Shown: in pieces, positions 1 to 47,118 of the stretch
How positions within the stretch are numbered: the stretch's first letter is position 1
Layout of the letters: each line of letters begins with the position of its first letter
DNA from: Candidatus Altimarinota bacterium
GTDB taxonomy: Bacteria > Patescibacteriota > Gracilibacteria > BD1-5 > UBA6164
NCBI GenBank assembly: GCA_030683605.1
Contig: JAUXPL010000040.1
Coordinates: 1-47,118, forward strand
DNA length: 47,118 bases
Direction: 5' to 3'
Notes under the pieces: generated by a model
Database searches by the model: none
Told to the model about the DNA's origin: nothing
What the model saw: the letters and a program-made list of their open reading frames with translations, nothing else
Translations under genes and position numbers: made by a program

Positions 1-1212
1 ATGCCAGATAATGCAGAATTGAATTGAACACAATGAACATCAACATGGTCATACAATACAACACCATGAGTATGTAGATATGATTGTCAAGACTGATTTC
101 ATACAGAGAATTGATGAGTAAGTTGTGTAAGTGATACAAGATCATGTGTAATTGCAAATGGAACATGACAAGAAACATGGAATGGAAGTGCTTGGTGAGC
201 ATGTACAGTGACAAGTTGTAATGTAAACTATACACAAAGTGGAAATGTGTGTAATGCAAATACTCAAAGTGTAGCATGTGGAGGTTCTCAACCATCTAAT
301 TCTACTGCAACAGCTGGTACAACTTATACACAAACATGGAATGGAAGTGGATGGACACCAAGTACAAATTGGTGAGAGAGTCAGGCGACCTGTGATTTTA
401 ATTGTAATACAAATTTTTATTGGAATGGAAGTAGTTGTCAAAGTATTTATTCTGCATGTACATGATCAAATAATTGACAGATATTTACATCAGTTACAAT
501 ATATCCATGAGTATCTACTTCATGATTAGCACAACCAGTTCACCCATGATGTAATACTGCTGATAAATTACTATGTACTTGAAATCAAACATGAATAATT
601 ATATCCTCTTGTAATGTATGAGCAAGTGTATCATGATTATGAACATCTAGTTACTGATATTATTTTCAATGGTGAAGAAATAAATGATTTCCATATTTAG
701 ATACTTCAATGAATGAATCTACTATTAGTTGAACAACTTGATTAAATGCTAGTACAGATACTTATGGTTTTGTAGAACAATATAATTGGTCTAGTACAAG
801 TACAACTGACAACTGGTGACATACTACAAACACAGATTTAGCTAAACAGTGACCATGTGCTAGTTGATATCATGTATGAAATCAAACAGAACGGACATCT
901 ATACATACAATATGATGATGGTGAAGTAATTCAACTGCAATGAAAAATGATTTAGTAATGCCATTTTGATGATACCGTGATATATATGATGCAGATGTAT
1001 ATGAATCAGATGCGAATCCTTTGGTTGATTGAATGTGAACTATAAAAACAAGTTGATATTATTGGACTGCTACACATTTCAGTTCACAATTATGAAGAGT
1101 TAATTTTTTGTGACGTACTGATGATTCTGGTACTATTAATACATGGACTTATATAGCTACAACTATGTCTAAAGGATATTGATACAATGTTCGTTGTATA
1201 AAAAATAATTAA
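1..1212 (+). CDS. Cys-rich surface protein with C-terminal FISUMP domain (5' end probably cut off)
   Basis: Reading frame 1 is open from the window edge to TAA with TGA as Gly, about 403 codons. An ATG sits at base 1 but the protein starts in mid-module, so I treat it as 5'-partial. The first half has repeated Cys-rich modules (TWNGSAWGAC, SYNTTPGVC, FYWNGSSC), also found in the next gene. The last 150 residues look like a Fibrobacter major paralogous (FISUMP) domain: CASGYHV, MPFGGYRD, a GYYWTAT block and the ending GYGYNVRCIKN. Such proteins are usually secreted surface proteins of unknown ligand. The stop codon lies inside a 50-bp palindrome. The domain call is good; the role is inferred. 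Confidence 0.75.
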
Positions 1213-1259
1213 TATAAAAAAAATCTAAAACGAATTCGTTTTAGATTTTTTTTATATTA
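1210..1259. terminator. 50-bp perfect palindrome, likely bidirectional terminator
   Basis: The inverted repeat is perfect without a loop and centred on GAATTC. A-runs and T-runs flank the GC-containing core CTAAAACGAATTCG, so both strands can form a hairpin followed by U's. It contains the stop codon of the upstream gene. A second copy with the same core is at 4216-4273. Confidence 0.75.
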
Positions 1260-1376
1260 TTACACTTCCAGCAATAGTCTAATTATTACAATATCTAGAA
1301 ATTAAAAAGTACTTTTTTTATTGCAATAATTATTAAATAAATATAATAATGTTACTATAAATATTAATATTTTCAT
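1260..1376. other. Spacer with a relic of the slipin gene 3' end
   Basis: Read on the minus strand, 1253-1285 resembles the last codons of the slipin gene that ends at 4264 (T-I-A-G-S-V-I-I-stop against L-I-A-G-S-E-I-I-stop), but a TAG interrupts it and nothing longer is left. The same bases CACTTCCAGCAATA follow both palindromes. The remainder is AT-rich leader for the gene at 1377; no clear promoter was picked. Confidence 0.5.
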
Positions 1377-4214
1377 ATGAATAAACAAAAAACAAAACCA
1401 TCTCAATTCTCCCTTCCAGCTACGAGTCCCGTCTTTAGCGGGAAAGACTGGACACGTATCAGGGGGGGATGTAGACCAGCATTCACACTGGTAGAGCTAA
1501 TCGTTGTAATTACAATACTAGCAATCCTATGAACAATAGCTTTTATTAGTTTGCAATGATATAGTAAACAAGCTAGAGATAGTACAAGAATAAGCGATTT
1601 ATCAAAAATGAAAACATCACTAGAATTGTTTCAAATTGAAACATGAAAATACCCACTACCAACAAATTGAATAAATATTACATATAGTTGAGCAACAGTA
1701 TGGACTCAGTGAACTTTTTGAGATACAGTTATAGCTAATATAGTGAAGCTTGATGTAATACCTAGAGATATATTAACGGAAAAAGAATATACATATTCAA
1801 TAACATCTAGCAAAAATCAATATGAATTATGATGAATAATTGAAGGGGATGAAGTTAGCTACAGACCACCCCTAACCCCTCCTTATCAAGGCGGGGAACA
1901 AGCAGCAGTAGCATCATCGCCCCTGACAAGGGGAGAATTGAGAGGTGTTTTTGCCTGAACAATAGAAGCACAAGCATATACCACAGGTAATTATAATTGA
2001 CAAATGACTAAAAGTCTTAGTTGAGAATTATGTAATGTATTAGCATTACCTACAATAATAACTAATGATACTAATATAACTGATTTACAACAAATAGTAA
2101 CAGAACAAAAATTGGTATATAGATGATTCAAAAACTTACCAGCATCATTCAAAGGTAGCAAATTCAATGAAGCAGCTTGATTTGATTTTCAACCAAATAC
2201 TCTTTTAGCTTACACAGATACTTCTAGTTGTACTCCTCTAACTGATAATTCTAGCTATACAGCAAGAGTCAATCTACTGAAATGATTAAAAGATGCATAT
2301 ATTTGAACAATATTACAAAATGAGTGAGAATTAGCAAATATAGTAAATCTAGAAATAGATACAAATAGCCCAAGTAATGAAGTAATAAATTATGCAGGAA
2401 ATTATGTAAATAATGTACTTAAATGAAAAGTAAGTACATCATTAGGATGAACAACTACTACAACATATGCAAACTGTGATGCAAAAACTCAAAGCTGATA
2501 TACAATACCTCAAATAAATCATAGTCAATCAGAGAATATAACAAAATCTTGAAGTATAAGTAATTGAACACAAAACTATGGAGCTCAAGCTAATTGTATT
2601 GATTGAACATTGAATATAATAGATGAAGCAATAAATATAGTGTGTAATTGATGATATGTAGAACAATCTGGAGCTTGTGTAGCAGATCAATGTTTGAATA
2701 CAGTACCTTTAAATGCACACTCAACAGCAACTAGTCAAAATGTAAATGTAGCATGGATACACAATTCAACGACTCCATGAGTATGTACATTTGCATGTGA
2801 TACAAATTATTCTTGGAATGGTAGTTCTTGTACAACATCATGTAATCATTGAGAAAATGTTGTTGAATGACAATGTATAGATCCTGATTGGTCAAAAGTA
2901 TCAATGCTTATGAGAATGAACTGAACAAATAATAGTACAAACTTTTTAGATAGTAAATGAGTAAATGTTATAACAAGATCTTGAGATACAAAAATAAGTA
3001 CTGAAAATAGTATGTATGACTGAGCAAGTTGATTTTTTGACTGAAATAATGATTTTATAACTTATACTTATAATGCTAGTTTATATGATTTGTCTACTTC
3101 TGATTTTACTTTAGAATGATGGATAAATCCTAGTGCTTATGCATGATGAAGTTTATACTGAACAATATTGAGTAAAAGAACGTGATGAGCTGATTTTGAT
3201 TATACATTATTTGTAGCCTGATCAACTTGAAAAAGTGTTTGTTTTAAATACTGAACTACAAGTAATTGAGCAATTAATCTATGTAGTTCAAATAATTCAA
3301 TTTTGTTAAATACATGGTATCATGTAGCTGTAACTAGAGAGTGAAGTAGCTTAAAATTATTTATTGACTGAAATTTGGTTAATACTAATACATTAACTGA
3401 AAATATAAGAAATAGAACAACTAATGTTGAAATGTGAAAATCATTATCATATACAGATTCTTATTTTCACTGATATATAGATGAATTCAGAATTACTAAG
3501 TGAAAAGCAAGATATACATCAAGTTTTACTAAACCAACAAAAAAATTCGCTATATGAGAATATGGTAATAAAACTTTACTAATGCATTTTGATTGAGCTA
3601 ATAATAGTACTTCATATATAGATGAATATTGACATAATTTTACTAATTTCTGAAATGCAAAAATAAGTTCTAATTATAGTAAATTTTGATGAACAAGTTT
3701 GTATACAAATTACACGAACTGATATATACATTTAACTCATAATGATTTATTAATCTGAAATCAACCTTTTACAATGGAATATTGGTTTTTACAAACGCAT
3801 TTACCATCAGCTTGATATTGATATGCGATTCAAACATATTGAAATTGATCTGATTGAACTTGATGATTTGCCACACAAACATTTCAGTGGAATACTTGAT
3901 CAAAAGGTCATTTAATAAGAAATGCATATTGAACTATATTAAGAAACTATGATTATAATATATGACAATGGTATCATTTTGCAATTACTAGAGAAACTGT
4001 TTGATGAAATATTAGATTTTATGTAGATTGAGTTTCATTATGATACTTACCAAGTTCTTGAAATTTTTGAACAACGAATTATCTAAAGTTATGACACTAT
4101 ACATGATCATGGAATCAAGTATGAAACATTTATATTGATGAATTAAGATTTATAAAATGAGAATCAATATATAATTGAAATTTTACTCCTCCAACTCAAG
4201 CATTTACTAAATAA
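1377..4214 (+). CDS. Type IV pilin-like protein with two LamG/concanavalin-like domains
   Basis: 945 residues with TGA as Gly. After an unusually long leader comes PAFTLVELIVVITILAIL, a class III prepilin helix with Ala instead of Gly before the conserved Phe. Residues 40-400 match the paralogue at 42542-44995. A Cys-rich linker follows (STTPGVCTFACD, SWNGSSC), then two LamG-type domains at about 577-721 and 796-935 (FTLEGWINPS, WYHVAVTRE, LFIDGNLV; FTMEYWF, WYHFAITRE, FYVDGVS). The likely role is a surface filament subunit or adhesin that displays a carbohydrate-binding-type fold; ligand unknown. GC-rich repeats are inserted in frame at residues 9-32 (inside the leader) and 161-193. The start ATG is the only one upstream of the prepilin motif. 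Confidence 0.85.
1401..1473 (+). repeat. GC-rich in-frame insert in the prepilin leader
   Basis: This stretch is much richer in GC than its surroundings, contains CCCGTCTTTAGCGGG, and encodes about 24 extra residues between the first nine residues and the prepilin motif. The paralogue at 44995 has a leader of only seven residues before AFTLVEL. It probably belongs to the repeat group scattered through the window, although no second identical copy is seen. Confidence 0.55.
1860..1957 (+). repeat. In-frame GC-rich repeat insert (PPLTPPYQGGE / SPLTRGELRGV type)
   Basis: Two GC-rich units lie side by side: ACCCCTAACCCCTCC...GGCGGGG and CCCCTGACAAGGGGAG. They are translated as PPLTPPYQGGEQ and SPLTRGELRGV. 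Close relatives of these peptides occur in HtpG, alpha-2-macroglobulin, PBP1C and the second LamG pilin. The paralogue carries different copies of the family at the equivalent position, just before the conserved AGT(I/T)EA. Confidence 0.8.
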
Positions 4215-4215
4215 T

Positions 4216-4273
4216 GATAATATAAACAAAAAATCTAAAACGAATTCGTTTTAGATTTTTTGTTTATATTATC
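4216..4273. terminator. 58-bp perfect palindrome, bidirectional terminator between convergent genes
   Basis: Perfect inverted repeat with the same CTAAAACGAATTCGTTTTAG core as at 1210-1259. It separates the pilin gene (stop 4212-4214) from the convergent slipin gene, whose stop codon (4264-4266) lies within the stem. A/T runs on both sides fit intrinsic termination on both strands. Confidence 0.8.
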
Positions 4274-5211
4274 TCACTTCCAGCAATAAGCCTACTTGTT
4301 CTTCATTCTAGATTTTCATTTAAATATACTAGCTTAGAATTTTCTTGTGCTCAGATATTTCATAGTGTTTCTATTCTAGATGAATCTAGTAGAAAATTTA
4401 ATACTTTTTCTGCAGTTAGAGAATTATCAGCTTGTTTTATCATATCAACTGATTCTTTGAATCATTCAGCTATTTTCATTCTTTGACCTGCCATACCTTC
4501 TCATAGAAGTATTTTTGATTCTTTTTCTGCTTCAGCTTGTTTTACTTGCATGATTTTTTTAGCTTCAGCTTCATTGAATGCAGCTTCTTTGTATTTCTCA
4601 GTTTCTACTATTTTGTTCATAGCAGACATTACAGCGCTATCAAGTTTCACATCTCTTACTTGAATACTATCAAGTTTGAATCAAAAAGTAGATAATTTAA
4701 CTCTCAGTCTTTCTTCTATTGATTCTCATATTTCTTCTCTCTTAGCAAATATATTTTTATGTGTAAAAGTAACAATCATAGCTCTCAGTTGTTCATCAAT
4801 TGTTGATTTGATCATAGTTCTTGGATCATCAATACTATATATAGCTTTATATATATTTCAGCTAATCGTAGCATTAGAATCATCTTCTATATAATAAATT
4901 ACATTCAATCATATAAATGCATTTACATTGTCTTGAGTAACTCATTCTACTTCTACTGGGAAATTTTTCCTTTGTAAATCCAATCTAACAGTTCTAGTTA
5001 CAAATGGAATAACCAAATTAAATCATTGTCTAAGTACTCATGTATATTTACCAAATACTTCCTTACTTCTAACTGTATTAGGTTGCACAATTACTACTCA
5101 TGATATTAGTAAAAATATGAAATAAACAATTCCTATCATAAATCACACATCTGGAATAATAAACAATAAAAATCAAATGAAAATCTCAAGTAACAATATT
5201 ATTGCTCACAT
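4264..5211 (-). CDS. SPFH/band 7 membrane protein (slipin/QmcA-like)
   Basis: 315 residues. The N-terminus has two hydrophobic stretches (residues 3-45). The SPFH domain follows: VVIVQPNTVRSKEVFGKY, RQGFNLVIPFV, LDLQRKNFPVEVEGVTQDNV and DDPRTMIKSTIDEQLRAMI. After it come the family's VRDVKLDSAVMSAMNK region and an Ala/Glu/Lys-rich coiled coil (EAEAKKIMQVKQAEAEKES). Stomatin-like proteins form membrane scaffolds that organise membrane microdomains and often regulate membrane proteases. No NfeD partner gene is adjacent. Conserved glycines are encoded by TGA. The start is the first ATG before the transmembrane segment. Confidence 0.88.
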
Positions 5212-5345
5212 AAAATTATAGTTAAATTATAAGTGAAATTATTATATATTATTTATAGATATATTGCAAGAAAAATTTAAAATTGAATAATAATTAATTA
5301 AATGTATACTTACAATATATTAAATTATTTTTTAATAATATTATT

Positions 5346-6170
5346 ATGCATACAAATATATTTAAAATACTTTTAACTATTTTGAATAATAATCTTTTTC
5401 ATTATATTAATCAACTAGATGATAGTGAAAAAAAAATTTGAATACTCATAAATGGTGGAGATAATTATTTAGAATGATGTAAATATCTAAACAAATTATT
5501 AGACAAAGTAAATACATGAAAACTTAAGATACGTGTAGAAGCAATAATAAGTAATAATTGGAACTGATGAGTAAGAAAAGAAGCATATGATTCAGGTATA
5601 TCATTTGAAAGAATTAAATATATTTCAACAAAATGAGATAATGGTGAATATTTAGAAGAACAACTAGATTATATACAAGAAGTGTATCAAAATATAATAA
5701 AAAAATATTGATTGGAATATATCTTTTTTGTATGATGGAATGAATATATAACATGAATATTACCAAATAAATCAATAAATACATTTATATGAAATGAAGA
5801 AAATATATATAATTGATCAAACGAAAATGAAATATATATGAAATTATTTGAAGACTATAAATCTTGAATAATAAATGAAACTTATATAAATATTTGTTTT
5901 CAAGATCAGAACAACACAAAGTGACCAATGATAGCAAAGATACCTGTAAATCTAGAAAATACAAAAAATATATCAGATATAAAAAAATGTATATATGAAA
6001 ATAAAATAAATAATTTATGAAAAGTATATGAATTAATACTTACAAATGATATAAGTTGGTCTTGAAATAAAGGAGATAAGCTAATAACAAATGACAAAAA
6101 AATTAAATTGAAGAAATATAGTAATGGTATAATATTTTTAAATAATAATGTAGCTAAATCAACAGAATAA
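5346..6170 (+). CDS. PurN-like formyltransferase-fold protein, catalytic residues not recognisable
   Basis: 274 residues. KKIGILINGGDNYLEG followed by KLKIRVEAIISNN, and later YIFFVGWNEYITGILP, follow the layout of phosphoribosylglycinamide formyltransferase (GAR transformylase, purine synthesis). FQDQNNTKGPMIAKIPV resembles the region that holds the catalytic Asp. The usual Asn-x-His of the active site is replaced by NTFIGNEEN, and the Asp position looks like Asn. It may therefore be inactive or act on another substrate. It precedes the UDP-GlcNAc epimerase gene on the same strand with about 100 bp between them. Family assignment is moderate; no purine genes are nearby. Confidence 0.5.
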
Positions 6171-6275
6171 TCTAGCTGGAGTGTAAAATTGTTATCTAGA
6201 AAATCTACATTAATTTTGCAAAATACGAAAAGTCAATATAATCAAGCTAATTATTTTTTAAAGAATGACTTAAAC

Positions 6276-7664
6276 ATGACAAATAATACGATAGAGGACA
6301 AAAGTGTATATATTAAACCTCATTTTTGGGAAGATATAGAAAAATCAGCAAAAAAATATGCACATATCATAATGATTGCTACAAAACCAGATATTATCAA
6401 ACAAGCACCATTATATCAAGAATTAAAAAATAGAAATGAATTAGTTATATTAGTTCATACAGGTCAACACTATGATTACAATTTGAGTAAATGAGTATTA
6501 GATGAATTTGCTATGGAAGTAGATGTAAATCTAAATATTTTTGGTCCAATACATAAAAAATTCTCACTTATAGTAGAAAGACTAGGAGATTTTTTAGTAA
6601 ATCTATCTCAAAATTATAATAAATTACCTATTCCTTATGTTCATGGTGATACTTTAACTGCAACTACTGCTGATAAAGCAGCATTTTTGAATAAATTTGC
6701 AGTAGTACATGTAGAAGCTGGTATCAGAACATTTACACCAAACAAGCAATTTTATCACAATTTATTTAAAGAATATAAAGAATGAAAATTTGATTGGGAT
6801 ACTTACTACAATGCTTTACAAAACTTTGATTTGTATGAAACTGGTAGTATAGAACCATATCCTGAACAATTTGATACTAGATGAATAGAAGCATCTACAG
6901 GACTATTTGCAGCACCAGTAGAGCTATATAGAACTACTCTGACTAATGAATGATTTCCTGCTGACCATATAAAAGTAGTATGAAATACAGTTGCAGATGC
7001 AATAGAAATATCTAAAACTAAAGTAGGTGAATCAAAAGCATTTGAAAAATTTCCAAATATGAAAAATAAGCCATTCATATTTATAACAATTCATAGAAGA
7101 GAAAATACAGAAAAAAAAGAGAGATTTCTAGTAATATACAATGCAATAAAAAAACTAGTAGAGCAAGGAGTATATGTATGTTTTTTATGACTATATGCTT
7201 CAGAATATGCTATAGATAATTATGGACTGAGAAACGATATAGAAGAATTAAAAGAAAAATATACAGACAATTTCGCTTATGGACCAGCACTTGCTCATCA
7301 TAGCGAAGTAATAGATATGATTAGCAAAGCTTGAGCAGTAGTAACAGATAGTGGTAGTATGCAAGAAGAAGCAAATATAGTATGAGTACCATGTGTAACA
7401 GTTAGATTTGGTTCTGATAGAACAGAAACAATTCTTGCAGGTACAAACATAATAGCTCCACCTATCAATTCAAACTTGATTGCAGATATTGTATTATGAG
7501 CAATAGCAAACGAAAAAATGATTAAACAAACTCATCTATATGGTAAAAATGTATCAAAAATCATAGTAGATGAAGTATTAGAAATGCTTAAAAAAGACTG
7601 AAAATTATTCAAATATGATGATGAAAGACTTGATTTAGAACAATTTTTTGATTGGGTGATATAA
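6276..7664 (+). CDS. wecB: UDP-N-acetylglucosamine 2-epimerase (non-hydrolysing, WecB-like)
   Basis: 462 residues, longer than the usual 370-390. Family blocks in order: ATKPDIIKQAPL, VHTGQHYD, YVHGDTLTATTAD, VVHVEAGIRTF, EPYPEQFDTRGIEASTGLFA, VVGNTVADAI, FITIHRRENT, VVTDSGSMQEEA and RFGSDRTETILAGTNIIAPP. The enzyme interconverts UDP-GlcNAc and UDP-ManNAc for cell-envelope polysaccharide. The extra length comes from a roughly 25-residue N-terminal extension and an insertion after RTF (about 50 residues around FKEYKEGKFDWDTYY). I chose the ATG at 6276; an upstream in-frame TTG at 6189 would add 29 residues. A convergent terminator follows immediately. Confidence 0.82.
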
Positions 7665-7708
7665 CAACAAAAAAGAACAAAATTAATTTTGTTCTTTTTT
7701 GTTGTTAT
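7661..7708. terminator. 48-bp palindrome, bidirectional terminator
   Basis: Perfect inverted repeat centred on TTAA (core AAGAACAAAATTAATTTTGTTC with A/T runs). It overlaps the stop codons of the epimerase gene (+) and the coiled-coil gene (-), so it serves both convergent transcripts. Confidence 0.8.
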
Positions 7709-8541
7709 TTAAATGTATCTCTGAAGTTTTCAAGCTTTGTCATAGCAACCATAAATGTTTGCACTTTTTTATCATATATATCATTTGCATACTTCGATAT
7801 TGTTCAAGTATTAGATATATTTGAATTTTTTAGTTTATCCAATTTTTGGTTTATTTTATCAATTGTTTTATTTAATACTTTTACTTTTGATTCTTTACTC
7901 AAAGCTTTAAATGTTTCATTATTAGATAAATTCTTCAATTTTTCATCCAATTTTGATTCTATTATTTTTTTTATATTTTCATTTATAAAATTTTTATGTT
8001 CTTGTATTTTTGTTTCTAGTACTCACAATTTACTATTCAGTATCTCTTTTTTTATCTCTAAATTATTTTGTTTCTTTTGTTCAATAAAAATTTGTACATT
8101 TTCTTTTATATAATTCAGATAATCATTGTTAAATTCAGAATTAATATATGATATTAATCAGTTAAAAAATTTCCTTTTCTCTTCTATAAGTGATTTTTTT
8201 TCTTCTACTACTGATAGTTTATTTTTAATTTTATTAGAAATATCATTTTCTATTCTTAATTTATTTGTATTAAAAATTGAAATCGTATTTTTTAAATTAC
8301 TTAATTCTAATTCACTCAAATTTGTTCTCAAAAATTTCTTAACTTCAAAATCTATATTCAAATCTTTATAATCTTCTACTAACTCTGAATTAGCTTTATC
8401 CAAAATATCTATGCTTTCCTTTAACTCCTTGATAGTTTTTCAATCGTCAAAAGTACTTAATTCTTTATCATAAGAATTAGTAGATTGATAATTGAATGTA
8501 ATCAGTATAGTAATATATACTAGTAATAGTTTTTTTATCAT
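7705..8541 (-). CDS. Secreted or membrane-anchored coiled-coil protein, unknown family
   Basis: 278 residues starting MIKKLLLVYITILITF, a short basic N-terminus and hydrophobic segment typical of a signal peptide or anchor. The rest is strongly charged and Lys/Glu/Asn-rich with heptad-like patterns (SVVEEKKSLIEEKRKFF, LDEKLKNLSNNETFKALS). I do not recognise a family. It could be an envelope spacer or a peptidoglycan-hydrolase-type coiled coil, but no catalytic domain is present. Only a few TGA codons occur, all as Gly. It lies downstream of the histidine kinase gene on the same strand, separated by a hairpin-containing gap of about 130 bp. Confidence 0.65.
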
Positions 8542-8557
8542 AATTTACATAGTAAAA

Positions 8558-8609
8558 TTAGGGAAAATTATAAAGTATTTTTTGGCTTTAACCTATTTTT
8601 TTCCCTAAT
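8558..8609 (-). terminator. Possible terminator or hairpin after the histidine kinase gene
   Basis: TTAGGGAAAA and TTTTTCCCTAA form an inverted repeat around a 30-base loop between the kinase stop (8674) and the start of the coiled-coil gene (8541). The long loop makes it weaker than the other terminators here. Confidence 0.35.
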
Positions 8610-8673
8610 AGTGTGCCCATTGTATACAATAAATTAATAATTACAAGTTTTGAATGTGAAGATTGTGTGAAGA

Positions 8674-9999
8674 TTACAAATATATCTTGAAACTGAATCA
8701 TTTTCATTTATCTGACTTTATTTCATATTTCCATCAATGAGCTAGTATTATTTTACTTGTAATACTTAGTCATACTCATATTCATCTAGAGCTTATATCT
8801 CAAGTTTTTTCTATATTTCATTGGTAAAATTTTTCAGTCAAAAATGGTAGCTCTGATGATTTTATTCATTGTCAATTATCTATAAAATCTATATATTTTT
8901 TAGTGATATTTATGTTTAATAATGTATCTTTTCATGCATATTTCAAAAAATTTCATATTATATTATGAACAACTTGTTTAAACAAGTTTGAATCTGCTAG
9001 AATTAATTGATTTTCATCTCATGATACTTTTATTCTTTGCTTATTTTCTTTTAATCTTTTTTTATGAGTTTCTACTATTTGTTTTGTTATTTCGGAGATA
9101 TTTATATTAGATTTATCTAGATTTAGTTTTTCTTTATCACTTTTTTCGAAATCCATTATTCTATTCACGAGAGTTATTAGTCTTTTCATCTCATCTGTTA
9201 TAGATTTCAGATTTTTTTCATTCAATTTAATAACTCCATCCATTATTCATTCTAGATAACATTGTATAGAAGTAATTGGTGTTTTAAGCTCATGAGATAT
9301 ATCAGCAAGTAGTCTAGATCTGATTTCTGCCTGCATATTCAAACTCTTGTTCAAACTATTTATAGCTGTTATTAATAATCAAATCTCATCTTTTTTATTA
9401 TGATATTCTATCTCTGTTGTATTATCATTTCATATTATATCTTTTGAATCTACTGCATTTTTTATATTTTCAGTTGCTTCTTTAATTGGTAATATAGTGT
9501 TTCTAATAAATATAAGTAATCAAAATATTATAATAGAAATAGATACTATATTAGTAAACAATATAGATATAGCCATTTTATTCACAAATTTGTATTCTAG
9601 AGATTCCTTGTTTCTAAGTGCTTCAAGTACTTTTCAAAAATTATCTGTAGGAACTATTTCTTCAATATATTTAGATGATATTCAGCTTTTAACCAAATAA
9701 TTTATTACTATATCTATATTTTTTTGTTTTGTTAATGGTATTTTACCATTATTATTTTCAAGTAATTCAAAAAACTCTATTTCAGTATCAGTAAATATAC
9801 TATCTATATCATCTACTGTTTGTTTTTCTATTACTTCATTTATGTATTCTATTGTTATTGCATCTCTAGATTTTATCTTTTCTGAAATATAAGTCTTTAA
9901 GTTAGTAGAATAAAAGAAATAAAATGCCAAAATATTTATAGATGCTATAAAAGTAATACTTAGTATGAGTGAAATTATAAATTTTCTAGCGAGTGTCAT
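8674..9999 (-). CDS. Sensor histidine kinase of a two-component system
   Basis: 441 residues. Transmembrane segments lie near residues 8-29 and 138-162 and enclose a roughly 100-residue extracytoplasmic sensor region. A HAMP-like linker follows (TILPIKEATENI). The H-box is DISHELKTPITS with phospho-acceptor His236; the N-box is FKQVVHNIIGNFLKYA; the G1 box is IDFIDNGQGI; the F box is FLTEKFYQG; the G2 box is SSRGIGVGLSIT. Several of these invariant glycines are TGA codons. It starts 12 bp after the response regulator stop, so the two genes form one operon. The signal sensed is unknown. Confidence 0.92.
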
Positions 10000-10011
10000 T
10001 ATTATTTATTA

Positions 10012-10680
10012 TTATTTATTAATTCTATATCATTCTCATCTGATAGTTATTATGAAATTTTGTTTTCATATTTTTTTTCTCAGGTTTTTTATATGTGTAT
10101 CTATTGTCCTATCATATATATATTTATCATATCAAATAATCTCTTTCATAATAGTTTCTCTAGTTACTATTGTACCTTTTTCTTGTATCAATTTTTTTAA
10201 TATATCATATTCATTTGCTGTCAAGATTATCTCTTTTCCATCTACTTTTACCTTTTTTTTGTTAATATTTAATTCCACTCATTGATGTAAAAGTAAATCT
10301 GTATCTTGTATATTGTTATTGTCCAATCTTCTAACGATAGTATTTATTCTAGCTAATAATTCTCTAGGTGAAAATGGCTTAGCTATATAATCATCAGCTC
10401 ATACTTCTAGTCCTGTCACTCTATCAAACTCGCTTGATCTAGCTGTTAGCATAATAATAGGTATAGCTGAGAATACTCTTAGTTCACTAGTTATTTCAAT
10501 ACCATTTTTACCTGGTAAATTGACATCTAATATTATCAAATCTGGACTGATTGATTGTATTTTTGAAATCGCATTTAGTCATTCATCATGAATTTCTATT
10601 TTGAAATTTGAATTTTCTAAGTACAATTTAAGAGAGGTAGATATTCATTTATCATCTTCTATTATAAGTATTTTTTTCAT
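10012..10680 (-). CDS. OmpR/PhoB-family response regulator
   Basis: 222 residues. The receiver domain has the acidic pocket IIEDD, phospho-acceptor Asp52 in [10 protein letters not shown], the switch Thr in IIMLTA, and Lys101 in YIAKPFSP. The C-terminal winged-helix domain has [40 protein letters not shown] and the ending RGEGYRI. It is phosphorylated by the kinase encoded just downstream and probably acts as a DNA-binding regulator. Its gene is first in the operon and is divergent from bL32 across a 140-bp AT-rich gap. Confidence 0.93.
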
Positions 10681-10820
10681 TATTTTAAATAAAATTATAG
10701 CTAATATTTTGCTTATTGTAAAGATTTCTATATTTTTTTCAAATTAAATTTGCATTTTATTAAAAAGTTTATAAAATCTGCTCTGTAAAAAACGCTCTTT
10801 ATTATTTAATTGAATTGATT

Positions 10821-11033
10821 ATGTCATTCGCACCAAAGAAAAAACACTCTAAATCTAGAACTAATACTAGAACTACAAATTGGATTAAATTAACTGCTTT
10901 GAAATTGAAAAACAAAGTAATGTTAAACAAAGAAGGTACAGGTTTAGCTCACTTTATGGAAGAAGACGGTACTTACAACGGTAGAACAGTAATTAAAGCT
11001 AAAACTAAAAAAGCTAATGTAACTAGAATATAG
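10821..11033 (+). CDS. rpmF: Ribosomal protein bL32, zinc-ligand-free form
   Basis: 70 residues beginning MSFAPKKKHSKSRTNTRTTNW, which matches the basic N-terminus of bL32 (KKKxSKSRRxxRRTHW). The second half ends with DGTYNGRTVI, equivalent to the usual GYYNGREV. The four Cys of the zinc ribbon are absent. I chose the ATG at 10821 because the family protein begins at this Met; an in-frame TTG at 10815 would add two residues. It precedes nusB with a terminator between them. Confidence 0.82.
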   Translation: MSFAPKKKHSKSRTNTRTTNWIKLTALKLKNKVMLNKEGTGLAHFMEEDGTYNGRTVIKAKTKKANVTRI

Positions 11034-11047
11034 TTTTTACTGTATTT

Positions 11048-11083
11048 ATAACATAGATATATTTATGTCTATGTTATTTTTTG
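11048..11083 (+). terminator. Intrinsic terminator after rpmF
   Basis: ATAACATAGA (11048-11057) pairs with TCTATGTTAT (11068-11077), followed by a run of T's. It sits 15 bp after the bL32 stop and before nusB. Confidence 0.75.
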
Positions 11084-11108
11084 CGATTTTAGATTTTTAT
11101 CCATTACA

Positions 11109-11594
11109 ATGACAGAAGTAGTAAACATAGTTAATCGTAGGAAAAGTAGAAAGTTGTTGTTTCAAGAGTTGTATGCTATGTCACTAAATGAATTCAACCA
11201 AGAATTATTTAGAGAATCATTTTTTTCTGATGTTTTTACATTCACACCAGATGATGCTTATTTATCTGAAATGAGAAAAATAATAACATTTTATGAATGA
11301 TTTTTCATCAGCATACTGAAAAAATATACACCTAAATTCAATGTAAAAACAATGAGTTTATCATACATATTACCTATATATATATGATTGGCAGAAATGT
11401 TTTTCTTGACTGAAGAAATACCAGGTAAAGTATCTATAAACGAAGCAGTAGAAGTAGCAAAAGTATACTGAGATGATTCATCTAAAAAAATTGTAAATGG
11501 GGTATTAAACAAAGTATTACAAGATATAGATGAACTAGATAAATTAAAAGAAAATGATTATAGTGAAGTATTGGAGAGTGTGTTTAAGAGGTAA
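11109..11594 (+). CDS. nusB: Transcription antitermination factor NusB
   Basis: 161 residues, near the family's usual length. It starts RRKSRKLLFQELYAMSLN (family pattern RRxARExALQxLYxxD) and ends [28 protein letters not shown], the hallmark INEAVELAKxF...FVNGVLD block. NusB binds boxA RNA with NusE in rRNA antitermination. The helical middle part is longer than usual. It follows rpmF with a short terminator between. TGA codons encode Gly in the conserved second half, including that of VYGDDS. Confidence 0.87.
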
Positions 11595-11900
11595 GAGAAA
11601 CTTAACTTAACTTAACCTAACCCAACCTTAACCCTATCCTGCCCTAAAGGATACACCTTCGGATAAATCCTTTCCCTTAGATAAGGGCAAGGGGCTGCAA
11701 GACCATACTAACACACACACTAGCAACAGTCCACCCCATAACCCCCTCCTTAGTAAGGAGGGGGGAATAGAAAAAATTCTGAATTTATTTCAGGATTTTT
11801 TTTGTGGAACAAATCCCCCTCTATAACTAATTTTGTTTAACCCATCCCCCTGCGGGTACTTCCCTTGAAAAGGGAAGAGATAATATGATAAATTATAAAA
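11595..11900. repeat. Cluster of GC-rich repeats between nusB and the accessory region
   Basis: There is no gene in this stretch. It holds a CTTAAC-type tract (11600-11640), units such as CCTTTCCCTTAGATAAGGGC, CCCCCTCCTTAGTAAGGAGGGGGG (11748-11770) and CCCCCTGCGGGTACTTCCCTTGAAAAGGGAAG (11850-11880). The middle unit is nearly the same as the insert in PBP1C at 27897-27945, and the last resembles the insert at 28990-29036. An imperfect hairpin with a T-run at 11775-11812 (ATTCTGAA...TTCAGGAT) may end the nusB transcript. Confidence 0.75.
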
Positions 11901-11903
11901 TAC

Positions 11904-11930
11904 TTGAATAAATAATTATTTAGATATAAT
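11904..11930 (+). promoter_or_regulatory. Putative promoter of the RhuM-type gene
   Basis: TTGAAT (11904-11909) and TATAAT (11925-11930) are spaced by 15 bp, ending 33 bp before the ATG. The same 15-bp spacing is seen before the DUF488 and BRO-N genes. Assigned by eye only. Confidence 0.4.
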
Positions 11931-11963
11931 GTATATATAAAGTATATTAATAATAAGTATTAA

Positions 11964-12368
11964 ATGAAAAATAATTTAGAAAAATCTGATTTTTTAATCT
12001 ATACTAGCTCAGATTGAAAAACAAAACTACAAGTAAACATAGAAAATGAAACTATATGGCTAAACCAAGAGCAGATAGCGTTATTATATGGTAAATCAAG
12101 AACAACTATTACCTGACATATAAAAAATATTTTTGTAGAACAAGAACTTGAAAAAAAAGTGGTATGTCGAGAATTCCAACATACAACTAATCACTGAGCA
12201 ATAAAAGGTAAATTACAAACATCTTCTACAAATTATTACAATCTAGATATGATTTTATCTGTTTGATATAGAGTTAGATCAACAGAATGAACACAGTTTA
12301 GGAAGTGGGGCCCTGGAAAATTGATATGTAATAATCTGAGAAATCAGATTATTTTTTTTGAGGTTTAA
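11964..12368 (+). pseudogene. Truncated RhuM/virulence-protein-family gene
   Basis: The open frame is 134 codons. The N-terminal part matches the RhuM family: IWLNQEQIALLYGKSRTTITGHIKNIF, YYNLDMILSVGYRV and TEGTQFRKW. Family members run to about 330 residues; here the similarity stops directly after FRKW and the frame continues for about 20 unrelated residues, through a hairpin terminator. The C-terminal half seems deleted. RhuM-type proteins occur in genomic islands beside restriction systems; their function is poorly known. The fragment may still be expressed, since promoter and terminator are present. Confidence 0.7.
12330..12360 (+). terminator. Intrinsic terminator with GAAA tetraloop
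   Basis: AATAATCTGA (12330-12339), loop GAAA, TCAGATTATT (12344-12353), then a T-run. It lies inside the aberrant 3' end of the RhuM-type frame, as expected if the original end of that gene was lost and this is a downstream remnant. Confidence 0.75.
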
Positions 12369-12445
12369 GTAATGAAGATTATTTGATTTATACATATTAA
12401 TTTATATACTAAAAGAAATATAATATTACAATAATCAACAAAAAA

Positions 12446-15400
12446 ATGGCTCATAATGAAGATACAAGAGTAAAAATACCTACTATACTACATCTTACAA
12501 GACTTGGATACAAATATTTATCACTAAAAGATATTAAATGGGACATAAATACAAATATTTTTACAGATATTTTCTATGATAGTATAATAAAAATAAATCC
12601 TAAAATAAAACTAGATGATATAAAAAAACTTCTAGATAAAATTACTTTATCTCTAGATAATGATGATTTGTGAAAAGAATTTTATGAGATGCTTATTTCA
12701 AATGACATAAAACTTATTGATTTTGATAATTTTGAAAATAATAATTTTAATGTAGTTACTGAACTAACTTGTAAAAATTGAGAAGACGAATTCAGACCAG
12801 ATATAACAATTCTAGTTAACTGAATGCCTCTTTCTTTTATTGAAGTGAAAAAACCAAATAATAAAGAATGAATATTAGCAGAAAGAAAGAGAATAGATAC
12901 TCGTTTTTCAAATAAAAAATTTAAAAAATTTATAAATATTACTCAGTTATTAGTATTTTCTAATAATATGGAATATGATTCAGAATCTATATGACAATTA
13001 GAATGAGCTTATTACTCTAGTACCTCATATAGTAAAGCAAATTTTAATGCATTTAAAGAGGATGAAGTAGTAGAAAAACTAGATTTAAATAAGATAATAA
13101 TAGCAGAAAATCATAGTACTGAAAATTTTGTTCTAAGTGACAATAATCTAAATGTAATAAAACATTCGCCTGAATTTGCTACTAATAAAGATATAAATAG
13201 TCCTACAAATAGAATAATAACAAGTATTTTTAGCAAAAAAAGATTAGCTATGTTTTTAAGATATGGTATAGCATATGTAAAAGAAACAAAATGACTAGAA
13301 AAACATGTTATGAGATATCCTCAATTCTTTGCTACAAAAGCTATTGAACAAACAATTAATAAATGAATTAAAAAATGAGTAATATGGCATACACAATGAA
13401 GTGGAAAAACGGCTTTATCATTTTATAATGTTAGATATTTAACTGATTATTTTCAAAACAAAAATATAATCCCAAAATTTTATTTTATAGTTGACCGTTT
13501 GGATTTATTAACTCAAGCAAATCAAGAATTCACTAGTAGATGACTAATAGTTCATACTGTAAATTCAAAAGACCAATTGTTAGCAGATTTCAAAAGTAAT
13601 AAAGCAATTCACTGATTACACTGAAAACTAGAAATAACAGTAGTAAATATTCATAAATTCAAAGAAGATAAAGAAAAAATAGATGTTAATTCTTACAACA
13701 CAAATATTCAAAGAATATATTTCCTAGATGAAGTACATCGTAGTTATAATCCACAAGGTAGCTTTTTAGCAAATTTGATTACATCAGATAAAGATGCAAT
13801 AATTATAGGACTTACATGAACTCCTCTAATATGAAATACAATAAATACTAAAGATATATTTTGAGACTATATTCATAAATATTACTATAATTCATCAATA
13901 GCTGATTGATATACCCTGAAACTTATTCGTGAATGAATAGAAACAAACTACAAAATGCAACTAAAAGAAGCATTAAAAGAAATTCAAATTTTAAAATGAG
14001 ATGTAGATAAAAGAATAATATATTCTCATGATAAATTTGTAAATCCAATGTTAGAATATATAATAAATGATTTCGAAAAAAGTCGTATAATGCTTGGTGA
14101 TAGCACTATTTGATGAATGGTTGTATGTGATAGCTCTGACCAAGCTAAAAAAATGTTTGAAATATTCAATGAAAAATATTCAGATAAACTAAAATCAGCA
14201 TTAATATTGCATGATATAGGTAATAAAAAAGAAAGAAAAGGATATGTAGACAATTTCAAGGCATGAGATATAGACTTACTTTTTGTATACAATATGCTTT
14301 TGACATGATTTGATGCAAAAAGATTGAAGAAATTGTATATAACTAGAGTAATAAAAAAACATAATCTGTTACAAACTTTAACTAGGGTAAATAGACCTTA
14401 TAAGGATTTTAGATATGGTTATGTAGTAGATTTTGCAGATATTAGAAGTGAATTTGATGCAACAAATAAAGCTTATTTTGATGAATTAAAAGAAGAATAT
14501 GGCGAAGACGAAATGCAAACTTATTCAAATCTATTTTTATCTAAAGAAGAAATAGAAGAGGAAATAATAAATATAAAAGATAAACTATTTGCTTATGATT
14601 TATTAAATGCGGAAATATTTTCTAAACAAATAACAGAAATAAAGGATAAATCTGTACTACTAGAGATAAAAAAAGCATTGGCAAGTGCTAGAAATATATA
14701 CAATCTAATCCGTCTGTTATGACACATTGATTTACTTGAAAAAATAGACTTCAATAAACTAAGTAAATTATATAACGAAGTAGATAACCATATAAATCTA
14801 ATAAATTTAAAAGATAATTTAGAAAAAAATTCTGAAAATATAAATCTGTTAAATATGGCTTTGGAAGATATACTTTTTACATTTCGTAAAGTATCAGAAG
14901 AAGAAATGGTAATAGCTGATAAATTAAAAAATACACTAAAGAAAACAAGGGAAGAATTAGCAAATAATTTTGATCCAAAAGATAAAGAATTCATATCATT
15001 ATACGAAGAATTAAAAAGACTATTTGAAAAGAAAAATCTAGATGAAATAACTCAGGAAGAAATGAGTAAAAATATTGCATCGCTAGAAAAAATATATGAA
15101 GCTATAACTGATTTAAATAGAAGAAATAATTTACTAAAAGTGAAATATAATAATGATGAAAAATATGCTAGACTTCATAAAAGAATAAAGGAAAAACAAA
15201 ATATTAATGTTCGTGAAAATATTATTTACGAAGCATTAATGGGGATAAAAAATGATGCAGATGAAAAAGTAATAGAAAATGCTCGTATGCTAAATAATGA
15301 AAGTTATTTTACACAATTTATGAGCCCAATAGTTATAAATAATTTCGAAAAACATAAAATAAAACTAGATTTAGTTTCAGCAGATGAAATAAATGCTTCT

Positions 15401-15448
15401 GCAACAAAAGAATATCTTAATGAATTTAATAACCAAAAAATATGGTAG
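12446..15448 (+). CDS. hsdR: Type I restriction enzyme, restriction/translocation subunit HsdR
   Basis: 1000 residues, normal length. The N-terminal nuclease core PD...ExK is seen as RPDITILVNGMPLSFIEVKK (Lys near 133). The SF2 helicase motor shows motif I HTQGSGKTAL (about 317), motif II FLDEVHR (a DEAH variant), motif III GLTGTPL and motif VI QTLTRVNRPY. A helical C-terminal region that contacts the methylase core follows. It cleaves unmethylated foreign DNA after ATP-driven translocation. The gene overlaps hsdM by 7 bp, so R, M and S form one operon. Invariant glycines of motifs I and III are TGA codons. Confidence 0.95.
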
Positions 15449-17067
15449 AACAAGTATTTATGCTAAAAACGAAAAACTTGATAGATAGTTTGAAATGAAT
15501 ATGTGCTCGTTTTTGACTATGAAATGATTGAAATGAATTCAAAATCATTACTCAAGTTTTTTTATACAAATTTATGAATGATAAGTTTTGATATGAAGTA
15601 AAACTACTGGATCAAAAACTACAAAATTCTGAAAACTGGGAAGAAGTTATAAAAAAATACTCAGAATCAGAATACTGATTACTTACTAGAAAAATGAGTC
15701 CAGACAGTGCAAAATTGAAACCGGACCATTTTATTAGTACTTTATTTAATAAGCAAACTGGACAACAATTCTGAAAACTTTTTGATGATACTCTGAGAGA
15801 TATAGCTATTATAAATAATGATATATTCTCAGTAAAAACTGAAAGCTGAACAAAAATACAACTTTTTGATGAATTGACTAATTATATAGCAGACAGTAGT
15901 AAAAGAGATGATTTCGCAAAAGCAATTATTAATCAATTAATAGAATTCAATTTCGAAGAAATATTTCATCAAAAATTTGATTTTTTCTCTACTATGTTTG
16001 AGTACTTAATAAAAGACTACAACAAAGACTGATGATGAAAATATGCTGAATATTATACTCCACATGCAGTAGCTAAAATCATGTCAGCTATCATGGTAGA
16101 TACTCCAGTAACAAATGCAACAGTATACGACCCAAGTGCTGGTTCTGGTACATTGCTTATGAACATAGCTCATGCTATATGAGAAGATAAATGTACGATA
16201 TATTCACAAGATATATCTCAAAAATCATCATGAATGCTTAGACTTAACCTAATATTAAATAATCTAGTACATTCAATTCCAAACATAATCCAATGAGATA
16301 CTATTCTAGATCCATATCATAAACAATGAACTGATTTGATGAAATTTGATTTCATAGTTTCAAATCCGCCATTCAAACTTGATTTTAGTGATATTAGAGA
16401 TAACTTGGATACAAAAGAAAATAAAGAAAGGTTTTTTGCAGGTATTCCAAATATACCAAAATCAAAAAAAGATTCTATGTCTATTTATCTACTTTTTTTA
16501 CAACACATAATAGCTTCACTATCTCCTAGATGAAAAGCATCTATAGTAGTACCAACATGATTTATCACAGCTCAAAGCTGAATAGAAAAGAAAATCAGAG
16601 AAAGACTAATAGAACAAAAAATGCTAAAATGAGTAGTAAGTATGCCGAGTAACATATTCGCTACAACTGGAACAAATGTATCTGTAATATTCATAGACAA
16701 ACAAAACACAGACTGAAAAGTAGTACTAATGGATGCATCAAAACTATGAACAACTATTAAAGACTGAAAAAATCAAAAAACAGTACTTTCAACAACCGAA
16801 GAAGACCAAATCATAGACATATTTCATAATACAAAGCAAGTAGAGGATTTATCAGTAGTAGTTAGTTACGATGAAATAAAAGAGAAAAATTATAGTTTCA
16901 GTGCATGACAGTATTTTGATATAAAAATAGAATATACAGATATTAGCAAGGCAGAATTTGAAACTAAAATGAAAGAATATGAAAACAATCTACAAGGATT
17001 TTTTACAGAATCAAAAAAACTTGAAGATGAAATTTTTAGTCAATTAAAAGGATTGAAATATGAGTAA
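15442..17067 (+). CDS. hsdM: Type I restriction enzyme, DNA methyltransferase subunit HsdM
   Basis: 541 residues. The N-terminal helical HsdM_N domain is followed by the adenine N6-methyltransferase domain. AdoMet motif I is YDPSAGSGTLLMN (about 229) and catalytic motif IV is SNPPF (about 307). YAEYYTPHAVAKIM is the typical sequence just before motif I. With HsdS it methylates host recognition sites and with HsdR it forms the restriction complex. The start overlaps the end of hsdR, and its last codons overlap the start of hsdS by 8 bp, which fits translational coupling. Many TGA codons are read as Gly. Confidence 0.95.
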
Positions 17068-18310
17068 AGTAAAATTAATTCAATTAGATCAAACAACAAT
17101 AGAATTAATTGATTGAGATAGATGAGTAAATTATCCAAACAAAAAAAATTTTAGCAATAATTGATATTGTCTATTTTTAGATTCTTCAAATTTAACTAAA
17201 AATTGATTTGATTTTTCTTCTAAAGTTTTCATAAATGAAATAAAAGATAATTCAATGTGAAAATGAAAATTAAATAGATGAGATTTAGTAATGAATACTC
17301 GTTGAACACTGTGAAATATATGAATATATAATGAAAAAATAAAATATAATAATATTAGAATAAATTCATGAATGCTTATTATTAGATGATGAGAAGAGTA
17401 TGACCAATATTTTTTATATTCTTTTTTTAGAAGTAATTTATTTATTTTCCAGGTAATTAATTTAATGTCTTGATCTGTTCAAAAACAATTACCAATTTGG
17501 ATTTTTAATTTTATAAATGTACCAAAAATTGATATAATTGAACAGAAAAAGATTTCTAAAATTATTTATTTAATAGACTCAAAAATAGAACTAAATAATA
17601 AAATCAATTCAGAATTAGAAAAAATGGCTAAAACTCTTTATGATTATTGGTTTGTACAGTTTGATTTTCCAAATGAAAATTGAAAACCATATAAAAGTAA
17701 TGGTTGAAAAATGGTTTGGAGTGATGAGTTGAAGAGGGAGATTCCTGTGGGGTGGGGAGTTGAGAAAATGAAAGATTTATTAAAGAAGAACAATAAGAAA
17801 TTTATTTTAAATTGAGATAAACATGATATTGATACTATTGATTTATCTGTTATGCCAAGTTGAACTATGTGTTTAAATGAGAAAAGTAGTAGTGATAAAT
17901 TTTGAACTAATTTATTTAATCTTAATAAATATGATATTTTATTTTGATGAATAAGACCATATCTATTAAAAGCTTGATTTTCTCCTTTTGATTGATTAGT
18001 AACATGAACTGTACATTCATTTAGTGTAAAAAATGCATATGATTATAATTTTGTTTTAATAACAATGATTCAAGATAGTATGTTTAATTTTGCAGTTGTT
18101 AATTCTAAATGAACTAAAATGCCTGTAATTTGAGTAGATGATTTACTTGAATATAAAGTAGCTTATAATGAATCTATAGTAAAAAAATATAATGAAATAT
18201 TATCTTTTAAAGAAATTATTTCTAAAAATATTTGAGAAAATCAAAAACTTGCTGAACTTCGTGATTTCCTTTTACCTATGCTTATGAATTGACAAGTGAG
18301 TGTGAAGTAG
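17060..18310 (+). CDS. hsdS: Type I restriction enzyme, specificity subunit HsdS
   Basis: 416 residues with the two-half architecture. The first target-recognition domain covers about residues 1-175. A conserved coiled-coil spacer follows (IIYLIDSKIELNNKIN, MAKTLYDYWFVQFDFP). The second TRD starts at IPVGWG (about 230), and a terminal helix (NQKLAELRDFLLPMLMNGQV) completes the pattern. The TRDs decide the bipartite DNA site and cannot be read out from sequence alone. The gene ends the hsd operon and is followed at 21 bp by an unknown gene on the same strand. Confidence 0.93.
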
Positions 18311-18331
18311 ATTAATATTAAAAATAAAATA

Positions 18332-18925
18332 ATGGATTTTAAACAATTGATGGAATTTGCAGTAAATACGACTATAACTGATTTTTTTCTAGTAAAAAAT
18401 CAAGCAGAAATTTTTATAGAATCAAATGTAAAAAATAAAGCTAAGAGAGAGAAATTTTTGAATGAATTAGAATGAATTACAATGGACCAAGGAATATATT
18501 ATCGTGGAACATTATGATGAAATGATAGTAAAGTAATAGAAAATAATAGAATAGCTCAAAAAAAATGACAAGAAAGATGAAGTGAAGAATTAACAAGATT
18601 GTTATTAAAAATTAAACAATTTTTAAATAGTGATTTGAATATGGAAGAAAAAGAGTCAAAAAAATTGTTTTCAGGTTTTACAAACGTGAAAGCTTGATGA
18701 GATATAATTATATGAGATAATAATAAAAATATTATTAACGATATTGAAAAATTATTAGAATTAATAAATAAAAGTGGTTTAGATAAAAAATCTGAAATTA
18801 TTGCATTATTAGATGAATTCAAAAAATCTAATGATAAAAATAAATTAGTAGATATTTTTAGTATATTATGAAATTGAGCAAGTATAAGTAGTTTGATTGT
18901 TGCATTAAGTGGTTTGGTAAATTAA
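18332..18925 (+). CDS. Unknown protein directly downstream of hsdS
   Basis: 197 residues, no recognised family. The N-terminal half is charged and helical (KREKFLNELEGI, NRIAQKKGQERG). In the middle is KAGGDIIIGDNNKNI, a short Gly/Ile-rich beta motif that I associate with small adaptor-like regions of bacterial conflict proteins. The C-terminal part is helical (EIIALLDEFKKSNDKNKLV) and ends with a hydrophobic tail (LGNGASISSLIVALSGLV) that could sit in a membrane. It starts 21 bp after hsdS, so it is probably co-transcribed. A role in phage defence is only inferred from position. Confidence 0.6.
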
Positions 18926-18984
18926 ACTTTAATTATTATGTATGTATAATTTTGATTATTTTACTTTTTAAAAATTCTAAGAAT

Positions 18985-19326
18985 ATGAAAACAATAATAA
19001 AAAAAGATTTTTGAAAATATAAAATTGCTTACAAAAAACAAATATTAGATTACATTTATTGAAAAATTGATTATAAAGATTTGAATGAAATATTAAATTC
19101 TAATATAACTAAATATGTTTTACAAAAACTAGATTGAATAGAAGTAAATGATGATGATTTTAAAAGATTAAAAGTTCTCTATTTATACCATAATTTAGAA
19201 TTGCCAATGCTAAAGAAATCTTATGAATATTCGCCTAAATTTAGTTATGATTTTAAAAGATATGATCATAGTAATTATCCAAGTTGAATAAATTATAGAA
19301 AAAGCTGAAGATTTTGAGCTCATTAA
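18985..19326 (+). CDS. Small unknown protein in the defence region
   Basis: 113 residues, basic and aromatic-rich, ending HSNYPSGINYRKSGRFGAH. The frame uses five TGA codons as Gly and has a codon pattern like its neighbours, which supports it being real. I do not recognise a family and see no transmembrane segment or catalytic motif. It lies between the hsdS-linked gene and the DUF488 gene, whose own promoter follows. Confidence 0.5.
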
Positions 19327-19360
19327 TTTAATACATATTTTTAAATATAAATAGTAAAAC

Positions 19361-19399
19361 TTGACTTATTTAAACATTGTATATAATTAGTATATATTA
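19361..19399 (+). promoter_or_regulatory. Promoter region shared with the BRO-N gene
   Basis: TTGACT (19361-19366) and TATAAT (19382-19387) spaced 15 bp, followed by TAGTATATATTA. 37 of 39 bases are the same as at 21508-21546, upstream of another accessory gene. The AT-rich half downstream of the -10 may be an operator. Confidence 0.55.
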
Positions 19400-19413
19400 A
19401 CTTAATAAATATT

Positions 19414-20295
19414 ATGTTTCTAACTAGACAAAAAATACTTGTAGCTTATTTATACCTGTTATGAAAAAGCTGTTCCAAGTTGCATTTAATGAAATCATTA
19501 TTTCTATACTGTCAAGAATTTGAAAATAATATATATGATTTTCATCCTTATTTGAGGTGACCATTCTCAGAGTTAGTATATTTAGATCTTCGTAAACTAG
19601 ATGAAAAATGAATAATTAAAAGTAAAGAATACACACTAGAAATTATTGATAGAGACAAAATAAAACAAGTAATAAGTAAGTTAGATCCTCAGATAATTTA
19701 TATGATATCTTCTATTATTACTAAGTACTGAAATATGTCAGACAAGGTAATAATGGATACAGTGTATAATAGATATCCTTATTTTGCTATCAATAATCCA
19801 AATAAGAAAAAAGATTATAAAAATTTTGACCCAAGAATACAAGATATAAATAAAATTGCTACTATTTTCACTATATGATATGAGTGAATTACAATTGATA
19901 CATATATAGATAGACTTATAAAAAATAATGTTCATATATTAGTAGATGTGAGAAAAAATCCTAATAGTATGAAATATTGATTTTCTTCTCGTAGATTAAA
20001 AGATATTTGCGAAAATAGAGATATAAAATATATAAATATTCGTGAATTATGAATAGAATGAGAAGAAAGAAAAGAATTAAATTCATATGAAGACTACAAA
20101 AAGCTTTTTATAGAATATAGAAAAACTCTTCCTAGTAAAAATCAATATATCAATGAAATTAAAAATTTATTAGATTTATGAAATAGAATAGCATTAACAT
20201 GCTTTGAAGCAGATTGTAATTATTGTCATAGAAATGAAGTAGCGAACTATTTACATGATTATATTAATTGAAAATATGACTTGAAACATATATAA
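19414..20295 (+). CDS. DUF488 family protein with N-terminal winged-helix-like region
   Basis: 293 residues. The C-terminal part from about residue 152 is DUF488: FTIGYEGITIDTYIDRL, HILVDVRKNP, FSSRRLKDICE, YINIRELGIE, and ALTCFEADCNYCHRNEVANYL with its Cys/His cluster. The N-terminal 90 residues (RQKILVAYLYLLG...LHLMKSLFLYCQE) resemble the regulatory helix-turn-helix region seen in related proteins. DUF488 proteins are common near restriction and other defence genes; their biochemical activity is unsettled. It has its own promoter and overlaps the next gene by 20 bp, so the pair is probably translated together. Confidence 0.82.
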
Positions 20296-21103
20296 AAAGA
20301 AAGTACTAATTACAGTAAAAACATATCCTACTTTATCAAGTAAATATGATGAATTAGTTTGTACAGCTTGAATCACTGAAGAATGAGAATGGATTAGAAT
20401 TTATCCAATGCCATTTAGAAAATTTGAGGATTATAATAAATATAAAAAATATGATTGGATTGAAATGGAATTATTAAAAAATCCTATTGATTATAGACCT
20501 GAGAGTTTTAGACCTTACCATACACCAGCAAAATTAACCATATTAAATCATATATCAACAGCTGATAAATGGAAAGAAAGAAAATCAATTGTTTTAAAAA
20601 ATGTTTATAATGATTTAAGTTTACTTATATCTGAAAATAAAGATGATAAATGAACATCTTTAGTAGTTTTTAAACCAACTAAAATTTTAGATTTTACATA
20701 TGAAGAAGTTGAAAGAGTATGGGATTATAAAAAGTTAAAAATAATAGAAGAGAGAACAAAACAAACTAGTTTAATTGATGATATAGATGAAACATTTAAA
20801 GTTGTTAATAAACTACCATATAAATTTAGATATAAATTTGAAGATATAAATTGAAAAGTTTCTAATATGATGATAGAGGATTGGGAAATATGACAATTAT
20901 ATTGGAATTGTTTTTACACCTATAAAGATGAAAAAGTAGCTTTAGAAAAAGTAAAAGAAAAATATTTTGATGATTTTGCTAAAACAAAAGATTTACACTT
21001 CTTTTTATGAACTACAAAAGAACATAATAAAAGAGCAAAAAACCCTTTTGTAATAATTGGAACTTTTCATCCACCAAAAGATGAAAGAATTAGTTTATTT
21101 TAA
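20276..21103 (+). CDS. Unknown partner protein of the DUF488 gene
   Basis: 275 residues. It begins KKKVLITVKTYPTLSSKYDELVCTAGI and EGEWIRIYPMPFR, a pattern I recall for uncharacterised proteins next to DUF488 genes. The middle holds a wGxLYWN-like element (EIGQLYWNCFYTY), and the C-terminus is HFFLGTTKEHNKRAKNPFVIIGTFHPP. The start was placed at the ATG at 20276, inside the end of the DUF488 gene, because no in-frame start codon follows before the conserved KVLITVKTYP. The overlap suggests a two-gene module. Function unknown; a nucleic-acid or nucleotide role is a guess. Confidence 0.72.
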
Positions 21104-21271
21104 AATTATATTTTAAAATATTGATGAATTGATTAATCTTTTAAACAAACTAATGAAAAAAAAGAGAGTAGTGAAAACCTGATGAAAATTATAAATAGTG
21201 GGGTATTTAGTAGGTAAAAGTAAAAATACTTCACCAATTTTAATGTGATATTTATCTCTTAAAAATATATT
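21104..21271. other. AT-rich spacer, no gene seen
   Basis: Short in-frame runs (for example LINLLNKLMKKKRVVKT at about 21126-21178) may be leftover coding sequence, but no full gene or hairpin terminator was found. Confidence 0.35.
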
Positions 21272-21412
21272 ATGACAGAAAAAACTAGAAAAATAATAGA
21301 GAAATGATTAGAGTGAAGTATTGAAAAACAAGATAAATTATTTAACCAAAATTTCATAACAAAATTTTTGTATTGAAAAGCTGTGAAAAAATGACTTTCT
21401 GCAAAGTTTTAA
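21272..21412 (+). CDS. Small ORF of 46 codons, unknown
   Basis: It encodes MTEKTRKIIEKGLEGSIEKQ and ends AVKKGLSAKF, with four TGA-Gly codons. It is followed 20 bp later by a good terminator. It is basic and could be a small regulatory protein or a gene remnant. There is no ribosome-binding sequence and no recognised family, so expression is uncertain. Confidence 0.35.
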
Positions 21413-21432
21413 ATCAAATAGAAAATACAAAA

Positions 21433-21461
21433 AACAAGTAAAAAATAATTTTTTACTTGTT
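21433..21461. terminator. Intrinsic terminator
   Basis: AACAAGTAAAAAA and TTTTTTACTTGTT form a perfect 13-bp stem with a 3-base loop, followed by CTTTATTT. It separates the DUF488 block from the BRO-N gene. Confidence 0.75.
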
Positions 21462-21507
21462 CTTTATTTATTAGCGATATATTTAGTGTAATAATTAATT
21501 ATATTAC

Positions 21508-21546
21508 TTGACTTATTTATATATTGTATATAATTAGTATATATTA
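21508..21546 (+). promoter_or_regulatory. Promoter region of the BRO-N gene, near-copy of 19361-19399
   Basis: It has the same TTGACT-15 bp-TATAAT arrangement and the same TAGTATATATTA tail as the region before the DUF488 gene; only two bases of 39 differ. It ends 16 bp before the ATG at 21563. Confidence 0.55.
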
Positions 21547-21562
21547 TAAATAAAAATTAGAT

Positions 21563-21814
21563 ATGAATGAAAAAATCATAGAGAATAATAAGTTATCATT
21601 ATTCGAACAAAAAACTATTCGTAAAATATGGTATAACGAAGAATGGTATTTTTCAGTTGTAGATATAGTTTGAGCATTAACTGATTCAATTGATCCAAAA
21701 GATTATTGGTATAGAATAAAAAAAAGAGTTAACAATGAAGAAAAACTTGAGTTATCGACAATTTGTCGACAACTGAAAATTACTTCTACTGATGGTAAAA
21801 ATTATAATAACTAA
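21563..21814 (+). pseudogene. Truncated BRO-N/antirepressor-family gene
   Basis: 83 codons. QKTIRKIWYNEEWYFSVVDIVGAL, DPKDYWYRIKKRV, and LSTICRQLKITSTDGK match the N-terminal BRO domain of phage antirepressor-like proteins. In relatives the domain continues with a TDCAD/EGIFRIIQSIPS region; here a stop follows DGKNYNN, and GC-rich repeats plus an IS begin within 25-75 bp. The 3' part was therefore probably lost during repeat or IS insertion. A promoter is still present. Confidence 0.72.
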
Positions 21815-21823
21815 TAGAAGAAT

Positions 21824-21890
21824 GTAGGGACACCCCTTGTGGGTGTCCTGATAATATATACGAGAGGAACGTAGGGACACCCCTTGTGGG
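21824..21890. repeat. Two copies of a GTAGGGACACCCCTTGTGGG repeat
   Basis: The first copy (21825-21850) is complete and palindromic, ending GGGTGTCCTG. The second (21871-21890) is cut off exactly where the IS terminal repeat starts. Variants of this unit lie in frame in the alpha-2-macroglobulin gene at 32555-32622. Confidence 0.8.
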
Positions 21891-23563
21891 CAATACCATT
21901 AACTTAAGGAATAATGGTATTTTTAATAGAAGGATTTTACTAAAAATTAGAAAAATAACAAATTTTAAGGACAATAAAAAAGTCACACTTATTAAAGTAT
22001 TAAATTTTACAGCTATTTTATAAAATTAAAAACAACTTTTTTTCTTTCTTTTTTGAAAGTGTAATGATTTACTACTTGTTGTATTTTTTCTGGAGCTAGT
22101 TCTTCATTCTCGTTCCTGAGTAGTATTTGTATTGAGTATTATAATTATTTCTTCCATTATTTCATCTGTACTTTTTTCATTATTTAAAAACAAGTCAAGA
22201 ATTCTATTTTTAATAATATTAAATGATACATTTTTATTAACTTTTTGTTTATTTTTAAGCTCTTTTTCTTTAGTTTTTATTTCTAATTCCATATTATTTG
22301 TTCTTGATATTATTGTTTCTAGGTTACTCAAAAATATTGTAGAATGTAAATCTTGTAATACTGATTCTACATTTTTTCAACTAAAATTTTCTAATCATAA
22401 TCTATTTTTTATTGTATTATAATACACTTCTATTCACCATCTCTTAAAATATAATTCATTAAAATCTTCTATATTATATTTTTCTTCATCTAATAATGAT
22501 GTTGCTAATACTTCTATTTCTCATGTTTTTAATACTATTCTTATTAGTCTAATTTTTATTGTTTCAGCTAATTTCTTGTCTAATTTTATTCAATATTTAT
22601 CCTTATATTCTTTTTCATTATTTTCTACTTTTATTGTTATTATTTTACTGTTTATTTTACAATCTTTATTAAATAATTCATCTGCTTCTTTTATTGCATT
22701 TGCTTTTAATCTAAATAATACTTCCTTATTATATGACAATATTATAGCAAAAAGAAATGATGAATAATATCATCTATCATAAATCATAAAATCTTTTTCA
22801 TTTATTTTTATTGTTTCTTCTAAATTCATTATATTTTTTATTGCTAAGGCTCTTTCTGAATATTTTCATCTTTCTAGTATTGTATCTAATGCTAAATTAT
22901 TTAATGGATCATACAGTACTGATAATAATCAATGTGTATATTCTCATATGTCTCATTTTCAATTTTTAATTTTTGATGTTCAATAGTTTTCTTTTATTTC
23001 TTTTTCATCTGGTAATCTTATTTGTGAGCCATCTATTGCTAGTATTCTATAATTATTCCATGTTTTATATCATGCTTCATTTTCTTTTAAATCATAAAAT
23101 CTATTTATAATGGCAATCAAATTTAATTGTAAAAATAATTTGTAAGATAATTTATTTTTAGCTTTTACATAAGCAGATGCTGTAATTGTTTCTAGATTAC
23201 CTGATAATTTTATAGAAAATTCATTTAATCTTAATTGTAACGATTTTACTCATTTTTGGAGTATTAAATTTACTACTATACCAAAAGTAAGTTTTCTATT
23301 TCTTGTAAAATATTTTTCACATTTCCTAAAAATCATTTTAATTTCGTTAGAATTTATTAGTTTTCTTGTAATATTAATTGTTTTTTTTGAAAAATAAAGT
23401 GTTTGTTTTATTGGCTTCATAAAGGTAAAAATTAGTATATATAATATATTTTGATTTTTTACCTTTTTTATTTTGTCAAGTTTTTTTACACAAAAAAATA
23501 CCAATTCAAAAATTAGTATTTCCTTTATTTAATGCTATTTATTTCCTTAAGTTAATGGTATTG
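21891..23563 (-). mobile_element. IS4-family insertion sequence, 1673 bp, intact
   Basis: 21-bp perfect terminal inverted repeats (CAATACCATTAACTTAAGGAA at 21891-21911 and its complement at 23543-23563) enclose one transposase gene. The flanks (CCCCTTGTGGG on the left, AGCTTCGCCCC on the right) do not match, so no target duplication is visible. This suggests recombination or a deletion next to the element. Confidence 0.88.
22026..23420 (-). CDS. IS4-family DDE transposase
   Basis: 464 residues, intact when TGA is read as Gly. First catalytic Asp in RILAIDGSQIRLP; second Asp in MIYDRGYYSS; the catalytic Glu lies in the IS4 signature Y-x2-R-x3-E-x6-K, seen here as YFKRWGIEVYYNTIK. A basic tail ends the protein (HFQKRKKKSCF). 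The start at 23420 (MKPIKQTLYFSK) was preferred; an in-frame ATG at 23504 would add 28 residues and leave less leader. The gene has many TGA-Gly codons, so the element is adapted to this genetic code and could not have arrived recently from a standard-code host. Confidence 0.92.
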
Positions 23564-23574
23564 AGCTTCGCCCC

Positions 23575-24318
23575 CTAAAAAAACTCTATTTCTTGTCATT
23601 TAAACATAGTTTCTATATTTAATAAATGTTTTTTTGTATCAGTACACTCAAAGCAATCATTATTTCATAGATACCATAGTCTCTTTATCTTTTCTTGGAT
23701 AAATTTTGTATCATGAGAGATGAGAATAATAGTTATATTATGTACTTCATTTAAATGTGAAAGTAAATCATAGAAATGTTTTTGTGCTACCAGATCTACT
23801 CCAGCAGTTGGTTCATCCATTATGATTATGTCAGGATTTGATATCAATGCCTTAGCTATTAATACTCTCTGTTTTTGTCATCATGATAGATTTGAAAACG
23901 GTGTATTTATAAATTCAAACATATTTGTATGCTTGAGTGCACTTTCAATAGTTTCATATCAACAAGTTTCTCTAAAATGCTCTCATATTCATCACTCTGA
24001 TTTATTTCACATTTTTACTATTTCTTTTACAGTAATTGGTACTATATTATCTATCATCTGAGCTTTTTGAGATATATATTCTATATTCAATTTACTCTTT
24101 GAAATAATTTCTGATTTATCATTGTACCAACTAATTATTCATTTACTAGGATTTAATAATCATAGAATTAGCTTAATAAGAGTAGTTTTACCACTCCCAT
24201 TTTCTCATAATACACCAATAAAATCTCATTTGTTTACTTGAGTATTTAAATGAGAAAATATGTTTTTTTTGCCAGTATATGAAAAAGAAATATCTTTTAA
24301 ATCTATTATTTTTGTCAT
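23575..24318 (-). CDS. znuC: Zinc/manganese ABC transporter ATP-binding protein
   Basis: 247 residues. Walker A GENGSGKTT, Q-loop EYISQKAQM, signature LSGGQKQRVLIAKAL, Walker B IIIMDEPTAGVD, and switch His in ILISHD. The family and the preceding ZnuA gene (2-bp gap) indicate a zinc or manganese importer. Three glycines of the P-loop and signature are TGA codons. The stop lies only 11 bp from the IS end, and no permease gene (ZnuB) follows, so the transporter is incomplete in this window. The C-terminus looks full length. Confidence 0.9.
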
Positions 24319-24320
24319 TT

Positions 24321-25292
24321 TTAGTTGCTACATTCTAATCAAGTCTTTAAATCCCATAAGTTTGATTCCATAATAGAAATATAATCTAGTTTTTTACTTT
24401 CTTCATCTTGAGATAATGTTTCTAATGGGTGAAGATTTAATACAGATACTCATGTTTCTAATTTGATAGCTTCTGAAAATTTTGGTGATACAAATTGTTC
24501 TGAAAATATATATTTTAATTTTTGATTTTTAATTAAAGTAATCACAGCTGATATATCTTTAGCTGATGGTTCTTGATTTGGACTAATTCAAAATATAGCT
24601 TTTTGTCTGAATCAATAATCACGAGCAAAATATCAAAAAGCAGCATGAGATGAAACTAACTGAATCATTTTACATTTCTCTAAATCTTTATTATATTTTG
24701 CATCTAAATCTGATATTTTTTGCAAAATAGATTTATCCAAATTTGTAAATCAGTTTTTTTCTAGTTCCACTACTAGTATATCAGCCATATCTCTATATTG
24801 TTTTGGTGACAACCATGTGTGAGGATCTATATTACCATGATCATGTCAATGTTCATCATCATGTAAATCAGCAGTCTTAACTTTTTTGTTATTATCTAAA
24901 TTTATAAGATTTTTCAATTGTTCACTTATCATAACTATTGGAACATTTTTTATACTTTCTAATAATTTTTCTTCATAAGATTCTATTCCTAATCAATTCA
25001 AAATTATCATTTTTGATTTTCACATTTCAGCTACTTGTTTCAATGTAGGTTCAAAATCATGAGGTTCTCATCAAGCAGGCACTAGATTGATAACATCTAC
25101 CTCATCTCAAACTAATGATTTAGTCAAAAAATATATAGGATAAAAAGAAGTATAAATAACTGGTTTTTCTACTTTTGTTGTTGTTTGAGCTATTTTATCT
25201 GGTAATATTTGTGTATTTTCTTGTTTTTCATTATTACAAGAAGATAATATTATTGTAAATAATAGAGTAATAAAAATTAATGTTTTTTTCAT
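24321..25292 (-). CDS. znuA: Zinc-binding lipoprotein of an ABC transporter (ZnuA-like)
   Basis: 323 residues. Signal peptide with lipobox: TLLFTIILSSC, Cys19 being the lipidated residue. Cluster 9 substrate-binding fold: VIYTSFYPIYFLTKSLVGD, VPAGGEPHDFEPT (first metal His), a His/Asp-rich loop (DDEHGHDHG), NIDPHTWLSP, SSHAAFGYFARDYG, and LHPLETLS. The His-rich loop is typical of zinc rather than manganese binders. It lies between Fur/Zur and ZnuC in one operon and would deliver the metal to the missing permease. Confidence 0.92.
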
Positions 25293-25315
25293 TTATAGTT
25301 AATTATTAAATAAAA

Positions 25316-25711
25316 TTAAATGCAGTTTTTACAGGTTCAAATAATTCATATATTATGTGATTTTATTTTGAAATCTATTTTTTTTGCTTCTTCAAATATT
25401 TTATTACAAATACTATCAGAATGAAAACTTATTATAGAATCACATTTTTCACACTTCATATGTTCATGATGATGTTTTTCATCAATTAATTCATAGGTAA
25501 TAGCAGTAGATCAGATATCTACTTTTCTAAGTATTCATAATTCCAAAAACAAATTCAAAGTCCTAAAAATACTTGATCTTCAAATATTTTCAAAATTATC
25601 TTGTATATCATTATAGTTAAATATATGTTTTGTCTTAATTAATTCAAATATTTCTATTCTTTCTTTTGTAACTCTCAGATTTGATTCTTTAAGTAAATTT
25701 TCTATTTTCAT
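25316..25711 (-). CDS. Fur-family metal-dependent repressor, probably Zur
   Basis: 131 residues. Winged-helix DNA-binding part (NLRVTKERIEIFELI, GRSSIFRTLNLFLELGILRKV), then the His-rich KHHHEHMKCEKC segment and a second CxxC (GTCKNC), the structural zinc site of the family. It is first gene of the operon with ZnuA and ZnuC, 23 bp before ZnuA, so zinc-responsive self-control (Zur) is the likely role. I could not identify a convincing operator; GTCAAAGTTTTTGAC at 25769-25783 is a weak candidate. Confidence 0.85.
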
Positions 25712-25804
25712 AATATTGGGACTTAGTATCAATAAAGTATTTTCATTATATTAATAAAAGTTTTTTGTCAAAGTTTTTGACTAATAATAAAATCAAAATA
25801 AAAT

Positions 25805-25895
25805 AGAGTAGAACATCCCCCTCCTTAACCCATCCTTGTCCACAGGATTCACCCACAAGGGGATCAATTCTCCAGCTAAAGCTGGGGAGGCTCAA
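25805..25895. repeat. GC-rich repeats upstream of mltG
   Basis: Units CATCCCCCTCCTTAACCCATCC, CTTGTCCACAGGATTCACCCACAAGGGG and CTCCAGCTAAAGCTGGGGAG. The CCTTGTCCACAGGAT portion recurs, in frame, in PBP1C (about 28658-28678). Confidence 0.7.
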
Positions 25896-25939
25896 ACTAA
25901 TAATTTAAGTGATAGGTATTTATAAATTAACTAATAATA

Positions 25940-26989
25940 ATGTTTAGAAATAATAGATTATGAACACAAATAAAACAAAACCCTATGATAAAACTATTTA
26001 AATACTTAATAATAATCTGAATACTTGTTTGAATTTCGTTTTATGTTATTTATTCAAATTTTAAATCAGCTATTTTAGTTGATGATGAGACAATTATAAA
26101 AGTAGAAGCATGAGAAACTCTAAATAGTATACCTGGAAAATTAGGTATAAATGAGAATTATTTCAAAGTATATACAAAATTAAATAATATAAAATTGGAA
26201 TTAAAAGCCGGTAATTATAAAATAGAAAAAAACTCAAATATAGTTCAGCTAATAAAATGACTAGAAAAACCAGTGTATATGTGAGAAATAAATCTGATAT
26301 TATTAGAATGATGGAATATTTATGATATAGATAAATATTTACTAGATAAATGATTAATCAAAAAATGAGAATATATAAAATATGTAACAAGTAGTGAAAA
26401 AATTGAAAAATTAACAGAATTTTATAAATTTATAAAATGATTAGATACTTTAGAATGATATTTATATCCTGATACTTATACAATAGATTCTGGTAATTTC
26501 AAAATAAATAATCTAGTAACAAAACAATTGGATAGCTTTGAAATAAAAGTATACAATAAAATATTATCAGACTTAACTAACAAAGAAATTGAAGAAATAG
26601 TAAATCTAGCAAGTATAGTAGAAAAAGAAGAAAAAATTAAAAAAGAAAAAGCAAAAGTAGCATGAATATTGAAAAAAAGACTTGATTCATGATGGATGAT
26701 ATGAGCTGATGCAACTGTATGTTACCCACATAAACTTACATCAGTAGAATGTAAAATGGTAATAAGTAAATATATAAGAGAAGTTTCTGAATACAATACG
26801 AGAACCATGAAATGATTACCAAAAACACCTATTTGAAACCCTAGTTTTGAAACAATAAATGCAACACTGAACTATGAAAAAACTAAATATTGGTTTTATT
26901 TACATGATATAAAAACTGGTAAAATATATTATGCTGAAACTAATGATGAGCATAATGCAAATAAAAAGAAGTATTTGATAAAAGATTAG
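25940..26989 (+). CDS. mltG: Endolytic murein transglycosylase MltG (YceG-like)
   Basis: 349 residues. One N-terminal transmembrane segment (about 23-40), a LysM-like region, then the YceG domain: LEGYLYPDTYTI, VNLASIVEKEEKIKKEKAKVAGILKKRL (block with the catalytic Glu), MIGADATVCYP, YNTRTMKGLPKTPIGNPSFETINATL, and KTKYWFYLHD. It cuts nascent glycan strands at the membrane and so sets strand length. The start at 25940 gives a short cytoplasmic tail before the membrane helix; an in-frame ATG at 25985 is possible. Glycines of conserved blocks are TGA. Confidence 0.92.
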
Positions 26990-26996
26990 TTATAGT

Positions 26997-27143
26997 AATA
27001 AAAAGACTTAAATAAGAAAACTAAGATTACAAAATTTATAAGACGTATTATTTATTATTATTTGTAATTAATGTTTAAATGAATATCAAAATAGAGTATT
27101 CATAAAAATATATAATAGTTTGCTTATTTAAGTCTTTTTTATT
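26997..27143. ncRNA. Candidate structured RNA, three-way junction closed by a 20-bp stem
   Basis: The bases at 26997-27016 (AATAAAAAGACTTAAATAAG) pair with 27123-27143. Inside are two hairpins: ATTACAAA with TTTGTAAT (to 27068), and GAATA with TATTC (27081-27101). The closing stem ends in a T-rich run, so it could also end transcription of mltG. No known RNA family was recognised. The rest of the gap up to the next terminator (27144-27338) shows no gene. Confidence 0.4.
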
Positions 27144-27338
27144 ATATATTTATTTATAATAAATCAAATGTTTTTTAGTTACTTTTAAGCTATTTTAAGC
27201 CATTTATTGTATGATAGACATCTATTATAATCATAGGACCTTAATACAAGCTTAATATTAAAAACTTTTTTTTATTTTGTGTTAAAAAGTAATTTTTAAT
27301 ATAGTATTATAGCCATTTTAGAAAAATTTAACTAAAAC
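27144..27338. other. AT-rich intergenic, nothing clear
   Basis: No open frame, no tRNA-like fold and no GC-rich repeat was seen between the structured element and the PBP1C terminator. Confidence 0.5.
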
Positions 27339-27368
27339 AAAAAAGCCTTGAAAATTCAAGGCTTTTTA
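27339..27368. terminator. Intrinsic terminator after pbpC
   Basis: AAAAGCCTTGAA and TTCAAGGCTTTT form a perfect 12-bp stem with a 2-base loop and A/T runs on both sides. The pbpC stop codon overlaps its right arm. Confidence 0.85.
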
Positions 27369-29453
27369 CTCATCCAAATACATCTGAAAATCCTTCAATC
27401 TATCTATCTCATCATTATTCAGTTTCTCATACAAATCTTGACTTCTAAACTTCCCATCTAGTATTCTAGAATAGTATTTTTTCTCTGTTTTTTTATATAC
27501 CAATTTTTTTCTAAAACATTGCAAATCCAAACAGTATTCTGCTTGTTCTATTCATTTTGGTGGCTGTATTTTTCTGTCTTTTATATATCATAATTCTATA
27601 GCTTTTTCTATTGTATTGTGCCATATATATCATGCTCCAGTTATTCATGTAACTCCTATCATTGAACTATTATCATTGTTCCCTACCCATATTCACATCA
27701 CGAAATCTGGATGATATGATACTATTACATTATCACGAAAATCGCTACTAGTACCAGTTTTAACTGCTTGTGGAATAGAAGTGTTCATGATAGAATTCAC
27801 TCAAAAACTCAAATCCCTATTATCAGAATCACTCAATATATCATAAAGCAAAAACTTCGCTTGTTCAGTATTCAAGTCATTATCTACTTGCTCTTGTTCC
27901 CCCGCCTTACTAAGGAGGGGGTTAAGAGGTGGTCACTTGGGATTATATGATGATCAATTACTATTAGGCAACAATCTACTATAACTTAGTACTAAATCTG
28001 ATAATTTAATAGATGGATTTCATAATACGAGTGAGTATCAATAATAATCTGCTGATTCTGGTAGATTGAATCAATAATATTTATAAAAATCAAATACTTT
28101 GTTTAATCATAATTCGCTTGCTAGTCTGACACTAGCATTATTCAGACTATTTCAAAGTGCTTTTTTGAGTCTGATTAATCAATATTCATTTAATGAATAA
28201 TTATTAGAAATATATGTTTTTCATTCTTGAAAACTATTTAGTTTATTATTCAAATCCAATAATAAATCATCTGGATTTGCTCAATTTTGTAATGCCATTA
28301 GATATAGAAATGGCTTCATAGTACTACCAGGTTGTCTCAGGGATTGTATAACATCTACTTGTCAATCTATTTCTTTGCTATAAAAATCACGACTTGATTG
28401 ATAGATAAGCACTTGTTTTGTTTTAGGATTTATTGCAAAAATAGCTCAATTTGTAACATTTTTTCATTTCAAACTTGCAAGTGTTTTATTCAATGTTTCT
28501 TGTGCATATTCTTGTAGTTTTGAGTCAATAGAGACAGTCACAGCACCTGACTCATCATAATCAACCTCACCCCTAGCCCCTCTCCTTAGAGGAGAGGGGA
28601 ATATTAATAATGTAGCCTCCTTCTCCTCTAAGGAGAAGGAATTTATGCCCGTATGGAGGTATCCTGTGGACAAGGATGAGGTTGCTAGATTTGTAACTAT
28701 TGGGAATTTATCTATATTTTCTTTTTTATTTAGTTTATAAATAGTTCTAGTGAAACTATATCAGAGTTTATTTTGAGTTTTTGTGAAATATTGTCTGAAT
28801 GATTTATCTTCTAATGTTTCTACTCATGGTTTATGAATTAGCGAGACTAGTAGCGTGATTTCCTCTTCACTTAAATCATTTATATCAGATTTTCAAAAAT
28901 ATACTTTCATAGCTGATCATACTCAGTAAAGATTGTTTCAAAAATATACATCATTTAGATAATTGGATAATACTATTTGTTTATTATCTAATCCCTCCCC
29001 CTCATACTTCGGGTACTCCCTTTGGAAAAGGGAGAAATATACAGCCAAAAATGCTTCTCTGGATTTTTGTAAATATGTTCTATTATTAGCTTTGAAATAC
29101 TTATTTTTTATATATTGTTCTGTAATAGTACTTCATCCAGCTACTACTTTTCAATACAATATATTTGATTTAATTGCTCACAATTTAGAAAAAGCATCTA
29201 TTCAAAAATGATTGTAATAATTCTTGTCTTCTATTTTTAATAAGTCTGATACAAATCTACTATTGAAATCTATTTTTATAGCTTTTTTGTAACCATATTT
29301 ATTTGCTTTGTCTGTAATTATTATTCAATTTCTATCTTTTATATATATTCTTGCAGGTTCTTTTGAAGAATCATAAGTAAGTAATGGAAAAAAGCAGTAA
29401 GCTAAAAAACTTACTGCTAAAAAACTTGTTATATAAATAATATTTTTTTTCAT
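27366..29453 (-). CDS. pbpC: Bifunctional penicillin-binding protein 1C
   Basis: 695 residues. N-terminal membrane anchor (residues 5-24). Glycosyltransferase 51 domain: IEDKNYYNHFGID and AGGSTITEQYIKN. Transpeptidase domain: GSTMKPF (catalytic Ser), NYSLNEYG, and AVKTGTSSDFRD followed by GIWVGNND. It polymerises and cross-links peptidoglycan; the PBP1C type is often encoded beside alpha-2-macroglobulin, as here. The usual large C-terminal extension is reduced. Three GC-rich repeats lie in frame at about residues 139-152, 257-299 and 504-518. Conserved motifs remain intact, so the protein is probably functional. Confidence 0.92.
27897..27945 (-). repeat. In-frame GC-rich insert in pbpC (third)
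   Basis: Translated PPLNPLLSKAGEQEQ. The DNA is close to the insert in the pilin gene at 1866-1903 (CCACC-CTAACCCC-TCCTTA--AAGGCGGGG-AACAA), but small indels shift the middle codons; the frame is restored at the end. Confidence 0.75.
28555..28680 (-). repeat. In-frame GC-rich insert in pbpC (second, longest)
   Basis: Contains a palindrome (CCTCTCCTTAGAGGAGAGGGG), a second CTCCTCTAAGGAGAAGG unit and CCTTGTCCACAGGAT. It is translated through, adding about 40 residues that include FPSPLRRGARGEVD, nearly the same as PSSPLRRGAVGEVG in the LamG pilin at 44468-44585. Confidence 0.8.
28990..29036 (-). repeat. In-frame GC-rich insert in pbpC (first)
   Basis: Translated FSLFQREYPKYEGEGLDN, inside the glycosyltransferase domain. 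The DNA resembles the intergenic unit at 11850-11880 (CCCCCT..GGGTACTcCCTTgaaAAGGGA). Confidence 0.7.
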
Positions 29454-29460
29454 ATTGTAG

Positions 29461-29548
29461 CCCATTGCCCTTATCTAAGTAAAAGGATTCATGTTAGAAT
29501 TATATATTTTTCTGCCCCTTTCAGGGGAAGTCCCCGCAGGGGGAAGGT
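29461..29548. repeat. GC-rich repeats between pbpC and the 154-residue gene
   Basis: Units TTGCCCTTATCTAAGTAAAAGGATT and GCCCCTTTCAGGGGAAGTCCCCGCAGGGGGAAGG. The second forms strong alternative hairpins, which could reduce read-through inside the operon. Confidence 0.7.
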
Positions 29549-29578
29549 GTAAAATAAAAGTACACATTAAAAGTTTTT

Positions 29579-30043
29579 TTAGTTAATTTTTTCCAATTCT
29601 TCTGATATATCATCATATCACATTCAAATACAATAATCCAAAATATCTGCTATGTCCTCATTATAATATTCCATCATTCAGGACTCTAGATAAATAGAAG
29701 CTTTTAACAAATTTAATGCAATTTGTGCTTGAGCAAATTTCGCTCAACTATATTTATCTATTATTGATAATGCTATTTCTTCGTATTCTATATTTTTGTG
29801 TTTATATGATTCTCATTTATTAATTAAATCAATTATATCCGTTCTTAATTCTTGCATTTCTGAAGTTTCAGTTAATCATAGTGATTTTGATAAATCAATC
29901 AATCATTTAATTTTTGGATTATTTGAAGTCTCTAGTATATCAGAGACTTCATTTTTTATTCCTTTTCACTCTATATCTCAGAATGATTGAACTTGTGAAT
30001 TACCTGTTGATTGTTCAGTTGAATTATTCTCTCTTAATGTCAT
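29579..30043 (-). CDS. Unknown 154-residue protein between alpha-2-macroglobulin and PBP1C
   Basis: Acidic, helical protein starting MTLRENNSTEQSTGNSQVQ, without signal peptide or transmembrane segment. Middle and C-terminal helices are seen in FAQAQIALNLLKASIYLE and IADILDYCIGMGYDDISEEL. I recognise no family. It starts 23 bp after the stop of the alpha-2-macroglobulin gene, so it is co-transcribed with it and sits before pbpC. The position suggests a cytoplasmic accessory to the envelope genes, but that is inference. Confidence 0.6.
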
Positions 30044-30066
30044 AATCTTTTTATTAATAAATATTA

Positions 30067-33000
30067 TTATTTAACACTAATTGTTTTGAACTCTGTATTT
30101 GCTCTGATCTTTGGATTGTACATAAAATATGCTACAACTGGTGGATGAGTAAATTTTCAACCAAATTCTGGTCTAAAGAAATATTCAAAACTAGAATTTC
30201 CTGACCATACATAAGTAGCATTAGCCATAACTACATTTGGTTTGAATTCTGTATGATTCCATGTCCAATCAGTTTGATTTTGTCTGATTGATATTTGTTC
30301 TGTATTAAATTTAGAATTTATAACTCTAAACGAACCTGCTAAATAATCTTCTATGACTAAATTAGTTCTGTTTTTTGTATCTTTGAAATCAACTATTATT
30401 TTTGATTTGTATAATACTCATACTTTATACTCATTTCCATCAACCAATTTAAATCATTTAGGTTTAACACATACATATTGATCATTTACCCAATCACACT
30501 TATCAGCTATATCATTTTCATCTATTACTTCATATATTTCTCTTTTTACTGTCAATCAATTACTATATGTTCTTATCTTTGTCTTATCTTCTGGAAATAC
30601 CTCTATAGTAATATCTGTATACAATCTATCTCATCCATAATTAGTTAATTTGAAAAGTAAATCAGTTTTATTTACTAAAACATCTGATAATTTAAATGTT
30701 TGTTTATATACATTTGATTTAATTTTTCATACTTCTAAATTTTTATTAGAAACATATTTTCATAAAGTATAAGAAAACTTAGAATTAGATTCTTTTCAGT
30801 ATTTAGCTACATATTTTGCAAATGCCATAAATGCATTATTTTTCGATTGAGTAGAATAATAATAACTAGACCAATCATAATCATATAGTTGTCAAATTAA
30901 TGTATCTATATATTCTCTAGAATAATTGTAATCCATAAGTAATGATGTAAATATTGATTTATCTGACATATCATCCCAATACCAATTATACTCATCAGTT
31001 TTATCTACTTGTTGTTTCAATATTTCAATATTTTGGTCTACAATTTTATTTGCTTGTCATTTAGTATTTATTACTAATCAATAAGTATAAGCTAGTAGTG
31101 TATGTCTATCTGCTGTTTTTAGATTTATATTTACTTGAGTTATTTTTCATGCTTTTGCTAAAGTCCAATATATTTCAGCTTTTTCTAGATCTCATATATC
31201 AGTTCTTTGAGAATTATCTTCTAAATACTTTATTGCTTTTTCTAATACTCATTCTGGTAATTTAACTCATGCATCTCTCATATCTATTAGACTTCTAACT
31301 ACATATGGAGTCACATGTAAATCAGAAGCACTTACTCATTCCCAATATGCAAATCATCAATCTATTGTTTGCATAGACTTAATTCTCTCCAATCAATAAT
31401 TTATATTAGTATCTATTGTATTTTTATCCGATATTATACCTGATAATAGATTATCAAATTTCTTTAATATAGCATTTGGTAGTGTAGCTGAAGTAGTTTG
31501 TTCTATACATCCATATGGGTAGCTAGCCAAACTACTAACTATTTTTTCTATTCATACTAATTTATTATTTGATACTGTTACTACTACTTTAGATTTATCT
31601 AGACTAGTATTTTCTGGTATTTTTATAGGTATTTCTACTGTATTTCAAGCTTCTAAAGTTTGATTTTTAATTATATTACTTATTAATTCTGGAGTTTGTT
31701 TTATATCAATAGTATTTTCTATTATATCACTATTATCTATACTATCTCATAATGCTGAAATCTTGTATGTAATTTTTTCTTGATTATTGTTTGCAAGTAC
31801 TTCCCATATTGTATTTACACTTTTTCAAGCAGGTATTATTAGATTTTTTACTGCATCTTTTACATTTATATTTGCAGTTAACTCAAGCTTGAATCATATA
31901 TCTTTATCAGTATTATTAAATATATTAGCTCAAATACTTGATATATCTCAATCGATCAAAATAAGTGGAGTTTTGTCTTCTATTATGACATTTTTTCTGA
32001 CTTCTAGTTGTGAATCTGCATATCAAAACATATTATCTTTTGAATTTGACACTACCATCACTCTGAAATTTGTCAGATTATCAGGTAAATCAAAACTTAC
32101 TTTTGCTTTTCAATTATCATCTGTTATCACACTAGGATTATAATATGCAGTATTTTTGAATATATTTCTAGTACTTACTGCACTATCTCATCATTTGAAA
32201 TTACCAAATCAACTTCATCATACTATACCTGGTCTAGAGAAATAATAATTTCTTAGCATAGCTATATTTGTAATACTTGTTTGTATTTGAAATGGTAGTT
32301 TTTTATAAAATTTTTCTAAAGTGTTTAAATCTACATTTCACATCAAACTAATAAGTGAATCATCTACTACCATAACTGTTAGTTCTGATTTTTTCCCTTT
32401 TTTATTTATGTCTGCAACGCTTAAATCTAGATTTACTTTATCTCTTGGTTTATATGTTTTTTTGTCTTTTGAAATAGTTACATAAGTCTTTTTATCAGTT
32501 TTATCAACTACTATTTCTGAATATCATACTTTGTATTCTGGGACTTTAATCTCAGGATACCCACAAGGGGCATCCCTACATTTTTCATCACTTTGTAGGG
32601 GCTTCCCTTGTGGGAGCCTTGTATCAATAGCAACTACTCAGATATATGCATTTGGTACAAAAGTATCATCTACATCTATTTCTTTAAAAAATACATTAGA
32701 TTTTACATCTATATATTCACTCTTAATAACTCATTGTTTTTCAACTGTCCATAGTATTTTTCATTTACTAAATGGTAATCTAACTAATACTCTAGCTTTT
32801 TCTCATAAACGATAACTAATTTTTTCTGGTATTACTTTTACTTTGTTGTCATCATCTACAGGATTTGAACCGTCAGTATCTCAATAAGTCAAAACATTAA
32901 AATACTTTTTCGTACTATACAAATCACTCAATTTAATTATCTCATCACTTGGTCTAATAATAGTTTTACAATCAATAAGTGTAGAGTTTATATTATTTTT

Positions 33001-35922
33001 TAATAATAAATCTGTTATTGGTCTCTCACATACTTCCACTTTGTTATTTACTTTTACTAGTCTTTCTGATTTCTTATCTTTGTTAAAATCTTCTATTACT
33101 TTTGCTATATCTATATTTTTATTTATATCTATTTTTCAGTACTCAAATACATATTCTCAAACTTCTTTTAGATTATAATTCAATCTAAGTTTTCAATCTA
33201 GTGTTGGTTTAAGATTCTTATCATTTACTAACATTACTTTTTCTATTTTTTCTGAAACACTTGTAACTGGTCTACTATATCATTTTACATCATTTACTTT
33301 TAATGTTTTGTAATTTTTCTTTTTTATAACTAATACATATTTATCATTATATCAAGTAGTCCATTTTCATTGAGTCAATCATCATTTGATATCAAGTGAA
33401 TTACCCGCCAAGATAAATTTATTCTCAGCACTAAATTCTACACTTGAAGTATTATCATACATTTTATAATCACTTGGTAATTTTGCAATTATTGAATTAG
33501 CACCAGATATAGTATCTCAAACTGAATCAGTAACCGTTACTTCAGCTATATATTTATAATCACTATAATTTGAACTAAAATCAACATTTACTTCAAAACT
33601 TCAAATTCCATTTCAATCTAATACTCATTTTCATTCACTATAAAACTCTTTTTCTGGTTCCCAATAACATCCATAATAACAATCATTGAAATATGACTCA
33701 TCGTAATAATATTGCTTATAAATTTTGTAATTAAAATTAGCCTTTGCCAAACTAGCTCAATTATAATATTTTGATATTACTTTTCATTTTATTTTAAATT
33801 TTCAACTATAAATAGTTTCTATCCAATAATCATGATTTTTTACTTCTTCTTTTTCAATAGTTACCAATCATTCATTTAATCACTCTGTACTAAGTACTAC
33901 TTCATTTTTGAATTTTGGATTTTTAAATACTTCTACATTATACCCTCACCATCAAATAATATTTCAATCTACATATATTCAAATACTATAAAATCATAGT
34001 GTTGATGCTATTGGAATATTTAGACTATCAGAAATACTACCATATTCTGATACTTTGACTTCTTTGTTTACTATTTCTTTTCACAATCAATCAGTAACTT
34101 TAAGATTTGCTATTTTTCCATTTGGTATTGATAAATCTTTTGAATTTCTAAGTACTCATTTAATATTTACTGTTTCACCTGGTAAATAAAGCATTCTATC
34201 AGTATAAATATGAGAATAATACTCTGGTTCTGCAATACTGTATTTATCTAATTGAATTGCATCTTGATCCAAGTTTTTATCTTGTTCCCAATATCAAGTA
34301 GGCACGGTGTATCAAAAATTCCATGGAGCAATTCATGAATTCCATGTAGAGTTCACATAAGATAGATTATTAGCTCAAGATGATATTACAAAAAATGTTT
34401 TATACAATCATTCCCAATCATATTCCCAATCTTCTGAGTAAGTTCTCATAAATGCATCTGATACCTTTTGTTTAAGATCTACTTTTAATATTCATCAAGT
34501 ATTCGTAGTTCATAATTCTACTTGTTCACCAAATACATTTTTATCAAGTACAGTCAAATAATTAATATCAAAATCTCATTTATCATTATTCCATACTTTT
34601 TGTTGTTCTTTGAAATCATTTACTAATACAGTTAGCTTTTGATTAGCAAGTGGTTTTCATCCAAAGTCATTTACAAAGAAAAACGCTTCTCAGTTCTTGC
34701 TGACTTTCATTATAATATGAGAATCAATGATTCAGAAAAATGTAGGATAACTTAATTTTCAATTAAATTGTCTATCTGCTTCTTCTGAAAATTGTACAAA
34801 ATACAATCAAGTTTTTACATTTTCTCAGATTATATCTTTTAGAGTAAAGTCTTTTTTTGTTAATATTACTTGTTTTTCCCCTCCTTGATTTGAGGGAGGT
34901 GTTAGGGGTGAGTTAAGAGCTAAATCTTTTTCACTACACTCAAAATTTTTCAGCTTGTCTATCTCTTTTAAGAAAAAGTCTTTCACATCCATTTTTTCAG
35001 CTTTTTTCCTATATACTTCTATTTTTGCATATGTTTCAGTTGGTATTCTACATGCTTTTATCTTAGTTTTAGTTTTTGCAGAGTTGTATTGTAATACTTG
35101 AAATTTAGGAAGTTTGTTATTTTGATATAGAGATACTTTATCAAGTAGTTTTATTCAAAAATATTTGTTATCTGGTGTTGTAAATACAAATTTATCATTC
35201 CTAGTTTTTTCTCATAAACTTGTATCATAATTCTTTAATGAAATAGTATATTTAGTCAATGGAACAAGTGGTAGTCTAAGAATAGCTTTATTTGGTGTTA
35301 GATAAATATCATCAATACTGAAATCTACTTTTGGTTCAATAACTAGCAAATTTTTTAATCTATTTTTTACTTCTATTCTATTTTTTAAATATTCTTCACT
35401 ATTTTCATCTCAAACTTCAGTGAAAAATTCTAGTGAGAAATCCATTTTTACTTCTGATTTGAAATCATTTTCTACATCAAACAATGCTCAAGTAGAAAAT
35501 TTTACTTTTAGATATTTAGAAGTACATAATTCTCTTTTTTTATTAAAGTCATCTAGAATAATATAATCTTTAGAAAAAAATATTTTATTTTCCTTGATTA
35601 GATTTTTACAATTATCTTCATTTAATTCTATGTATGAAATATTATATAATTCATCACATTTTTTTTTCATAGATTCAAACTTGTTTTCATTGAAAAATTC
35701 ATTATCCATAAATCAGGTTTTATCAAAACCTAAAATAATACTACAATTATCTCTATTTATATTTGCATCATCTAATACTATATTTATTTCTGATACCAAT
35801 TTTTCAGCTCTATAATCTAAATATGATTTGACTCAAAAAAATCCTAATACAAAAACAATGATTGAAAAAAGTATATAAATAATCCACATTAAATGCTTTT
35901 TTTTCAAGTTGAAGTTTTTCAT
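30067..35922 (-). CDS. Bacterial alpha-2-macroglobulin with thioester motif
   Basis: 1951 residues. A membrane anchor near the N-terminus (residues 11-33) is followed by macroglobulin-like domains (DRMLYLPGETVNIKGVLR in the MG region), the bait/MG7 region (RLGEKARVLVRLPFSKGK), ELTVMVVDDSLISL, and the thioester motif YPYGCIEQTTSATLP with Cys1472 and Gln1475. A helical toroid follows (GGFAYWEG, LLAYTYGL) and a C-terminal receptor-like domain. The family traps attacking proteases by covalent linkage and guards the periplasmic or outer surface; bacterial copies are typically linked to pbpC. Two GC-rich inserts lie in frame at about residues 334-349 and 1100-1123. No frameshift was found. Confidence 0.93.
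32555..32622 (-). repeat. In-frame repeat insert in the alpha-2-macroglobulin gene
   Basis: GGATACCCACAAGGGGCATC and GTAGGGGCTTCCCTTGTGGG form an inverted pair of the unit seen at 21824-21890. It is translated as RLPQGKPLQSDEK and CRDAPCGYPEIKVP between macroglobulin-like domains. Confidence 0.75.
34877..34921 (-). repeat. In-frame repeat insert, near-identical to that in htpG
   Basis: 45 bp that differ at only three positions from 37924-37968 in htpG, in the same reading frame. Both encode [13 protein letters not shown]. Confidence 0.88.
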
Positions 35923-36062
35923 ATAAGTATTATTAAATAATAATACTTATATTATATGTATTATAAAAAAAATACCAGAGAATAGAAAAAAATAATTATA
36001 TAATATTTGATATAAATAGAAAAATATTGTATTATTTATACAATATTAATTTAAACACAAAA

Positions 36063-36695
36063 ATGGAACTATACTCATTTATATTTGAATATGATAAATT
36101 CAGACATTTTACATTAAGTTTGATACTCTTTGTAATTATTTTTTGTATCAGAAAATATAAACTAAAAAATAAATGATTATTAAAAGTCATTTCATACACT
36201 ATTAGAGATGTTTTTATTATTTGAATAATTAAAGAAATTATAGATTTGATGTGATTTTGAGAACCTAACATAAGTGACATAGTTGCAAATTCTGTATGAA
36301 TTATAGCACCTATTTATGTATATTATATTATTAGAGAAAGTGAACAAATAGAAAAATCTAAGTTTTTCATATATGAAATTGAAGTATTTAAAGAATTAAA
36401 ACAAAAAATTAAAACAACATACAAAAGGACTAATAGTCTAATAAAAATAAAACACAAACAACTTTTTTATAAAAAAAGAATATTTAATGCTATAGAAAAT
36501 AGAATTTTAACTCATTATTTTAAAAAATCTTTGATAGAATTAGTAAAAATAATAAAAACTACTATTATTCTAAGCCTCATTTGGCTTATAAATATGATAT
36601 TTTTACTTTTCAAAATACCATATTTAGCACTGATAGATACATATAGTCTAGTAATGAAATCTTTAAATTATTGATATAAAAAAGTTCTGAACTAA
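36063..36695 (+). CDS. VanZ-like integral membrane protein
   Basis: 210 residues. The first half has DKFRHFTLSLILFVIIF, IIGIIKEIIDLMGFGEPNISDIVANSVGI and a further hydrophobic segment. This is the VanZ-like layout (DK..H...S, KE..D, D..AN..G). A long charged stretch and a last hydrophobic region (TTIILSLIWLINMIFLLF) follow. VanZ-like proteins are small membrane proteins of unclear activity. The gene is divergent from the alpha-2-macroglobulin gene across 140 bp and ends in a terminator shared with the toxin gene. Confidence 0.65.
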
Positions 36696-36729
36696 AAAAT
36701 ACTAAATCAAAATTGATTTAGTATTTTTT
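36694..36729. terminator. Bidirectional terminator between the VanZ-like and toxin genes
   Basis: AAAAAATACTAAATCAA and TTGATTTAGTATTTTTT form a perfect stem with a 2-base loop. It includes or touches both convergent stop codons. Confidence 0.85.
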
Positions 36730-37018
36730 AAATGTATTCTTTAAAATCTTGACTCTGTCAAAATATTCTATAAACATAAACCTCTTTTTTATTTTCATTA
36801 ACAATGTAGAATATACTATAAGATTTAATTGTAATACACCTAAAATTTTTATATTTTAGTTCATACATTAATGGAAATAAATTTAATACTAGTAATGTCT
36901 TTAATATTTCATTTGAAAGATTTTTTGTAATTGTTTTTGAAAAAGTAGACCTAAATATATATTCAGAAATATTGTTTAAATCATCGAAAAAATCATATTC
37001 TATTTTTACTTTATACAT
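36728..37018 (-). CDS. RelE/ParE-family toxin
   Basis: 96 residues. YKVKIEYDFFDDLNNISEYI (N-terminal helices), a central strand with MYELKYKNFRCITIKSYSIFYIVNENKKEVYVYRIF, the typical R-x-Y/F-I-V-F-Y hairpin of ParE/RelE toxins, and a short C-terminal tail. Such toxins cut mRNA on the ribosome or block gyrase; which one applies here cannot be decided. The gene follows the antitoxin by 9 bp, the usual order. Confidence 0.82.
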
Positions 37019-37027
37019 GATAATAAA

Positions 37028-37198
37028 TTATAAAGTTAAATTATCAATATAATCATTGTTTTTAATATATAATTCTTCAATAGTAGAATATTTTACATTT
37101 CATGATTTTATTTTTAATTCTGTTATATCTAAATTTTGAAACATTTCTAATTCTGATTTTAAAAATGTATTATTTTTTAATTTAAGAATAGTATTCAT
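37028..37198 (-). CDS. Antitoxin of the RelE/ParE-type pair
   Basis: 56 residues starting MNTILKLKNNTFLKSELEMFQ. No classical ribbon-helix-helix or Phd motif is clear, but length, position upstream of the toxin and tight spacing fit an antitoxin. It contains one TGA-Gly. An alternative is a non-regulating partner with an unusual fold. Confidence 0.62.
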
Positions 37199-37237
37199 AA
37201 TACTAAATAATTATATAATATTATTATAATAATATAC

Positions 37238-37282
37238 AAAAAAATAAAAAAATGAAATTAAAATTTCATTTTTTTATTTTTT
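37238..37282. terminator. Terminator hairpin after htpG
   Basis: AAAAATGAAATT and AATTTCATTTTT (about 37248-37272) with longer A/T extensions. It follows the htpG stop at 37281-37283 on the minus strand. Confidence 0.7.
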
Positions 37283-39242
37283 AACCAATATATTCACTTG
37301 CAAATTTATTTGTCAGGTTTACAAATTCTGCTGGATTTTCTAATTCTCATCATTCTAATAATATTGCTTGCATATATGCATAGTTTATTATATCTGATAA
37401 TTTTGAAGATTTTACATCATTATCAAACTCACTTTTCATAGATTCTACTAGTTTATTTTTACTATTTAGTTCTAATATTCTTTTTTGAGTTGGAACATCT
37501 TGTCACATAGCTTTCATCATTTTTTCTAGTTGTGGATCTATTCCATTCTTTGGAGTTTTTAATGCTCATAGTGAATTTCATAAATTATCATTCAATACTA
37601 CTTCTTCTATTTTTTCTCATCAAATAGTATTTTTTATTAGTTCGAATAATCATTTCATATTTTTTTGCTTTTCTTCTTTTTCTTTCTTTTGTTCTTCTGT
37701 TTTTTCTTCTAATTCTATATCATTTGAAGTAATAGATACCAATTTTGCATCTTTATATTCTGTAAATCATTGTACTAAAAATGAATCAATAGGATCAGTA
37801 AAAACTAATACATCTATATTTTTTTCTCTAAATTGAGCTAAATATGGACTAGCTAAAGCTTCTGATTCTGACTTAGCAATTATATAATATATAGTTTTAT
37901 TAGATTTATTTTCTTCCTTATCTTCCCCTCCTTGATTTGAGGGAGGGGTTAGGGGGGAGTTAGGAGCTTTTTCTAAATATTCATCCAATGTAATCAATTC
38001 ACCAGTATTTATTCATTTAAATAATGAAACTCCTGCTATATCAGTTTTCAAATCATATTCATAATGAATTCATTCTTTTACTACTTTTCCATAATTTGAC
38101 CAAAATTTCACATAATCTTCTCTATTATTTTTAAGTGTATTTAATAATTCACTAATTACTTTTTTAGTTAATCATTTTTTTATTTTATCTAGAGTAGAAT
38201 TATCTTGCAACATTTCTCTAGAAATATTTAGTGGTAAATCATTAGTTTCAATTACTCCTGCAACAAATCTAAGCCATATAGGCATTAATTCTTTTGCATT
38301 TTCTAGAATAAGAACATTTTGCACATACAATTTTGGACCATATTCTAGATTTGGATCTGATAAGTTTTTATACATATTTACTTCTCTAGGAGCAAATAGT
38401 ATAGATTTATAACTAACCATTCATTCTACATTATTATGTATCGTAAATAATGGATCATTCCAATCAAAACTTAATGATTGATAAAAAGCCTTGTATTCTT
38501 CTGGAGTTATGTCACTTTTACTTTTTTTCCATATTGGTTTAGTTTCATTTATTTGTTCAAATGGCATTACTTTTTCTTCTTTTTGCTTTTCTTCTTCTGT
38601 TCTACTATCATATTCTCTCATCATTATTGGAACTCATACAAAGTTTGAGTATTTTTTAATTAATTCTTTCAATTTCCAATCATGTACTAAATCTTTGTTT
38701 GCTTCATTAATATAAAGTACTACTCTTGTTCATCTATATAAATTTTCTGCAGAAAATTCTTCTACTGTATAATCATTTTTTCAATCACTAATCCATTTAT
38801 AAGCCTTAGAATCTAATGGAGATTTACTAAATACTTCTACCTTATCTGCAACCATAAAACTTGAGTAAAATCATACTCAAAATTGACCAATTAAATTGTG
38901 ATCTGAATCTTCTTTAGCTTTTTGTAATTTTTCTACAAATTCTTTTGTACCAGATTTAGCAATAGTTCATAAATGAGAAATTAATTCTTCTTTAATCATT
39001 CAAATACCATTATCACTAATCGTAATAATATTATTACTCTCATCTGATTCTACTACTATTTTGAAATCAACATCATCACCCAAAAAATTAGAATCTGTTA
39101 ATGCTTTTAATCTTGCTTTATCTATTGCATCAGCTGCATTAGAAATTAATTCTCTCAAAAATATTTCTTTATTAGAATATATACTATGAGTTAACAACTC
39201 TAGTATTCTACCAGTTTCTGCCTCAAAATTGTGTTTTGACAT
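37281..39242 (-). CDS. htpG: Hsp90-family chaperone HtpG
   Basis: 653 residues. N-terminal ATPase domain: [24 protein letters not shown] with its TGA-Gly, HLGTIAKSGT, and [16 protein letters not shown]. Middle domain: [63 protein letters not shown]-terminal dimerisation region ends [16 protein letters not shown]. It helps client proteins fold using ATP. A GC-rich repeat at residues 425-439 adds [16 protein letters not shown] to the middle domain, between a strand ending LDEYLEK and a charged stretch. The family length without the insert is about 620-630. Confidence 0.95.
37924..37968 (-). repeat. In-frame repeat insert in htpG
   Basis: 45-bp palindrome-containing unit (CCCCTCCTTGATTTGAGGGAGGGG), almost identical to the one at 34877-34921 in the alpha-2-macroglobulin gene, in the same frame. 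Confidence 0.88.
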
Positions 39243-39269
39243 ATTTATATTATTATTAAATTTTAAAAA

Positions 39270-39325
39270 TAATTAACCCATCCTGTCTTTCAGACATCCT
39301 TCCCTTAAGACTAATGGAAGGAAAT
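39270..39325. repeat. GC-rich repeat upstream of htpG
   Basis: TAACCCATCCTGTCTTTCAG and CTTCCCTTAAGACTAATGGAAGG, a degenerate member of the group. It separates htpG from the next gene upstream. Confidence 0.5.
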
Positions 39326-39348
39326 AAGGATTTATTTGTTTTAAAAAT

Positions 39349-39371
39349 AGCACTTAAATAATTTAAGTGCT
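39349..39371. terminator. Hairpin terminator after the glutamate kinase-like gene
   Basis: AGCACTTAAAT and ATTTAAGTGCT form a perfect stem with a T-run on either side. It lies 40 bp past the stop at 39411. Confidence 0.7.
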
Positions 39372-39410
39372 AATATATTATTTTTTTTTTGGATTTTGTA
39401 AAGAGAAAAA

Positions 39411-40277
39411 TTACATTTTTTTCACAAACTTAGTACTCATATAATCATCATTAATTAAACAGCCCAGTCAAGAATTAGAATTTGCTATTATACTTTCGCT
39501 AGCTCATTTGGATAAAACTTGAAATGCACAATCCACTTTTGATCACATTCATCAAGTACCATTATTACTTTTTCATTTCTCTATATATGCTAAATATCTA
39601 TCTATTGAATAATTATCACTTATATCTATTTCTCATCATTGAATTGTTTGTCATTTATCATCCAATAATCAATTCGTATTTGTTAAAAAAATTACTCTTT
39701 TAACTCTGATTCATATTTCCTTGCTATAATTATTTATTACTTGTGTTATATGAATTGTATTCTTATCATTATCAGTTTTACTACTTAGATTTTTTAGTTC
39801 ATCATTACTAGTTGCATCATTATGATTTATTATTACTAGCACATTATTTCTCACCAAATCAGCTATAGTATTTGCTAAATGCTTGTCTTTTTGCTCACTT
39901 ACTAATCATAATACTTTGCTAGCTAGATTTTTTAGTACTACTTTATCTCTGAGTTTTTCTATAAAAGTATTCACATAATCAGAATTTATATAATCATCTA
40001 ATAATACTTGTGATACTATCTTATTCTTTGATAATTTTTCATACATTTGCATCAAATATTGTTGTCATATTGAAGCCAATGCTGAACTAGAAATTTCATC
40101 TATTTTTCATCATTTTTCTAGTATTTTAGATTTTCATAATTTCACTGCTCCGGAAGAAATAATTATAAATTTTTCATGAGTTATTTCTTCATACAATGCT
40201 ATGTCTATTAATAATTTTTCTATATTTTCTTCGTGTATAGAATCACTTCATATTTTTACTAAATTTATATTTTTCAT
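39411..40277 (-). CDS. Glutamate 5-kinase-like amino acid kinase
   Basis: 288 residues. INLVKIGSDSI at the N-terminus, IISSGAVKLG, SALASIGQQYLMQMYEK, VLVIINHNDATS, TDND, KRVIFLTNTNGLLDDKG and NGTGGMGSKVDCAFQVLSKGASESIIAN follow the ProB layout. The typical enzyme phosphorylates glutamate in proline synthesis. It lacks the C-terminal PUA domain and no proA is nearby, so the substrate might differ. The GG and G of the TGGMG loop are TGA codons. The end is 5 bp from the CDF transporter stop, on the same strand, so the two are co-transcribed. Confidence 0.82.
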
Positions 40278-40282
40278 TTTTA

Positions 40283-41176
40283 CTATTTATCAAATTTTAT
40301 CGTATCTTGTGGAGAGTCATCATAAGGATCCAAATGTATCATAACTATCCATTCACATTTATCATCTATTTTTGGTATACTATACTCTATATGATCCCCA
40401 ATTCTATGTGCATCTATAAGCAGTATTTCTGGAGTGAAGACCAAGTGTACTTCTACATATTTTATATTTCATACTTGCCTAGTTCTTAGCTCATGAAAAG
40501 CATTTACTTGTTTTTGTGATTTAATTATTTCAATTATTTTTTGCACTTCAGAATCATCTAATGCTCAATCTAATAGTAATACATATCATTTATGAATAAG
40601 TTCCCAAGCCGAATATATAATATATATTGATATTCATATTCAAATAATAGCATCAATTATATAAAACTTCGTAAAATATATAACAGCTAATCAAAACAAT
40701 ATTCAAGCATTTGAATACAAATCAGTTTTATAATGCAAAGCATCAGATTTGATTACTAAATTATTTGTTTTTTTAGCTACATATTCCAAAAAATAAACTA
40801 ATAATCCAGTCAAAATAACTGAAACAATCATTATTAAAACAGATATTCATAAATAACTAACTGTTTCTTTGTTAATTATTTTCATCACTGCTTCATAAAA
40901 TATATATATTCCAGAACCAGTAATAACTAATCATTCAAAAAGTGCTGCCAATGCTTCTATCTTTCATCTACCATAATTGAATTTCACATCTGCATCTTTT
41001 TCAGAATTATGAATTGCAAAATAATTAAAAAGTGAGACAAATAAATCTAGTGATGAATCTATTGCACTTGATAATACTGCTATAGAACCACTCATTAATC
41101 ATACAACAAATTTTATTACTAATAGTAAAAAAGCGGTAAAAGATGAGACTATAGTAGCTGTTCTTTGTAAAGACAT
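40283..41176 (-). CDS. Cation diffusion facilitator metal transporter (FieF/ZitB-like)
   Basis: 297 residues with six hydrophobic segments. The transport site residues are in SSAIDSSLDLF and SDALHYKTDLYSN (the HxxxD metal site). NYGRGKIEALAALFEG is the family signature. The cytoplasmic domain has HELRTRQVGNIKYVEVHL and DAHRIGDHIE. It exports divalent metals (Zn, Fe, Mn) by proton exchange. The ATG at 41176 was chosen; a strong AAGGAGG sits 39 bp upstream and does not fit this ATG, so an upstream start at a rare codon cannot be excluded. Confidence 0.9.
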
Positions 41177-41214
41177 GTTTTTTAATTTTTTTATAAATAT
41201 GTGTTTTTCAATGC

Positions 41215-41223
41215 TTCCTCCTT
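41215..41223 (-). promoter_or_regulatory. AAGGAGGAA, Shine-Dalgarno-like, misplaced
   Basis: This is the only strong anti-SD match noticed in the window. It lies about 40 bases before the transporter ATG. Downstream of it, an in-frame ATT would extend the protein by 12 residues, and a TTG in another frame opens a six-codon leader peptide ending in TAA. Confidence 0.35.
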
Positions 41224-41260
41224 AATTATAATATACTACTTATTTATTAAATGTAAAACA

Positions 41261-41293
41261 AAAACTAGCTAAAAAATATTTAGCTAGTTTTTT
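41261..41293. terminator. Bidirectional hairpin between the CDF gene and the candidate RNA
   Basis: AAAACTAGCTAAA (41261-41273) pairs with TTTAGCTAGTTTT (41279-41291), loop 5 bases, A/T runs on both sides. Confidence 0.65.
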
Positions 41294-41295
41294 AA

Positions 41296-41470
41296 TGACG
41301 TATTTATAAATTATTCGTTCCTAATCAAATAATTTTTTTATAATTTATGCAACATTAATTTTACCAAGAATTTTATAATATCTTGATAATACTTGCATAA
41401 TAAGGACGAATATTAAGAATAGAGTAAGAAAAAAAGAAATTTATCATAAATCTGATAAATTTCTTTTTTT
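41296..41470 (+). ncRNA. Candidate structured RNA with its own terminator
   Basis: Outer pairing ATTCG(T)TCCT (about 41313-41322) with AGGACGAAT (41403-41411), an internal loop, then TTATGCAA (41345-41352) with TTGCATAA (41393-41400), then CAAGA with TCTTG at the tip. A strong terminator follows (AAAAAGAAATTTATC with GATAAATTTCTTTTT, 41431-41468). It resembles an elongated hairpin RNA of about 120-170 nt, in outline like 6S RNA, but the loop is asymmetric and I cannot assign a family. The terminator could instead serve the minus-strand gene at 41570. Confidence 0.4.
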
Positions 41471-41569
41471 AATGAATGTTTTTTTCAGACTTACTTAAGG
41501 AAATACTCAAAAAGTCCTTCGTAATAATAAAAATCTATATTTTTTAGATGTGAGTTTTTCAGTGTTTCA

Positions 41570-41950
41570 TTAAGCTAAATATCATAAATATATCAGATAT
41601 AATCCTAATATTGATAAAATAAATGAAAACAAATCAAAATCCTTAGAATTGATAACATGAATAGTTGATTTTATAGTGAATTTTGGAAAAAGTAGTAATG
41701 AAACTCATTTTATTAATCAAATCCATCATAATAAAGTAATAAATCAATCTTTAGATACAGTCCAAACATTAAAATGTAATAGAATAACAAATCAAAAAAT
41801 AAATGCTATTATTCAAGAAAGTAATACTAAACCTTTTGATTCCATATAATCAAATATTATATCTTTATAGTAATGCTTATTAAATAATAAAGAAAGCCCA
41901 AAAATTAAATATAATAAACCAAATAATTGAATAATCTCATTAGAATTCAT
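41570..41950 (-). CDS. Small four-helix integral membrane protein
   Basis: 126 residues. Hydrophobic segments at about 5-22 (IIQLFGLLYLIFGLSLLF), 42-60, 70-90 and 105-123. A single amphipathic linker with HYYKDIIFDY follows the first. It resembles small uncharacterised inner-membrane proteins with paired helices, function unknown. Gly residues in helix-helix contact positions (SGIIAFIFGF) are TGA-encoded, supporting the frame. It has its own leader. Confidence 0.62.
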
Positions 41951-42011
41951 AATATTGTAGTTATAAAATATGTATTAAGATTATAATAATATAATTACAT
42001 AAATCAAATTA

Positions 42012-42470
42012 TTAACTAATCTTTTGAAAATCTCTCATTTTTCAATTATCTTTATCAAAGTAAAAATTATATTCTATATTTTTTTCTCCAGCTAAAACTC
42101 TTGGTAACCAATATATATCATCTGCCCACATCTTATCATATGGTATATTATCTATATCAAACCACATAGGTTTTATTTCATCAGTTTCTATTATTTCTAA
42201 TGAATAATCGTTTATGAAAAAAATATGAACATCCATATTCCATTCAGGTTTTTCATCAAAATAAAAATGTAATAATGCTACCTGATGAATATCTGAAATA
42301 TTTATTCATATTTCTTCATTTGCTTCTCTTATCATACATTCTTCAGTTGATTCATTTCATTCTTGCTTTCATCATATTCAATTGAGAACTCACTTACCAA
42401 ATCATCTCTTTTTCTCACCTAGAAATATTTTTCAGTCTTTAATCATTATTCACAAAGTAGCTTGTATCAT
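42012..42470 (-). CDS. Nudix hydrolase, MutT/MTH1-like
   Basis: 152 residues. The Nudix box G-x5-E-x7-REAxEEIGI is complete: GGKQEGNESTEECMIREANEEIGI seen at about residues 34-57. Before it are TLGIMIKDGKIFLGEKKRGFGKGVLNG, the start of the MTH1-type fold; later WNMDVHIFFI and ETDEIKPMWFDIDNIPYDKMWADDIYWLP. The latter resembles MTH1 (8-oxo-dGTP diphosphatase) rather than ADP-ribose enzymes. It removes oxidised nucleotides or similar diphosphates. Half of the box glycines are TGA codons. Confidence 0.88.
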
Positions 42471-42541
42471 ATATATTGATAATTTTTAAAAAATTATAAT
42501 AGTATTTATAAATCATTTGTCAATTTATTACAAAGATTTTT

Positions 42542-44995
42542 TTAATAAGGAGATTGTGGTGGAGTAAAATTTGATGAATATCTAGCTATTCATCTAGTAA
42601 ATCTAACCTCATCTATATAAACAACTCTATTTTGTAACCATGATCAATCATATTTTCATAAAACTATAGTATTATTATTTAAGAAACTTCAACTATAAGG
42701 TAGATATCACGTACTTACTCAATTAAGAAACATACGTACACCTCAATTTGGAGTATCTCTTTGTACTACTATATGATGCCATTGAGAAATATTAACATTA
42801 TTGAATCATACTATTTGAGTAGCTCAGTTTCTTACATACATTGAATTTTGAGGAGTATTTCTATAAAAATAATAAACAGCAAATCAATTATTTCACTCTG
42901 CACCATTTCAGAAATTTAATATTGGTATTCCATATCAAGAAGATGATAATGAATTAACATAAACCCAAAATTCAAATGTAAACGGTTGACTTCATATTAA
43001 ATAATCTTGGTGTGTAGAAGTAATATATCATAAAGTACCATTAGTATATAAACTACCTCATCAAAATTTACTTTGTAAATTAGTATTTTTAGCTGTTCAA
43101 AAATTAGAAAAATTATGTCAATACTCATCTACATATATAGTAGTTCAATTTAATCAATCAAAATGCATTAACAAGGCTTCATTTGATCATGTAGCAAATG
43201 AATTAACAGGTACTGGAAAATTTGAATTATATCTAGATATTCATTTTGTAAAACGTAATTCATCAACATATCAATGATAATCTTGAGTTTGTGAACTTCA
43301 TGAAATTCACATATATATTTGTAGATTTCTATTTCTAATATTTTCAGTAATTGAATTAGTATTTACTAAATTTCAATCAATAAACATTCTAATATTACTT
43401 CATTGCCTACTAACAGCTACATGATACCATGTATTTAATTGGATTGTATTACTAGGAGAACTCATATAAACTATTGGTATACTTGTAGTTCCATATGCAA
43501 AAACTATGCTTTTATTATTTCAATTTACATATAATGAATAATCAAAATCAGTTCAATCCACTTTTTTACTCAAAATACTTCAATAAATAGTCCTTCAAGT
43601 ATAAGAACTAACATTTATCCATCACTCTATAGTAAAATCTTGTGTAGATAAATCATAAAAACTATTGTTATATTGGAAATACATACTATCTGTAGTTCAT
43701 GAAAAAGACATACTACTTGAACCAAATTTACTTTTAGCAGTACTTATTACTCATAAATCTCATCATGTTTGTAAAGAATTTGATCATTTTTCATCTTTAA
43801 GAACTTTACTATTATTAACTCACTCATACTTTAATAATATTCCTACTTTATCCCAATTAGGATCAATACATACTCATCATTGTACTACTTCTCAATAATT
43901 ACATTGTACTTGATTTAAATTTTGTGTATTTGTAACATTATTATTTGAAACATTATTATTAATAATAATGTTTCATCATAAATTATTGTTTACAAAATTT
44001 CATGCATAATTTATTACATCATTACTTGGTGTACTTATATTTATATCTAATAATCATAGATCTTTTATCTTTCATTTATCTACAAGTATAGTTCAACTAT
44101 AAGAATCCTGCAATCATTTTAATAATTCTAGCCTTGCAGAATAATCATTGTTATTTATTAATTCACTACAACTTCATGTATCACTATAAGCTATTATTTT
44201 TGCTGGTGCAAAATCAAATCATCAATTTTGTTTGAATTTTGATCATCTAAAAGTACTTGGTAGATTTTTATATCAATTATATACAAATCTTTTTTCTGTA
44301 ATGATTTGTTGTAAATCAGTTATACTAGTATCATTTGTTATTATTGTAGGCAAACTAAGAACATTACAAATTGTTCAAGATAATGACTTAGTCATTAATC
44401 AATTATAATTTCATGTTACATATGCTATTGCTTCTGTTGTTCATGCAGAAACCCTTCTCAATTCTCATAAACCAACCTCACCCACAGCCCCTCTCCTTAA
44501 AGGAGAGGAGGGATTATATGATATTTCTTTTTTATTTACTCCTACTATTCCCTCTCCTCTAAGGAGAGGGCTAGGGTGAGGTTTTTCACTATTCATTGAT
44601 ATTTCATCTCATTCCAATATTCAAGATACTTCATATTCATTTTTATTCATAGTAATTGAATAAGTATATTCTTTATTAGTAGAAGGATCTAACGGTATTT
44701 TATTTAGTTTAGATAAATTAGCATGAACAGTTTCTCAAAATGAACCTTGATTCCAAACTGTAGATCAACTATATGTAATATCAATACCATCTGTTGGTAT
44801 GGGATATTTTCATGAATCTAATTGATATAATTCAAGTGAAGTTTTCATAATAGATATATCACTTATTCTAATATTATCTCTAGCATCCCTACTATATCAA
44901 CCTAGAGTTATAAATGCTATTGTTCATAAAATAGCTAATATACTAATTACAACTATTAACTCAACTAGTGTGAATGCATAATAATTTTTTTTCAT
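42542..44995 (-). CDS. Type IV pilin-like protein with two LamG-type domains (paralogue of the gene at 1377)
   Basis: 817 residues. Short leader and prepilin helix MKKNYYAFTLVELIVVISI. The region up to about 400 parallels the gene at 1377 (GKYPIPT, ITYSGSTVWNQGSFG, TKSLSGTICNVLSLPTIITND, NLPSTFRGSKF). Two LamG-type domains follow (FTIEGWINVSS, WYHVAVSRQG, MFIDGNLVNT; FTFEFWVYVNS, WHHIVVQRD, MFLNGVST). The Cys-rich linker of the first copy is mostly missing. It is probably another surface filament or adhesin subunit. A GC-rich double insert lies in frame at residues 137-176, at the same place as in the paralogue. Confidence 0.87.
44468..44585 (-). repeat. In-frame double repeat insert in the LamG pilin
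   Basis: Two inverted GC-rich units (CCTCACCC..GCCCCTCTCCTTAAAGGAGAGG and CCTCTCCTCTAAGGAGAGGGC..GGGTGAGG) flank a 30-bp AT-rich centre. Translated as PHPSPLLRGEG and PSSPLRRGAVGEVG. Confidence 0.82.
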
Positions 44996-45100
44996 TTTTA
45001 AATATTTTTATATAAATATTATTTATAATATAACTTTTTTTGAAAATGAAAATACTTTTTATTTTTTATTGATTGACTTAAATATATTTTTTATGTAAAA

Positions 45101-45129
45101 TTAAAAGCCAGCTATTCGCTGACTTTTAA
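45101..45129 (-). terminator. Terminator of the 68-residue gene
   Basis: On the minus strand TTAAAAGTCAGC and GCTGGCTTTTAA form a 12-bp stem with one G-T pair and loop GAATA, followed by T's. The G-T pair works only on the minus strand, giving it a direction. Confidence 0.7.
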
Positions 45130-45139
45130 AAAGAGAAAA

Positions 45140-45346
45140 TTAGAGATTTACTTTGTTGTCCAAAGTAAACTCATTTTGCAATTCATTTACTGGTATCTGC
45201 AAATGTTCAGATAACTTATCCCAAGCTCTTTCTATAATTTTTTGCCATGTATAGTGGTCTTTGATAGTTACAAATACCTTATTATGACTACCAGGTTTTG
45301 AAAAAGCTACTGTTCTTTTCCTTATTTCTTCACCATTTTTATTCAT
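45140..45346 (-). CDS. Small unknown protein, 68 residues
   Basis: MNKNGEEIRKRTVAFSKPGSHNKVF, then VTIKDHYTWQKIIERAWDKLSE. Basic N-terminus and a helical C-terminus; no TGA codons. It has its own terminator and lies downstream of der. I recognise no family, although the length and composition fit a small nucleic-acid-binding protein. Confidence 0.55.
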   Translation of the reverse strand: MNKNGEEIRKRTVAFSKPGSHNKVFVTIKDHYTWQKIIERAWDKLSEHLQIPVNELQNEFTLDNKVNL

Positions 45347-45400
45347 ACTTTTCCCCTTTTTTATTAATAGTAGAATTTTGGTAAAAGTATTTTATTAAAT

Positions 45401-45436
45401 AATTAAAAATGTCAAATAAAAATCTCATTTTTAATT
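45401..45436. terminator. Terminator after der
   Basis: AATTAAAAATG and CATTTTTAATT form an 11-bp stem with a 14-base loop, 23 bp past the der stop. Confidence 0.6.
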
Positions 45437-45458
45437 ATAATTGTTAATATATGAAATT

Positions 45459-46835
45459 TTATTTACTTATATCTTTAGTTTTACCTCTTCATTTATACTC
45501 TATAACAATAGGAGTTCCAAAAAATCAGAAATTATCTCTTATTCTATTTTCTAGATATCTCTTGTATGAGAAGTGGAAATGACCAGGATTATTTACTGTT
45601 AATACAAATTTCGGTGGATTTACATCTACTTGTGATCAGTAGTATATTTTAGGAGAATGAGCTTTTCTAGTACCTGTTGGTGGATGTTTGTAAACTACTT
45701 GTTCCATGAAGTTATTAAATATTCATGTTTTTACTCTTTTAAATCTTTCATTTTTGATATTTGCTGCAGATTCAAGGATTTCATCAACTCTTTTTCTATC
45801 AGTTGCTGATGTAAATATTACAGATACCCAAGGTAAAAATTCTACTTTTGATTTCAGATACTCAATATATCTGTTCATCATTTTTTCCTTATCTACACCT
45901 GGCTTAGCTAATACTTTGTCCCATTTATTAACAACTATTACTAATCACTTATTTTCTTCTAATGCTCTATTAATTATAGTCAAATCTCAGTGAACAATTC
46001 AATCAAATCAATCAATTACAACTGCTACAACATCAGCTCTAGTAATAGATCTCTCAGTTCTCATTACAGACCAATCTTCTATATTTCTAACTCATACTTT
46101 TGATATTCTTCTGATTCATGCAGTATCTATTAATACAAAATTTGTGTCATTGTAATTGAATTTAGTATCTATACTATCTCTAGTAGTACCAGACATATCT
46201 TTTACCATTACTCTATTTTCACCAGTAATAGCATTTATCAGACTAGATTTACCTACATTTGGTCTACCTACCATAGCCAATTTAACATATGTATCATCTA
46301 CTTCTTCATGTTCGAAATTCAATCATTTAGAAGTCAAAAATTTAGCTACATAATCTTTTAATTCTCTTATTCAATCATTATGAGAAACAGAAACAGGGAA
46401 AAAATCAAGTGCTTCACAAAATCATGCAAGCGAATATGCTTCCATCTTTTTAGTTTCATTATCTGCTTTATTTGCAACTACTATTATATCTTTAATCTTA
46501 TTTTCTCTAAGTACCCTAAGTACTTGTTCATCTAACTCTGTTACTCTATCGTACTCTATAAGCCATATTAGCAGATCACTTTCTTTAATAGCTTTTTGTG
46601 TTCTATTTGCTATATCTATAGCTATTTCATCAGTTTTACTTGAGAAATCCAATCATCAAGAATCAGAAACAATATAAGTCATATTATTTTCTACATCTTT
46701 ATATTCATACTCAGAAATATCCCTAGTAGTACCTTCTTCATCTGCTACTATGGCTATTTTATGACCAGTATACATATTGAAAAAACTTGATTTTCATACA
46801 TTTGGTCTACCTATAATTGTTACTTTTGCTAACAT
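45459..46835 (-). CDS. der: Ribosome biogenesis GTPase Der (EngA)
   Basis: 458 residues with two G domains in tandem and a KH-like C-terminus. First domain: [11 protein letters not shown] (the second P-loop Gly is TGA), GTTRD, DSGG, NKAD. Second: [38 protein letters not shown]. The C-terminal part has RVKTGIFNNFM and [32 protein letters not shown]. Der helps assemble the 50S subunit. The start is the ATG at 46835 that gives [12 protein letters not shown], the standard N-terminus. The P-loop TGA is one of the best proofs of the recoding. Confidence 0.95.
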
Positions 46836-47011
46836 TTTTTGATTGTTTTTTATATAATAATTTTTTACTTATGAAGTATATTGATTTTTTAAAAAAAACA
46901 AGTTTAAATTAAATATAATTTGTCAAAAATTAGTAATAAAATTAGATATTTAAGTTTTTTAATAAGCATATAAATATAGGCATAATCTAAATTTTGGTGG
47001 AGAAAGTAATT
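46836..47011. other. AT-rich spacer upstream of der
   Basis: No gene, terminator-type hairpin or GC-rich repeat was seen. It must carry the der promoter, but no clear pair of boxes was picked. Confidence 0.4.
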
Positions 47012-47118
47012 TTAAGAAAATTTAGTAATGATTCTGTAAAGCATATAATTATCATCCTTAAATCATCTTAAATCACTGACAAATCTTTGAATTCTAGAAT
47101 TTAATCATTCTGCAAAAG
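47012..47118 (-). pseudogene. 3' end of a transposase gene, cut by the window edge
   Basis: 34 codons to TAA: AEGLNSRIQRFVSDLRGFKD followed by YMLYRIITKFS. The EGLN-x-RI-x...RGFKDxxYxLYRI pattern resembles the C-terminus of ISL3-type transposases. One or more glycines are TGA codons. Whether the gene is complete lies outside the window, so its status is open. Confidence 0.42.

Follow-up and report, generated by a model that had tools for sequence, protein, structure and literature searches.

How did different repeat sequences come to lie at the same site of two paralogous pilin genes? The window, i.e., the whole stretch of 47,118 nucleotides that was analyzed, is contig C46 of the draft genome G000 (1.54-Mb, 96.6% complete, 24% G+C), which is readable only with genetic code 25 (TGA coding for glycine). 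An earlier note on this DNA had left two possibilities, namely repeated insertion at one attractive site, or replacement or recombination of an ancestral insert. Each half of this alternative stood and its either/or did not, since the hinges compared below carry signs of both.

The gene of pilin A is located at 1377..4214 on the plus strand and encodes 945 amino acids, that of pilin B at 42542..44995 on the minus strand and encodes 817 amino acids (both translated with code 25 and compared with Pfam). Pilin A consists of a leader helix with the N_methyl motif, a pilin module, a hinge, a conserved second module, and two Laminin_G_3 domains. In pilin B, Pfam places N_methyl at residues 3–28 and T2SSG at residues 36–124; the hinge begins at residue 125, and two Laminin_G_3 domains are present. 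The N-terminal methylation motif (N_methyl) and Laminin_G_3 lie above the Pfam cut-off in both pilins, and the T2SSG match in P0002 scores 20.9, slightly below the cut-off of 21. With a methylation motif, a pilin module, and an extra module, both genes can be assigned by their predicted domains to the LamG modular type IV pilins. The two proteins share 56% identity across the full alignment, and the frame is open throughout both. An AlphaFold2 model of pilin B, calculated from a two-row alignment, was discarded (pLDDT 36), and an Rfam search of the window gave no match.

In both pilins the insert is bounded by the segment ...YSIT..KN.YE..GI.EGDE(V/I)S on the left and by AGT(I/T)EA on the right. 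The hinge insert of pilin A is YRPPLTPPYQGGEQAAVASSPLTRGELRGVF, that of pilin B is MNSEKPHPSPLLRGEGIVGVNKKEISYNPSSPLRRGAVGEVGLGELRRVS. Both form islands of about 50% G+C in a genome of 24% G+C and consist of dispersed palindromic repeats, which have many copies outside of the pilins. The insert of pilin A contains two hinge modules on the plus strand. Module M3, AGCTACAGACCACCCCTAACCCCTCCTTATCAAGGCGGGGA (SYRPPLTPPYQGG), is located at 1857..1897, has dispersed relatives, and corresponds to the arms of the DUF559 units L280 and L281. Module M2, GTAGCATCATCGCCCCTGACAAGGGGAGAATTGAGAGGTGTTT (ASSPLTRGELRGVF), is located at 1908..1950 and corresponds to the arms of the DUF559 unit L232.

The insert of pilin B, on the minus strand, is composite. 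It opens with the initial 15 nt of module M1 (ATGAATAGTGAAAAA, 44582..44596), a remnant which was recognized by alignment with L107, L110, L077, L003, and L065. To the right of this remnant lies a two-palindrome element, CCTCACCCTAGCCCTCTCC...GGGCTGTGGGTGAGG (PHPSPLLRGEG...SPLRRGAVGEV), at 44476..44581. It is 106 nt long, its palindromes are inverted, and its dispersed copies are found in coding sequences as well as in intergenic regions. The left arm of this element is 89% identical to an arm of the DUF559 unit L231. On its right side, alignment identified what is left of the right end of an M2 copy (GAGAATTGAGAAGGGTTTC, 44448..44466), so that the right ends of the two window inserts are homologous (GAGAATTGAGAGGTGTTT, 1933-1950, vs. 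GAGAATTGAGAAGGGTTTC, 44466-44448 on the minus strand). The hinge of pilin B looks like one of the M1+M2 type, as in L107, L110, and L077, with another element nested in its middle or replacing it. The statement of the earlier note that different repeats sit at the equivalent site of both pilins thus holds for the hinge and for the middle parts of the inserts, but not for the M2 right end, which is common to both.

Hinges from four congeneric genomes (G000, G001, G002, and G004), 68 altogether, were compared. A search with the pilin half gave 39 matches in G000 and up to 60 in the congeneric genomes (45–60 in some). The count for the draft G000 is a lower bound, since many contigs break in or beside pilin N-terminal regions; such contig ends were seen for C35, C40, C5, C37, C38, C41, C49, and C56. 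A repeat module, single or combined, was found in 37 of the 68 hinges, the other 31 being short or without a label. Short native hinges are found in many paralogues. The modules are M1 (NNEQGIMNN), M2 (SSPLTRGELRGV), M3 (RPPLTPPYQGG), M4 (PSQPSLKLGK), M5/M6 (PHPNPLPKGEG...SLPLGETEGG), and M7 (PLSQPFPPREKG). Every one of them has dispersed copies, both coding and intergenic, and the element of the C35 hinge has copies in two other genes with 92–93% identity. Two inverted palindromes with a short spacer make up the hinge elements of C35, C7, and C46b and their dispersed copies. Module M1 (AATGAATAATGAACAATGAATAATGAATAATG, e.g., in L065 and L107) is rich in A+T and repeated between genes, and neither a GC-rich palindrome nor a DUF559 counterpart was found for it.

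Inserts at random positions of other paralogues, which the earlier note had named as the sign of a coincidence, were sought and none was found. In the pilins of the own genome, repeat-derived islands are confined to the hinge and the prepilin leader, and a few of these genes have further GC-richer stretches of native appearance. The prepilin leader is a second recurrent landing site. Its length is 20–55 residues in many paralogues, with elements such as NPSPFRHFPGKGKN, NPSQFSPCQGRGRT, and KVPLIKGDVRRTGG. Pilin A carries a leader insert at 1398..1478 on the plus strand, before the residues FTLVE, which was recognized as a GC island and by alignment with the leaders of paralogues, whereas the leader of pilin B has only 7 residues. 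The prepilin leader is cleaved prior to assembly, and for this reason a foreign peptide would be least harmful in the hinge and in the leader.

A target sequence at the boundaries, raised as a possibility by the earlier note, was not found in the aligned paralogues of the four congeneric genomes. The left insertion points vary by family: M3 begins after an isoleucine codon, M4 after serine, M5/M6 after asparagine, and the C46b element three codons further. Neither a common motif nor a target-site duplication was seen in the alignment of the paralogue hinges. Since the left points differ by several codons and no motif or duplication is in common, a sequence-specific target is unsupported. A permissive loop of 8–13 residues accounts for the common site better than sequence-specific attraction.

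The same kind of repeat is widespread outside of the pilins. In 680 kb of the genome, 155 perfect GC-rich hairpins were counted vs. 6 in a local shuffle, 59 being in frame within genes and 96 outside, with 88% of the DNA being coding. The motif GTAG occurs within 14 nt of 26 of the 155 hairpins and in 8 of 155 control windows. Hosts of in-frame hairpins include RecG, UvrB, a RecQ-type helicase, Tex, and a penicillin-binding protein. The latter is encoded in the window, and its gene carries in frame an element of the pilin-hinge class with two palindromes (amino acids 278 and 292; 28533..28689, minus strand), which sits between the transglycosylase and the transpeptidase domains. GC-rich repeats of the M3 class which form no perfect hairpin were found in frame in the Hsp90 (HtpG) gene (37913..37978, minus strand) and in an alpha-2-macroglobulin-like gene (34869..34920, minus strand). 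Furthermore, near-identical perfect long palindromes (AAAATCTAAAACGAATTCGTTTTAGATTTT) are located at window positions 1210-1259 and 4216-4273, each directly after one of two adjacent genes at the start of the window. These are probably terminators.

Single-copy genes were informative with regard to the origin of the inserts. In recG, one codon gap is empty in G002 and G004, holds a palindromic element in G000, and is occupied in G001 by a DUF559 domain with one palindromic half on either side. In uvrB, one gap is empty in G001 and G002, and it contains an M3-type palindrome in G004 and a different element in G000. The gene of a RecQ-type helicase (L134:11753-14608, on contig C4 of G000) contains an in-frame DUF559 domain between palindromic arms, and this unit is absent from RecQ in all 8 of the 8 relatives searched. 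In-frame palindromic repeats which are missing from orthologues were found in recG, uvrB, and recQ, where the sites are empty in sister species, and in the pilins. As exchange between paralogues is impossible in single-copy genes, the captures in recG and uvrB are regarded as independent, and the reuse of one gap in each of the two genes favours a filter by permissive loops over a target sequence. The gaps of recG, uvrB, and the pilins have no evident sequence in common. The elements possess inverted arms resembling those of miniature elements (MITE-like); no target-site duplication, as is typical for MITEs of DDE transposons, was seen at the hinge, recG, and uvrB insertions. At another loop of recG, in G010 (L220), an insert of about 436 nt was observed, an acetyltransferase-like stretch (judged by eye) which is unrelated and has no obvious palindromes.

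Repeated insertion at one site, the first half of the earlier alternative, is therefore confirmed by at least six unrelated families in the hinge and is also seen in single-copy recG and uvrB. For the second half, replacement or recombination, the copies within the hinges were compared with those elsewhere. Identity between paralogues is 0.97 in the elements (92% for M2) and about 0.76/0.69 in the 150-nt flanks, and for M3, M4, and M2 the copies in hinges hardly differ between paralogues or between species. The 11 distinct hinge copies of M4 have base changes in common which are absent from 8 of 8 dispersed copies. The diagnostic sequence CATCG of M2 is present in 5/5 hinge copies vs. 0/5 copies outside of hinges (CATCT or CCTCT there), and the hinge form of M3 is reproduced by no dispersed copy. 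Because these diagnostic bases are in common and absent from the dispersed genome copies, most hinge copies appear to have passed between paralogues.

The coupling between module type and gene tree is only weak (28 changes, compared with a mean of 34.9 after shuffling). The sister genes C35 and C53 are about 97% identical upstream, yet the hinge of C35 holds M5/M6 and that of C53 holds M3; the latter hinge, together with its right flank, resembles L091, a paralogue from another species. This swap, the hinge-specific diagnostic bases, and the nested insert of pilin B bear out the replacement or recombination of inserts. L067, which equals L069 minus the hairpin, was considered as an empty site and rejected, as it keeps the left tail and is a decayed M4 copy. 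Ordinary long-tract gene conversion is unsupported, since identity drops sharply at the element ends; short exchange, template switching, or insertion by a hinge-resident subfamily may account for the likeness of the paralogues. As read from these alignments, the permissive hinge captures elements repeatedly, and paralogues also exchange them.

A sequence target in the pilin hinge, which attracts elements independent of selection, is an improbable explanation of these data. It would fit the several families at one hinge, the sharp identity edges, and the reuse of one gap in recG and in uvrB, but the left points lie several codons apart without a motif or duplication, the gaps of the three kinds of genes are unlike in sequence, and the hinge copies are a non-random sample of the dispersed copies. 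Very improbable is a single ancestral hinge insert which all paralogues inherited and which then diversified through recombination and mutation without repeated capture. The near-identical hinge copies of M3, M4, and M2 with their common diagnostic bases, as well as the common right end of the window inserts, agree with it; however, at least six families, which have their own dispersed copies and their own DUF559 units, are not derivable from one insert, many paralogues have short native hinges, and the independent captures in single-copy recG and uvrB largely refute it. The inserts could also be selected as a diversifying cassette which tunes length or flexibility between the pilin and adhesin modules, and the large family (45–60 hits in some genomes), the near uncoupling of module type from backbone, and the better conservation of element copies relative to their flanks are in line with this. 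Its probability is nevertheless low, as the same elements occur in RecG, UvrB, RecQ, and the penicillin-binding protein, the changes within the hinge copies of M4 mostly alter the amino acid, and decayed copies such as L067 exist.

The enzyme which moves such repeats elsewhere is RAYT (TnpA_REP), which mobilizes REP/REPIN elements, i.e., short dispersed palindromes that are often inverted pairs (PMC3116915, PMC8266576, PMC3733652). No match to a Y1_Tnp (PF01797)/RAYT/TnpA_REP gene was obtained in G000 (96.6% complete), G002, or G004, and RAYT was rejected as the driver in G000 for lack of a Y1 transposase gene; 13 of 39 relatives have Y1 transposases above the cut-off. Genes of the DUF559 family (PF04480, Vsr-like, PD-(D/E)XK) are present, flanked by inverted palindromic arms which match the hinge families. 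The arms of the unit on C4 (L231) match M5/M6 with 92% over 38 nt, those on C17 (L276) match M4 with 88% over 32 nt, and those on C15 (L277) match the leader family with 93% over 29 nt. The arms of the units on C10 of G004 (L280) match M3 with 84% over 37 nt, and those of the RecG unit of G001 (L238) match M7 with 97% over 35 nt. The unit on C23 (L232) has M2-like arms with identity over 16 nt only. These sequence matches associate the repeats with DUF559 endonuclease units: M3, M4, M5/M6, M7, and the leader families are matched, M2 over 16 nt only.

This bracketing is not confined to single loci. Perfect hairpins on both sides were found at 9 of 21 readable DUF559 loci vs. 0 of 87 control windows. 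Across the order, the inverted-repeat score exceeds the 99% level of random positions at 28 of 41 DUF559 loci, and 13 of the 41 are without arms above this null. On plasmids from Cyanobacteria, Deinococcota, and Alphaproteobacteria, inverted palindromes flank 10 of 10 DUF559 genes on either side, as judged against random positions in the same record (p<=0.03, nine at 1/301). Four additional plasmid records, which were scored without the random-position test, gave two positives and two negatives, so that in total 2 of 14 plasmid loci are without arms. DUF559 relatives are rare in phages (3 records). Across 23 genomes of the order, a small sample taken without phylogenetic correction, palindrome density correlates with the number of DUF559 genes (rho 0.54, p 0.008, after masking of the regions around DUF559) and shows no correlation with the number of Y1 genes.

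The outlier of this correlation is G002 with 15 DUF559 hits and few palindromes. Near-identical DUF559 copies of this genome (L265-L268, L270, L272, L273) lie within an element with the terminal repeats GGCATAATCTAAATTTTGGTGGAT, several copies of which show 8-bp target duplications, e.g., GAGAATTC and CATATTAG. This element has both terminal repeats and duplications as in MITEs, unlike the palindromic elements. Since most copies lie inside this unrelated element, DUF559 may be cargo in G002, and its multiple copies were rejected as a proof of self-mobility. The riding of DUF559 in the terminal-repeat element and the Y1 transposases of the 13 relatives are compatible with DUF559 being a mere passenger, the palindromic elements, which would at times carry or flank its gene, being moved by another enzyme or by a lost RAYT acting in trans. 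This is rather unlikely, as each palindrome family tested has a cognate DUF559 unit, bracketed DUF559 genes are found again in Cyanobacteria, Deinococcota, and Alphaproteobacteria, palindrome density tracks the number of DUF559 and not of Y1 genes, and G000, G002, and G004 have no Y1 gene.

The preferred reading, which is considered fairly probable, is that palindromic elements were captured in tolerant loops, exchanged among the pilin paralogues, and derived from and spread by DUF559 units. The inserts would be non-autonomous palindromic mobile elements, REP/REPIN-like in shape, which land at many genomic places and persist within genes only if they are in frame and in a dispensable loop. In the pilins, this loop would be the hinge that links the pilin module with the one in front of the LamG domains, and the cleaved leader would be a second one. 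A captured hinge insert may then be passed among paralogues by duplication and very short exchange or template switching. The short elements may have arisen from DUF559 units by internal deletion or as solo arms. By nicking or cutting at the palindromes, the endonuclease of these units would drive the spread of the short elements in place of RAYT/TnpA_REP, which is absent from G000.

As a class of protein-coding palindromes, the repeats can be likened to the Rickettsia palindromic elements (RPE), several families of which are inserted into mutually unrelated protein genes without disrupting the frame (Ogata et al. 2000, 2002, cited in PMC3733652, PMC10969869); here as well, several palindromic families lie in frame in unrelated genes and leave the frame open. 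In contrast, the elements described here occur in Gracilibacteria using code 25, mostly comprise one or two short REP-like palindromes, reuse one hinge of a multigene family and the prepilin leader, and match DUF559 arms. With REP/REPIN they have in common the short dispersed palindromes, often inverted pairs, the intragenic copies, and the repair-gene hosts. Intragenic REPs are known in DNA repair genes, and two Xanthomonas species have different REPs at approximately the same recB site (PMC3733652). However, RAYT/Y1 is missing here, and the gene between the matching inverted arms is DUF559. The VsrA protein of Caulobacter is a chromosomal, solitary DUF559 (PF04480) of Vsr-like type with a proposed role in mismatch repair (PMC12907096); it has the same Pfam domain of a small PD-(D/E)XK-type endonuclease, whereas DUF559 is here bracketed by inverted palindromes and lies in frame inside recG and recQ. 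In PilB and PilC of Streptococcus sanguinis, as described in the accessible part of PMC8179133, a pilin module is joined to an adhesion module by a short loop, and a modular pilin of Gracilibacteria is listed there. The loop-joined modules are similar to those of the window pilins, and the concanavalin A-like module of PilC is akin to their LamG domains; the loop as a recurrent landing place of palindromic elements is seen here and not in that part of the source.

RPEs and intragenic REPs are thus known, and new is the pairing of palindromic repeats with DUF559 endonuclease units, including those of other bacterial phyla, which was not found in the literature searched. In open-licence literature the terms co-occur in two papers only, in unrelated senses, and the literature searched contained no such repeats in candidate phyla. 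A broader proposal, which is tentative and falls a little short of an even chance, is that DUF559 endonucleases mobilize a phylum-spanning class of palindromic elements as the counterpart of RAYT/REPIN. The full unit would be arm-DUF559-arm, solo arms and internally deleted pairs would form the common GC-rich palindromes of many bacteria, and entry into genes would be in frame, including whole endonuclease domains in RecG and RecQ. The driving of palindrome movement by DUF559 is inferred from the matching arms and their recurrence.

For the biology of these bacteria this means that palindromic elements accumulate where proteins tolerate them and thereby mark permissive loops, such as the pilin-adhesin hinge, the prepilin leader, and the loops of RecG and UvrB. 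Essential repair proteins gain extra peptides from such repeats and, in some cases, an entire nuclease domain. Most annotations call a DUF559 protein just an endonuclease or a protein of unknown function, and a defined DNA partner would supply a role for such proteins. In genomes without RAYT, DUF559 is a candidate enzyme for palindromic repeats, which predicts a cognate DUF559 protein for each palindrome family.
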